From contig JAESUZ010001757.1 in assembly GCA_017311185.1 (NCBI GenBank), positions 1,054,001 to 1,118,000 of the forward strand: 64,000 bases of DNA, in the 5' to 3' direction. Under the pieces are notes generated by a model. It saw only the letters and a list, made by a program, of their open reading frames with translations, searched no databases and was not told the DNA's origin. This DNA comes from Proteles cristata cristata (taxonomy: Eukaryota; Chordata; Mammalia; Carnivora; Hyaenidae). The position numbers and the translations under genes are program-made. Of the stretch, positions 1 to 64,000 are shown piece by piece. Numbering within the stretch: position 1 is the stretch's first letter; each line of letters begins with the position of its first letter.

Positions 1-189
1 AGAGCTTGTACAAGAGTAGGGAAGAGAGGGAGAAGGAGAGAGAGAGGGAGAAAGAGAGAGAATCTTAAGTAGACTCCATGTTCCATGTGGAGCCTGACGC
101 AGGGCTTGATCCCATAACCCTGGGGTCATGATCTGAGCTGAAATCGAGAGTTGGACGCTGCACTGACTGAGCCCTCCCCAGGCACCCCA
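1..189 (-). mobile_element. CAN-type SINE (SINEC_Fc-like), cut by window edge
   Basis: Reverse-oriented tRNA-derived SINE. The GA-rich body starts at the window edge and the head (reverse complement of the GGGTGCCTGG... type) ends near position 189. The A-rich tail lies outside the window. It is diverged: the head reads gagccctccccaggcacccc rather than the gagccacccaggcgcccc form of young copies. Confidence 0.9.
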
Positions 190-792
190 GCCAGAACTCT
201 TGAATTCAGTGGGCACTAGATTCTTGCAACTATTCTCATTTTGACAGTAACCACTCAAATAATTAATTATTTTTATTACCTTTAGGAATGAAAACATAAG
301 ACCTTGAAAGTTTTGAAGAGAACCTGAGGGACCTCTGGAGTGTGTCCTCAAGTTCAGTTTAGGAAACCATGCATTAGATTAGAAAACCTTGTCCAAAGCT
401 GCAGGACATACATTGTCTGCAGAGAAGGTGCCCAGAGGTGACTATATTCCGGAGGTTGAAAATACACAAGCTTTTTGAATCTTTCAGAGCTGGCCCAGTG
501 AATGGTCACAAGACAGAGAAGCCACTCCTTCCAAGAAAATCCTTTATCTTGGGAAAGTGAAATTTTGCACGTTGATTTCCACTTTCCAAGAAAGAACTCT
601 ATACCTTTCCCCATTAAAAATAGAAAGTCTCCATGTCAAGAACCCTTTTACTTGCCAACTTTTATGAAATCACTACTTACTATTTTGTAGAAAAAATTGT
701 TTTTGAAATTATTTTATTAAATTATTTCTTTTATAACTGTTTCTTGTTTTATATAAGATTCTGGCAACATTTGTCCTACTCTACAATCTAGA
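190..792. other. Unique sequence, nothing identified
   Basis: No repeat, RNA gene or coding signal recognised. Short ORFs occur on both strands (86 codons minus at 354-614, 62 codons plus at 502-690). They overlap each other and show no domain or splice context, so they are taken as chance. Confidence 0.5.
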
Positions 793-915
793 GCAGGAGT
801 CAGCAAACTGTACCAACCATGAGTCAAATTTAGCCCCACTGTCTGTTTTTGTGCAAGTATAAGTGAAGAATGTTTTAAACATTTCCAAAGAGTTGTTTTA
901 AGAAAGAAAGAAGAA

Positions 916-971
<56 letters not shown>

Positions 972-1067
972 AAAAGAAAGCAATATGAAACAGAGAAGGT
1001 ATGTAGTTTGTAAAATACAAAATAGTTACGGTTACTATCTGGCCCTTCACAGACCAACCCCTGCTCC
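793..1067 (-). mobile_element. Old hAT-type (Charlie-like) non-autonomous DNA transposon
   Basis: The left end reads gcaggagtcagcaaactg and the right end ccaacccctgctcc, giving imperfect terminal inverted repeats of the common mammalian 'GCAGGGGTCAGCAAAC' element. Internal matches include the gtctgtttttgtgcaagta stretch and tatctggcccttcaca near the right end. The centre is replaced by an (AAAG)n array. The exact subfamily name is from memory and not certain. Confidence 0.65.
900..980 (+). repeat. (AAAG)n microsatellite, 81-nt pure purine run
   Basis: About 19 units of AAAG with a few AAG/AAAAG interruptions form an uninterrupted purine run inside the hAT-type element. The apparent Phe/Leu/Ser-rich minus-strand ORFs here are low-complexity artefacts. 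Confidence 0.95.
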
Positions 1068-1069
1068 AA

Positions 1070-2100
1070 AGCATTGCTTATTTTTAAAAAGAAATATTAG
1101 TTATATCTTGAGGAAGCATCGGTAACATTCATATTCTGCCCTCTTTCCTCTAGATCCTCTTCTATGTTTACCTTTCCCTCACTATCATATCTAAGGCTTT
1201 TCATACATTGCCATTTGTTAAATGAGTTCGACCATTCAGTCTTTTATTTTAAAAACAGGTGGGAAGGTGATGTATAGCAATCCTCCTATTTAAAAGTAAA
1301 AGGCTGCTAAAATGAAATAATTTGTGTTTAGATTCGTTTCCTGTGGGTCAGTAATCTTTGAGAAAAAGGAAACACGACCTATTTGCCTTAAATGCCAACA
1401 ATTCAAACGAAGCTATTCTTTAATCTTTTTGATTTGAATGTTCATTCTTTTCTTTAAGACTAATTAAAAAGTGGGTCACTAACGTTCCCTGAGTTTGGGA
1501 ATAACTTGAGGAGTGTTTAACTTGAGCTCAGGGCTTCGCAGATGGAGCAAGTAATTGCTAAACTCAGCAAAGAACAACTGAGCATTAACTTGATGTTCTG
1601 AATCTCTTTTCTCCGGAACGAAAGCATGGAGAGTATTTGTTTGGTAAAATCTAAATGGCTTAATACTCTCTAAGCCTACAGAGAAATTCACTTTCAGAGA
1701 GGCAAAGGGCTTATAAGCTTCATTAATAGTCAATTTTAAGTATGATTGAGTGCTCAGGATATTAAGTACCCCAGAATTACTTGTTGGCGAATGACCGTAT
1801 CCGTCTCCTCTACCTGACTCAGAGAACACATTTAAATAGCCCGGGAAATGTCATAATTGCTCACTGAGGAAATAAAATGTGGTGGGTAAGTAGCTGGGTT
1901 CTTTGTCATCTTCCACAGATCCTTTTGGAAAGAACATCTGAACCTAAGTTCACAGAAAAATGCTGTCGCTGAGGAAGGCATCGGGACACAGATTGCTGGT
2001 GGCGGTATTTGGTCATGAACACTGCATTTGAAAGACTAAAGTGAATTATGTTTTGTTCTCTGAAGGCAGATGGATACTTGTTGAGAGCTTCCTTAAGTAA
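1070..2100. other. Unique sequence with a fortuitous 116-codon open frame
   Basis: No recognised repeat. The minus strand is open for 116 codons at 1479-1829, but the frame would start with GTG, has no recognisable domain and no clear splice signals. It could be a conserved non-coding block. Only a cross-species alignment would show whether the frame is under selection. Confidence 0.4.
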
Positions 2101-3060
2101 GAAAGTAGGATCCTTGCCACATTCTCCACCCCCTCAGTGTGTTCCTTTCTTTCGTTCCTGAGTTTTCTACAGGAAGCAGGGGAGGGTCACCAGGAGAGGG
2201 AGGCTCTGGGCCACCCTCAGTGGTCTGAGGGCTCCATTGGCCTTACAGCATATGCTGCCTGCGGGCCCGGGTGGTGAACCCGTCACCAGAGACACCTTGC
2301 CCCTTAAGGAATGCTGATCCAGAACTTAGCTTAGGAAGCTCAGGCAGTCACTGGGGCTGCACCCTGCACATCATCACATGCCACACCTCTTTGGCACTAA
2401 CTCTTGCCAAGCTAACAGCTTTGTAAGGACTTTGGGGACAGCTGGGACTTCCTGGACTCTGGTCAAACTAGTAAAGCTCTCTGAGGAGGTAAAGGGCACT
2501 GCCTCCCCCAGCACTAACAGAATCCTGCTACAATCTTACTAATCCTTACCTGCAAACTCAAGGCATGATGTTCGGGCCCCCGTGGCTGTGGTGGCCCTCA
2601 CTCGAGCCAAGGCAGGTCCTGCTTGGGCTGGCTCTGAGTTCCATTCTTGCCCTGATCATTAGGCTGGCTCAGACCTAATTTCTGACATGCCCAGCCCCTC
2701 ACACTCGATTCTTCCAAGTGTACATGAATCAGGTCAGCTGGGATCTCTGGATCTTAAAGCACTCTCTCCTGTAAAACCCCTCCCCCACCCCCACCCCGTG
2801 ACCACACCCCCACCTTTGCCCCTAATGGATCTTGACCTCTGGTGCTCTCCAAGCAGCCAGGTAGCTCTAAGTCTGAACTTTGGCTTGTGTCCTAGGATTC
2901 AGTCTTGTCTCCCCCTCAGGGCTTAATGTTCCTACATTTGTTTTATAAACTTCCCCTCCAGCTCTGAGCTATAGCTTTGCCCTGGCCTGCCTGTTACATT
3001 GGCCACACAGCCAGCTGGCAGAGCCCTTGAAGTCAGTGTCTTCATGCCTATTCCCCAAGT
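2100..3060. other. GC-rich, repeat-poor block
   Basis: This block is visibly richer in G+C than its AT-rich neighbours and includes a C-rich tract at 2777-2813. A TTTTATAAA motif near 2940 could be a TATA-like box of an old LTR or chance. I cannot assign the block to a repeat family or to a promoter. Confidence 0.35.
2777..2813 (-). repeat. C-rich tract, G-quadruplex motif on minus strand
   Basis: At 2777-2797 four C-runs of 4-5 bases are separated by single bases, followed by another C5 run at 2806-2810. On the minus strand this is a G4+N1 quadruplex motif, the class expected to fold most stably. No gene start is visible nearby, so a regulatory role is only a possibility. Confidence 0.75.
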
Positions 3061-3174
3061 TTGCTCCAGCTATTTCTATGCTCCCACACAAGTAGGGTGA
3101 GTAAGTGGAGTAAGGGCTTGGTGATAGAGTCATATAGACATTCACTGGGAGTGAGACAAGCCTGAATAAAGACC

Positions 3175-3400
3175 ATCTCTTTTACCTGGCTCCTTTCAAA
3201 GATGAAAACAAGGTGGACCAAAAAAGTAACCACTTGGCCAACATCATTATGGTTAAAAGAGAGCAATATTGGAACCAGAACCTTGGGTCCTAGCTGGGTA
3301 CAGTATTCTCCGCCTTCATCCATCAAAGAGCATTCATTAAGCGTCTGCTTTAGGCAGACACTTACAATTTATTACAATTTAACAATTCTGAGGTATATAA
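3175..3400 (+). mobile_element. Possible MIR SINE remnant
   Basis: The order of motifs (gatgaaaacaaggtgg, then an acttggcca-like block, then gaaccagaaccttgggtcct) resembles the MIR core, where a fully conserved copy reads GATGAGGAAACTGAGG and later GAACCC. Divergence is high. Confidence 0.4.
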
Positions 3401-3472
3401 TAGAAAGATAAAAAATAAATATAATAAAAAGTAGGTGTCTTAAGAAACATTCATCTGGTAAAAAATAAATAA

Positions 3473-3473
<1 letters not shown>

Positions 3474-3512
<39 letters not shown>
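3474..3512. repeat. (AT)n microsatellite
   Basis: About 19 uninterrupted AT dinucleotides. Self-complementary, so it can extrude a cruciform, and it is likely length-polymorphic. Confidence 0.97.
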
Positions 3513-3516
<4 letters not shown>

Positions 3517-5790
3517 TGTGTTTGAATAATCCAACGTCATTGCTGTTATGTGGTAATACAAATATATGTATACGTTTTCACCAAATTTGGAAATGAGACC
3601 TATCAATTTGGGCTATGATTCTCAGGGAAGACTTATGTGGGATGGTACAGAAATGAAACTAGTTTTTAGATAAGTTGAAAGTGATAAGAAGGGGGTTTGG
3701 GTGGGAGAAATTAAAGCTTTGGGTTAGAAATCTAGAAGCAAAGTTATATAGTTTGTGCAGAAACAGATTATAAAAAGCCTTGGGAGAAAAAAAATAATTA
3801 TCAAAAAGTGTTCCGCAGGCACTGGGGAGTCCCTGAAGTGTTTAGTAGGAGAGTATTCATGAAGAAGGAGGCTTCAAGAAGACAGATCCAGTAATGCTAC
3901 ATCAGGAGTCTGTGGGAACGGAGGAAGAGAATAGGAGCCCAGAATTGGTAAGGGAAGTTACCGAGCTATTAAAATAACCCTCAATTATAGGAAGATTCTT
4001 AAAGAAAATCAAGTATATCACTTTCAAGTACTTAGAATAATGTGATCTCATGATTAAAACATAACTGTCTCCTTCCGTCCTGACAAATCTGCTGAAGCAA
4101 AGCATTTAGATTGTGTGTTCCTACCATGAGGCTTTTATAGAAATGGATGGAGGTAATGCTCAAAAATAAATTGTTCTCAGATTAAGCTAACCACCTACTC
4201 CCCAAACAAAACTTCGTTTTTATCTGTAATTTGTGTTAACATTTCTTCACAGCTGGTACAAAATTAAACAAGACTAGTTTATGCTCACATAACTAAAAAT
4301 TCTCCATGACTATATTCTAGGTTAATAAGCACTTGCTACTCTCTCAGAAGTTTAAGGATACAAAACAACAACAATAACAACAACAAGTACAATAGTGAAA
4401 TTCACTCCCAGCCCCATTACTCCAACGCCAACTGGTTTCTCCTTTTCCTGTGTTTTTTATCCAGGCTTTGTTCATGTGCTGCTGTGTCTCTGTTTATGGT
4501 GGTTGAATTAAGTTTACCCATAATAACAGATGTAGGAAAACTATCTTTGTGCCTAGCATAAGCACAATTATCTTATTATTAAATGAGAAATGCTGGTTGG
4601 TAGATGACAGTATGAAGTAGATGGACATTGGTTTTCCCTCCTCTGATCTCTTCAATGTAAAGATCATATGGCAGTATTTCCTACGGAAAGCTTGGTTAAA
4701 ACTAGCGCAGTGCTGTGCCGCAGACCCTCTCCAACTAGCTGACCAAGTGACAAAGGACAGCAGCTACAGTCTGTTCTTTGTGCACATGCTTGTGTGTCTG
4801 CATTTCAATTGCCAAGTTAGACACTAATCTCTCCAGCGAGTTGAACATTAAGGAGGTTGCTGTCCCCGCATGTGGATTTAAAGACATTAAATCGTGGCCA
4901 TTTATTTCCACTATGGTTCTGAGATCTAGGCATCAGTATCGGAAGGGGATGTTTCAATATTTACTCCATTAATATTTGAGTATGGTTAGATTCAGAGTCT
5001 AGCTAGATGGACTGGAATTGTTTGCTTATCACTGATCAAATCATTATCCACGATGAACCAGATTTGCCTGCCTGGAGGCCATGTTCTAGGATGGACTGCA
5101 TTTATTCAAGGGTTTTGGGTTTGTTTATTTTAATAGCCCTTGTTGGCAAAAGCTGAAACTTGAAGGTTATCCAAATTCACTACTGGAGTGTAGCTAGAGC
5201 TCCAATTTGGTGAGGAGAGCATAAAGAGGTCTTGATCCCCAAGGACTTTCTGAATCTTGATTTACATAAATTTACATAGGTATCAGGAGTTTTGCTTATG
5301 AGTTACCGAAGCTAAAATGAAATTAAGTAATATTGTTTCCAGCAATTGAATACATGCTATAAAGGAAAATGAATTCCCCCAAAAAGAAAAATTTTTAAAT
5401 GTTTGGTATAATTCCATTACAGCAAAAGTCTAATACCATCGTATCTGCCAAGAAGTTCATTCCACTGCAAAAATGACTTTTGTGCTGTTTTAAAAAAACT
5501 AAAGTCTATTTTCATAGTTCCAACATTTATTCCATTAACTAATACTCCATGTGTTGGTTATTCCACAAAAATCCAACCAAAAATTCTGTGTGCAGAAAGA
5601 TATTGTTATTGTTGTTTTAATGGTCTCCACTGAGTATTAAAATGCTCACTATCTTGTTTCAGGTCTTAGAGGAAGGTCAGTATTTTATACAGATGCAGTT
5701 TTGCTAGAAATTAATTTATTCTTGTGCCTTGCTTTTCTAAAATTAAATGTATTCTCTGTCTGAAACTTGTTTCTCAATAATAATGGCAAT
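3513..5790. other. AT-rich unique sequence
   Basis: No confident repeat or gene. A short (AAC)n tract is at about 4366-4386. Small ORFs (67-68 codons) at 3902-4105 and 4621-4827 show no protein signature. Confidence 0.5.
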
Positions 5791-5960
5791 AAAAAATGGT
5801 TTATATTGGGGAATTTTCCACAAAGCACATCTCAGTACATTTTCATAAAATCTTGTAAAATAGCAAGTATTGTTTTATTTTTTAATGGGTGAGGACGTTG
5901 AAGGTCAGGTGAATTAAAAAATGTTTTTAATTCTTATAACAAGTCAATGGAAAACTCATA
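5790..5960 (+). mobile_element. MIR-like SINE remnant
   Basis: The sequence runs from a cacatctcagtacattttcat block into 'aaaatagcaagtattgtttta' and 'gggtgaggacgttgaaggtcaggtg', which follows the order of the MIR core (Tcattt..., GTAgGTA-TATT, GATGAGGAAA-CTGAGG). Diverged and incomplete. Confidence 0.45.
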
Positions 5961-6548
5961 ATTTGAGTTCATGGCTCGTTTCCCGGTACATTGTTCTTTT
6001 CATCAACCTTGTATATCATGTGTTGATTGCAATGGAGCTGTGATCGAAAGTCCCCAAAAAGGTTACCATAAAAGTGTTTTATTGCTTCAGCCAAGTGCTT
6101 TGTCAAAGTCAAATGTGGTGAGTTATGCTCACGTGGTTACTCTATGCTGGACCACCAGCAGCTTTGTTTGGCACAGTTTTAAAACCATTGAGTATGAGTG
6201 GAAACATGTACCTTCTCTCATCTCCTGTGTCCACTCTCCTCTCATCCAGTATCCTTCCTCTCCCCCGGATACTACCATATCAAATGAGCTTATGATTATT
6301 TTTAAACTTCTTTCCATGAGGTGGTATTTGCATACCAGCTGGGGGAGAGAATGTAATCCATCCTGTAGAAGTTAAACCATGGGTCATGTAAAGAGCGGGA
6401 GGTGGTAAGAAGGGGATATTTGATGGAACTCCCCATGCAAATGTCAAACTCAGTATCACATATTTATCTGACTCCAGATTTTAGACTTCATAATATTTGT
6501 GTTAAAACCAATCAGTGGAAAGAGCTCAAGTTTGGAGAAATTCTTCTC
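5961..6548. other. Unique sequence with a chance ORF
   Basis: A 134-codon plus-strand frame occupies 5971-6375. Its translation is rich in His, Ser and Cys, with no recognisable domain, and an overlapping minus frame (6129-6317) is also open. I treat it as non-coding. Confidence 0.4.
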
Positions 6549-6636
6549 CCAAATTAACAAAGAGAGAGGGGGTAGGGAGCAGAAATGGAGGAATGGAAGA
6601 AGGAAGGGGAAGAGATGAAGACTAAAAAGGAAAGGC

Positions 6637-6830
6637 AAAGGGAAAAAAGAAAAGGAAAGGAAAGGAAAGGAAAGGAAAGGAAAGGAAAGGAAAGGAAAGG
6701 AAAGGAAAGGAAAGGGAAAAAAAAGAAAAGAAAAGGAAAGGAAAGGAAAGAGAAGAAAAGAAAAGAAAGGAAAAAAGAAAAGAAAAGAAAAGAAAAGAAA
6801 AGAAAAGAAAAGAAAAAGAAGAAAAGAGAA
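6637..6830 (+). repeat. 194-nt uninterrupted purine tract, (AAAGG)n then (AAAAG)n
   Basis: Every base from 6637 to 6830 on the plus strand is A or G. The first part is about a dozen AAAGG units, the centre is irregular, and the last part is about nine AAAAG units. Long mirror-like purine tracts can form intramolecular triplexes. The Lys/Arg/Glu-rich plus ORF and Phe/Ser-rich minus ORFs across it are artefacts of the repeat. Confidence 0.95.
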
Positions 6831-6897
6831 CAAAGAAGTAGGGCTTTTTGTACACGCATGGTTTCCTGCTATTAAAAAGCCATGGCTTCACTAATTT

Positions 6898-7111
6898 TTT
6901 TTTTTATATTTTTATTTTATTTCTGAGAGGGAGAGAGACAGCGTGAGCAGGGGAGGGTCAGAGAGAGAGGGAGACACAGACTCTGAAATAGGCTCCAGGC
7001 TCTGAGCTGGCAGTCAGCACAGAGCCCGACGCGGGGCTCGAACCCACGAACCGCGAGATCATGACCTAAGCGAAAGTCGGACGCTTAACCGACTAAGCCA
7101 CCCAGGCGCCC
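6898..7111 (-). mobile_element. Young CAN SINE (SINEC_Fc-like), complete
   Basis: Full-length reverse copy: poly-T, body ending in the CTAGAAATAAATAAA-type tail region, gacgcggggctcgaaccc B-box region and the gccacccaggcgccc head. The target-site duplication is atggcttcactaattt at 6882-6897 and 7113-7128. CpGs in the head are intact, indicating a fairly recent insertion. Confidence 0.95.
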
Positions 7112-7129
7112 AATGGCTTCACTAATTTA

Positions 7130-7650
7130 ATTGATTTGGCCAGTGAAGATGGTTTTGGTTAGAGAATCTATCAATTTCATCTGGCCACTGACCTTAATTT
7201 GCAAATTCGTATCCAAGATTATTACTGGGTGAATAACACTGTGACCAAAGAATGAGACATCTCTTGAGGCACAACAACATTACACATGAGAAAACGATGT
7301 GGAGAACTGCGGAACACCACATACTTGTTAGGAGCAGACGGAGGGCACATGCTTAGGTTCTACCCAAGGGAAGGAAGGAGGACTAGGTAGCCATGCTCCT
7401 CTGACCTCCTCCTCTCAGGAACCACCACCAGCTATGTAGGTCCAAGCCTGATGCCCTACACTTTCTTCTCTTACACTAACAAAGGGATATAAGAGACTAC
7501 TTGGAGGGTGGGTGGGTGTGCCAACTTGGTGGTCTTTATCTTTCTTTGCTGCAGCTGTTTTACACGAGGCACTCATTATATTTTGCAGTATAATCGCAAC
7601 AGCAGCAAGATTCTTCATTTCTCCCTAGTCCTGTCTCCTTGATCTTTCTC
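7130..7650. other. Unique sequence
   Basis: No gene or repeat recognised. The 67-codon minus ORF at 7415-7618 has no supporting signal. Confidence 0.45.
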
Positions 7651-7654
7651 CAGA

Positions 7655-7965
7655 ACACAAAGATGTTAATGTCCCTTTGCTTAAGGAGCTTAAAACCCTT
7701 GAATACCCTGCCTTTGGCTCAGGATAAAATTCAAAGACTTTAAACAAGCTTATGGGACCAAGCCTGTGAGTCTACCCAGTCCCATTTTTCATTCTTTCAC
7801 ATTCTATCTGACGGTTGAACAAAATTACATGCCATTCCAGAAAAGTCCATGCTCTCATGATGCCATGTGTATGCATGAGCTGCTCCTACTGCATGATGAC
7901 CTCCCTGGCTATTTCCCCTGGACAGTTTATTTAGAAGGAATATGTCTGTCCATTTTATCTAAGAT
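7655..7965 (+). mobile_element. L2 LINE remnant (3' region)
   Basis: The sequence order parallels the well-known L2 3' region: aaacccttgaataccctgcc, caggataaaattcaaag, then ...ttacatgccattccag and catgctctcatgatgcc. The 72-codon ORF at 7766-7984 falls within it. Confidence 0.65.
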
Positions 7966-7989
7966 GTCAACTATATTCACGTAAACTTA

Positions 7990-8265
7990 TTTACAATACT
8001 TTCCTATGATCCTTTTAATGACTATTGGATTTCAGTAATATCCCTTCTTTCATTCACAATATTGGCTAGTTGTATTCTTCTTTATCAGTTTTGCTCGGGG
8101 TTTATCAGTTTTTAGGAATCTTTTCAAAGAACCAACTTAGAGCTTTTAAAATTTTCTGTGTTGTTTTCTATTTTATTTATGCTCTTTAATATTTCCTTTC
8201 TTCTTGAGGCTTAATTTGCTCTTTTTTCTAGTGTTTCAAGACAAAAATTTGGATTTTGACCTAAA
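7990..8265 (-). mobile_element. LINE-1 ORF2 fragment
   Basis: The plus strand shows the antisense of a familiar L1 ORF2 stretch, including 'gtttatcagtttttaggaatc' followed by 'ttttcaaagaaccaacttag'. Frames are broken. The fragment is followed by a SINE and probably continues to about 8600. Confidence 0.75.
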
Positions 8266-8497
8266 ATCTTTTTTTAATGTTTACTTTTTTATTTTGAGAG
8301 AAAGAAGGCGTACACATGCACACACAGACATGTGCATGCACACAGGGGCATATGAGGCAGAAAGAGAGAGGGAGAGAGAGAATCCCACACAGGCTCCGCA
8401 CTTAACAGTGTGGCTCAGTCTCAGGAACCATGAGATCATGACCTGAGGTGAAATCAAGAGTCAGACACTCAAAGGACTGAGCCATCCAGGTGCCCCA
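8266..8497 (-). mobile_element. Older CAN SINE with CA-rich expansion
   Basis: Reverse copy with tail at about 8266, a GA-rich body, a gatcatgacctgaggtgaaat block and the head gagccatccaggtgcccc. The body holds an unusual CA/TG-rich segment at 8308-8345. Diverged from the young subfamily. Confidence 0.9.
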
Positions 8498-8623
8498 GAC
8501 TTAAAATCATTTTTATTATGTAAGCCTTTAAGGCTTTAAATTTTCCTCTAAGTACTTATGTAGTTTCAACCCACAAATTTTGATATGATATTTTTAATAT
8601 GATGATTTTAATATGATAATTTT

Positions 8624-8855
8624 ATTTATTTATTTTTTTTAAATATTTTATTTATTTCTAGGAGAGAGAGAGAGAGAGAGAGACAGCGTGAGCAGGGGAG
8701 GGTCAGAGAGAGAGGGAGTCACAGACTGAAACAGGCTCCAGGCTCCGAGCTGGCAGTCAGCACAGAGCCCGACGCGGGGCCCGAACCCACGAACCGCGAG
8801 ATCATGACCCAAGCGAAAGTCGGATGCTTAACCGACTAAGCCACCCGGGCGCCCC
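8624..8855 (-). mobile_element. Young CAN SINE (SINEC_Fc-like), complete
   Basis: Reverse full-length copy with intact CpG-rich head (gccacccgggcgcccc) and gacgcggggcccgaaccc. The flanking duplication is ttaatatgataatttta-like, at about 8608-8624 and 8856-8872. Confidence 0.95.
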
Positions 8856-9336
8856 TTAATATGATAATTTTAATATTATTCAGTTTGAGATCCTCCCCAC
8901 CCCATCCAGTTTTTATTGACATTTAATTTACATAAAATCAATAGACCCATTGTAATCGCACAATTTGATAAGTTTTGACAATTCTATATAATCATAATAT
9001 ACACTGTATCTATCTCTCCCAATAAGCCTCTCATGCCTGTTTGCACTTACTGTCTTCCTTCAATTCCTGATTTCAAAATCACTGTTCTTTCTGACACTAG
9101 AATTTTTTCTTTTCTTGTGTTTAATATAAAAATCATCATACTATATATAGCTTTTTGGTTTGGTGTTATTTCACTTAGCGTAATGTTTTCAGGCTCATTC
9201 ATGCTATGTATGTTAATTCTGTGTTCCATGATAGTGCTGAGTATTTCACAGTATGGATTCACCAACTGGAAGTGAGTTGTTCCCATTTTTATCTCTTAAG
9301 AATAATGCTGCTGAAACATTATAAAAGTCTCTACAT

Positions 9337-9508
9337 GGCGGTGAGTGGGTGACTCAGTTGGTTAAGCCTCTGACTTCAGCTCAGGTCTCATGGTTCATGA
9401 GGTTGAGCCCTATGTCAGGCTTCTGACTCGGTGTCTCCCTCTTTCTCTGCCCCTTTCCTGCTCATGCTCTGTCTCTCTCCCTTTCAAAAATAAACATTAA
9501 AAAAATTA
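9337..9508 (+). mobile_element. Older CAN SINE inserted in L1
   Basis: Forward copy, short-bodied, ending in caaaaataaacattaaaaaa. Perfect 14-bp duplication aaaagtctctacat at 9323-9336 and 9509-9522, so the insertion site within the L1 is exact. Confidence 0.93.
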
Positions 9509-9982
9509 AAAAGTCTCTACATAGATGTCTCTTTAATCTCTCACTTTAATCCCTAGGAATGGGATTGCTGAGTCAGATGGTAAATATATGTGTAAACTTG
9601 AAGGTCACTGCCATACTTGTTCCCAAAGGTACTATAACACTTTGCGTGTCCACTAAACTGTATGAAAGTTCCAGTGGGTTCTCCCCAGCACTTGATATTG
9701 TCAGTCTTTTTAATTTTAGCCATGCTAATGGGCGTGCAATGGGATATCACTGTGGTTTTGAATTTGCCTTTCCCTGATGACTAAAGATGTTGAGTACGTT
9801 CTCTTTCATATGCTTACTTGCCATCTGGCTATCTCCTTGTGCGAAGAATTGGTTCAGCCAAATTTTTCATTGTGCTTGCTTACTCTGGGATCATAAGCAT
9901 TCTTATAGAATCTGGACACAAGTCCTTTGAGAGACATGGTTTGCAAATATTTTCTTTCGGTCTTTAGCTTGTCTTTTCTTTC

Positions 9983-10202
9983 TTTTTTTTTTTTTAAATG
10001 TTTTATTTATTTCTAGGAGAGAGAGAAACAGCGTGAGCAGGGGAGGGTCAGAGAGAGAGGGAGTCACAGATTGAAACAGGCTCCAGGCTCTGAGCCGGCA
10101 GTCAGCACAGAGCCCGACGCGGGGCTCGAACCCACGAACCGTGAGATCATGACCTAAGCGAAAGTCGGACACTTAACCGACTAAGCCACCCAGGTGCTCC
10201 AA
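9983..10202 (-). mobile_element. Young CAN SINE inserted in L1
   Basis: Reverse full-length copy with poly-T and a CpG-rich head. Flanked by cttgtcttttctttc at 9968-9982 and 10203-10217. The 89-codon minus ORF here is the SINE read through its tRNA-like head. Confidence 0.95.
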
Positions 10203-12379
10203 CTTGTCTTTTCTTTCATTGTGCCTTTCTAAGGGCACTGAGTTTTAATTTTGCCAAAGTCCATTTTATCAATGCTGTCTTTTATAATCCGTACTTTCTG
10301 TGACCTATCTAAGAAATCTTTGATTAGCTTAGTATCACAAATACTTTCTTCTCTAGGTTTACCTGGGAGTATTATTGCTTTTATATGAAGGTCTATAATC
10401 CATTTTGAGTTCATTTTTGCTTATAATTTGAGGTAAGGGTCAAGGTTAATTTTTTTTTTTTAATCTTCAGAGACATACATTTGTTTAAGAGACTATCCTT
10501 TCCACATTGAATTACCTTGGCACATTTATTGGAAACCAATTGATCATTTAAGTAGGGGTCTTTTTCTGGGTTCTGTTCCATTGATCTAATTGTCTATACT
10601 ATTACCATACTGTTCTGAATACTACAGCTTTGTAGTAAACTTTGAAATTGGGTAGTGTAAGTCCTCCAACTTTGTTATTAATTTTCAAAATTATTACTGC
10701 TCTTCTATACTTTTGCTTCTCCTTGTAAATTTCAGAAGTAGATTATTAACTTATTCAAACAAGCCTATTGGGACTTTCCTTAGTATTTCATTGAAAGGAT
10801 AATCAGGTTAGGGAGAACTGCTATCTTAACAATACTGAATTTTCTAATCCATGTATATGTGTATCTCTCCTTTAAGTCTGCTTTTATTTCTCTTAGCAAG
10901 GTTGCGTAGTTTATAGTGTAGAGGTCTTACTCATATTTTAATACATTTAACCCCAATTATTCTTATGCAATGAATAAAATATTTCTAATAAATTAAATAT
11001 TTTTATTTTGTTTTATTTTTTATATGAATTAAATATTTTAAAAAATTTGGCTGTTATCGCCAGTCTGTAGAAGTACAATAGCTGTGGTTTTTCTTGACTA
11101 CTATCCTGGGGAAGTCTCCAGTAAAATGTTGAATAAACACAGTGAAAGTAATCAGACATCCTTGCCTTTTTACCTCAAGAGAAAGCATTCTGTCTTTCAA
11201 TATTAAATATGCTGTGATCTGTAAGTATTCACAGTTGTTCTTAAACTGGATTTAGGAAGACTTTTTCATAATAGGTACTGAAATTTTTTGAAGTGCCATT
11301 TTTGCATTAATTGAAATAATCAGATTGTTTTGGTCTTTGTTAATGACAAAGCGCATTTATTTATTTTCAAGTGTTCAACCCCATTTGGTTGAAAGTACTA
11401 TCCTTTTTACATAGTTTTGGATTTCATTTGGCAAAATGGTGTTAAAAATAGTGTTAAAAATAGTGTTCACATGGCATATCAATGTGATGTTTTCTCTTGT
11501 GATGTCTTTTGTTTTAGGGTCAGGATAATGCTAGTTATCTTTTTAACAGTTAGCCTTGTTAACTATTGAATGTTTCCCTCTGCTTTCTAAAAGAATTTAT
11601 TTAGGATAGTCTTATTTCCTCATTAAACATTTAGTGAGAATCACTAGTGAAGACCTCTGGGTCTAGAATTTTCTTTGTGCAAATGTTGTTAATTTTGAAT
11701 TTTGTTTCTGTAAATAGTATAGAGCTATTTAAATTCTCAATCCCTTTTTAAGTTAGGTGTGGTAATTTATGTTTCTGAAGAATTTTTCTTATTTCATCTA
11801 AATTGTCATACTTATTGGTAAAAGCTGTGCCTAACATTATTTTATGATCTTTTAAAATATGACTAATTTTTATTTATTTATTTAAAATGTTTTCCAGTTT
11901 TATTAAGATATAATTGACATACAGCATTGTATTAGTTTAAGGTGTACAGCACCATGAAAAATAATTACCCCAAGAAGTTTAGTTAACATCCATTACTTCA
12001 CATAGTTACAATTTGTGTGTGTGTGTGTTTGCATGTGTTTGTGATAAGAACTTTTAAGATCTACATTCTTAGCATCTTTCAAATAGACAACACAGCACTG
12101 TTAACTATAGTCACTTTCTGTATATTACATCATCAGCACTTAATCATCTTATAATTGGAAGTTTGAAACTTTTTATCACCTTCATTACTCCCACCACGTT
12201 GGCAACCACCAGTTTGTTCTTTGTTTTTATGAAATTTTTTAAAGATTCTACATATAAATGTGATCATATACTATTTGTCTTTCTCTGTCTGACTTACTTC
12301 ACTTCACTTGATATTTTAAGATCCATCTATGTCATCAACATAAATAGTGGGATTTCCTTCTTTTTGTGGATAAATAATA

Positions 12380-12471
12380 TTCCAGTGTGTGTGTGTACTA
12401 TATTATATATATGGGATATATATAATATATATATGGGATATATGGTGTGTGTATATTTGGTATATGGTATG

Positions 12472-12505
<34 letters not shown>
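12380..12505. repeat. Compound (GT)/(TA)/(CA) microsatellite
   Basis: Short GT run, then TATA-rich segments with the unit 'gggatata' repeated, then an uninterrupted (AC) run of about 13 units near 12475-12504. It lies in the 3' UTR of the antisense L1. The 149-codon plus ORF crossing it is an L1-plus-microsatellite artefact. Confidence 0.9.
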
Positions 12506-12506
<1 letters not shown>

Positions 12507-13280
12507 TCTTTTCTTTGTCTGTTCATACATCAGTGGGCCCTTAGATTGTTTCCATGTCTTGGGTATTGTAAATAATGCTGCTATGAACATGGGGATACAG
12601 ACAGCTTTCTGAGATAGTGGTTTTGTTTATTTGGGTATATACACAGACGCGTGTTATTGAGTCATATGGTAGTTCTATTTTTAATTTTTCAAGAAATTTA
12701 CCTATTGTTCTTTGTAGTGGTTACAATGATTTAGAGTCCTGTCAACAGAACACAAGAGTTTTCTTTTCTCCACATCCTCACCAACACTTATCATCTCTTG
12801 TCTATTTTGACGATAACCATTCCAACAAGTGTGAAGTAATATCTCACTGTAGTTTTGTTTTGCAGTTTTAGAATATGGGATAATGTCCCATTTTTATGAG
12901 GTTGGCAATTTGTGACTTGTGTCATTTGGCTGGAGTTTTGTAAATTGCATTAATCTTTTCGAAGACCAACCTCTTTCTTCTTTTGTTCGTTTAATTTATA
13001 TTTCATTGATTTTTCTTCTTATCATTAGCATTTCTTTCCTTTGGCTTATTTTGGCTTCTGTCTTTGCTTCTTTTCCTAATATCACAAAGTTGAAATGTAG
13101 ATCTTTGATTTTTTAGATTGTGTCTTTTCTAAAAAAGTATTAAAAGTGATAAATTAAAAAAAAAAGAAAAAAGTGATAAATTTCCCTCTAGCCACTGTTT
13201 TAGCTGCAAAGTACAAATTTTGCTATATTTCCATTATCATTTAGCTCCAAATACTTTCTTTTTCATTATTTTTTTAACTT

Positions 13281-13480
13281 CTAAATATTTATTTTATTTT
13301 TGAGGGAAAGAGAGAGAGAGCACAAGCAACTGGGGGAGGGGCAGAGAGAGGGGGACAGAGAATCCAAAGCGCGCTCTGTGCTGACAACAGCAAGCCCAAT
13401 GTGGGGCTCAGATTCACAAACCGTGATCATAACCTGAGTAGAACTCAGGCACTTAACCCACTGAGCCACTCTGGCACCCT
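13281..13480 (-). mobile_element. Older CAN SINE inserted in L1
   Basis: Reverse copy with a diverged head (gagccactctggcaccct). Flanks acttctaaatattt upstream and acttccaaatattt downstream form a slightly diverged duplication. Confidence 0.9.
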
Positions 13481-15074
13481 ACTTCCAAATATTTTCTAAC
13501 TTTCCTGTGATTTTTTCTTTAATCCATGATTTACTTATTAAGATGTTTAATTTCCAAATATTTGGGGTTTTTTTTTCCTAGCTATCTTGATCCTATTGGT
13601 CTCTAATTTAATTCTGTCATACTTGGTATGATTTCATTATTTTGAAAATATGATTAGAACTTGTTTATGGTTGGGTATATTCTCCACCTTGGCAAACGCT
13701 CTATACCATGATATATTCGAAAAGATGCATTCTTGTATTCTTTCAAATGTCAGGCGTAGGGATCTATAAATATCCGTTAGGTCAAGATTGTTGAGAATCT
13801 TATAAAAATGTTCTATGTGTTCCTGATGTTTTTTGGTTAGCTGGGTTTTTTGTTGTTGTTCTTTTGTTTTAAGGGAAGCATTAAAACCTTCAACTATGAC
13901 TGCTATTACTGGGTAATTGTTATTTTGGTTTACAGTACTTGGAAATGCTGATATTAGGCACAAAAACGTTTATTACTGTTACATGTGTCTGATGAATTTG
14001 CTGATTTATCATTATGAAATGTCTCTATCTCTCGTGATATTTCTCTATACGTCTTTTAAAAATCTTATTTTAATTTTGAATGTGTTCTCTTTATTCCATT
14101 ATTTATAAGATTTTAATAAAGATTATCATTAACTCTTATTTTTAAATGTTTGGTAGAATCCATCAATGAAACCATATGGTACTGGGCTTTGGAGAATTTT
14201 GATTCCTAATTCAACTTTAATTCTTGTTATTGACCTAAGAATTTTCCTATTTTTTGGAAATTAAGATTCATGATTCTATCTTAGTAATTTGTGCATTTTT
14301 AAGAATTATCTGAATTTTTTCTATGTTATCTGATTTATTGGTACATAACTGTCTGTAGTAATCTGTTATCACACTCTGTATTTCTGTGGTTTTAGGTTGT
14401 ATTGTTTTCTCCTCCATTTCTCACTTTGGTTTTTGAGTCTTCTCTCTTCCTTTTTTTTCTTAGTTAACACAGTTAGTACATTGTCAATTTTGTTTATTTT
14501 CTTGGGAAAAACTTGTCATTACTTTCAATGTTATGTTATTGTTTATTCTGGCCTTTATTTTATTTATTTCTGGATGTTTTGTTGTTGTTAGTTCCTTCCT
14601 CCAATAAATTTTAGTTAAAATTAATCTTAAACCACTTGTTTTATAGCACAGCACATCCCTTGTATATTACAATATCATGTTATAAGGACACAGTTTATAG
14701 TTACCAAATAATAAACAGAGAATTATTCTGAAAAACATATTCTAATATAGCAGTTCCAACATTTTTATATATCTATCTTCATGGTACATCTCTTTTTTTT
14801 ATTCACTTTTCATTTCTTCTATATTTATATTTAAAGTGCAACTCTTATAGATAGCCTATATTTGGATCATGGTTTTTTTAACCATTCTGAGTATCTTTAT
14901 GTTTTAATTGAAGTGTTTAGAGCTTTAGTTTATTTATTAATATGTTTCTAATTGCCGGTGTCATTTTATTATTTAGTTTGTATTTGTCTTCTGTATTTTA
15001 TTCCTTTGTTCCCCTTTCCTGATTTTTTAAAATATTTTTTAGAGTTACATTTTATTTTTCCTATTGGCTTTTTA

Positions 15075-15323
15075 AAAACTTTTATTTATTTATTTATTTA
15101 TTTATTTAGAGAGAGAGAGAGAGAGAAACAACAGCAGGGGGGGGGCAGAGAGATAGGGAGAGAGAGGATTCCAAGTGGACTCTTTGCTGTCAGTGCAGAA
15201 CTCAGAACTCAAAGCAGTGAAGGGGGTCGAGAGGCGGCACTTGATCCTTCTAATCATGAGATCATGACCTAAGCTGAAATCAAGAGTCTGCAGCTTAACT
15301 GACTGAGTCACGCAGGCACCCCT
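15075..15323 (-). mobile_element. CAN SINE inserted in L1
   Basis: Reverse copy with an (ATTT)n tail, a GA tract and a gagtcacgcaggcacccc head. The duplication is cctattggctttttaa at 15059-15074 and cctactggctttttaa at 15324-15339. Confidence 0.92.
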
Positions 15324-15655
15324 CCTACTGGCTTTTTAAGCTACACATCTTTGTATTGTTCATGTTAGTGGTTGCTCTAGGAATTGAAATATATATATAT
15401 TTAAAATATATCTGAAATATATATATATATACCTAACTTGTCATAGTTCATGTACATTTATATGATAATGTCTGGTATAAAATGTGGAAAATGTACAACT
15501 GTATAAGGTCCATGTTGACATCTCCTGATCCTTTTTCTTATAGTTAATATATATACTATAGCTGAATATGTGTGCAAACTACACAAGATAATGATATATT
15601 TTGTTTTAAAAGGTCATACTGAGTATAAAGAAATTAAGATGAAGAAACAAATATC

Positions 15656-15880
15656 AGGGGCACCTGGGTGGCTCAGATGGGTGAAGTGTTCGACTTCAGC
15701 TCTGGTCATGATCTCGTGGTTCGTGAGTTCAAGCCCCACATTGGGCTCTGTGCTGACAGTTCAAAACCTGGAACCTACTTCAAATTCTGTCTGTCTGTAT
15801 GTCTCTCTCTCTCTCTCTCTCTCTGCCCCTCCCTCACTCACACTTTGTTTCTCAAGAATAAATAAACATTTAAAAACATT
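15656..15880 (+). mobile_element. CAN SINE, forward
   Basis: Head ggggcacctgggtggctcag, B-box region gttcgtgagttcaagcccca, a (CT)n tract near 15800-15822 and tail aagaataaataaacattt. Confidence 0.92.
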
Positions 15881-15894
15881 AAAATAAACCAAAA

Positions 15895-16560
15895 ATAAAG
15901 TCTTTTCTGTTTACTCAGACTAATGCTCTTTTGTGACCATTTCTGATGCTCTTCATTCTTCTCCAGGGATTCAAGTTTCCATCTCCTGTCATGTGTTTTC
16001 CTTCAGCCTCAGAACTACTTTTAACATTTCTTACAGTGAAAATCTACTTGCACCATGTACCCTTAGTTTCCTTTTATATGAAAATGTCTTTATTTCTCCT
16101 TCATTACTAGAAAGATATGGAATTTTGGATAGACAATTTTATTTTTTTCCTTCAACACTTTAAAGATGTTGTCTCACTCTCTTGAATGGTTGGAATAATT
16201 CAGTTCTAGTCTCTTAGCAGGAAACGATAATTACGCCATGTGACAGAGGTGCTAATTATCCCTACAGTGGCAATCATACTTCGTTATATAAATGTATCAA
16301 GTTAACATGTTGTACCCCCTAAATTTTCACAATGTTATACCTCAAATATATTTCAGTTAAAATAAAAAGATGTTTCACTCTCTGCTGGCCTCCATGGTTT
16401 CTCACAGATATCAGCTATTAATCAAATTATTGTTATCTCACATGTAAAGTGTTACTTTTCTCTTGCCACTTTCTATATTGGCTTTTTATTTTTGGCTTTC
16501 AACACTTTGACTGTAGTGATACCTGCTTCTGCAAGACTGGCTTTGGAAAGAAATGAAGTT
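15895..16560 (-). mobile_element. Old LINE-1 fragment, antisense
   Basis: Antisense L1 stretches are recognisable: 'ttacagtgaaaatctacttg', 'gaaaatgtctttatttctcc', 'caacactttaaagatgttgt' and, after the nested insertion, 'ctctgctggcctccatggtt'. The text continues across a small nested L1 at 16183-16370. Confidence 0.75.
16183..16370 (+). mobile_element. 5'-truncated carnivore LINE-1 3' end nested in older L1
   Basis: A plus-oriented L1 tail ('gtgacagaggtgctaattat', 'aatgtatcaagttaacatgt', 'ttcagttaaaataaaaag') sits inside the antisense L1. The flanks agatgttgtctcactctc (ending about 16182) and agatgtttcactctctgc (from about 16368) look like its target-site duplication. Confidence 0.65.
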
Positions 16561-16929
16561 TTTGCTAAATAACAGCCATTATTGACTCCTTTACTAGCTA
16601 GAAAATAAAACATATAAGGTGAGGTCAGGTTTCAAAGGAGAATTTTATTAAAACTTTAAAAAGCAGGTGATCTAAATGCTATTTAAATTGTCCAAAGCAA
16701 AATTCTTTGTATGAAATGAATGTGATTTTGATATCAAAATCTGATTTAAAGTTTACATAAAAAAGAAAACTATAGTTCAGTATCACATATGATTACAACC
16801 AGAATCCAACAATACATTAAAAAAAATCAACACCATCATAACCATCATGGAGTTTTACTCTATGAATACTCAACATCAGGAAGTCAATTAAAATAATTTG
16901 TCAACTTTAATAAAATTTCGTGGAAAAAT
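16561..16929. other. AT-rich stretch, possibly degraded L1
   Basis: No confident assignment. It precedes a plus-oriented L1 3' end and may be its degraded ORF2 part. Confidence 0.35.
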
Positions 16930-17709
16930 TCACAAGTCATTTCTGCAAATATTAAAAAGATATTTACACTTGTTTGTAGCAGCATTATTTTCTATAGTCA
17001 AGATATGAAAGCAGCCCATGTGCCTATCAATCAAAGAATGGATAAAGAGAATGTGGTACATATATGCAATGAAATATTATTCAGACATAAAGAAGAATGA
17101 AATCTTGCCATTTGCAACCAAATGGGTAGAGCTAGAGAGTATAATGTCATGTGAAGTAAGTCAGTCAGAGAAAGACAAATACCATGTGATTTCACTAATA
17201 TGTGGAATTTAAGAAGCAAACAAATAAAAGGAAAAAAGAGAAACAGAGAAAGAGATAAACCAAGAAAACAGACTCTTGACTGTAGAGAAAACATTAATGA
17301 TTTCAGAGGGGAGGGGAGGGGGGAATGTATGGAATAAGTGATTGGGATTAAAAAGTACACTTATCTCGGGGCGCCTGGGTGGCTTAGTAGGTTAAGCGTC
17401 CGACTTTCGCTTAGGTCATGATCTCGCGGTTCGTGGGTTCGAGCCCCGCGTCGGGCTCTGTGCTGACTGCCAGCTCGGAGCCTGGAGCCTGTGTCAGTCT
17501 GTGACTCCCTCTCTCTCTGACCCTCCCCTGTTCACGCTTTCTCTCTCTCTCTTAGATAAAATAAAAATATTTTAAAAAAAAGAAAAAAGTACACTTATCT
17601 TGATGAACACTGAGTAATGTATAGAATTGTTTAAAGATTATATCATACACCTGAAATTAATATACCACTGTACTAACTAATTGGAATTAAAATAAAAACT
17701 TTAAAAAAA
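16930..17709 (+). mobile_element. Carnivore LINE-1 3' end, plus strand
   Basis: Contains the ORF2 C-terminal region ('agcagcattattttctatag', 'cattgaatggataaag'-like, 'gtgatttcactaatatgtgg'), a G-rich 3' UTR tract (gaggggaggggaggggggaa near 17306) and a poly-A end at about 17709. Split by a young SINE at 17367-17583. Confidence 0.88.
17367..17583 (+). mobile_element. Young CAN SINE inserted in L1
   Basis: Forward full-length copy of the young type (ttcgcttaggtcatgatctc, gcgggttcgagccccgcgtc-like head). Perfect 17-bp duplication aaaaagtacacttatct at 17350-17366 and 17584-17600. Confidence 0.97.
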
Positions 17710-17714
17710 GGGCA

Positions 17715-20265
17715 TCAGACAATACCAGGTTAATAAAAAGATATTTAATGCAATGTAATACCCTTTTTTGATTTTTAAAATTCAACACAATGAAACTTGA
17801 TAAATAATTTCTTAGTATGAAAAATATATTTGTATATAAAGGTCAGAACACTAGAATGTCCTTTGTACCACTAATATTTAATTGGAGGCATTAACTTCTG
17901 GCAAGGTAAGAGAAGAAATGCAGTGGTATAAGAATTGAAAATGGGGGCGCCTGGGTGGCTCAGTCTGTTAAGCGTACGACTTCTGCTCAGGTCATGATCT
18001 AAGGTTCGTGGGTTCGAGCCCCGCGTCAGGCTCTGTGCTGGCGGCTAGCTCAGACCCTGGAGCCTACTTCAGATTCTGTGTCTCCCTCTCTCTCTACCTT
18101 CCCCTGTTCATACTGCCTCTCTCTCTCAGAAATAAATAAAACATTAAAAATTTAAGAAAAAAGAATTGAAAATGAAGAGGTAAGACTATAACTATTTACA
18201 AATTATATAATTGTATATGACTTTTCTCTCATAAAACACATAAGATAATTCACTGAGAAAACTACCACAATTTAAGACAATATAGTTAAGTAGCAGGATT
18301 TAAATTAATGTACAGAAATCAACAGACTTCACGTTTTAAACAATATCCAGAAAAAAAGATATTTTTGCCATTGATTACAATTGCAATAGCAATCAAAGGG
18401 AAAAAAAGGTAAAATATCTAGGAACAAACTTATTCTGAAATAGGCAACCATGCATGAGGAAAACTTTAATACACTCCTGAAAGGAAAAAAAGTACAGTTA
18501 AACAAGTGGAAATATAGATCATGTTCCTTGATACAAGGACTCAATGATATTATAATATTTGTTCTAATTCAATAAGTTTAATAATTCTCTAAGCAAAAAT
18601 ATCCAGGAAAACTTGGAAACTTTCAGATATTAAACTATAATGTGAGACCTCATTCATTGATTATGACATTATAGTATCAACCTTTGAATAGACAGGCCAG
18701 TGGGACAGAGTAGAAATTCACAAAATAGATAGGCACAAACACATGTGGGAACTTGAATTGGGAGCATCTTAAATCATTTTTAATAAAATAGCATACAGGC
18801 GATTAGGTAAGGTAATATGGATCCATCATGCATACCATATTTCAGGTTAAATGCCAAATGGATCAAATATTTAGATAGAAAAAAATGAAACCAAGTAAAA
18901 ACTACAAGAAAATGTAATTAAATTTCTATATAACAGCATGGTGAAGAAGACCTTTTTATCTATGATTGGAATTCCAAACTTAAAGAAAAAATAATGATAA
19001 AATCAAATATATAAAAATAAGACAATTTAAGCATTCCTGGGGAAAATAAGCAAAAGACAAAGAAAAGCTGGTCAAAAATATGGCAATTCATAAACAAAGA
19101 CTCATTTCTTTTATACATAATAACTCCTAGGAATCAATATTTAAAAATCACCAATAATAGAAATGGGCAAACAACATGGACAAACAGTTCATAGAAAAAT
19201 AAATTCAGATGTCCCGTAAAGATATGACAGTATATTGTCATACTCATGATAAGAGATCAGATATTAAGTCTACTCTTAGATAACATTTATTTTTTCTTAG
19301 ATTGGCCAAATCTAGAAGCTTGACACACATTCCTTTGACAAGGTTGTAGAGAAACAGGTACTCTTGCACATTACCTGAGGGAGAATAAAATACTACAGCT
19401 CTTAAAGAAGGGAGATTGGAAACATCTATCAACATTACTGATGCGTTTTCTCTTAAGCCAGGAACACCAGCTCTCAGAATCTAGCCTTTAGTCACACTTG
19501 TGCACAGTGTATATGCAGAAGGATGCTGCTTGCAGCACTGTTTGCAATAGAAAAGACTGCATAGCAACCAGGAGACTGGTTGAATAAAATCTAAAAGATT
19601 GACTCAAAGAAAAAGAAAACACTAATTTGAAAAGATACATGCACCATCCTGCTTATTGCAGCATTATTTACAATAGCTAAGTTATGGAAAAACCTCCAGT
19701 ATCCATGGATAGATGAAGGGATAAAGCAGATGGGGTGTATATCTATGTATAATGGAATTAATATTCAGCCATGAAATAATAAAACCTTGTCACTTGTAAC
19801 AGCATGGATGGACCTGGAAGGTCCTATTCTGAGTGAAATAAGTCAAAGAAAGCCAAATACCATGCGATTTCACTTACATGTGGAATCCAAAAAACAAAAC
19901 AAAACAAAACAAATGAATAAATAAACAAAAAACAAACAGAAACAGACTCATAAATACAGAGAACAAACTGATGGTTGCTAGAGAGGGGCAGAGGGATATG
20001 GGTAAAATAGGTGAAGGGGATTAAGAGGTACAATGTCAAGTTATAAAATAATTAATTTATGGAGATGAAAAGTACAGGACAGAGAATATAGTCAATAATA
20101 TTGTAATAATATTGTATGGTGACAGATGGTGACTGCACTTACTGTGACAAGCACTGAATCATGTATAGAATTGTCAGATTGTTAGATTGTACACTTGAAA
20201 CTAATATAACATTGTATGTCAACTATATTTCAATAATTGATATTAAAAAATAACCCCCTCGATCA
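17715..20265 (+). mobile_element. LINE-1 fragment: ORF2 3' part and 3' UTR
   Basis: ORF2-derived stretches begin near 17.8 kb ('gaagaggtaagactataact', 'aggaacaaacttattct') and continue to the C-terminal region ('ttatttacaatagctaag', 'tgagtgaaataagtcaaag') and the carnivore L1 3' UTR ending in ttgatattaaaaaat near 20250. Many stops and frameshifts. A (CAAAA)n run is at about 19889-19912 and a SINE splits the ORF2 part. Confidence 0.88.
17944..18160 (+). mobile_element. CAN SINE inserted in L1 ORF2 remnant
   Basis: Forward full-length copy. Perfect 14-bp duplication aagaattgaaaatg at 17930-17943 and 18161-18174. The duplicated bases are themselves L1 ORF2 sequence. Confidence 0.96.
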
Positions 20266-20520
20266 TTGCTTATTATTATATTATTCATATATTGGAATAC
20301 CAAGCAGCTATCAAAAATAAGACAGATTCTATATACTGCTATGAAGAAATCTCTACACTATATTGTTAAGTGAAAAACAAGCAAGGTGTAGAACAGTAAA
20401 CTCTATCTTTTCAAATAAGAAAGAGGTATGGGAATATTCATTGTGCATAATGAAACAATATAAAGATAAACAGAAATTCAGTAATGAGTTAAAGTGGGCA
20501 AGGAGGGCAGGGGTAGGTGG
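20266..20520 (+). mobile_element. Older L1-like 3' fragment
   Basis: Resembles an L1M 3' end ('ggaataccaagcagctatca', 'ctatattgttaagtgaaaaa', 'cataatgaaacaatataaag'). It is more diverged than the adjacent L1. Confidence 0.5.
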
Positions 20521-20547
20521 GGACAGGAGAGAGCAACATCATTCAGT

Positions 20548-20732
20548 GTACCTTATATATTTATTTTGGGGAGAGTCCAAGGGGGAGGGACAGAGAGAGG
20601 GAGACAGAGGATTGGAAGAGGGGTCTGCACTGACAGGCTGACATCTAGATGTGGGGCTCAAAATCATGAACTGTGAGATCATGACCTGAGCTGAAGTCAG
20701 CTACTCTATTCACTGAGCCACCCAGGTGCCCC
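20548..20732 (-). mobile_element. Older CAN SINE
   Basis: Reverse copy with tail tatttattttgggg, a shortened body and head gagccacccaggtgcccc. It lies about 115 bp from the exon-like segment at 20848. Confidence 0.9.
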
Positions 20733-20847
20733 CAAATACATTTTTTAGAGCCATGTTCCCAAAAAAATTTTTTGAAGAAGAATCTGGTAACATATACAAG
20801 CTTCTTCCTATGGTTTTATGGGGTGGTGGCATGAGGGGAAATCTCAC

Positions 20848-21137
20848 CTGCCAGGAAGGTGGGGCAGGGTGTGGTGGCCAGTGTTCGCAGGGCACCAAGC
20901 CATTCAGAACAATCTGAGCATTAGCCCAGTTTATCTTGGCCTCAAGCATGGCCTGATTCCACTCATTGTCTTGGTTCTCTATGGTGGTTACTCGGGTCAT
21001 GGAATCGCCTCGGGAAAAGAAGTCATAGGTTATCCAGACCCGCTTCCTCTCTGTGTAACCTGGTCCTGTGAAGGTCTCAGGGAAAAATTAGCAAGTGTTT
21101 CCACCACTTTTCTTTGAAAGGCCTTTCTATAATTACC
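20848..21137 (-). pseudogene. Exon-like minus-strand segment(s), gene not recognised
   Basis: On the minus strand an open stretch starting near 21075 reads TFTGPGYTERKRVW, then ITYDFFSRGDSMTRVTTIEN, and later EWNQAMLEAKINWANAQI. It ends ...PHPAPPSWQ at a strong donor-like site (CAG followed by gtgaga at 20842-20847). Two acceptors are possible: after cttcacag (exon start 21065) or after ttttccctgag (start about 21074), with a tgctaat branch-like motif upstream. A second open segment upstream (MEFGNPNLDEVQ...LPEREK, ending at 21137 with AAG|gtaatt) would join in phase 0 to the second acceptor, leaving an intron of only about 60 bp. Residue composition looks protein-like, unlike other ORFs here. 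I do not recognise the family. It could be a real exon, a decayed exon or chance; no flanking exons were found. Confidence 0.35.
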
Positions 21138-21329
21138 TTTTCTCTCTCAGGAAGACCGTTCCTTTGCACCTCATCTAAATTTGGGTTTCCGAATTCCATT
21201 GCATATTTTATGAAAATAGTTTGGACAATGCAAATAATTATACTTTCTGCTGGTGTTTCAAGGAGGAAAAGATTCTGAAATGATTTCTCTACCCAGAGCC
21301 GAAGTTGGATATGGAGACACACCCACAAG

Positions 21330-21950
21330 CACTTCCCCTGGTAATCTCAGGGACACCGAGCAGCGGGTCTGCTAACATTGTGCTTCTGAAAGCATATTGA
21401 TCTTTCTGGGCAATGGGACTGAAGAATCACTAGTTCTGGAGTCTTCCTTCAGCATTGAGCCCAGCATCACCTCTCCTTTCTTACCCACAGCTGTAGAGAG
21501 CCTCCTTAGAGTTGACAAAGCAACAGCTGTCCCAGCACCAGGAAGCAGATGTCCCTGGTGCCAGATAAAAGTGCCATCTGCCCGAACTCAAGCCATGCAG
21601 CATAGAGAAGAGGGACTCCCAAGGACAGCCATCCCACATCTCCTCCTCTCTCTGTGCCATTGCTTTGAGGGTAACATGAATAACATATTTATGTCACCTG
21701 TGCAAGTCTAGAGGCAATCGGTTAAGGTGACTCCCGTGTGACAGGCAGAGAGAGGCCAGCAGTGTTATTTTTACGAATGATCTCTCTGAACATATGAGCA
21801 GAGGAATGGAGGTTCTCCCCTAAGCAATTGGATATCGGACCAAGAGAGTAAACAGGGAAGGGCAATGAAAACACATGTCCAGGTACACAAGGTCCCTCTG
21901 CATCTTGGTCGCTGTGACCTCGAGGTCCTTGCCACTGGCAATGGGGGCTA
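21330..21950. other. Unique sequence
   Basis: No repeat or gene assigned. A 104-codon plus frame at 21397-21711 has no domain or splice support. Confidence 0.4.
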
Positions 21951-21954
21951 TAGC

Positions 21955-22085
21955 CCAGCAGCCTTGGTATGAGCAGGGAGCTTGTAAGAAATGCAGAGTT
22001 GTGGGCCCTCCTCTGATCTGCTGAATCAGAATCTGCATTTCAGCAGGACCCCTAGAGATTCGCATGCATCTTGAAGATGGAGAAG
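21955..22085. mobile_element. MER5A-like hAT-Charlie remnant
   Basis: Contains agaaatgcagagttgtgggc, ctgaatcagaatctgcattt and cctagagattcgcatgca, the typical central part of the palindrome-like MER5A element. Confidence 0.65.
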
Positions 22086-22845
22086 GGTTGCTCTACGCTG
22101 CAGGTGGAGACAGATGGGGCCTCATGGTCATCAAGCTCTGCCTTTCAGCCACTCTTCTTGTGGACTTTAGACACCTCCCAGCTTGGAGTCTCAGTCCCCT
22201 CCACAGGTGCACTCCCCTGCATGGGAGCCGCGGAGGCCATGGGATGGGATAAACTCCCCTTCTGTTGCTGTACTGTCCATGCAGTCAGCCCAAAACAGAA
22301 ACACCAGTTGTTTAAATAAAGCAAGTGTCTTTATTTTAAACATCAACTTCATTTTAAAAATCAACTTTTTTAAAGTGGTAGGGTAATGAAGTGCTATCTA
22401 GAGAACTGAAGAAAAGGACTGTTTGCATAACGTAATTATGAAAATTCTAATTCCAGACACTTCCTAAAATAGGAGAGGGAGAGTCAAAACTCACACTCTC
22501 TTGAACCGCACCTCTTTCAAGATTCCCCTCTGCAATTCCATCCAACTTTCAGGGTCAGTAGGTGGGGGTCTCCCCTCACTCACAGGGAGGGTCTTCTTCA
22601 CAGCATCTTCCACTTCCCCTTGCAATGAGCCAAGTTTGTGACATTCTTTCTAAAGTTGTGAGTTTCGTCTGACCAATGAGTGATGTTGGTGACTCAAAGC
22701 CCCTTGTCAGTGGTGGCGATGGTGCTTTCTGATCTGATTTGTGGCTTCACTTTCACACAAATGTGAGCTGCAAACAGATGGGGCCTCGAAGTAGAAGTAG
22801 GGGTCTTATTAAATAGCCTGTCTTGGAGGAGGCCATTCAGTGTGA
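22086..22845. other. Unique sequence with one half of a local repeat pair
   Basis: No gene recognised. The segment 22372-22452 resembles 23858-23935 (listed separately). Confidence 0.4.
22372..22452 (+). repeat. Copy A of a diverged direct repeat
   Basis: Shares with 23858-23935 the order aaagtggtagg, gaagtgctatc, tttgcata and taattatgaaaat; identity by eye is roughly three quarters. Family unknown. Confidence 0.6.
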
Positions 22846-22849
22846 AGGA

Positions 22850-22945
22850 TAAGAGCACAGTATGGAGCTAGACCCCCTGGGGTCCAGCCTTAGCTCTAGT
22901 TAGATCAGCACCTGGTAAGCATTGGATAAATACCTGCTATCATTA
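22850..22945 (+). mobile_element. MIR SINE remnant with internal deletion
   Basis: The pattern gagcacagtatggagctaga, ...ccagccttagctct, then cacctggtaagcattggata matches the ends of MIR with the middle missing. Confidence 0.55.
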
Positions 22946-23857
22946 TGTGGGTGCATAATAATTTCTGGGAATGTTTCAGAATGGGGTTGCCTTGTGAATT
23001 TAAAGAGCAATTTGTCATGATTAGCTTGGAGTCTGGTGCAGATTCACGAACAGGAAAAGTAACATTTATGTTTAAGAGCTCCAAAACTCTTTGTGCTATG
23101 CAGAAGAGAAGTCAAGATTTCTTGGTGCGTCTTCCTCAACCCCAGTGTTCTGACCTCACATGGAGGCATTAGCATCTTGAATTGTTTAGAAAAATCAACA
23201 CAGCTTTCCCATTGTTTGAATTCTCATTATTGAAGAGTTGACTTGTCATGGTGCTCTTTTCCGATTGCAAACATTTGTCAAATGGGACATCGTTGTTAAT
23301 TTCCTTCTTAAAAATGATGGGATAGAGGAGTTGGCATGAAATAGTTTCCATGTAATTGTATAACTATAAGGAATAGAATCAAGCATTCAAATGAGCTACA
23401 TACAGATTGGCAGAGGATTTTGGCATTGGCGTTTCTCTTTTGAAAGATATGCTAATTGCAATAAGGTCTTTTTTGTTCAGGGGTACTTAGAATAGCTCTC
23501 AGTAAGTGTGGGATCATTGAGAATAATACTCCTCAAGTCACCAGATATTCTGTGTGGGGAGTTGATCCTGTGATGGTTCCTGGCTGGTCCTGCACTGTGT
23601 ATCTGCTATCATGGTTTTAGGAGCTGTTTAATTTGGTCCAGACACTAAGAAAATGGGAATCCTGTTTTGAAAAGTGCCAAAACTTAAACAAATAGGGAGA
23701 ATTTTTAATCATCACATCAGGTGGAATTTGTATGCCAGAATTTACCCAAAAAAAAAAAGAGAGAGAGAGAGATCTTTATCATATCAGTTAAAATTTTTGT
23801 GTGGATTTAGAACATTTTTAAGCTTTCTATGAAATTTAAGAAGTTTTTTTTGTCTTT
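22946..23857. other. Unique sequence
   Basis: No repeat or coding feature assigned. A short A-run followed by (GA)n occurs at 23748-23772. Confidence 0.45.
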
Positions 23858-23935
23858 AAAGTGGTAGGTAAGGAAGTGCTATCCAAAGACGTAGGAAGAA
23901 TAACTATTTGCATATATAATTATGAAAATCCTAAT
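23858..23935 (+). repeat. Copy B of a diverged direct repeat
   Basis: Partner of 22372-22452, about 1.49 kb apart in the same orientation. It may be a local duplication or two copies of an unrecognised ancient repeat. Confidence 0.6.
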
Positions 23936-24044
23936 CAGAAGAAACTTAGAAGGTCATCTATTGCAACGTTTCATAAAATGTTGGCATCCCTTCAAAGGTA
24001 TCCTTGTTGGAGATTGCTCTGTGCTATAACAGGGAAATATATAG

Positions 24045-24310
24045 CCATAGGAGCCAATGGACTGGGGCCTAAATACCAGAGCCATCACTTCCTGGATATT
24101 TGACCTAAGTCAAGTTGGTTAATTCCTATTAGTCTCCATTTCCCCATCCATAGAATGGCAAGAATTAAATGAGATTATACATAATATATATAAATATAAG
24201 TAAAGTGTTTAGCCCTATATGCCTATGTGTGTCATGATAAATGCCATATAAACCACTTAGCCATAGTAAGTTCTCAATAAAACATAATAAAAGCAAAGCT
24301 ATGTAGAACT
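24045..24310 (+). mobile_element. MIR SINE
   Basis: Reads ccagagccatcacttcctgg, then tttgacctaagtcaagttgg, tccatttccccatccataga, aaatgagattatacataa and aaagtgtttagccct. This is the MIR order from core to 3' region. Confidence 0.8.
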
Positions 24311-24439
24311 TGTAGTTCTATGACTATTTTCTTTTCTATCTACATTAAAGAGTTGTTATTAGAAATCAATTTATAATATTTAAAGCACCTAGCACATGGT
24401 GGATGTTCCATAAATTATATAGGTCAGTATTATTTCTTC

Positions 24440-24985
24440 CACATTTTTATTCTACATCATTCATTCATTCATTCTTCAAATATTTATTACTGTATACTGG
24501 CAGTTTGAGGGGATCCAATGAATCCTACACTTACGTTCCCTGTTCATTTGGAAGCAGTTGGTTTGAGGAGGTTTGAGGGAGATAGGTAGAGGGAGGCCAG
24601 GAGTTTGGGGCCTAAGGAACAGGCAGATAATAATATAATTGACTGAACTAGGGCAAATCAAAACCACAAGGCTTTGGGGTGGAGGATGAGGAAGGGAAGT
24701 CAAGAGATCTATTTTTCAAATATGAAGTTTGAGGTGCTCATGAAACATTCAAGTGAAAGCTCATAGAGATAGTTGAATATATGAGGCTAGAGATGATTCT
24801 TGGCAGAGAAAATAATGGGTTCATTATCACATAAGCATGGCATTTAAAACAATGAAACGGGATGACATGCTAAAGCAAAAGTATGCAGAAAGAGAAGAGG
24901 ACCCCAAACTAAAATCTGAGCAGCATTTAGAACTTGCTAAAGCACGGGTAGCTCAATAATTTGTAGGAAGCCAATGTCATGGTTG
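24440..24985 (+). mobile_element. Ancient L2-like repeat, 3' half
   Basis: Begins with (ATTC)n and tcttcaaatatttattactg, and later reads aagtttgaggtgctcatgaa, acattcaagtgaaagctc and gttgaatatatgaggctaga. It belongs to the same old repeat family as 37440-38480. Family assignment is from memory and uncertain. Confidence 0.55.
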
Positions 24986-26185
24986 GATAGCTCAAATGTT
25001 TAGGGTGTTTCATTTTGAGTCCGCCCCTTCGGAATTTCAAAATACTGGCCTTTTTGAAGCAACACAGAACAAGTTTGTTTCTTCAAGTAGATGAGGAATC
25101 TTCTTGTATGTCTTCTATCGGACTTCTCTCTTTCAGCCAAGAAATAACCAGATGTCCTTGAACATGGCTCCGAAGCAGACAGAGATCACCCAGACCTTAC
25201 CTTCTCACCTTGATCAGCCAGCCATCTGCAAGACTTCTAAGCAAATAAAGAGTGAGATGGAGTAAAAGGAAAACTGTTGAATTACTTTCAAAATCCACTG
25301 CTGCTTAATGAATCATGATTGTGGATATAACCAGAGTATGGAAATGGTCCTTTAGAAAAAAGACCATTCTATAGTCAGCTGTGTTCCCAGCAGCTTAAAA
25401 AATATGGAGCGGGAAGGCATTCTCTGGCGACATTGAAACAGCTACAAATCAGTTGGACTTCCGCTCGAATTAAGACAGGCTGTTCATGTTTCTCTGAGTT
25501 CATGACTCCAGCTAGTTTATCTGTCTTTGCCCCGTCCTGGTTTTGATTCCCATGTCACAACTCTGATTTAATGCATTTGTTACTCAGCTATGTGATCTTA
25601 TATTTGGAATTCATTAAATGTCCTTGGCACCACCCAAACTCTGTACTCAATTTCCCATTTTGAACCAAACATGTACTTGCTATTTGTTTGGTACTTAGGT
25701 ATTTATCCTAGATTCGGGTCTTGCTGTCTCCTGACATGTATAGAGAAAGTCGTGCAAAAACAGGGACTGTGAGTAAAAATGCCAGCCATTAGACACAGGT
25801 CAGATCTTCCTCTCATACTCTGTATGAAACTGGAGATTCATCTGCACTGGCTTATTTTTAGACACCTATGCATGTTTAACAGTGCTGCTACCTAGTACTT
25901 TCTTAACCAAGGGACAGATGAGTAAATAAGTCAGACCATTCCAACCTAGCAGGTCTGTGAATAGTGGTATAGGTGTGGGTACTAAGTATCTGACCAGGTA
26001 GTTGGTTGAGGTAAATTTCTCAGGGTACCATGACACAGAGTAGAATGTACCTCCCTTTGTAGTGCCAACCTTCATCAAAAATAGGAACATAAATGGGGTC
26101 CCTTTTTGGTGTGGCTCTTCCCACTACTTTTTTTATGAGTTACTCTCTCATTGACCCTCCTCTTAAGAACATCATCTACCTCCTT
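24986..26185. other. Unique sequence
   Basis: No feature assigned with confidence. At 25129-25265 the sequence after ctctctttcag is open for about 40 codons and ends gagatggagtaa. It has an acceptor-like start but no donor and no recognisable product. Confidence 0.35.
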
Positions 26186-26189
26186 CTCT

Positions 26190-26380
26190 AAGCAATGCTT
26201 TTGAACCCTGGCTACATCAAAATAATAAGGAAGAGCTTTTAAAATATATGTAGGATATTCTTTAGGAGATTTTGATTCAGTAGGTCTCAGGTGGGGCCAG
26301 AACTCTGCATTTTCTCACGTGCTTTCTGCAGTTTTCTAAACCCGACCAACCAGATTTGGGAACCACACTTGCAAAGAATT
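26190..26380. mobile_element. MER5A-like hAT-Charlie remnant
   Basis: Contains gagcttttaaaatatatgta, gattttgattcagtaggtct, caggtggggccagaactctg and tttgggaaccacacttgc. These match the MER5A order. Confidence 0.7.
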
Positions 26381-26828
26381 CAAGTTAGGGACACGAGGTC
26401 ATGGCCTCATGGACCACATCTCCTCTCTATCTCACTCTATCTGGTTAACTACTACGCAGTAGTTGTGTTGCTCAGTTTGTTCCCACTCTGACCATCACTG
26501 CTCTTTGGACTGTTCTGATTCTCAGGTCTTAATGGATTTACTGGTTTCTCTAGATTCTCTGATCCAAGTAATCCTTTTAATACCTTGTTCCAGTTCACTG
26601 AGAAGAGGTATAAATTTTGTTCCTGTAGTTTGATATGTGACAAGGTGCAATGACTGTACTTATCAAATATCTGTGCACTATGGATAGTTCTTAGCCCTCC
26701 ATTCCCTACCATGTTACTGGCTCTAGCCAAGAGATTGAGAGCTGTAGAGAACACATAATTTGGGGGCTTAGACGATTAAGAACTGGTGTGACTTTACGTC
26801 CCTCTTCTCTTTTATAGCAACAACATAT
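26381..26828. other. Unique sequence
   Basis: A 100-codon minus frame at 26452-26754 has no recognisable motif. Nothing else seen. Confidence 0.4.
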
Positions 26829-26829
26829 T

Positions 26830-27010
26830 GAGATGATATCATCACAAAATGGAGGCAGCTCGCATCACTGAGTCATGGATGAAGAGGAGTCCTTGTCAGT
26901 CTCCATCATGTCTCTCTGTGAGCAGTAAATAATTTTCTTTTTCTGGGCCACCAAGACTTCAGAATTCATTTGTTACTACAGGATGGCCTGTTCTGTCCAA
27001 AACTAAACAG
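26830..27010 (+). mobile_element. LTR remnant, MLT1-like
   Basis: The segment gtgagcagtaaataattttc, gggccaccaagacttcagaa, ttcatttgttactacag follows the 3' end of MaLR-type solo LTRs (poly-A signal region, then 'gccactgagatttt...gtttgttacagca'). Highly diverged. Confidence 0.5.
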
Positions 27011-27540
27011 AAACCATGACTTCTGGGTGAAAGGTAACCAAGAGAACTGAGCCCAAGCCATCACAATGCACTGCCCTAATTTCTTGTTCTCTTTCCTTTC
27101 CAATTCACACATAGACATCCATTTAACACCACAGAGGACAAATCATGATAGTTCCACAGGGCAAAACAACTGTGCTGAGTAGTGAAAAAAAATGCACCTC
27201 CCACTTAAATGGTGATTGTTATTTCAGACAAGTCACTTTTAATTGTCTTTAATTTCCTAAATGTTTCTCCTAACTTTTGGACATTCCATGCCAAAGGTGG
27301 TGATCTTGGGCAGGGAGCTGAAATGCATGAAGCAGGCAGATATAAGATATAGACAATGGCAGGGGCTGGTACCCGGAAAAGGACAGGTAGAAGAAGGCTT
27401 AATCATCTAAAGGTATTCAACTCAAATCAAAGAAAATAATAGCTTTACCTTAAGGAAAAAGCTGGAGCCCCAAACATCGGTCTGCCATTGTGGTGACGGC
27501 CTGGAGCTCTGTACCCACTGAATTTCTTGTCAGATGGAAG
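27011..27540. other. Unique sequence
   Basis: No feature recognised. Confidence 0.45.
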
Positions 27541-27544
27541 AGCC

Positions 27545-28150
27545 ACTTTTCAGATTTTATTACGCATATGACAAAATACTACACAGCTGTTAAAAAATGT
27601 GATGTGGAAAAGTAACGACTGACAGAAAAAATATATTTGTAAATAAACATACTCCATATGTATTTAAAACTACAAAATGGGGTGCTTGGGTGGTTCACAC
27701 AGGTAAACATCGGCTCCTGGTTTCAGCTCAGATCATGATCTCATAGTTCGTAAGTTCGAGCCCCATGTTTGAGCTTGGGATTCTCTCTCTCTCTCTCTCT
27801 CCCTGTCTCTCTGCCCCTCTCTGGCTCAGGCAGGTGTATGCATGCGCTCTCTTCTCTCTCTCAGAATAAACTTTAAATAAAAGGGAATAAAATGCCTATA
27901 TTAAAAAATTAAAATTAAATTACAAAGAAGCTATAGTATAACACAGTTTTGTAAAATAAACTGCGTAGGAAAAAGACTAGAAGTAAGGTATGTGCACCAA
28001 GTTAAAAGAGTTAACATTCACTTCTAATTACCAGAAAGGATATCTCTGGGTTGTAAGATTATATGGTTCTTATTGATTTCTTTTATTTTTGTATATTTTC
28101 CATCTCTTCCAAAATAAGCACGTGTTGTTTTAGTAATCAGGAAAAAGATG
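27545..28150 (+). mobile_element. Old LINE-1 (L1M-type) 3' end split by a SINE
   Basis: The left part (atgacaaaatactacacagc, aaatgtgatgtggaaaagta) and right part (aaaaagactagaagtaaggt, taccagaaaggatatctctg, aataagcacgtgttgtttta) fit an old L1 3' UTR in plus orientation, separated by the SINE at 27679-27890. Confidence 0.65.
27679..27890 (+). mobile_element. Older CAN SINE
   Basis: Forward diverged copy (ggggtgcttgggtggttcac head, cgagccccatgtttgagc) with a long CT body and an ataaactttaaataaaa tail. Confidence 0.9.
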
Positions 28151-28928
28151 TTATCTTAAAAATTCATATTTGAGAATAAAGGGCAAATATATAAAGATAG
28201 AAGTTATGAGATTTTCTACCATTTTTATTCTAAGTGCATACTTTCTAATGTGTTATATTGTGTGTGGTGCATTTTCAGTCTAGCAATGACTGTGCTAAAT
28301 TATATAAAAACTAACCCGGAACTGCCTGCCATTCATCTGCAAATTCTGGTTAAGTTGAAACATACATATTTATTATGTATGTTTTATTCAGAAGGAAATT
28401 TTGCCAATTTTAATGATTATCCTAACTACCTTGCAACAGAGAACAAATCACAACTTAAAAATACATCAACAAGGGACAAGTTATAACAGACAATAAAAAA
28501 CATGCTGCAATTACAGCCATTGAAAGAATGCAAATAATTAAGATCTTTTGTTCTCCAAACTTTTCCACTGTTTATTCATTGGAATGGCTTGGCATTAAGA
28601 ATTCACAACTGGCCTGAGATGAATTCATTAAACTCTAATCTGATTAGGATTTTCTTTTTTCTCTGCGTGGTCAGGTGGCAATTTTGGCTGGACATTATAA
28701 ATGTTTACGCCATGTCAGGTACAGTAACATAACTTTGCCTACATATTACATAATGAGAACACAATTCTCAGGTGTCAATCCTAAAATGGCAACTCTAGTT
28801 AATAGAATTTCACTTCTGTCACATAATCTTCAGCATGTGAGTCTTACTTTTAATATACATATGCACCAGAGCCAGACGTGTATAATTTCCCAGAGCCACT
28901 ACCAGTTAAATATAAGTTGCTTTTTTAA
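28151..28928. other. AT-rich unique sequence
   Basis: No feature recognised. ORFs of 78 and 87 codons (28250-28486, 28675-28938) lack support. Confidence 0.4.
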
Positions 28929-28940
28929 AACAACATAAGG

Positions 28941-29159
28941 GGCGCCTAGGTGGCTTAGTCAGTTAAGCGTCCGACTTTCGCTTAGGTCATGATCTCGTGG
29001 TTCGCGGGTTCGAGCCCCGCGTCGGGCTCTGTGCTGACTGCCAGCTCAGAGCCTGGAGCCTGTTTCAGAGTCTGTGACTCCCTCTCTCTCTGACCCTCCC
29101 TTGCTCACGCTGTCTCTCTCTCTGTCTCTCCTAGAAATAAATAAAACATTAAAGACAAC
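28941..29159 (+). mobile_element. Young CAN SINE, first of a three-SINE cluster
   Basis: Forward full-length copy of the young type. The 12-bp duplication aacaacataagg is at 28929-28940 and 29160-29171. CpGs are largely intact. Confidence 0.95.
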
Positions 29160-29171
29160 AACAACATAAGG

Positions 29172-29425
29172 AGGAGCACCTGGGTGGCTCAGATGGTTAA
29201 GCCTCTGACTTCCGCTCAGGTCATGATCTCTCATTCCCTATTCAATTGGATTGTTGCCAGGACCTATGCTTTTAGAGCCCCAATACTCTTACGCACGGGG
29301 CTCTCAGCTGTTCATGAGTTTAAGCCCCGCATCCGGCTCTGTGCTTTCAGATTCCGTCTCTCTCTCTTTCTGCTCCTCCCCTGCTAGTGCTCTGTCTCTC
29401 TCTGTCTCAAAAAATAAACATTAAA
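29172..29425 (+). mobile_element. CAN SINE carrying a foreign 69-bp insert
   Basis: Head gcacctgggtggctcagatg, then a normal body up to ggtcatgatctc at 29230. Foreign sequence follows to about 29310, after which the SINE resumes (gttcatgagtttaagccccg) and ends in an aaaaaataaacatt tail. It lies directly after the first SINE's target duplication. The insert is listed separately. Confidence 0.9.
29228..29296 (-). repeat. Inverted copy of 30154-30222 inside a SINE
   Basis: The 69 bases match the reverse complement of 30154-30222 with four substitutions and no gaps. Shared core: gccaggacctatgctttta. The breakpoint overlaps the SINE by a few bases (ctc). About 13 bases after the copied segment (from ggggctctcagct) come from neither the SINE consensus nor the donor. 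Confidence 0.92.
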
Positions 29426-29446
29426 AAAATTTTTAATGACACAAGA

Positions 29447-29632
29447 AATGCCTGGGTGGCTCAGTCAGTTCAGCATCCCACTTCAGCTCAGGTCATGATC
29501 TCACAGTTCATGAGTTCAAGCCCAGCATTGGACTCTGTTGTCAGCGTAGAGCCCACTTCAGATCTTCTGTCCCCCCTTCTCTCTCTCTGCACCTCCCCTG
29601 CTCATACTCTCTCTTACATTTATTTTTAAAAT
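29447..29632 (+). mobile_element. Older CAN SINE, third of the cluster
   Basis: Forward copy (gcctgggtggctcagtcagt head, 5' end slightly truncated) with a diverged duplication aatgacacaa / aatgacataa at its flanks. Confidence 0.9.
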
Positions 29633-30153
29633 GACATAAATCTCTCCTAAACAAACCCCAAACCCCCAAAACTCTCCTAAGTGTTTTTTTATCTAAATAA
29701 ATGTTGAGTTAGTGTAATTTGGAGTTAGATAGCAAGATAGGCGAAAAACATGGTAAGGAAGATCACTTGACAGGAAAGAGGAATGCAGCCTAAGGTCAGT
29801 TAGATAAGGAGAATCACAAAACCATCTGGAAAAGCTTTAAATTAGATATACAATACAATTAAGACCCAATAAAACCTTCAAAATTGACAAGCAAGTGTGA
29901 GTCACCTTGCTCTGCTGCTGGGCAGAAAAGACTGTGGGGACACAAATGGCCACTTACTAGATGCTATCACAGCAGTCACTGCTGGGTGACTCTATAAGCA
30001 CAAATAAACATCAGAAAATTTCCATCTTGGTGAATTCACCCAGAATTTTATAGTCAAGAAATCACCTAGGGAGAAAAACAAAATGTTGGTCTGCTATCAA
30101 CATAGTTGCAAATTTTATGTTATTTCAAAAAATGAAATTGTATCTCTGTTTAT
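29633..30153. other. Unique sequence
   Basis: No feature recognised. Confidence 0.45.
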
Positions 30154-30222
30154 GTGCGTAAGAGCATAGGGGCTCTAAAAGCATAGGTCCTGGCAACAAT
30201 CCAACTGATTAGGGAATGAGAG
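30154..30222 (+). repeat. Donor copy of the inverted templated insertion
   Basis: Lies in sequence that is not part of any repeat I recognise, with continuous flanks. It is therefore the likely source of the copy found in the SINE at 29228-29296. Confidence 0.85.
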
Positions 30223-33200
30223 TTAAGACACAAATGGAAAGGTCTCCACACTCCACATGTTCTGGATGAGATATGGATCCCAGTAAAAAGTAAGCTTAAC
30301 GCTCTGGATAGTTCTAGAACAGTGGCTTCCGAGGGCTCTGGGCGCTCCTCAGCCACAGCGCAGGAGCAGTCTTCATGTGCCTTTCCCCATAGCAGGCCAC
30401 CATCTGGAGCGGCAGCCTGTTTAATGGGAACTTGCTCTGTACTAAGAAGAATTTAATTACACTGACTTTGTACCGTTTACTCTGTCAGTGTTTGGCTTCA
30501 TAACTACGATCTTAGAAGCTGAATATTAAAAATAGACGCCAAACTGGCTGTCAGCCTAAGAACGATGGGCAGCATCATATGATCAAAATAGGCAAGGTGA
30601 CAGAGTCATTTGATCTTTGGAAGATGTTCTCAAGTGTATAAAGACACCAAAATGAACGGTCCTCAACTGAAGAGATCCAATACATTTTATTCCCTCCAGA
30701 GACACACCTGTGTTTGCCATACAGTGATACGACTCCATTTCTAAGTCTGCAACATGGTGAAAGGAACAGAAAACGCGTCTCCGTCTTAAGCTTCAGACCA
30801 CTGGGGACTTGAAGGGAGATCAAAGAAGCGCTTTCCTCTCTTGACTTATTTTAGTTTTTGGTGCTTAACGTGCAGTCCTCACATTAAGAAGCTTAGTTCC
30901 ATGAAGCGCCTTCTGGGCCAGAAGATAAGACTTTCTTTCCCCTGAATCACGTTTCCTCAATGAGTTTTCAAAGCTGAGGTATAAGCCTTTTAATAGAATT
31001 ATGCACAATTTCCCTCAACTCCACATGTTTTCCACACTAAATAGCACTTTGAAGAGATGCTGTATTTGCAAATGTCCACGTCAGGAAAGGAAAGCTAGAA
31101 GCGGCAGGCAGTGAGAGGAACAGCAACGACATCCCCACCTTGGGTTCCATTTGCTGCTGAGGTCGTTTTGTGCAAACTGAAAGCAGTGTCTCCTTCTGGA
31201 AAGGTCAAACTGACTGGGATGAAAACACTGACCGGTCATTGGGGGATTATCCTCCTGGCAGGAGTGGAACCGGGATCGAATGCACCTCACTCCTGATTGA
31301 ACTGTCTGGATGACAGGATAAAAACATCTAAGGGTCAGGCCAGGACGATGAGCCCAGGGTAGCAAAGATGTTTGCACCCCTCCTAAAATGGAGATACGAA
31401 AGTACATGTCCACAAAGGCCATGGCTCGGTGAGAAACAATTTCCTATTTCCTAGTTTTTCTCTTAAAATAATGGATGATAGTTTCTTTGAAATGAGACTT
31501 AGGAAAAGATGACCGTAAATAATGTCTCCATCATGAGTGCTCTTAGCACATCAGACCTGCCAAGACCCCTCGTTCAGCAAATGATTAGAATATTTGCATG
31601 TGGCAAATGGAACACAGAGAAGCACAGCGACTGTTCTGATTCTGTAGTTCTCTCACGCCTTCTGCGGATGGGCTGGACGAAATCACACATTTGAAGCAAC
31701 CGCGGACTCTAGGGCACCATCTTAGCGTTAAAGTCACTCGTGAGAACGAAACGGCTGATTTGAGAGCAGTATTTTGGGGCGCAGGTAATATAGCAATGAG
31801 AAGACGGTATGTATGTTTCGAGCAGGGTCTCCCTAGCAACCTCTATGCCTAAAAGTTGCTGATTTTAGGTCCTCTTCTCCATAGAATCAGTGCTTGAAGA
31901 GGGGACGTTTAGCAAATCCGTTTCTGGACAAAAACAAACAAACCAGGGCACAAGAGAGGTGCAGCGTGTGGGACCCCCGCCAAGTTTTGATTTTGACCCC
32001 CATTTAGCTACCCAAGGGTCAACAGCTGAGGGTGACATTTATTGGCGGCGAGCCGTCTCCTAATGACATGGGCTCGGCTGAAAACCCAACTCTAATCACC
32101 TTTCAAAAATCTACTTTTTTATTTAAAAACACACGCGAGATGATAAAACCCAAAAATCCTCCAGCCCTTTCTCCCAGCATCACGTCGGCCTTGAGCCCAC
32201 TGTCCACCTGACGTGCCCCGTGAAGCAGTTCTGTGCTGGGAGGTGAGTCCCTCACCCAGAACTTGTTTGTTGCCATCGTCTACACAGTGTGCACATTCAG
32301 CGAGCGTCTCCGCCAAGGAGTCAAAGTCAGGAAGCGGCAGTTTCAAATGTGTAATCTGGATTTCAAAAGAAAGTTCCTGGGCTTCTGGCACATCTGAGTG
32401 TGCGAAGCCAAGACGGGCTTTACTGTCACTGTCCCAGCTGCCATGTAACTTCTCTTGCAAGCTGCTTGATGTTTATCCAGTGTGAAAACTGACATCTCTA
32501 GGTCTGCAGAAGTGGAGGAGTAGCTTCCTTGATTTATTTGTTCTTGTTCATGTTCAATTATGATTAGAAGCCACCTCTACACAGCTGCTCCAAAATTCGT
32601 ACCATGTTTGCTTCTGGGATTTCTTCTAATGGCACTGTTCAGTGGGGTAACATTAATATTACAAAAAAGGAATCCCTTTTTACAGTTTAGCAAGAAGTAG
32701 ATGGTGTTCTTTTATTAAAAATGGCTGAAGGCTGCAATGTGTAGGTAATTAGTTAAGTCGTGCGAAGTTTAGCCTTAGCGTGTATTTTCCCCTAGAGAAA
32801 ATTCTTATATGAGCAGAAAGACAAATATGAAAAATTAAATCAAACCCACAGCCTACCTTACCAAACGAATTCTGATCAGCATAACAATACCCTCTCTGCT
32901 GCTGGTAAATTTCTAAAAAAAAAATGTGACTCTGCACTTTGGTCTGAAATGATGTAAGGTTACACGAAGAAAATATATGGCTGTTCATGGGGTTTTTGTT
33001 TTGTTTAGTTTTTATTACCCCACCCCCGCCTCCTCTGATTAACAGATACTTCATAGGCACAGATAAACTTCATGTTCTTTTCCAAGAAGTTTCTGCAACA
33101 GTTTTTGGATGGGGTCATATTACAACTCTAAATATTAATAACACGGCAGGGGGAAAAAAAGAAAGGCAAGCTGTTGGTACGTGTGGGTATTAGCTTGCAG

Positions 33201-33605
33201 TTTTGAAACCAACTGAGCATCTGTAAACTCTGGGCACAGTTCACAGATGACTCTGGTGATGCATCCAGTTCCTACTGGTTTTGCTGCCTGAGTTAAAAGC
33301 ACCCAGTTAAAACAAACAAACAAATCTCCTGATTGGCTGCCTTTCGTCATTACAGAAGGTCAGGAATGACAAGGAGACAGGATAGGGCCCCAGGGAAAAA
33401 AAGATCAGTCATACATCAGATACGTATTTTGACTATACTGTAACTGTGACCATAAATGTGAGTGATTGAGTGGATCACTTTCAAACTGCGGATTCAGAAT
33501 TTTTAGATTCAGAGTAAACCATTTGCCAGTGCATTTATCATCTTTAATGTGTGTTTCATCTTAGAAATATTAAATACTGGCTTTTTCTTTATTTCCTGCT
33601 TTCCT
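30223..33605. other. Longest repeat-poor block, somewhat CpG-richer
   Basis: No SINE or L1 insertion is visible for over 3 kb, and CpGs are more frequent than in flanking DNA (for example around 30340, 31085-31130, 31640-31760 and 32040-32340). Open minus frames lie at 31081-31422 (113 codons, acceptor-like ctccattttag inside) and 32119-32472. No protein is recognised. It could be a regulatory block or hold unrecognised exons. Confidence 0.4.
32119..32472 (-). other. Open frame of about 117 codons, coding status unclear
   Basis: From the stop codon at 32473-32475 the minus frame is open through residues such as LSFEIQITHLKLPLPDFD and SLAETLAECAHCVDDGNKQ. It ends at a TAA (32119-32121) that overlaps an AATAAA motif. 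There is no ATG at the 5' end; the first in-frame candidate would be TTG. Upstream in another frame there is a good acceptor-like site (ccacttctgcag near 32500), but a stop separates it from this frame. Composition is balanced and protein-like, but no family is recognised and chance is quite possible. Confidence 0.2.
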
Positions 33606-33609
33606 TAGT

Positions 33610-33720
33610 AGAACTAAGAGCTAAGGAGTCTGGACTTGCTTTATTTACTCCTCCAGCTCTAGACCCAGACCAGTGCCACGTACATAGTTGTTACTCAATA
33701 AATGTGTGTTGAATAAATCT
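33610..33720 (+). mobile_element. L2/MIR-type 3' end remnant
   Basis: Contains gtgccacgtacatagttgtt and actcaataaatgtgtgttga, the typical 3' end shared by L2 and MIR. Confidence 0.6.
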
Positions 33721-34330
33721 TGATTCAACTCTTTTATCTCTCTGTTCTGTGAGGACGATTCATGATGTGCCTCGGAAATAACTTCAGATATAGCTTCTGA
33801 AATGACACTACTTCACAGGCATATGACAGCACCCCATATTCAATTATACCAAAAGCCAAATTTCTACCTTTTAATTTCAACTGACAGTACAGATTCCTAA
33901 CAATTTGAGGGCTTTAATATTATAGTTTGAAATGAGTTGAGGCTCCCTTCTAATTTGGAGAGTTACTGGTTGGTTATCAATTTGACTGCTTATGAGATTG
34001 TTGGTTTCTTGAGTGGAGGCCAGAAATAACACTGAAATAGAATACTCTTTCCAAAGCGCTCTTGTAAAGTCACCATCCAATTAAAGAAAGCTGAGAAAAC
34101 ATTACTTCAAAGCGCTTTCAAGCAAGTGAACTCAAACTTTGCACACAAATGGAGTGCTGCTTTTATTTCACATAAGCACATGTAGCTGCTTTTAATATAA
34201 TGTTGATAGAAAAATCTTGTTATCCCTGGAAAGAAATGAAGAACGAATGCTCTGTTACAACTTGCAAACCTCAGGCACTAAATTCTGGGCTCCTGGACTA
34301 GTGGACTTAAGTCTCAGCTGCTGTGCTTTG
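33721..34330. other. Unique sequence
   Basis: No feature recognised. Confidence 0.45.
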
Positions 34331-34369
34331 TCTTAATTTTTAAAAAATTTTTAAAAAACGTTTTATTTA

Positions 34370-34586
34370 TTTTTATTAAAAAAATATTTTTAACATTTAC
34401 TTATTTGAGAGAGAGACAGACAGAGTGTGAGCTGGGGAGGGCAGAGAGAGGAAGCACAGAATCCAAAGCAGGCTCCAGCTCTGAGCTGTAGGATCAGAGC
34501 CGGACGGGGGCTCAAACCCATGAACTGCAGATCACACCCTGAGCCAAAGTTGGCCATTTAACCGACCGAGCCACCCAGGACCCCCA
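34370..34586 (-). mobile_element. Older CAN SINE
   Basis: Reverse copy (tatttttaacatttacttat tail, gagccacccaggaccccc head) with several small deletions in the tRNA-like part. It is preceded by an A/T-rich run that may extend its tail to about 34335. Confidence 0.9.
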
Positions 34587-34589
34587 CAG

Positions 34590-36325
34590 CTGCTGTTCTC
34601 TCTAAAGAAAGCAGTCTTCTAGGTACCACCCTGGAGCTTCTACTTCAGTAGACAAAAGTGGGGTGCGAAAGTCAGACATGCTTACAATCGTGCCATGTGA
34701 TTTGTACTCAGGTTGTCTGCAGACTTCACTTGGGGAAAAATTAAAAAGTAAGAAAAAAAGGAACCCCGATTTGCAGCAGAGTCTATAAGATATCAGTTTC
34801 CCTGTGAGCTCAGCTCTCATAGATTGAAGTCAGGCTGTCAAACAAATTCCTAGATGTTTTGGTTATAAGTAAAAGTAAAATGGCCAAGGGACTTAGAAAA
34901 CACACAATTGTAAAAGCACGTATCTCTCTATTATTCAGAAGGGTGAATTCTATTATTCATTATTTGATTGTCTATTTCTCTATGATTCAATAACAGCGAG
35001 GCGCATTTGAGTCGGCCTGAGATGTTGAGCATTCCAGGTGAAGTTCGGCTGCTGTGAAGTATCCTGACTTGACCAGGTCTGAGAGTGTCTATCCTGAAAT
35101 CAAGGAGGCATTCCAGCAAGATGTTTTGCCTACTCACAGCCGGATAAGGGAACAGGACACAGACTGCCACACTGTCCTGTTATTGTCATCTCTTTATGTT
35201 TCCTGATCTCTGCACTTCATCTCTGGCCCAGATTTCCTTATTGCTATCTGTAATCACATCCTGCCTTGGAAATGTCAGACTTGATCCTGAGGAGTACAGT
35301 CACTCCAACAGCTTCCACTCTGGGCCCTTCTCCTGTGTTAATAGGGTAAGATGTGGTTAGACATTAAATCGAATTACTGGAGTCCTTTCCATCAACAGAA
35401 CACTGCCTGAGGCTGGCATCAATAAATGGTGTGGATACTTGGTTTAGCCAATTGTTCTGAGTAGGAATAAAGTAAACCTCAGTTTATCACAAGTGGGTGT
35501 CTATGTGTCCATCAGAACAACTTTGCTTGATGGTCTGAGGGGCTTGAATGTCATTTTTCCATCTAGTTGAGTCTGAGAAAGAGAAAACAAACAAAGGAAA
35601 GTTTATCATTGCTGACAGATACACAAATAGTGTGCATCTTGGAACAAATTTCGATCCACATATTATTCTCACCCTCCACATGTTTAGTCTGGATTGCAGC
35701 TAACATAAACCAGAATCAGGATCGGATCTCTGGTGTGTTCACGCAACTTGGTGAAGGCATCAACTGTCAAGGCCTCATTGATCCCGATTCAAATGCCCAC
35801 TCAGGAAATTCATAAATCTTAGCCCCATCTAGAAACTTATAAATCTCCTTTGAATCTCATTATACGATTACCCACCTGACATCACATACGTGAAGGGCAA
35901 ATTGAAACAGTGTTTGCGAAACAAAATTCAACATACTGTAGGCATTTCTGCTCCTATTTCCTTAAGGGAAATTTAAAAATTGCTTTGCAAAGATGATGTC
36001 CTATGTCCTTATGCCTTCTGAAGAGCTTGAAACAAAGAACATTTTTCTGAGATATTCCCCCAAAGAGAGCTATGAAGGAATGCTTTTAAAATTTAAAGTA
36101 AGTCTCTTTAAAAGAAACTTGGTCACTCCCAGGCCCACTAATCTGGTCTTTTGAATGTGAAAGAAATAAAAATATTTCAAATTCTTTATAGATACATAAA
36201 ACTTCCAGATGGGATAGACTTTCTAGTCTCTCCTTTCCATTTCTTTATTCCTACATCTGCATAAACTCTGGGAAGATAAGCATCTTTCCATAAAAAGAGT
36301 CCTGTTTACTAACAATCTATGGTAT
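34590..36325. other. Unique sequence with one splice-like open segment
   Basis: No repeats recognised apart from an isolated exon-like stretch at 35487-35572. ORFs of 72-82 codons (34602-34820, 34931-35170, 35567-35815) show no signature. Confidence 0.4.
35487..35572 (-). other. Possible minus-strand terminal exon, weak
   Basis: On the minus strand a long pyrimidine tract ending ttttctctttctcag (very good acceptor form) is followed by 27 sense codons (STRWKNDIQAPQTIKQSCSD ...) and TGA at 35487-35489. Only this frame is open after the acceptor. No donor or AATAAA follows closely, and no partner exon was found, so this may be a decoy splice site. Confidence 0.18.
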
Positions 36326-36329
36326 ATCA

Positions 36330-36525
36330 GACTCTAGACCAGGGACTTTATCTCATTTGGAATTTTCAATCCCTAGAGGTATCATCAACCCACCTTGCAA
36401 TAAACAAAATGAGGATCAGAAAAGGTAGATGGTTTGCCTAAAGCAAAAAGAGCTGGACAGAAAAGTTTGAAGTCGGGTCTATCTGAGTCCAAAATTATTC
36501 CTTGGGTTTTGTGTCTGCATGTCCA
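36330..36525 (+). mobile_element. MIR SINE remnant
   Basis: Order: ctagaccagggactttatct, ttcaatccctagaggtatca, caaaatgaggatcagaaaag, atggtttgcctaaagcaa, gaagtcgggtctatctgagt. This matches the MIR core. Confidence 0.7.
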
Positions 36526-36584
36526 CGTGGGTATGATTTATCATACAAAGAGAATGAACTTCTTTCTCTCTGATCCAGAATTTT

Positions 36585-36770
36585 CTACTTACTAGTCCTT
36601 TGACCATGTGCAAAGACTGAACTCTCTAAAAGGTGAATTTCTTTGACAGGAAAATGGGAATGAGAATTTTTGTTCCTTGCAGTTCATAGCATTGTTGACG
36701 AAGTTAAATGAGATAAGTAATATATGGTGTTTTTATAAGTGCTAAAACACCGTCAAATCTCAGGCTACAT
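36585..36770 (+). mobile_element. MIR SINE remnant
   Basis: Order: ctagtcctttgaccatgtgc, tttgacaggaaaatgggaat, gttaaatgagataagtaata, agtgctaaaacaccgtca. This matches the MIR 3' half. Confidence 0.7.
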
Positions 36771-36819
36771 CTCCCAGACAGCCAGGGGTCACTGTCACTC
36801 TCCTCTCATTGAGATGTCT

Positions 36820-37115
36820 TTAAGGTGACTTAAATACTGACTGTAAGCCTTCCTCCCATACTTCACTTAAGCCTCTACTTAAATGTTATCTCCTTACATT
36901 AACTTCCCCAACTGCCCTATTTAAAAGGCCACATCACTCTCTCCCTCACCCATTGTAATTACCCATTGTAATTTTCCTCTTGGCACTTAGTACCACCTGA
37001 TGCTTGGTATCTCCAAGCAAAATGTGAGTTTCACAAGAGTGGACCTTTGACTTGAAGACTGCTATGTCCCAACTTTGTAGAACAGAGCCTGGCATATTTC
37101 TAGAATAAATAAAAG
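36820..37115 (+). mobile_element. L2 LINE 3' region
   Basis: Typical L2 stretches: ctacttaaatgttatctcct, cttccccaactgccctattt, ccattgtaattttcctcttg, atgtgagtttcacaagagtg, agagcctggcatatttctag and aataaataaaagaatgaa at the end. Confidence 0.8.
36948..36973 (+). repeat. 13-bp perfect tandem duplication in L2
   Basis: acccattgtaatt occurs twice head to tail. This is a small slippage-type duplication within the L2 remnant. Confidence 0.9.
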
Positions 37116-37435
37116 AATGAATCTTAAGAATTTTAGACATTATGATAGACCAGGAAATATTGGATTGGCCAGATGATTCCATAATACACCCCTTAAATCA
37201 CACCATAAACATCTCTGTTGAAGCTTATGAAAGCCTTTCAAAGAGACCCTACTAAATCTTGCACGATGCTTTTTCACATATTATTAAAATGGAGAATGTA
37301 GATAAAATCAGTCATTTCCTTCAAGACTTCTGACTGATTTCCATTAAAGTTGCTGCCTTTACAATAGCTCCTTGAATGACTGGCATTAATCTCCTTATAA
37401 ACTCTCAGAAAAGAGAGAGTGCCATATTCTCTCCA
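37116..37435. other. Unique sequence
   Basis: No feature recognised. Confidence 0.4.
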
Positions 37436-37439
37436 TATT

Positions 37440-38480
37440 CATTTATTCATTCCTTCATCTATTATTTCTTTCATTCATATAATTATTTGACAAATATTTT
37501 TAGGGTACATTCTGAGCTTGTCAATATTCTAAGTTCTGAAGCTATAGCAGGAACCAAAATCCCTGCCTTCATGGAGCTTATATTCTAATGGGGAGAGAGA
37601 CAGATAACAGACAGATGGGCAAGTATCTTTGGTGAATGAGCAATGCTGTGGAAAGAAATAGAGTGTAAAAGAAATCGGGAGCTGAGTGGGATGGGGTAGA
37701 GAGGGCAGCCAAACCTGGGGATATTAGGGAAAGTCATCTAAAGAAATAAAAGGTTTGGGACACCTAGTGTCTCAGTTGGTTAAGCATCTGACTCTTGATT
37801 TCTGCTCAGGTCATGATCTCATGGTTCATGGGTTTGAGCACCACATCAGACAGCATGGGGTCTTCTTGGGATTCTTTCTCTCCCTCTCTCGCTGCCTCTC
37901 CCTCACTCTTCCTCTCTCTCCCTCTTTCTTGAAATAAATAAAAACGGTTAAGAAAAAAAGAAATAGGAGGTTAAACGCCGTGTAAATGGGGTGTGGGGCA
38001 GGATATGTCTTAGAGAGAGGGGGCTACAGGCAAAAGAAGAGCCAATGAGAAGTCCTTGAGGTAGTGGTGGGTGGGGCATACTCTGAGACTACAAGGAGTC
38101 AGTGTGGCAGGAGCTACTGAAGCAGGCAATTGGGTCACTCAGGACCTTACAGACCTGGGCCCAGAGTGTATGGAGAGCAGTGAATGAAGAAGGGAAGGGC
38201 TACTTGATAAGAAGGGTAACAAGGGAGTGGGTCTTCGAAGGACACCATTGGAATTCAACTTTACTTGGGGAGATGGAGGCCAGCAGAGGAGTCTAAGGGG
38301 CCCAGTGACATAACTTTTTGGAAGATGATTCTGGTAGCTGTGTTAGCAGCCAGCCACGGGGGGGGTTGGAATCTATGTAAAAGACCAATGAGGCCCCTTT
38401 GAGAGAAAGCGGTCAAGGATGACGCCAAGATTTGGGGCCTGGAACAACCAGCAGAAGTAAGTTGCCACACAATGAGATGA
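37440..38480 (+). mobile_element. Ancient L2-like repeat, long copy split by a SINE
   Basis: Starts with the attcattcattc-type end, then atccctgccttcatggagct, tatattctaatggggagaga. It continues after the SINE with aggaccttacagacctggg, aagatgattctggtagctgt and gtcaaggatgacgccaagat. The same family provides 24440-24985. I recognise the family but am unsure of its library name. Confidence 0.6.
37757..37956 (+). mobile_element. Older CAN SINE
   Basis: Forward copy of the 'ctgactcttgatttctgctc' variant, with an aaataaataaaaac tail. Diverged duplication aaagaaataaaagg / aaagaaataggagg at its flanks. Confidence 0.9.
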
Positions 38481-39400
38481 GGAAAGGAGAGGAGTTTAGG
38501 GCTTGGAGAAAGTGGGATTGGAGGCCCTCAGTCGTAAGTACCAGAACTCATCTGGCCAATTTAAGCAGCAAAGGAATGGAGCAGCATACAGAGCTGGTGT
38601 GGGAGAGCCGGGGCTCCAGGCTTGGAGGCCAGCAGCCAGGAACACATCCAAACAGCACCGCAGGCTGCCCCAGAGGGGCCTCCATGGCCGTGGCCACTGG
38701 GCAGACGCAGCCCAAGCCCAGGCTGACATCAGACACCTGAAACTCCACCTCCACTGCCTGGAGCGCTAGCCCTCACTGTGATTCTCACCAAAAAATAGAG
38801 AGAGTATGGCATATGCTCCTGCTTCTCGCTTCCCCCTCAGCTACGGGGCACCTGAAGGCAGAACCTGGTCACCGGTAGCAGAGGAGCCTGGCTCACAGGT
38901 TTCTGGTTTCCAGCTTGAGGATTTGATGGCACAAACCCCCAAACAGCTATTCACAAGGGCATGACAAGCAGCAAGCACCAAGTCTTGCTGTCATGTCAGC
39001 AATGCCATCATTGCTTTGCCCGAAGCAAGGCATTTGCTCCCTGAACATTTTCTTAAAGAGGATATAATTTTTTTTTCCCCACCTTCAGATCTGGATGAGG
39101 TTTCTTGTGGAATATATGGAATATATGGAATAATATGTCCTGCCCAGGACCGGGTGAAGGCCTGAAGCGTGGTGAAAACTATATCAGTCTTTGGGAAATG
39201 GTGTTGTGAAAAACAGTGACAAGATGTTTGAAACCTAGAAGTCAAAAAATTTCAAGGGAAGGATTAATAATGATCCTGAGACATAGAAGGGAATATATAA
39301 ATATACAAATGGCTTATGATAAATGGCTTAATTGAAAATGGTTTTATTAATATTAAAAATCTGGAGATTTGGGAAGCCCTAGTCTACTATTTCTTAAGAG
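38481..39400. other. GC-richer unique sequence
   Basis: Overlapping open frames on both strands (about 38432-38769) arise in GC-rich sequence; none has a recognisable product. Three copies of the unit ggaatatat occur near 39109-39135. Confidence 0.35.
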
Positions 39401-39404
39401 TAGT

Positions 39405-39660
39405 CATTATCACCAGATAATATTAACTACTTATGTTATCATTTATTGGGAGGTTATCAATGCTAAATGCTACTATGCAAAATTTTAACTTTCGGCATAT
39501 CATTTGACTGTAATACTAACCCCATGGAGCGGGACTAGGCTCAGAGAGCTTAAGTACCTTGTCTAACTAGTAAATGATGAGACTCTCTAAGTACTTAGTC
39601 TACTTATTAGATGATGAGATTCCAATGTCCTAAACTCTTAGCTACAAGGCTACATGCCCC
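39405..39660 (+). mobile_element. MIR SINE
   Basis: Order: catttattgggaggttatca, atgctactatgcaaaatttt, taatactaaccccatggagc, aggctcagagagcttaagta, ccttgtctaactagtaaatg. This is a clear MIR core. Confidence 0.8.
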
Positions 39661-39771
39661 AATTCCATCTCTAAGAAAACACAATGTCAAGTTAGAAACC
39701 AGGAGATACACACCCTAACAATCCACCCCCAAATACTCTCATTAAATGTATATTTTAACTTTCTTTTTCTT

Positions 39772-39905
39772 TGTTTTTTTAATTTTTAAATGTTTATTTA
39801 TTTTTGAGAGACAGAGACTGTGAGAACCAGGGAGGAGCAGAGGAAAAGGGAGGGAGACACAGAATCTGAAACAGGCTCTAGGCTCTGAGCTGTCAGCACA
39901 GCTCC
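39772..39905 (-). mobile_element. CAN SINE lacking its tRNA-like head
   Basis: Reverse copy with tail tgtttatttatttttgagag and body down to ctgtcagcacag near 39902, then it stops. The head that should follow is absent and the duplicated unit begins at 39906. Confidence 0.9.
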
Positions 39906-40401
39906 AGTTAGGAGCTGATCAATAAATTGTGACATATCTCCATAACAGAATATCATGAATTCTCTAAAAGCCAGGGAAGATCTTTAAAATATACTTTTAA
40001 GTTAAAAAAAATATCTACATGGAAAATAGAAGTCACAGTGTGATTCTATTTGTAAACCTATACACATAGATTTATATGCTTACAGATGCATAAAACATTT
40101 CTAGAAGGACACATAAACTATTAGAGGAAGGAAAAAAGGATTTGTAAAGGGAAAGAGACACTTTAACTTTCAGTTTATATCTTTCTCTATGGTTTCAATT
40201 TTCTATGTTGTGTATAGATACATTGTATACTTACAGAAAGTGAGTGTTTTCAATAATTTCTGGATTTGAAATGTTGGTGAGTCTTTTGGAAGAAATCATT
40301 TTATGCCTTCTTACACTTCACTTTAAAATTATGAAGCTGTAGGGAACATTGTATTGTTTTGATCTTTATACTAGATGTTCTTATTAGTCTTGATTGTTCT
40401 T
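39906..40401 (+). repeat. Direct duplication, copy 1 (496 bp)
   Basis: Begins agttaggagctgatcaataa and ends cttgattgttctt. Nearly identical to 40472-40942, with a handful of substitutions plus a net 25-bp difference near the right end. It abuts the poly-T of a truncated SINE. Confidence 0.95.
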
Positions 40402-40460
40402 TTTTTTTTTTAATATTTTTATTTATTTCTAGGAGAGAGAGAGAGAGACAGCGTGAGCAA
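40402..40460 (-). mobile_element. 5'-truncated young CAN SINE between duplicated copies
   Basis: Only the poly-A tail and the last part of the body are present in reverse orientation (poly-T, tttttatttatttctagg, GA run, cagcgtgagca). The ctagg-type tail marks the young subfamily. About 11 extra bases (atgtaattatt) separate it from copy 2. Confidence 0.9.
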
Positions 40461-40471
40461 ATGTAATTATT

Positions 40472-40942
40472 AGTTAGGAGCTGATCAATAAATTGTGACA
40501 TATCTCCATAACAGAATATCATGAATTCTCTAAAAGCCAGGGAAGATCTTTAAAATATACTTTTAAGTTAAAAAAAATATCTACATGGAAAATAGAAGCC
40601 ACAGTGTGATTCTATTTGTAAACCTATACACATAGATTTATATGCTTACAGATGCATAAAACATTTCTAGAAGGACACATAAACTATTAGAGGAAGGAAA
40701 AAAGGATTTGTAAATGGTAAGAGACACTTTAACTTTCAGTTTATATCTTTCTCTATGGTTTCAATTTTCTATGTTGTGTATAGATACATTGTATACTTAC
40801 AGAAAGTGAGTGTTTTCAATAATTTCTGGATTTGAAATGTTGGTGAGTCTTTTGGAAGAAGTCATTTTATGCCTTCTTACACTTCACTTTAAAATTATGA
40901 AGCCATTGTACCCTAGATGTTCTTATTATCTTGATTGTTCTT
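40472..40942 (+). repeat. Direct duplication, copy 2 (471 bp)
   Basis: Starts at the same base as copy 1 (agttaggagctgatc) and ends at the same gattgttctt, after which unrelated sequence (cttaatatttattgc) continues. Offset to copy 1 is 566 bp at the left end. Confidence 0.95.
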
Positions 40943-41185
40943 CTTAATATTTATTGCTAATCCAAGTTGCATAGCGCTAATATGCAGTCATTTAGTATAG
41001 ATGGTCTTTTCCTTCTAAATAAAAAGAACACAGAATTTTACACTAAAAATGGTCAAAATGGTATCTTTATGTTACGTATATTTTACCACAATTAACAACA
41101 ACAACAAAACCCCCCCCAGAACTTCATAACATAAAGTATTCTATGGAAGTTTAAATCCTAACTACACTTCCTTGGTGCCTGCCAA
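40943..41185. other. Unique sequence
   Basis: AT-rich. A short C-run (cccccccc) occurs near 41110. No feature recognised. Confidence 0.4.
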
Positions 41186-41272
41186 GCCCAAGCTCTAAGA
41201 AAAGCACTCCACATGTTTCTCTTCCTGAATCTTCCGATTTCTACAACCGTGGTGCTTTTACTGCCCCTTAAA

Positions 41273-41300
41273 AACCAAAAACCAAAAACCAAAACCAAAT
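41273..41300 (+). repeat. (AAAAACC)n short repeat
   Basis: Three to four units of aaaaacc just before the SINE at 41301. Confidence 0.8.
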
Positions 41301-41508
41301 GACTTCTGGTGGCTCAGTTGGTTAAGTGTTGGATTTTTGATTTTGGCTCAGGTCATGATCTCATGGTTCATGAGTTTACGCCCTGCATCAGGCTCTGTGC
41401 TGGCAGCAAGGAGATTGTTTGGGTTTCTCTCAGTCTCTCTCTCTCTCTCTTCCTCCCCTGTGCCGGCTTTCTCTCTCTCTCTCTGAAAATAAATAAATAA
41501 ACTTAAAA
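41301..41508 (+). mobile_element. Older CAN SINE with damaged head
   Basis: Forward copy whose first bases read gacttctggtggctcagttg, so the usual GGGGCGCC start is lost. Normal body and an aaataaataaataaac tail. Confidence 0.88.
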
Positions 41509-41754
41509 GGTCAAATAAAAAGAACTCTGAAAGAAATGATTTTCCCAAGGGCATGCAGTTGGCAACAGGTGAATGCAGAGGCAGCCCGGAGAGGGAGCCT
41601 GGCCACAGGAGCCGGTGAGCTAGCACATTACTCCTTACAGCCTCTCAATACAGACGAGTTCCACTCCTAGAAATGTGACTGTGACATTCCCAAAGAAATT
41701 TGACTCACTCTTCCTTATACATCCATAGTGAAATGTGAAGCCTAAGGATAAAAA

Positions 41755-41920
41755 TTATTTAACATAAGGATCTGGGGACTTTCGGGCTATATTTTCTGAT
41801 TTACACATTAATTTTCACAACAGTACTCTGTAACTCATAGTATGGTAACTAATTGATAGGTGGAATTTTTTCCATATAGAATAAGTAACTGGAGTACACT
41901 GGCTCATTAAATTTTCTGGC
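41755..41920 (+). mobile_element. MIR-like SINE remnant
   Basis: Contains tttacacattaattttcaca, acagtactctgtaactcata and gaataagtaactggagta, following the MIR core order. Diverged. Confidence 0.5.
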
Positions 41921-42254
41921 TCTATAGTAATGCATAGGAAAAGTACTGAAAATATTCTGAAATATATTAGTTCACCTTCTTAGTAGAAGAGCAATAGGAT
42001 CTTCTTTAGATAAAAGAATTTCTTATGCAATCATCATAATTTCAGTGATCATTGTCTAAACATATATTAAGCTGAATTTATAATGAAACTGTGCTATATC
42101 CTGAAAATGTGTTTTTTGACACTAATTATCAATATGGGCTTGTTTTACATAATTTTCTCCCATGTTTTCTAAAACTAGAATTTTCAAAATAATTCTGGCT
42201 AATCGGATGCCAGTTAATAAGGTTTGGCTACACACGAATGTTTCTTTCTTTCTT

Positions 42255-42456
42255 TTAATTTTTAAAAATGTTTGTGTATTATTTTGAGAGAGAGAGACAG
42301 AGCACAAGCAGGGGAGGGACAGAGAGAGACAGAAGGAGGCTCCAGGTTCCAAGCTGTCAACATAGAGACTGACGCAAGGCTCGAACTCATGAACTGCGAG
42401 ATCAAACCCTGAGTCAAAGTCAGATGCTTAACTGACTGAGCCACCCAATCACCCCT
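42255..42456 (-). mobile_element. Older CAN SINE
   Basis: Reverse copy (aaaaatgtttgtgtattatt tail, gagccacccaatcacccc head). Confidence 0.9.
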
Positions 42457-42459
42457 CAC

Positions 42460-42728
42460 ACTAATGTTTTGGGGAGTTCAAAAAAATGCATAATTCTCGA
42501 ATTGTTAGGTTTGGAGAAAACTCTACAGTGAAAGACACTAAATCAGCACAAACACAAAGCATTGTTTGTAAAACAGAGGAGACTGTACTTTCACAAAATA
42601 CACATTCCTGCCACACCTTACACCCCCATCCCACCTCTCACCCAGGTACTCCTTTGGAGAAGACTGATTCTGGCCTCCCTTGCACCTCACCCATAGTTAC
42701 TCTGTTTTCTTCCTTTAAGTCCCCTCAC

Positions 42729-42765
<37 letters not shown>

Positions 42766-43677
42766 AAAAAGAGAGAGAATGTGTGTTATAGGATCTCTAC
42801 TAGTCAGCTGGTCAAAGCTCTTAGCTAGTGTAGACATGCCTTTGGCAGCATTCCTGACAGACAACAATCTAGTCTGAATGTTATTCCTTTTAGTTTATAG
42901 GGACCTCTATGTCATTGGAAATCCCTTCCTCTGTCAGATCATTCTGATTGCTATAATCTTTCTGCCCCACCAAACAGTCAACTATTGATACTAGTTCTAG
43001 TACCTGGAGCCAGAAGATGAACACTCACTCTTCCTCAAGTCGACTTCTCGAGTCTTCTTTACCTAAGACCTGTCCTTATCTGGTTGGGGAGTTACTAAAA
43101 ATGATAAAGTCAGAGGCTAGGCAAGGCTCCTTATAACCTCTGAACAAAGTTTCTGTTGGCATGCGTTGCCTTGTGTTACAATATAAAGCATCCCAGAGTC
43201 AATTTTATTTTTAACCTGGATGGGAGTTAATATTTTGCTTTCTGTAATTGAACAATGAGAGCAAATTCTTCTCAGGTATCACATCCAATGGAACTATGCT
43301 AAAAGCCACACATAAAACATATTTCAGTCAACATTCATTTCTCCTTGAAGAGTGCCTACCAGAGTCCTTAGCTCCCAGGATGAATACAGAAAGACTGATG
43401 TGCACAAAAAATTTGCACACACAATTATCAACACATTAGAAGGCAGCACAACAGTCCAAAATAATAAGCAGATAAAAAATTGCATAATCAGGTCTCAGAA
43501 TTTCTTTACTTGTGAAATGTGTGTGATTCACCTGGTGATTCTCGGTGTAGGTTAGGAAACGTTCACCTCTCTTAAAATGAGCCTGGTAAGAGCCAACCAG
43601 GCTTCATGCTTTACCAATCTACTGGGTGTTTGTTCTGCTGGGTATTATCAGCCAACCAGTTTGACCGGAATTCTGTG

Positions 43678-43680
<3 letters not shown>
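42460..43680. other. Unique sequence with a (GA)n run
   Basis: Apart from the microsatellite at 42732-42763, nothing is recognised. ORFs of 63-101 codons have no support. Confidence 0.4.
42732..42763 (+). repeat. (AG)n microsatellite
   Basis: About 15 uninterrupted GA units, followed by a purine-rich stretch to 42778. Confidence 0.95.

Positions 43681-43714
<34 letters not shown>
43681..43714 (+). repeat. (GT)17 microsatellite
   Basis: Seventeen uninterrupted GT units, a Z-DNA-prone and probably length-variable array. Confidence 0.97.
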
Positions 43715-43717
<3 letters not shown>

Positions 43718-43719
43718 TT

Positions 43720-44140
43720 TTTTGCACTGATGCGATGTATTTTCTTAGTTGTCTGAACAGACAAGTTGTTTTGGCCATGGTGTGGAGAAATCTGGAGATG
43801 GCTTTAAAGAGGATAGATCACTCTTCCAATGAAGAACTATTATACGGTCACAATCACTGATGAGAAATGATTATTTTGATGTCCACATGTTGGTGAAATC
43901 ACTTGAGGGCAGGGAAGCAACCCTTCTGATTGATGTGGGTAGTAGAGGGTAATTTGTCAAACCAGTTTCCCCAGAAAACACCTTCAGACAAACACTTCCT
44001 AACTTTTCTCTTGCCTGAAGTACCTCTTATAGATTGGAAACGGGGTGGTTTACACTGAACTTTTGGTGCTTGGTGTGAAGACATCCAACAGATTTTATTT
44101 GTGGGCAGTGAAATGAAAGAAGAAACAAAACTGCCTATGG
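43720..44140. other. Unique sequence
   Basis: No feature recognised. Confidence 0.4.
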
Positions 44141-44141
44141 G

Positions 44142-44292
44142 AAAAGCATCAGCCTTCGATCAAACTTGAAATCAAATCCTAGCTTTGCCGTCATTAGCTT
44201 CATGGCCTCAGATCCTACTGAATCTCAGTCCTCCACAGCAACGGACTACTGTGAATTTAAGTAACTCACATACAACACCCAGGATTGTGTCC
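44142..44292 (+). mobile_element. MIR-like SINE remnant
   Basis: Contains gaaatcaaatcctagctttg, ttagcttcatggcctcagat and gaatctcagtcctccacagc, in MIR order. Confidence 0.6.
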
Positions 44293-44297
44293 AGCGC

Positions 44298-44500
44298 ATT
44301 GGTTCTCACGTGTGGTTCCCAAAAGAAGAAGCAGAAGCACCAGCATCTGGGAATGTGGTAGAAATGCAAATGTGCCGCCCCACCCCAGACTTAATGAATC
44401 AGCAAGGGACAGGAAGGGAAGGGTCAGCAATCTGTTTTTAACAAGCCCTCAATGTGATTCCAAGGCATGATAAATTTGAGAACCACTGTCCTAGCATGTG
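44298..44500. mobile_element. MER5A-like hAT-Charlie element, both ends present
   Basis: Left end cattggttctcacgtgtggt and right end atttgagaaccactgtccta form an imperfect inverted repeat around a ccgccccaccccagactta / gcaatctgtttttaacaagc centre. Confidence 0.75.
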
Positions 44501-44609
44501 AAAGTTCCTTAAAACATGCAGCTGTTACATATTTCATACCTATTTGATTTTAGTCCAGTACTTTACAGCTTACAGAGCTGCTTTGCCACTCAAAATGCCA
44601 TCTACTTTG

Positions 44610-45275
44610 CTCAGGCTGGCGTTCCCTTTGACCCAGTAATTCCACCGCAAAATTTTCCTAAGGAAATAATCAGGGATGTTCAGAAAGATTTATGTAGTAG
44701 GTTATTCACTGAGGAATTAATCATGCAAGTGAAACTTTGGAAACTAGAGTTAATTAAACAATATGGGGCTGGTTTAATAAATTATGACATCTATATAATG
44801 GAACACAGTGTAGCAATTAAAAATCATGTAGATCCTGTTTCTCAGAGCAGATGCTGAGAATCATCTACATCAGAATCACCTGGGAAGCTTTTCAAAATGC
44901 AGATCTCTGGTCCTCATCTCAGATTTATGAGTTCAATTCTGTGAGTGAGGAGCCTCAGGATCTTCATTTTCCAGATGCCTCCAAATGATTCTTATGCATC
45001 AAACATTTAAAAATTGTGTTAATAGTAACATGGCATACAGTAATAGTATTTATGGTATGTTATCAGGTGAATAAAAACATATTATAAAGCATATATTTAC
45101 AACATCTCTTATAGGCACCATAAACATATATGTGTAAGGAAGACCCAAAATTCACCCAAACTTCACTAAAATGCAAAATAATTATCTCTGGATGGTAAGA
45201 TAGCAATTTTGGCAGTTATCTATTTCCTTCTTTTCAATGAGAAAAGTGATGTTACTTTGAAAACCATGTTTTAGT
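44610..45275 (+). mobile_element. Old LINE-1 3' end with a nested MER5A
   Basis: The ORF2 tail is recognisable (ttcctaaggaaataatcagg, aaagatttatgtagtaggtt, gctggtttaataaattatga, agtgtagcaattaaaaatca). After a MER5A insertion the 3' region continues (aataaaaacatattataaag, ttatctctggatggtaagat). The 113-codon plus ORF at 44516-44857 is the remnant of L1 ORF2. Confidence 0.75.
44845..45000. mobile_element. MER5A-like element nested in L1
   Basis: Contains gaatcatctacatcagaatc, acctgggaagcttttcaaaa, tgcagatctctggtcctcat and ttccagatgcctccaaatga, the MER5A order. Confidence 0.7.
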
Positions 45276-45289
45276 GCATATGTCATTTA

Positions 45290-45497
45290 AAATTTTTTAA
45301 GGTTTCTGTTCACTTTTGAGAGACAGAGAGAGGGCGTGAGCAGGGGAGAGGCAGAGAGGAAGACACAGAATCTGAAGGAGGCTCCAGGTTCTGAGCTGGC
45401 TGTACAGAGCCTGTCGCAGGACTGGAACTCACGAAGCGTGAGATCATGACCTGAGCCGAGGTCAGATGCTTAACTGACTGAGCCACCCAGGCGCCCC
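45290..45497 (-). mobile_element. CAN SINE, complete
   Basis: Reverse copy ending in gccacccaggcgcccc. The duplication is gtgcatatgtcattta at 45274-45289 and gtgcatgtgtcattta at 45498-45513. Confidence 0.94.
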
Positions 45498-45513
45498 GTG
45501 CATGTGTCATTTA

Positions 45514-46260
45514 ACAATGGACTGGAGACTTCATGTTTCTACCTGAGAATAGAAAATTCTGATGTAAACAAATGTGGGCAAGAAATTGAAAAAATAATAA
45601 AATCGAGACATACACGGACAAAACAAATGCATTTGTGTGTCCCTGGAAGAACATTTAAATCTGCTTGAGGAGCGGGGCCAAGATAAATTCAGAATTAGGT
45701 AGGAAACCATCCCCTGCTCTATTTCCACCTACCATTTATACCCAGTGGATAAAGATGCAGTCTGCCATCCATTAGGCAGCGCAGGTGGCTGGCATACTGC
45801 TGACCCTGTATGTCCTTCATGACCACTGAGAACAAAAAGAAAGAAAACCAGAGGATGCCAACCTGGCACAGAAGTTGTGGAGCCTTTGATGGAATTTTTT
45901 TGTAATAGAATTGCCCTTCTTTCAGGCATGATGTAGCGGCGGTACTTTCTGAAGTCAGAGCAATGATGTAAATTGCAGATGAATATCTTGGCCAGACTCC
46001 TGATTGCCCCTATGGTGGGCATCGGCAGGTGAGTGATAGGAATGCAGGCAGAAGACGGTCTCTGGAAAATGCTGAACACCCACCGTCCCCTGCCCCGCGC
46101 CTCCCTCCCCTGACAATAGTGACCGCCTGTTAAAGAACTGCTTTCACAAGTGTATATTAACTATCATCCTGAGTCCACCACCAACTGGACCTTAGAAAAG
46201 ATATCAAAAGAGATAAAGAGTGAGGACCACTCCTGAAATTCTTAATAAATTTATCTTTGA
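45514..46260. other. Unique sequence
   Basis: A 116-codon minus frame (45729-46079) is open but unrecognised. On the plus strand ttctttcag and cggcaggtgagtg near 45933 and 46030 look like good splice sites, yet all three frames between them contain stops. Confidence 0.35.
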
Positions 46261-46272
46261 CTTTGTGTTTTA

Positions 46273-46440
46273 CTTTTATTCATTTATTTTGAGAGAGAGA
46301 GAGAAAATTCCGGTTGGGGAGGGGCAAAGAGAGAGGGAGAGAGAGAATTCTAAGCAGGCTCTGCCCTGGAACTCATTAACCTTGAGATCCTGACCTGAGC
46401 CAAAGTCAGACATTTACCTGACAGAGCCGGATGCCCCGGA
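46273..46440 (-). mobile_element. Older CAN SINE with internal deletion
   Basis: Reverse copy, shorter than full length. Flanked by tttgtgtttta at 46262-46272 and 46441-46451. The body lacks part of the region between the CT tract and the head. Confidence 0.9.
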
Positions 46441-46451
46441 TTTGTGTTTTA

Positions 46452-47642
46452 TAAGTGAAGTTCAAAGGAACAATGGAGCAGCTCATCTTCTAGTTTCCTC
46501 CCCACTTCCCAGAAGTCGTTGGCTTTCTAGGCTCCCCACCCCCATCCAGTGCCTACAGCCACTGGGCCAGGCAGGAACCTGGACACAGGTACAGGAAAGC
46601 AGAAGTCGGTGTGTATAGCCAGTGGAATGAGTTGCTTGGCGAGGCCAGGGACATCTGAGAGGGTCTGCACTCACCCCATAAGCGTCCCTATGCTCAAGGG
46701 AGCATGATGTTAAAGAACAAATAAAAAAAAGTACATAACATCAAGAGAGATGGAAAAAAGAAAGGCAAGCTTGTTTTGAACAAGAGATTCCATGGAGTTT
46801 TGTTTGCTCTGGGCCTTTTAAATTAGGGAGTCATCCTGATGAGGACTCAGAGGTGTGAAAGGAATCTAGGTATGCATGTTGAATAAATAAAAAGGGAGGA
46901 CTTATTACTGGAAGAAGCCCTTCCCTGGATGAGCACTTCCGGTCTGTCCATGAACTTAATCTGCCTGGGAAGGGTGTATCTCTTGAAAGTACTGCACTGT
47001 AGAGTAAATTGTGTGGTAACGAAGACGAACATTTTCTCAGAAGGGAGTCTCTACTGATTATAGAGCAGGACATGGCCCTGCTTAAAAATGTTCAGTACAA
47101 GTAATCACTCTAAATCTATAGATATACATACCATACATAAACATACGTACACATGTGAAGTCGGGGCTAATGAGAGGAAGTACTGAGAATGTAACAGACA
47201 ACGTTCTTCACTCTTGCTAACGAACGTTAGGAGGAAAAACACATAAAAATAAAGTTGAATTGAGTTCACCTTTCTTCCTTAGAATGAGCTTTCCAGCCAC
47301 TTTCTATTTTTCTCCTTTTGAGAAGCTTGTTTATTTTCGAAAAGTGAAAATAAGAAATTGTGCTTTTAAGAAAGTATACTCCCTTTAGTCATTAACACTC
47401 TGTGGCACAAAGAAGACGTGTGCACAGACAAATTGCATGCAAATGCTTATTAGTGCAAAATGTATTATATGCATTATTATAAAAATTCATTACACTTAAC
47501 ACCAATTTCTAAATTATCCCCAGAGAGATAAAAACCACTTTAGATGCTCAACAAAGGGAGAAAAACTCCTGAGTCCTGCTGAGTGTCTCTGTGAGAGAGA
47601 CTAAGAGCTTAGTAATTACACATAAAAGAAATGTGTGTGTTT
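46452..47642. other. Unique sequence
   Basis: No repeat or gene recognised. An octamer motif (atgcaaat) occurs near 47438 in AT-rich sequence. Minus frames at 46483-47073 have no signature. Confidence 0.4.
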
Positions 47643-47656
47643 AAAATGGTCTTTTT

Positions 47657-47851
47657 GGGGCACCTGGGTGGCTCAGTGGGTTGAGCATCCAAGTCATGAT
47701 CAGGTCATGATCTCAAGGTGTGTCAAGGCTCTGCATTGACAGTGTAGAGCCTGTGTGGGATTTTCTCTCCCCCTACCCCCGACTCTCTCTGTCTCTCTCT
47801 CTCTCTCTCAAAATAAATAAATATTTAAAAATAACATTTCAAAAATAAAAT
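47657..47851 (+). mobile_element. Older CAN SINE
   Basis: Forward copy with a partly duplicated gtcatgatcaggtcatgatc block and lost B-box bases. The duplication is aaaatggtctttttg-like at 47643-47656 and aaaatggtctcttc after 47851. Confidence 0.92.
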
Positions 47852-47939
47852 AAAATGGTCTCTTCTGGAACTAAACTTTGGCCTAGTTGACCTCATATCA
47901 CATGGACTTCTTTCTTTCCTCTAAGAAGAGAATTCACCA

Positions 47940-48172
47940 GGGGCACCTGCGTGGCTTAGTCGGTTGAGCGTCCGACTTTCGCTTAGGTCATGATCTCGCG
48001 GTTCGTGGGTTCGAGCCCCGCGTCGGGCTCTGTGCTGACTGCCAGCTCAGAGCCTGGAGCCTGTTTCAGTCTGTGACTCCCTCTCTCTCTGACCCTCCCC
48101 TGCTCACGCTGTCTCTCTCTCTCTCCTAGAAATAAATAAAACATTTAAAAAAATGTTTTAAATAAAAAAAAA
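47940..48172 (+). mobile_element. Young CAN SINE, complete
   Basis: Forward full-length copy of the young type with intact CpGs. Perfect 17-bp duplication aagaagagaattcacca at 47923-47939 and 48173-48189. Confidence 0.97.
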
Positions 48173-48189
48173 AAGAAGAGAATTCACCA

Positions 48190-49000
48190 AGATCCTCTTA
48201 CTTATTTGCATGCTTATAGGCATCTCTGAGATGCGTATCCTGTATTATGGAGAAAAGTATGAAAGTAAGAAGGGGGCTTAAGACTCAGCTCAGCTTCCTG
48301 TCAGAGGTAAGCCGAACCTTCATGGCTACATCTGTCTGGAAAACTGGTCAGGGAGGACCTCCAGGCAGTTCTGTCCTTAGACCCAGGCAAATGGGGCCTT
48401 AGCCTGAGGACCATGCTTAAGTTTAAGAGGAGAGAAGGAGAAGCTTCTAGAACCTGTGGGAGCTAGTCTTCAAGTCACATCACAGCTATTCATTGGATCC
48501 CTAGCCTTATAGTGACCAAAGGGAAGCTTCTTGCAGGCCTCTTGTGTTTGGGCTGGAATATGCACATGCCTCTGAGTGTGTGTGAAGTCCCTCAAAGTTG
48601 CAAGATTGAACATACCCTAAGAAAACCATAGGAGCCCATGGGTTGGAGAGGTGGGAGCCTTCATGTGTATACTCTTGCCCCTATGTGCAAATGTTAGGGC
48701 TGGGTCGGCTTCCGGGAGACCAGATGCACATGGTTCTGAGGCTCCTTCTAGGTAGAGAGCATCTGAAAGGAGGGAGTTGGTGGACAGAAAGTTGACCCTA
48801 TATCAGGGTCTCATTCTCTAGGTAAAGAATGATTTGTGAGGACTGCATAGGATCCATCCCTTAAATTTATCATTATACTGATGGGAAACTAAGCTGCGTT
48901 GAAACTAAAACTTACTGACTGAATCACATTTGATTTAACATAAAAAATGCTCGGTGAAGTATCCAAAGTTCCTTGGATTTTTAAAAGATTAGAATTTCAT
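48190..49000. other. Unique sequence
   Basis: No feature recognised. Confidence 0.4.
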
Positions 49001-49002
49001 TG

Positions 49003-49222
49003 GGGCGCCTGGGTGGCTTAGTCGGTTAAGCATCCAACTTTTGCTTAGGTCATGATCTCGCAGTTCGTGGGTTCGAGCCCCGCATCGGGCTCTGTGCTGA
49101 CTGTCAGCTCAGAGCCTGGAGCCTATTTCGGAGTCTGTGTCTCCCTCTGTCTCTGACCCTCCCCTGCTCACGCTGTCTCTCTCTCTCTCTCTCTCCTAGA
49201 AATAAATAAAAATATTTAAAAA
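49003..49222 (+). mobile_element. Young CAN SINE, complete
   Basis: Forward full-length copy of the young type. The short duplication aatttcat lies at both ends. Confidence 0.95.
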
Positions 49223-49428
49223 AAAATTTCATCTCCTGACAATTCTTAGTGGCATGGCTAACAGGCTGCTAGATAGGCCAGAAGCTTATCTTACGGACTA
49301 AGAGTGGGGTCTCTTTGGGCTGCTCCCTCTGTTGCCATTGGCATACTCAAGGAGCTTGCCTGCTATCTAAGGGTCTATCCCTGCTTCCGGGATCTGAGTC
49401 CTCAAGTTTTACCTGTAGAGGATCATTC

Positions 49429-49637
49429 CTTTTTTTTTTTTAATGTTTGTTTATTTTAGAGAGCGCGTGCTCTAGCAAGAGAGAGGCAGAGAAACAGGGA
49501 GACACAGCATCCTAAGTAGGCTCCAGGCTCTGAGCTGTCAGCACAGAGTCCAACATGAGGCTCAAACCCACAGACTGCAAGATCATGACCTGAGCTGAAA
49601 TTGGACACTTAGCCCACTGAGCCACCCAGATTCCCCC
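49429..49637 (-). mobile_element. Older CAN SINE
   Basis: Reverse copy in inverted orientation to the SINE at 49003 (tail to tail, about 200 bp apart). The duplication is gtagaggatcattc at 49415-49428 and gtagagggtcattc at 49638-49651. Confidence 0.94.
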
Positions 49638-49651
49638 GTAGAGGGTCATTC

Positions 49652-50089
49652 TCTGGGTTGAACTGATTGCAGCCAAGAGAGAGGGGGCACCACATTTCAA
49701 GCTCTGGTGAAGCTCAGAACCAGTGTGGAGGGCAGCCATAGGCGTGCGGAAAGAATGTTGCTGAATCTCACAAGGGTACTGGTTATCTCTGGGCACTTGA
49801 AACAAAAGGTCAGAAGTCCCACAGATGAGAGAAGAGGCCTAAGACAGCCAGGCCCGCTCCATAGCCTTGCCCACCACAGACCTTGTGAATCTGTGTGAGT
49901 TCAACTCAGGCATACTTGCTTTAATTGACTGAAAAAATGAGGACACCTATATGAAAAGAATAAGAAACTCAAGCATTTTTCAGTTGATTAATTTTTTACC
50001 ATGCTGAAATAGGCTCCTTTGATGTATTTGGGAGATACATCTACATGGTAATGTAACCTTCATGTTAAAAACCGTTTGATACCAAGAGT
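49652..50089. other. Unique sequence
   Basis: No feature recognised. Confidence 0.4.
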
Positions 50090-50930
50090 ATAACTTTTAT
50101 TATTTTTTTATTGAGTTATAAGTCACATGTCACGACATGCACTGCACCCATTTAAAAAGTAAAACTCAGTCATTTTGGGGCGCCTGGGTGGCTTAGTCGG
50201 TTAAGCGTCCAACTTTTGCTTAGGTCATGATCTCGCGGTTCGTGGGTTGACCCCCGCGTCGGGCTCTGTGCTGACTGCCAGCTCAGAGCCTGGAGCCTGT
50301 TTCAGTCTGTGACTCCCTCTCTCTCTGACCCTCCCCTGCTCACACTGTCTCTCTCTCTCTCCTAGAAATAAATAAAAAATTAAAAAAGAAAATTAAAAAA
50401 AAAACTCAGTCATTTTTAGTACATTTACAAAGTACAACCATCACCATTATATAATTCCAGAAAAATTTTACCATCCCCCAAAGAAGCCCATTATCCATTA
50501 GTTTTCACTCTCCATTCTCAATGTCCTCTCAGCCACTGGGAACCATTAATCTATAGTTTAATCTTTATGTATTCGCCTATTCTGGACATATCATCTGAAA
50601 TAAAAATCATACAACATGCGGCCTTTTGTGTCTGACTTTTTTCACTTAAAATAATGTTTTCAAGGTCCATCCATGCTGGGTATCAGTAAGTACTTCATTC
50701 CTTTTTATGCTGCATAATATTCCATTGCATAGGTATTTACCATATCTTTTAAATCTATCAGTTGATGGAAATTTGGGTTGAGTTTACTTTTTGGCTTCTA
50801 TGATTTATGCTTCTATTAATATTCATATGAGTTTTTATGTGGACATATATTGCCAACTCTCTTGGGTATATACTTAGAAGTAGACCTTCTGATTATGAGC
50901 ATATTTTTTAAAAATGTCTTTTACTTTTAA
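50090..50930 (-). mobile_element. LINE-1 3' end, antisense, split by a SINE
   Basis: Antisense L1 3' UTR and ORF2 end: attgagttataagtcacatg, acaaccatcaccattatata, aaaataatgttttcaaggtc, catgctgggtatcagtaagt, ctctcttgggtatatactta. Split by the young SINE at 50177. Confidence 0.85.
50177..50400 (+). mobile_element. Young CAN SINE inserted in L1
   Basis: Forward full-length copy. Perfect 16-bp duplication aaaactcagtcatttt at 50161-50176 and 50401-50416. The B-box region has lost a few bases (gtgggttgacccccg). Confidence 0.97.
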
Positions 50931-51560
50931 AGAAAATGAAAGTCAATGTTTCAAATGTTAGCCTGAATCTTGGGTTTGCCGCATGCCACCAAAAAGTCAC
51001 ATGATGTGAGTGTGGAATTTAATCAAGTTCTTCCTTCTCCTCTTGGTTCCCCCAAAGCCCTGCAACCCAAAGAAACCACTGGTTGTTGAAAGAGGTCATA
51101 GCAGGCAAAATGAACTGGTACTTTCCCCGGCTTGCTCACAATGGAGCACTTCCTAGAAATAAAATTTTACTTAATACTCCTTCTTTCTAAGAAGTAATAC
51201 CAAGTAGCAACATCTGAAATGTTCAAAGAGGAAACATGGCAATAGTGTTCTGGTTTGGCTGTTAATGAATCTCCTTCTAGAAGTACTGGACCATGAAGAC
51301 CAAAATAACACAATGATTGGAAAGATGAGCATAGCAATTTAGCAGGTACAGGTGAATGCTTCTTTTTCCCCAAGAAGATATTTCACCCCTTCTGAATAAG
51401 GATCAAGAATGGAGAAATATATAAACCATAATATAGGTTAATAAAATGTGCACCATAATTTTTTCCATGTTAACAGTTAACTATATGCCAACTAGTTCAA
51501 AGTGAAAAAGTCAGTCATGTGGGCCATTTAGCATCAGGTCATTTAAAAATATTAACTCAA
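50931..51560. other. Unique sequence
   Basis: No feature recognised. Confidence 0.4.
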
Positions 51561-51765
51561 GGCAGCTTGGGTGGCTCAGCTGGTTGAACATCGACTTCTG
51601 CTCGGGTCATGATCCCACTCAGGTTCATGAGTTCAAGCCCCACGTTGGGCTTTGCATTGACAGCATGGAGCCTGCTTCAGATTCTGTCTCCCTCTCTCTC
51701 TTTCTGCCCCTCCCCTGCTCACTTTCTCTTTCTCTCTTTCTCAAAAATAAACATAAAAAAGTTTT
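51561..51765 (+). mobile_element. Older CAN SINE
   Basis: Forward copy (gcttgggtggctcagctggt head, gttcatgagttcaagcccca, tctcaaaaataaacat tail). Diverged duplication aaatattaactcaa / aaatattaacccag. Confidence 0.92.
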
Positions 51766-52835
51766 TAAATATTAACCCAGTGCTACTTTTGGCAAAGATT
51801 TTTTGCCCTGAATTAATTTTGTTTGTAGACATAATGATGATCTAAAGAACAGAATATGTACTCAGAAATGTGCCACATTGATAAATTATGCCGTGAAGAA
51901 AGAAGCAGGATATATTTTTGACTTTTCAATTTGACTGTTAAAATTTTCATTTCTTGCTTTCCATGCATGTCACCATAGCTTTTCTTTTCCTGTAGGTTTT
52001 TCAATTCTCTCTCCCTGCTCCTTTCTTGTTTTCTTCCTTTTTGACCCAATAATTCCTGAATCACCGTTTTGCCACTTGTGGTTGTTTTCAAACTAATGTG
52101 TTTCACACATACGTTTCAAAGATACATCCATCAGGAGAAAATTGCAAGTACCAGTAAAAATCGTCTCTCTAATTTGTTAATGCATGTCTGAAAAATACAG
52201 AAAGTGTGAGATGAGTACAAAAATAACTCGAAACAGAAGGCTGGGGGGTGGGAAGGAGAGGAAATATACATAATAAGTATTTTGTTGACTTTTTTCCCTC
52301 ATAAACTAACCCACATGTCACGGGCTGCTATGGGGTTTGTCCAGTGCTTGTACTTGAAGCCTCCGATGGACTTCCAGGCCACTGACTCTTGGGTTCATGC
52401 TCGGCAGTGGTAACTCATGCATCCAGCATGTTCTTTTCCTGGCAACTCTTCCAAGAGACGGAATACTGTAGTCTCATTCGAATCATAAGATTCCCTGGGA
52501 AAATCTCTTGGATGCTGTACAAGCCACTCAAATCCAATCTTTCATTAGGGATTGCTGAAATTTACAGGGGCCACAATTATGATTCGTATTTGTGGTCCTC
52601 GTGATTTGTATTAACCATAAGCTTCCAAAGTGTCAGAAAGAGTTCACTGCATACACAAAGGATTTGTGCTGCCTGCAGAGTTTTGTACACGCTATCGTGC
52701 GTGGAAGGAACAGTGGCCAGCCTACATTTTTCTCAGTTCAGCTTAGTAAGCATTGCTAGGCATGGTGCAGTTCTAGACACAGAAGGAATTGCAAGAATAA
52801 CTTGTTCTTGAGGAGAATAGAAGACAAGCTATTTT
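51766..52835. other. Unique sequence
   Basis: A 97-codon minus frame at 51813-52106 is Lys/Glu-rich and unrecognised. Nothing else seen. Confidence 0.4.
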
Positions 52836-52837
52836 TA

Positions 52838-53050
52838 AAATTTTGTTTATGTTTATTTATTTATTGAGATGGAGAGAAACAAAGCATGAGTCGGGGAGGG
52901 GCAGAGAGAGAAGGAGACACAGAATCAGAAGCAGGCTCCAGACTCTGAGCTTTCGGCACAGAGCCTGACTTGGGGCTCAACTCACAAACTGCGAGATCAT
53001 GAGCCAAGCCTAAGCCTGACGCTTAACCGACTAAGCTACCCAGGCGCCCC
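52838..53050 (-). mobile_element. CAN SINE, left arm of an inverted pair
   Basis: Reverse copy ending in ctacccaggcgcccc. Its head faces the head of the forward SINE at 53087. Confidence 0.93.
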
Positions 53051-53086
53051 AGGAGATAAGCTACTTGAAAAAAAGAACAGGTCTAG

Positions 53087-53277
53087 GGGCGCCTGGGTGG
53101 CTGTCAGTTAAGCTTCTGACTCTTGATTTCGGCTCAGGTCATGATCTCACCATTCTTGAGTTCAACCTCCGCGTCTGACTCTGATGTCAGCTTGGGATTC
53201 GCCCTCTCTCTGCCCCTCCTTCCTTATTCTTGCTCTCAAAATAAATAAATAAACACAACACAACAAAACAAAACACA
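53087..53277 (+). mobile_element. CAN SINE, right arm of an inverted pair
   Basis: Forward copy with head ggggcgcctgggtggctgtc (a few bases lost after GGCT) and tail ending in a caacacaacaaaac run. Confidence 0.92.
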
Positions 53278-53535
53278 AGGTCTATGTTAGGACAGTAGAT
53301 ACACAAGTAGGGTTCCGGTGTTATAAAACATATATACAAATGCTCAGAAAATGAGGAAATCATTATGCGGAAATAATTGGAGCAGACTTCATTACGAAGT
53401 TAATTACTAAGCAGACCAAGTGGAACTATAAAATTTAGTTTGGCAAAGCAGAGAGAAAATGCCTCTTGATCCGTGCAGGAAGAGTAAAAGTGTAGAAAGC
53501 AAAAACCTTCGCAGTATCATTTGCAAGTTAAAACT
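53278..53535. other. Unique sequence
   Basis: No feature recognised. Confidence 0.4.
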
Positions 53536-53539
53536 CAGA

Positions 53540-53880
53540 TATTCCACAAATTCCTTCTAGTTGAAGGTGGCCGTGTGACCTCGCTTGGGCCTACAAGTCA
53601 GCAGACTCTGGGGTGCCAGAGTGAAAAACCTTTGCATATCTCCATGCAAGAAGGCAGAGGTAGTCCATCCCAGCCCTCTTCCCCCTCATTTCTCCTGGAA
53701 AGACACAGAGGGGTGATGTCTGAAGTTGCCAGGCTATCTTCCAACATGGAAGAAATGTCAAGAGAATCAGAAGATGCTGAACTCAACATCTCTGGGTCCT
53801 CTTGTTTAATGCAGGAAAAACTACCCCTCTGGGGTTGCCAGTCACATTTTCTATTATTTGTAGCCCACCGCGTCCCTGAG
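53540..53880 (+). mobile_element. Possible ancient interspersed repeat
   Basis: The stretch gaaggtggccgtgtgacctc followed by gcttgggcctacaagtca resembles a common old mammalian repeat, but I cannot name it. A 120-codon plus frame at 53521-53883 lies across it and is probably chance. Confidence 0.3.
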
Positions 53881-54470
53881 TGATATTCTTAGGTGGGTTT
53901 CGGTGAGAAAGATGTTGCCTATTTTTAGTCGTATTTGGTAAAACTGGCTTTAAAATAAAAATGCCAGGTTCATAGAATTCTTTCACAAGAAAGTGATTGT
54001 TTTATAGTTTGCAAGTTTATTCACTTGAAAAATAACACTCTAATAATTATATATCCATTTCATAATCTGTAGCTAAAAGTAGATTTCCTGAGCTTTCAGC
54101 CACATTTAGTCCATTAAGCCTTACCATCTCAGATGAGCACACCCAAAACCCTCAGCATGGCTGTGAATTTCATAAGTCAGCCAGGACTTCAAGGGATAGA
54201 TATATTTACAGTGTCAATTATTTTATTTTAGTATCTCTTCCAACTCTAGGAAGTAACCTGTCCCTGATGGGTTTTTTTTCATATTTAGAAGATAGTTGTA
54301 TCCACTCCAAATTCTAATCTTTTCACAGAGTCTTCTCATATTTCATGAAATAAAGGTGGCTTAAAATTTCATAGTCCCTAAAACCATTCAAGAGTTGCTT
54401 TTTCTCCAATTTTAATAACTATCAGCAGAAATAAGGATAACATATCTTGGAGACTAGCAAGTTTTCAGAG
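53881..54470. other. Unique sequence
   Basis: No feature recognised. Confidence 0.4.
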
Positions 54471-54619
54471 ACTATAAAAACTGAAAGGGACCATCTGAGC
54501 TAATGGATCCCATCACTGATCTTCAAAATCTTCTTGGAAAATTAAAAAATAAAATAAAATTTCTGAGATTCATTCCCAGAAATCTTGATCCAATGAATTA
54601 GGAGTCAAGCCAGAAATAC

Positions 54620-54869
54620 TTAAAAAAAATTTTTTTTTAATGTTTTTATTTATTTGTGAGATAGAAAGAGATAGAGAGAGAGAGAGAGCAGGGGAGGGTC
54701 AGAGAGAGAGGGAGATACAGAGTCTGAAGCAGGCTCCAGGCTCTGAGCTAGCTCTCAGCACAGAGCCTGACAGGGGGCTCAAACCCATGAACTGTGAGAT
54801 CATGACTTGAGCCTGTGAGATCATGACTTGAGCCAAAGTTGGACGCTTAACCGACTGAGCCACCCAGAT
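54620..54869 (-). mobile_element. CAN SINE with internal 21-bp duplication
   Basis: Reverse copy. The 11-bp duplication gccagaaatac is at 54609-54619 and 54870-54880. The A-box region carries a perfect 21-bp tandem duplication (54793-54834). Confidence 0.94.
54793..54834 (-). repeat. 21-bp perfect tandem duplication inside SINE
   Basis: The unit gagatcatgacttgagcc, with three leading bases tgt, occurs twice without mismatch. Other SINEs in the window have it once. Confidence 0.95.
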
Positions 54870-54935
54870 GCCAGAAATACCTTTAAAAAAAATCTCCAAA
54901 TACTCATCTGGGTTTGGGAACCACGAGCCTAGTCC

Positions 54936-55105
54936 AGTGTTGCCTCCGATCACCGCATGACACAGCCTAGGGACCCTATTAAAATGCAGTTTCTATTCAG
55001 GAAATCTCAAGTTGACCTGAGATTCTGCTTCTCTAACAAGCCCCGAAGTGAGGCCCAGGCTAGTGGTCCGCAAACCACATTTACTTTGAGTGAGCGGAAT
55101 CTAAG
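54936..55105 (+). mobile_element. MER5-like hAT-Charlie remnant
   Basis: Order: accctattaaaatgcagttt, ctgagattctgcttctctaa, caagccccgaagtgagg, gtggtccgcaaaccacattt. This matches the MER5A/B right half. Confidence 0.65.
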
Positions 55106-55129
55106 CCACATGCCACATTTCATACTAGA

Positions 55130-55245
55130 GGGAGAAAACAGAGAGGTTAAATGCATCGTCCAGACCCACAGACATGCAGGGATAGCGTGAGACCAGAACC
55201 CAGGTCCTTCAACTCTTAGCCCACTGTTACACTGCCTCGACTGTT
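55130..55245 (+). mobile_element. MIR SINE remnant
   Basis: Contains cagagaggttaaatgcatcg, gagaccagaacccaggtcct and ccactgttacactgcctc, the MIR core and following region. Confidence 0.75.
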
Positions 55246-55249
55246 ACTC

Positions 55250-56045
55250 TGCTTCGTCTTAGTGTTGATGAGGACTGGAGGATAGGAAGCCCTTTTGGTT
55301 AATTCTCTTGTTTTAATATGGAACCTTTAAACAGTTGGTGATCTCACTCTCTACCTGTCTTCAAGCTGTCTTTCCACCTCCTACCTAGCCAGTGGTGTAG
55401 CGGCAAATGTTTAACTCCTGGCTCCTTGGGGAGGGAGAGGGAGAGGGAAGCACCGACTTGTAACATTTGTTGATTTCCATGGTGTAAACACTCCTAGCAT
55501 GGCCACTTTGAAGAGACCCAGTTGATATTACTCAACATGGAGCTAGGAAGAGACGCACATGATGTGCTCTCATGACCTAGTGGGAGCGGACTCCAGCATT
55601 CTTTCATTCAGCTCTCTGACCCAGAGCAGCTGAGGCCACAGGCTAGACCAGCAGCTGTGTTTCCAGCCAGGCTGCCAGGAGGTGCTACCTGGCTAGGGGT
55701 CAGGAGAAGAAATCACACTATTTTTCAAGCAAGTCAATCTCTAGTGTGACTGGTGAGATGTATTGATTGTGTATTAACAATGAAAATGTCTTAGGAAAGC
55801 TCGTGTCCAGAAGAGAGGAAAGAGAACAAGGAAAATACCAGTTTATCAGTGAACTGAACATTTACAAACTGAAAACAAACAGGCAAACAAAAATGAACTG
55901 ATTAACCCAAAAATGGACAAGTGTATCACAAAATTCTTTAATTTAGTCAAAATAGAACCCCAAACCACTAGATTAATTTTCAGTTTAGGTCGCTAGTATT
56001 GATTTAATGCCTCCTGTGTTCAGGGCAGTTAGTGAGGCTCTTGAA
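55250..56045. other. Unique sequence
   Basis: No feature recognised. Confidence 0.4.
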
Positions 56046-56049
56046 CACA

Positions 56050-56275
56050 GTTTATGTCCCATTCAGTGAATGGGATAAAAACATAAGAGACTCTTAAATA
56101 TGGAGAACAAACAGAGGGTTACTGGAGGGGTTGCGGGAGGGGGGATGGACTAAATAGGTAAGGGGCATAAGAGTCATCATATATGCTGACTAACTTGGGT
56201 GCAAATTTAAAAAAATACAAAATTATAAAATAAAATAATAAAATTGAAGAAAAGAAAAAAAAGAAACACAGCTTA
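56050..56275 (+). mobile_element. Carnivore LINE-1 3' end, 5'-truncated
   Basis: Contains aacataagagactcttaaat, ggagaacaaacagagggtta, a G-rich tract (gggaggggggatgg) and gactaacttgggtgcaaatt, then an A-rich tail. This matches the young carnivore L1 3' UTR. Confidence 0.75.
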
Positions 56276-56279
56276 TGAT

Positions 56280-57228
56280 CACGTGCTCCTATGGTAATTT
56301 TTTTTTTCTTCTTCCACTTCTGCTAGGCATCTCACTGGAGAAGGCCAGAAAAATAGTCTCCTGTGCCAGTGCAGGGGTCGCTGAGTCATATTTGCCATAT
56401 ATATATTTTTTTTAATGAAGGCTCTCTATTAAAAGAGATTCATTATACTAAAGAGTTTATGCAGTTCTAGAATGAGATTACGCATAGTCCTACAGATCAC
56501 ATACCATCATACTGAACAATAACTAGAGTCTGTATATCAACAAGTTTACATCATTTAAAAATAGGCCATAGAAAATAGTGCAAATATAACATGATTATTT
56601 TTATTCATGAAAAAATACTTATAAATTGTATAGAAGTATCACTTTCCCATGTCACTTACAAATAATGAAATTAAGCACAAAGGGAAAAAATGAACAAGTA
56701 TGGACTTCCAACATGGAGGAAATTCAGGTCCCATATATTTCTAGCAAAAATAGCCTTTTTTTTTTCCTTTCAAATTTCCATTCTCACCTTTTCTCTCTCT
56801 GTAACAGAAGTTCCTTTCCACAAAGAAAAAAAAAATTCTCCTTCTAAATGTTACCACCATTCACTGAATCCCTTGGGGGACAAGTATCATTCTTTCCCAT
56901 CACATATATTTAGTATGTGCTACCGCGGTTCGGAAATACCTGTGATATTTCATTGCTTTTCTCTTGTTATCATTCCCCATGGTTCAGTGTAACAAACCAA
57001 AAAGCTGAAGACCTTCCACAGAAATTCTACTTAAACTATATTTAGCAAAAACTAAGCCATGCTAAAAAGTGACTTTATCAATAAAAAACATCAATAAGCG
57101 AACCCCAATATTGATGAATTCAAATCTCTTCATTTAGGGATTATCTCAACTTGAAATTGCAAATTCCTTGAAGATTTGTTTTCAACTTACCTAGAGGTTT
57201 GATTTGATATCCACAGAGTACCACTTTC
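56280..57228. other. Unique sequence
   Basis: AT-rich. ORFs of 73 and 100 codons (56626-56992) contain Phe/Ser runs and have no support. Confidence 0.4.
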
Positions 57229-57231
57229 CTT

Positions 57232-57380
57232 CAAGAATCTGTTTCAATAAATATATACAGAATACCTACTATGTGTGAGATACTAGACAAGGCATTGCAG
57301 ATACTGCATGAATGCAAGGAATATCAAATAACCCTTTACTTTTTTGGAACATTAGCACTATGCTAAGAATTATTTTGAGC
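57232..57380. mobile_element. L2/MIR-type remnant
   Basis: Contains caataaatatatacagaata, cctactatgtgtgagatact and tgcatgaatgcaaggaatat, resembling the 'caaatatttattgagcacctactatgtgcc' end of old LINE/SINE families. Confidence 0.5.
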
Positions 57381-57429
57381 TATCCTCTAATTTTAATCCA
57401 GAATAGGATCCAGTAGGTTCAGAATATGG

Positions 57430-58485
57430 TTTCAGTAAAGTAACTTGGCTGCATTATACATTCTTGACCATAACAAATTCTTAAATATTTTGATCACTAG
57501 AGAGTCAAGTGAGAAAAATAAATCCAACAGAAGTCCATTCTTTAAATGAGAACACAATCCCAAGGTCCTGAATCAAGGGCAGAGCATTTTTGTCAGTACA
57601 CACTTTTCCTTGGCCCCAATTTGTACCAAAAACATTTGTTATAAAGATCAAATAGATGAAATGTATGGAGAATTTGTGAATTCAAAACATCGTACAGATA
57701 TAAAATGGGATAATCATTGTTTAGATTTTTACACACAGAAACTTACAGGGTCAACTTCTGGTGAACTCCTAGTGTGAAAAGTGTATCTCTCCTTCCAGAA
57801 AACATTAAAAATTAGTCATTACCTGGCTTCTTGTTTCCTCACAGTTAATCTGAGGAAACTGTAACTTCGCTCCATGGAGTGGGTGATATTTTCCCCTTTA
57901 TTTCTGGAATCCTTCTGTTTCTTTCCTTTCCTCTCTCTCTCTCTCCCTCTCTCTTTATAACATATACCCTCCCTTCCTCAGAGAGCCTAATAACTATTAT
58001 TATTATTACTATTATTATTTTCATTATCTTTATAGCTGAGAGAAACTGAGCCTTGAGTTCATCTGTAACATGTTTTCAGGTTAGATATGCAGACTTAAGC
58101 CTAGATTCCCAACTCCTGACCAAGTATTTTCTCTGAAACATTTGGTCCAAGAAGAAAGAAAGAAATCTTTGAAATTTTTGAGAAATAAAGAAATAAAGTT
58201 GTGAGAATTCCTAAGCTTTGGGTTCAAAGAAAGTTATATTAGAGTTGAGTAGGATAAAAATAATGTGAATTACTCCTTGCCTTGAAATGACCCTACTTAG
58301 TGAGAGACACATGTCACAATGGATGCTGTCTGTATTTCCCTTTAAATATCTAAATTGTTTTGTTGACTTACACAGTCGAATACATGGATTGTTTATACAT
58401 TTAGGTATAGAGAAACCAAATAAAAATGTTTCTGTATGCACATTTTTCCAGATTGCTTTCAACACATGGATTCAGCATGATGGTC
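57430..58485. other. Unique sequence with minor simple repeats
   Basis: A (CT)n run is at about 57930-57952 and (ATT)n at about 57996-58020. The segment 58010-58130 has a weak MIR-like order (tagctgagagaaactgagcc, ttagatatgcagacttaagc). Confidence 0.4.
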
Positions 58486-58489
58486 AAAT

Positions 58490-58920
58490 GTTGGGACTAA
58501 TCTGTAAGTTGTCTCCAATCAAATCTGGGAATTTCCTTTATATTCATACACTGACATCTAATTTCATATATTGCATTTTTCTTGTTCTAAAATTCTATTT
58601 GTTTCTCTTCTATAGTTCCTGGCCAAAATTTTTGGTCTTGTCTTTTAATTTCTTAATCATATTGTATATAGCACTTAAAAACAAATCTCTGATAGATGTA
58701 TTATCTAGATCCATCTATGTCTGTTTCTGTGGACTATTATTCGTATGGTTTCTGGTCATATGTCTTGTTTTCTTTTATGCTTAGTTGTTTTTGACTGGGT
58801 GCTGGACAATATATATGGAGAATTTTGAAGTAATTTGAAGCTTCTACTGACATAATCTTTCCCTAAGATTGGTTTATTCTTGTTGCCTCCAAGTAACTAG
58901 GTTTGAGGCACTAGCTATCT
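58490..58920 (-). mobile_element. Old LINE-1 3' UTR fragment, antisense
   Basis: Contains atttctatttgtttctcttc-like and cattgtatatagcactta-like stretches, then gtttctggtcatatgtcttg and gactgggtgctggacaatat, typical of the antisense of older L1 3' regions. The 165-codon plus ORF (58287-58784) runs into it and is not a gene. Confidence 0.6.
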
Positions 58921-60357
58921 AAAATCATTGAAAATCCAATTATGGATTAAGATGACTCAAAGATGGGATTCATTCTCCATGGAGGCTTATCTGTTATTGG
59001 AATCAGCAGTCATGTCAAGGGGAAAAATGGTACCCAAATAACAAGATGAATTCTCCTACTTCTTTCCTCTTCTGATCTTTGTCCCATAATGTCTCACTGA
59101 ATTATTACTGCTCTAAAATAAAACTGGTAAGTTCTTTAAAAATCCCCTGAATATCCGCAATTTCATATACTTTGTTTAGTGCCAAGCACTCCATGAAATA
59201 TGTGTAACCAGATAGATTTAATGTGATTTTCAAAACATTTTGAGTCATGCGATTCAAAAGGCTTATTTGGATAGGCTTTAGTCTACTGTTCCACAAATTT
59301 TTTTCTGATGACGTTTAATGATTTTGTATTTGCTGAACCTGAGACAGTGCTTCATGAAATTTCAGAACCTTTGACCTTCCTGAAGTATAAATATCCACAG
59401 AGGACTTGATGTGCTCCCTTAACTTGCTAACTGGATCCTATATCCCATCTACCCAGGGCCCTCTAGTCTTTCCTCTCTTAGGCAACTCTTACTGGTGATT
59501 AGCTAAGATATGGTGAAAAACTAGGCAAGACTAATTTTCTGAACATTTGGGGAAGCATTAATCACTACCCTTTATTAATTTTCTATTGTTACAGGCAAAG
59601 ATGTGGAATATCTTTCATAAAATATAAGGGCATTTTAGGCTTCTTACAGACTTCTTCCAGAAGGGTTGAAAAAGATTTCCACATCCTCTTTTACAATTTG
59701 AAAAGCAGATAGAAATTTTTAACCTGACAAAAAAGCAGAAATACAGAGGAAATAAATGACAAGGCCTTATCAGATTGATGTCAAAATTGGCAATACTAGG
59801 TCAGCCTCCAGATATCTACTTTAGATTTCAAACAACGAGAGGGTAAATATGTTTAAGTGAAATAAGCAGTAAGTTGATAAGCTAGTAATATTATTCTCTC
59901 TCTCTCTTGTCTCATTGTTTCAGTTACTTTGGGGACCGTAACTTGTCACTCTTCACAAACATGGGCAGAAACAGTGAGCACTTTCCTTTCGCCTCTAATC
60001 CTCCATGAAGCTATAACTGGGAAATACCAGTTCTCTCTCTAAATTACATTCAGTAAGTATGTGAAGGATGTACCTTTCCTTGTTAATTAAATATTTTATT
60101 TATTTTGATTATAACTTCTAACTTTTTATATAATCTTTGCAAGGTGACAAGAAAGTTGTTTTTTTTTTTGAGTGGGTAGGGGGTGGGGAGTATAACCCTT
60201 CTTTGTATTGTTTCTACCATCTTCTTTCCTCATGGATGGTATTGCCTCTCCAGCAGTCTCTGCCTTCCCTCCTGCCCTCCCCCCCTTTCTCTCCATCCCT
60301 GTTTTAAAAATCTGGTTATTCTAATTATAAGCTACCTAATATAGATGGGAAAGAACT
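58921..60357. other. Unique sequence
   Basis: AT-rich. No gene or repeat recognised apart from a G-rich run near 60172-60190. Confidence 0.4.
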
Positions 60358-60369
60358 AAAGAACATTTT

Positions 60370-60594
60370 TATTTTTTTAACTTTTTAAAATGTTTTATTT
60401 ATTTCTGAGAGAGAGAGAGACAGCGTGAGCATGGGAGGGTCAGAGAGAGAAAGAGGTACAGAATCTGAAACAGGCTCCAGTCTCTGAGCTAGCTGTCAGC
60501 ACAGAGCCCGATGTGGACTCGAACCCAGGAACCGTGAGATCATGACCTGAGCCGAAGTTGGACACTCAACTGGCTGAGGCACCTAGGTGCCCCA
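60370..60594 (-). mobile_element. CAN SINE
   Basis: Reverse copy (ttatttatttctgagagaga, cgagccac-like head now ggcacctaggtgcccc). The duplication is aaagaacatttt at 60358-60369 and 60597-60608. Confidence 0.94.
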
Positions 60595-60608
60595 TTAAAG
60601 AACATTTT

Positions 60609-60821
60609 AATGTTTATTTATTTTTGAGAGAGAGAGAGAGAGAGAGACAAAGTGCAAGTGGGGAAGGAGGAGAGAGAGAGGAAGACACAGAATCCAAAGC
60701 AGGCTCCAGGCTCTGAGCTGTCAGCACAGAGCTTCAAGCAGGGCTCAAACTCAAAGACTGAGAGATTATGACCTGACCAGAAGCTGGATCCTTAACCGAA
60801 TGAGCCACCCAGTTGCTCCCG
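60609..60821 (-). mobile_element. Older CAN SINE adjacent to the previous one
   Basis: Reverse copy starting aatgtttatttatttttgag directly after the previous SINE's duplication, ending gagccacccagttgctcc. Its tail probably provided the target for the neighbour. Confidence 0.92.
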
Positions 60822-62990
60822 CCTTTTAAAAATATTTTTAAATGTTTATGGAAATAGTTTTAATAAAGGATAAGTTTTTTAAATGCCTTACCTTCATTCC
60901 AGAATTTGTAACAATGGCAAGTATTTTAACTGAGGCAGTATTCATCACATATATTTTCTATAAGGCTACAATGAAGCCAAAAGGCAGCATCTAACATGGG
61001 AAAGGCCAACAGAGGTGAATACCCCCCATACTCACTTTATCAGTGATAGTACAGAATATGGAGAAGACTCTGAGAGCCTAGCATGTGGAATCAGTGCTTA
61101 AGCACCAGTTGGGCTGATGGGTGTCAGAGGTCACTTCTTCCTTTGTAGCTAAAAAATAAACGATGACTCATGTCTTTGCTACTGATGTAAACCAAACGTC
61201 ACAAAGGGAGATAGAGAAGGGGTTGAGTGGGTTGGTAAGGGAGTCATTTTGCCAGCTGGCTTCTTCTCCCCAACTTGTGCACCACTGAGCTTTGTGAGGT
61301 GTCCAAGGACATCTACTTTCTGCACAGCAGGTGCAAACATTCAAGATCACAGTGAGTGTCGACCTCAAATAGGTGACCAATCTAAATTCCACAATCTGTC
61401 AACCTCACCTTGTCCTTTCTTCAGGTGTTTATATGACCTTGGAATAGGAAATATTTCCATTACATAAAGGAAATTACAAAAATAATGTGCTCAAACCCCA
61501 TAGAGTAATTATAATACTGCAGCATTTTTTTACAATAGTGTAAGAAATACAGATCAGCATAAAACGTTGGCCAGGGACCAGGTTAGCCAATTTTAAATTT
61601 CGGGTCTTTTATTTGGTTAAATCTGCTGAAAATATTTATGTCACTGGTGCTTTTCAAGCACAGTGTCATTATAGGTACGTTTGGAGTTGACTTCCAAGAG
61701 AGAGCAAGCCTTGGAAAAGGAGCATTCCAATCCATTTGTGAACTTTTTATATATATACGTAAAATTTTGGATCTTATGTGATAACTGATTTCTGCAATAA
61801 GTGACTTATATGAGGGGAGACGTTATTTTTAAAGGCACATCTGTTATTTATATTCTAAGCTTGATTTGGGTTTGTTAAGAATTTCCCTTTAAGAACTGCT
61901 CTTCTTTCAGGGTCATATCTACCCTAACAGCTGTTACATTTATAATAGAAGAAAAAGGGATTTTAAAGGTAAGACTGTCACTTGAAAATACGTGAGGACT
62001 CCCTGTGGCCTGTCGTTTCTCTGATGATTGGAGGGTGGTATAAAGTGCCGTCTTCTCTCAGAAGTTTCTCTGGGGAGGGCTTGTGATTCCCAGTGACCTG
62101 GGTGGGCTAGAGCAGGACACATACACGGTGATACAGAACCTGTCGGAGAGAATAAGGTTGAGCAATGCACTACCATCATTTCCAATGTCTCAGACTGTCA
62201 AAACTTTCGTAAAGACTGAATATATTTTACAGCAGTTGCGATGCTTCTGTTTTGCTTTTAAAAACAAGGCATTGCTGGTGCTACTTCTGAGGAACACATA
62301 ACTTTACTGTAAATGTCCCAGGGCTTAGTCACTCGGCCCACCCCTTCTCCAGGCACTTCAGGAGGACAAGGGGCGTGTCCGCCGTGTTTGCTGCTGAGTC
62401 ACTGCGGTCCTTAGGTTCTGCGAACACTCAGGAATGGGTGATCAGGAAGATGACACATCTCATCATACTTGTGGTTTTCAGAAACTAGTAAACACTGAAA
62501 TCTTGTTTTAGCTACAAACAAAAGCAAATATTGTTACATTTCTTTCTTTCTCTTTTTAAGGTGTGCCTATGTGGATGTGGATGTGTTTTTCTGGAAGAAT
62601 ACACACACCTGGTCATTCAAATCGATATGGCGAGACTCCGGAGAGGTGTCCACTTAAGAAATAAGAAGGTATAAGTAGTAGTTACAGATAAGGTTCATTA
62701 CCAAGGAAACCTAAAGGTGAAGCAGGAGAAAATTTGCCCCCGCCCCCCCCAATGGCTTTGTATGACCCTGAGCTGACTCACTTAGATTCAAGGATGCCCC
62801 TAGGCTTTATCATGCCTTAGTTTTTGCCTCAAAAAATACAGGATTTTTAATAACTCATAAAATCTTATATGATGTTGAAATGAGAATTGTAGGTATACAA
62901 ATTAGCTCTACAAAAAATTATTTGGAATTCTTCTGCAGAGAAAATTTGTCTATTCTTTTTATTTATTTAGATCAGTATGATCTAAATGAC
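60822..62990. other. Unique sequence
   Basis: No repeat family assigned. A slightly GC-rich patch at 62300-62450 contains an NF-E2/AP-1-type motif. A C-run (cccccgcccccccc) is near 62739-62752. ORFs up to 83 codons have no support. Confidence 0.4.
62391..62401 (+). promoter_or_regulatory. NF-E2/AP-1-type motif (TGCTGAGTCAC)
   Basis: Matches the known NF-E2 consensus (Y)GCTGAGTCA(Y) exactly and lies 11 bases after a GC-box-like ggggcgtgtcc, in a local CpG-containing patch. A single motif of this length is expected by chance now and then, so function is unproven. Confidence 0.3.
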
Positions 62991-62994
62991 ACGT

Positions 62995-64000
62995 ATTTCA
63001 TGCTTTGAGTTACAATCCCGAGCTAACTATTTTCTTGCTCAAATGATTCCTGCTTTGATTGTTGGGAGATTTTTCCATTGGCTTCTGTGTCAGTTGGACA
63101 ATTTCTGTCATTGTAGCTTTTTTGTTGGTTTGTTTTGCTTTTTTGTTTTTGTTTTTCCTGTTGTTACTATTGTTTTTCTTGGAGCTCTTCCCTATTTTCT
63201 GCCACTACAAGGTGCTGCAGGCTTCCCTTTTTTCTCCCGCTGCCATCCTATATCAGCCATATCTCCAGAGTCTTGGTTGCTATTATGAGACGATAGTTTT
63301 AGAAACCACGAAGTATCTTCTTACTATTGGGGTACCCTCGTTCTTAGGTCCTCTCAGTTTGCAAAACAAATGAATATGGGTGCGTGTACAAACCAGTATA
63401 TCTACACATATCTATAAATATTTCAGTAAGTATTCATTTGTGTCTATATTAAGCTAAACATGAATTCCTACTGATTTCTCCAACCTAATAGCTCATGAAT
63501 AATTCTAGCCTCTCCCTTTTGCTTATGTGTAACCTTCTGCTCCAAAACTGAGGAACTTGGCTCCCAACATCCACTACCCATTTATTGATTGTTCAATTCC
63601 AGTATCCACAGCTAGTGGTTCTAAAATTAACCTACTCTTGTGGGTGCATCTTCACCAATAGAGTGTGGTGCTTATACACAGCTCTTTTTCTTTTTGGTCG
63701 TATAGTCTCTATTCATTTCCAAAGTTACTTAGATCAGCAGCCTTCCCTCCACTATACGCACTGTGGTAAGATTATTTCCTATGTCTGCAATATAGTTAGA
63801 TTATTTTAGCATAGCCTGCATTTCATCCTGGGATCCCCCAATCTCATAAATGAGTTTTTAAGTTTGCTTATATTAAAAAAAGGAAATGACATAAGCAGTT
63901 CTTTATCTGTTAGTACACCAGCTTCATTCCAAGGCAAGACACGTTCTTGTCCATAAACCCTCCCCAGATCACTGGAGACCATAATAATTCCTCTTTGACT
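62995..64000 (-). mobile_element. Old LINE-1-related sequence, antisense, running off the window
   Basis: Stretches such as tctataaatatttcagtaag, gtgtctatattaagctaaac, gaattcctactgatttctcc, attgttcaattccagtatcc and cacagctctttttctttttg match, from memory, the antisense of an old L1M/HAL1-class region. ORFs of 100-104 codons (62986-63373) lie in it and are not genes. Confidence 0.5.

What the first reader, a model, noticed from the sequence alone, without database searches (positions are those of the whole stretch)
29228..30222. A 69-bp inverted copy of downstream sequence is spliced into a SINE
The SINE at 29172-29425 is interrupted after ggtcatgatctc by 69 bases that match the reverse complement of 30154-30222 with four substitutions and no gaps. 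About 13 bases of unknown origin follow, then the SINE resumes in register. The donor lies in non-repeat sequence about 0.9 kb away, so the SINE copy is the recipient. The structure fits a replication template switch or repair of a break by copying a nearby strand in inverted orientation. A few bases of shared sequence (ctc) at the left joint are consistent with this. It must postdate the SINE insertion.
Basis: partly seen in the sequence, partly recalled or inferred. Interest (0 to 1): 0.75.

Follow-up and report, generated by a model that had tools for sequence, protein, structure and literature searches.

The report
Short inverted copy inside a SINE
A 69-base piece of nearby DNA was copied backwards into an old repeat element, most likely when a DNA polymerase jumped templates: a clear but ordinary fossil of a known kind of mutation.

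Summary
Bases 29228-29296 are the reverse complement of 30154-30222 at 65 of 69 positions without gaps; about 1e-23 such pairs are expected by chance in the window. In the 2.387-Gb genome holding the window the segment was found only at these two places (82-base search; 24-base core with up to 3 mismatches, reversed-pattern control 0), so it is not a dispersed repeat. The recipient is a CanSINE-like element, the middle of three in a row. Best reading: one mutation of the template-switch / templated-insertion kind, inverted, from 0.9 kb away. The right joint can be refined: the "13 bases of unknown origin" parse as an 8-base copy (GGGGCTCT) from the opposite strand of the same segment, overlapping a return to the SINE about 4 bases before it was left. 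The two copies differ by 6%, the SINE's non-CpG sites by 11% from its consensus, so the event looks younger than the SINE. Fork or break is not settled. New member of a known kind; modest interest. No relative's genome could be compared, and the 1-kb donor flank's genome-wide copy number stayed unanswered.

The parts
28929..28939 (+). left target-site duplication of SINE1 (AACAACATAAG)
   Evidence: read from the sequence; identical to 29160-29170
28940..29159 (+). SINE1, youngest of three adjacent CanSINE-like copies
   Evidence: 4/159 non-CpG (6/187 in all) differences to the consensus of its nearest 25 copies; tRNA-like head 26 bits, below the Rfam gathering score of 29
29160..29170 (+). right target-site duplication of SINE1
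29171..29230 (+). left part of the interrupted SINE (SINE2), up to GATCTC
   Evidence: 29176-29230 aligned to consensus 3-57; aligned with other copies
29228..29230 (.). CTC, 3-nt microhomology shared by SINE and donor at the left joint
29228..29296 (-). inverted copy of the donor, 69 nt
   Evidence: 65/69 to the reverse complement of 30154-30222
29297..29304 (.). GGGGCTCT: reverse complement of 29274-29281, same-strand copy of 30169-30176; proposed second, switch-back tract
   Evidence: an 8-nt prefix match to the insert (either strand) in 0.26% of 5000 random 13-mers
29301..29306 (+). CTCTCA, direct repeat of 29228-29233
   Evidence: a share of 6 nt or more with the left joint in 3.0% of 20,000 random 13-mers
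29302..29425 (+). right part of SINE2, resuming at TCTCA
   Evidence: aligned to consensus 54-101 and 121-146
29435..29639 (+). SINE3, the most diverged of the three, with flanking AATGACACAA / AATGACATAA
   Evidence: 20/149 non-CpG differences
30154..30222 (+). donor (template) segment; only other place of the 69 nt found
   Evidence: genome-wide; no other match within 264 kb. Genome-wide copy number of its 1-kb flank not obtained

Best explanation
One germline mutation in an ancestor put an inverted 69-nt copy of nearby DNA into an old CanSINE by copying (templated insertion by template switching, the MMBIR/FoSTeS kind). Read left to right: a 3' end ending in ...GATCTC left the SINE, annealed by CTC to GAG at 30220-30222, and copied back to 30154 (the 69-nt copy is shown by sequence; the act of copying is inferred). 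It then switched to the opposite strand of the same segment and copied 8 nt, GGGGCTCT (inferred). It returned to the SINE through the shared TCT, about 4 nt upstream of where it had left, so TCTC is now present twice (inferred from alignment). Read right to left the same product is a fold-back: the right-hand 3' end copies sequence on its own side and is then joined to the left end through CTC. Sequence alone decides neither the direction nor whether a stalled or broken fork or a two-ended break began it. No present function is indicated: it breaks a SINE just upstream of where the B box lies (position recalled) and leaves a 69-nt inverted repeat with an 857-nt spacer.
For: Match and end points; chance about 1e-23. 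Two copies found in the genome. Recipient is an interrupted repeat: of 89 CanSINE linkers matched in 264 kb (a pattern that accepts linkers up to 16 nt), 81 have 5 nt. A search for SINEs with an internal gap, its thresholds loosened until this locus was found, gave 2 candidates: this one and a 504-nt gap that itself begins with SINE tail sequence (first 90 nt seen). 3-nt microhomology at the left joint. The filler's first 8 nt match the inserted segment on the other strand (0.26% of 5000 random 13-mers); the SINE extension is reached by 8.7%; both together by 0.02%, that is 1 of 5000. No poly(A) and no long target-site duplication. Parallel: in yeast rad27 and RPA-related mutants (not in dna2), most complex templated insertions are two fragments of one locus in inverted orientation (PMC11724301, section 19).
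Against: No orthologous locus without the insert could be seen, so the empty SINE is inferred from the family. The 8-nt tract is short: allowed anywhere in the 13 nt, an 8-nt match to the insert occurs in 1.1% of random 13-mers, to insert plus donor region in 9.6%, to all local elements in 23%. Microhomology at the second switch is poor, whereas the yeast study gives a median of 6 bp there. The four differences cluster in two pairs; whether some were made at the event is unknown. The recipient region does not fold unusually well.
Confidence: 0.88

Rival explanations
1. Two-ended break in the SINE repaired by end joining that captured a separately synthesised patch from the donor (class 2 templated sequence insertion); the 4-nt TCTC duplication would come from filling staggered ends, and GGGG(C) would be untemplated. 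This is a rival on route and overlaps the best explanation; its odds are not exclusive of it.
For: Short microhomology, possible filler and a short duplication fit end joining (PMC5110952 passages; PMC11724301 sections 15 and 19).
Against: Class 2 templates are described as distant and possibly RNA-derived; here the template is 0.9 kb away in cis and inverted. The first 8 filler nt match the donor segment.
Confidence: 0.3
2. LINE-1-mediated insertion of a short RNA copy (class 1 templated sequence insertion).
For: A 6-nt direct repeat CTCTCA flanks the insert in the present sequence.
Against: No poly(A) tract at either end, no AATAAA in the segment, no TTTT/A at the target (sequence). All six bases of the left copy lie within the donor match.
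Confidence: 0.02
3. Both 69-nt segments are copies of a dispersed repeat that happened to land nearby in opposite orientation.
For: Mammalian genomes hold many short repeat fragments (general knowledge).
Against: Whole-genome search finds two places only; 24-nt core with up to 3 mismatches finds the same two, reversed control none. No repeat library was available.
Confidence: 0.01
4. Assembly artefact (inverted chimeric read or misjoined contig).
For: Reads were not available.
Against: Four substitutions in 69 nt do not fit an artefactual duplicate of one locus; microhomology and SINE continuity at base level; no N in the window.
Confidence: 0.03
5. Opposite direction: the segment was in the SINE first and was copied to 30154-30222.
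For: Sequence identity is symmetric.
Against: No other SINE copy carries the segment, so the SINE would need a source that is no longer found.
Confidence: 0.02

Closest known systems
Short-range template switch mutations, four-point model (PMC7954356: outline, section 4 part 1 of 2, section 8 and passages seen)
   Same: Inverted templated fragment, single inverted repeat as product, return to the original strand. With a 4-nt overlap it resembles their '4 before 1' insertions. 69 nt lies inside the range of their gold-standard set (median 12, maximum 128).
   Different: Template 0.9 kb away, while that survey's search region reached about 100 nt beyond the cluster and its 40-nt flanks; far longer than their median; possible extra switch.
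MMBIR / FoSTeS (PMC2621351, passages seen) and MMBIR-linked templated insertions (PMC8421209, passages seen)
   Same: 2-5 bp microhomology, inverted duplications, several switches in one event.
   Different: The model paper says most switches it discusses span tens to hundreds of kb; the templated-insertion tool searched templates within 100 bp. This event falls between.
Templated and inverted insertions at breaks in yeast (PMC11724301: outline with abstract, sections 15 and 19 seen)
   Same: Fold-back inverted copies, and double insertions from one locus in opposite orientations.
   Different: The local fold-backs there use a repeat within about 53 bp of the break; the microhomology between the two inverted fragments is longer (median 6 bp).
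Templated sequence insertion polymorphisms (PMC5110952: part 1 of 4 and passages seen)
   Same: Class 2: templated patch, microhomology, no poly(A).
   Different: Template local rather than distant; not shown to be polymorphic.
Puma CanSINE locus 174511 (PMC4084570, section 9 and passages seen)
   Same: A feliform CanSINE locus altered with a short reverse-oriented fragment (18 bp, similar to a CanSINE); calling it a parallel is my inference.
   Different: There the SINE and 68 adjacent nt were lost and replaced; the authors present it as SINE excision.

Membership tests
Template-switch / MMBIR-type templated insertion | Inserted tract copied from another place, donor kept | tested here: met
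   Both copies present, 65/69, two places found in the genome
Template-switch / MMBIR-type templated insertion | Microhomology of 2-5 bp at joints | tested here: met
   CTC at the left joint. The right joint depends on the parse (TCT if the 8-nt tract is accepted); not tested against shuffled joints
Template-switch / MMBIR-type templated insertion | More than one switch in one event | tested here: inconclusive
   8-nt opposite-strand tract: 0.26% of random prefixes, but 1.1-23% if any position and wider targets are allowed
Short-range template switch as catalogued (PMC7954356) | Template within about 100 nt of the realigned cluster region | tested here: not met
   857-nt spacer
Short-range template switch as catalogued (PMC7954356) | Ancestral state shown by an outgroup | not testable with these tools
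   The genome has no relatives held
Class 2 templated sequence insertion | No TSD of 5 bp or more, no poly(A), end-joining marks | tested here: inconclusive
   No poly(A); SINE-derived overlap 4 nt, but the literal flanking repeat is 6 nt
Class 2 templated sequence insertion | Template from a distant genomic region | tested here: not met
   Template 0.9 kb away
Class 1 templated sequence insertion (LINE-1) | Poly(A) after a cryptic signal, TTTT/A target | tested here: not met
   Absent from the sequence
CanSINE (recipient) | tRNA-derived head, CT-rich middle, A-rich tail, high copy number | tested here: met
   Weak tRNA match in SINE1 only (26 bits, below the gathering score); 5 ARAGORN tRNA calls in the window, all at SINE copies; 96 copies in 264 kb; 532,843 exact GGTCATGATCTC in the genome. 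The name CanSINE rests on PMC4084570 and recall, not on a repeat library

The most novel reading that the evidence does not exclude
Inverted template switches over about 0.1-5 kb are a mutation class that scans limited to about 100 nt miss by design. This one was triggered by the retrotransposition of SINE1, whose 3' end lies about 60 bp from the recipient joint and whose divergence (4/159 non-CpG, 2.5%) is close to the per-copy divergence of the insert (3.0%).
Probability: 0.05. Interest if true: 0.5.

Novelty: new member of a known kind. Interest (0 to 1): 0.25.

Why it matters
An interrupted high-copy repeat shows which copy is donor and which is recipient without an outgroup, and the SINE's age sets an upper limit for the event. 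Its 0.9-kb reach lies between two published scans that look within about 100 nt and studies of much larger rearrangements. Interrupted SINEs could therefore be used to count such events genome-wide. The locus itself has no evident function.

Tried and rejected
Dispersed repeat: rejected. LINE-1 insertion: rejected for lack of poly(A) and target site. Hairpin-driven event: the folded recipient region is not unusually stable (z -1.54; 13 of 200 shuffles fold at least as well). Reading the filler as a CTCTCA direct repeat alone: 3.0% of 20,000 random 13-mers share 6 nt or more with the left joint; 2 of 89 SINE linkers are TCTCA, so this parse is possible but weaker. A first script for interrupted SINEs found 0 candidates because its thresholds also missed this locus; they were loosened until it was found (2 candidates), so that count is no unbiased rate. 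Survey of 264 kb (window plus 200 kb on one side) for local repeats: 25 pairs of 28 nt or more, 88% or more, within 5 kb; 6 rows low-copy (at most 6 matches at the commoner arm), 2 of them inverted (this one and a 358-bp pair). Paper searches: searches gave the papers used; a search for template switch, SINE insertion, carnivor-, inverted duplication and hyena (at least 3 of 5 terms) listed 4 papers and one on mid-range switches (5 of 6 terms) listed 6, none of them on such an event by title and abstract start. That scans miss this distance is said of the two papers named (PMC7954356, PMC8421209), not of all literature.

Full report
What is there. The window lies in a 1.38-Mb contig of a 2.387-Gb genome. 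Three CanSINE-like elements stand head to tail at about 28940-29159, 29171-29425 and 29446-29629. The first has a perfect 11-nt target-site duplication (28929-28939 and 29160-29170) and the third a 10-nt one with one difference (29435-29444 and 29630-29639). Tandem arrays of CanSINEs from repeated insertion at existing CanSINE loci are described for felids (PMC4084570, abstract passage). The middle element is interrupted after GATCTC by 69 nt that are the reverse complement of 30154-30222 at 65 of 69 positions. Identity ends sharply on both sides. Chance expectation over the window is about 1e-23.

Not a repeat family. An 82-nt search of the whole genome gave 2 candidates and 2 matches, the two arms. 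A scan for the 24-nt core with up to 3 mismatches gave one forward and one reverse place, the same two, with none for the reversed control. The SINE, by contrast, is one of a huge family: 532,843 exact copies of GGTCATGATCTC (267,756 + 265,087). So the SINE is the recipient. The copy number of the donor's 1-kb flank in the whole genome was asked for repeatedly and not answered; within 264 kb the donor segment matches only its partner.

The joints. Left: CTC (29228-29230) belongs to both SINE and donor. The first 8 are the reverse complement of 29274-29281 inside the insert, or equally a same-strand copy of 30169-30176 in the donor; an 8-nt prefix match to the insert, either strand, occurs in 0.26% of 5000 random window 13-mers and 0.1% of shuffles of the filler. 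From TCTCA (29302) on, the sequence aligns to the SINE consensus just before GTTC; 8.7% of random fillers, or 2.9% of shuffles, extend the SINE as well. Both together: 1 of 5000 random fillers (0.02%). On this parse the SINE resumes about 4 consensus positions before it was left, so TCTC is duplicated, and no base need be untemplated apart from later change in the linker (AGCT for ACA or ACG). Against it: allowed anywhere in the 13 nt, an 8-nt match is not rare (1.1% for the insert, 9.6% for insert plus donor region, 23% for all local elements), and the junction between the 69-nt and 8-nt tracts has little microhomology. The plain alternative is a loss of about 3 nt and a 13-nt filler.

Age. 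The two 69-nt copies differ at 4 sites (6.0% corrected). At 2.2e-9 substitutions per site and year (recalled value) this is 14 million years, with a Poisson range of 3.6-34; at 1.5e-9 it is 20, at 3e-9 it is 10. Against consensus sequences of their nearest 25 copies, which makes them look younger than a family consensus would, non-CpG divergence is 4/159 for SINE1, 15/135 for SINE2 and 20/149 for SINE3; over all sites 6/187, 25/154 and 32/171. The order suggested is SINE3, SINE2, then SINE1 and the insertion at about the same level. These are small counts; the coincidence with SINE1 is a lead only.

Mechanism. An inverted copy of a nearby strand, donor retained, 3-nt microhomology, return to the original element: this is what a template switch leaves. 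In the four-point model (PMC7954356; outline, section 4 part 1, section 8 and passages seen) read left to right it is 1-4-3-2, or a '4 before 1' variant if the 4-nt overlap is accepted; read right to left it is the 3-2-1-4 kind (or its variant), which could be intra-strand. Their gold-standard fragments have a median of 12 and a maximum of 128 nt, and templates were sought within about 100 nt of the realigned region. The MMBIR templated-insertion tool also looked within 100 bp (PMC8421209, passages). The MMBIR model paper says most switches it discusses span tens to hundreds of kb (PMC2621351, passages). Fold-back insertions at yeast breaks, and double insertions from one locus in opposite orientation in rad27 and RPA-related mutants (65-100% of complex insertions there, 6% in dna2-deficient cells), are described in PMC11724301 (sections 15 and 19). 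Fork-based switching and break repair with a captured patch cannot be told apart from one product.

Context. In 264 kb of the same contig, 25 local pairs passed (28 nt or more, 88% or more, within 5 kb) and 6 rows were low-copy. Two of those are inverted: this one, and a 358-bp pair 3 kb apart at 90% (L007:1604-1959 and 4960-5317). Three rows belong to one direct duplication in the window and one is a 46-nt direct pair with up to 6 matches. So such pairs are uncommon here but this is not the only one.

Verdict. It is a clean, well-oriented example of a known mutational process, with a refined right joint and a reach of 0.9 kb. No function is indicated.

Noticed in passing
window 39906-40337 and 40472-40903: A recent direct duplication: 432 nt at 99.1% without gaps, offset 566 nt, with a further 31-nt match at 40371/40913.
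   Followed up: partly
window 54792-54834: A perfect 21-bp tandem duplication (two copies) inside a CanSINE at 54622-54882, at the same GTCATGATCTC stretch where SINE2 is interrupted.
   Followed up: no
L007:1604-1959 and L007:4960-5317: An inverted pair of 358 bp at 90% identity, 3 kb apart, low-copy within 264 kb. Genome-wide copy number not checked; may be a further mid-range inverted duplication or a rare repeat.
   Followed up: partly
window 28929-29639: Three CanSINE-like elements in the same orientation, one after another, with similar flanking ACATAAG-like sequence; most diverged downstream, least diverged upstream.
   Followed up: partly
window 7022-7107, 8765-8850, 10110-10195, 17373-17458, 49007-49092: ARAGORN calls tRNA-Glu (four) and tRNA-Lys (one) in SINE heads; the places coincide with SINE copies, so they are probably not tRNA genes.
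   Followed up: no
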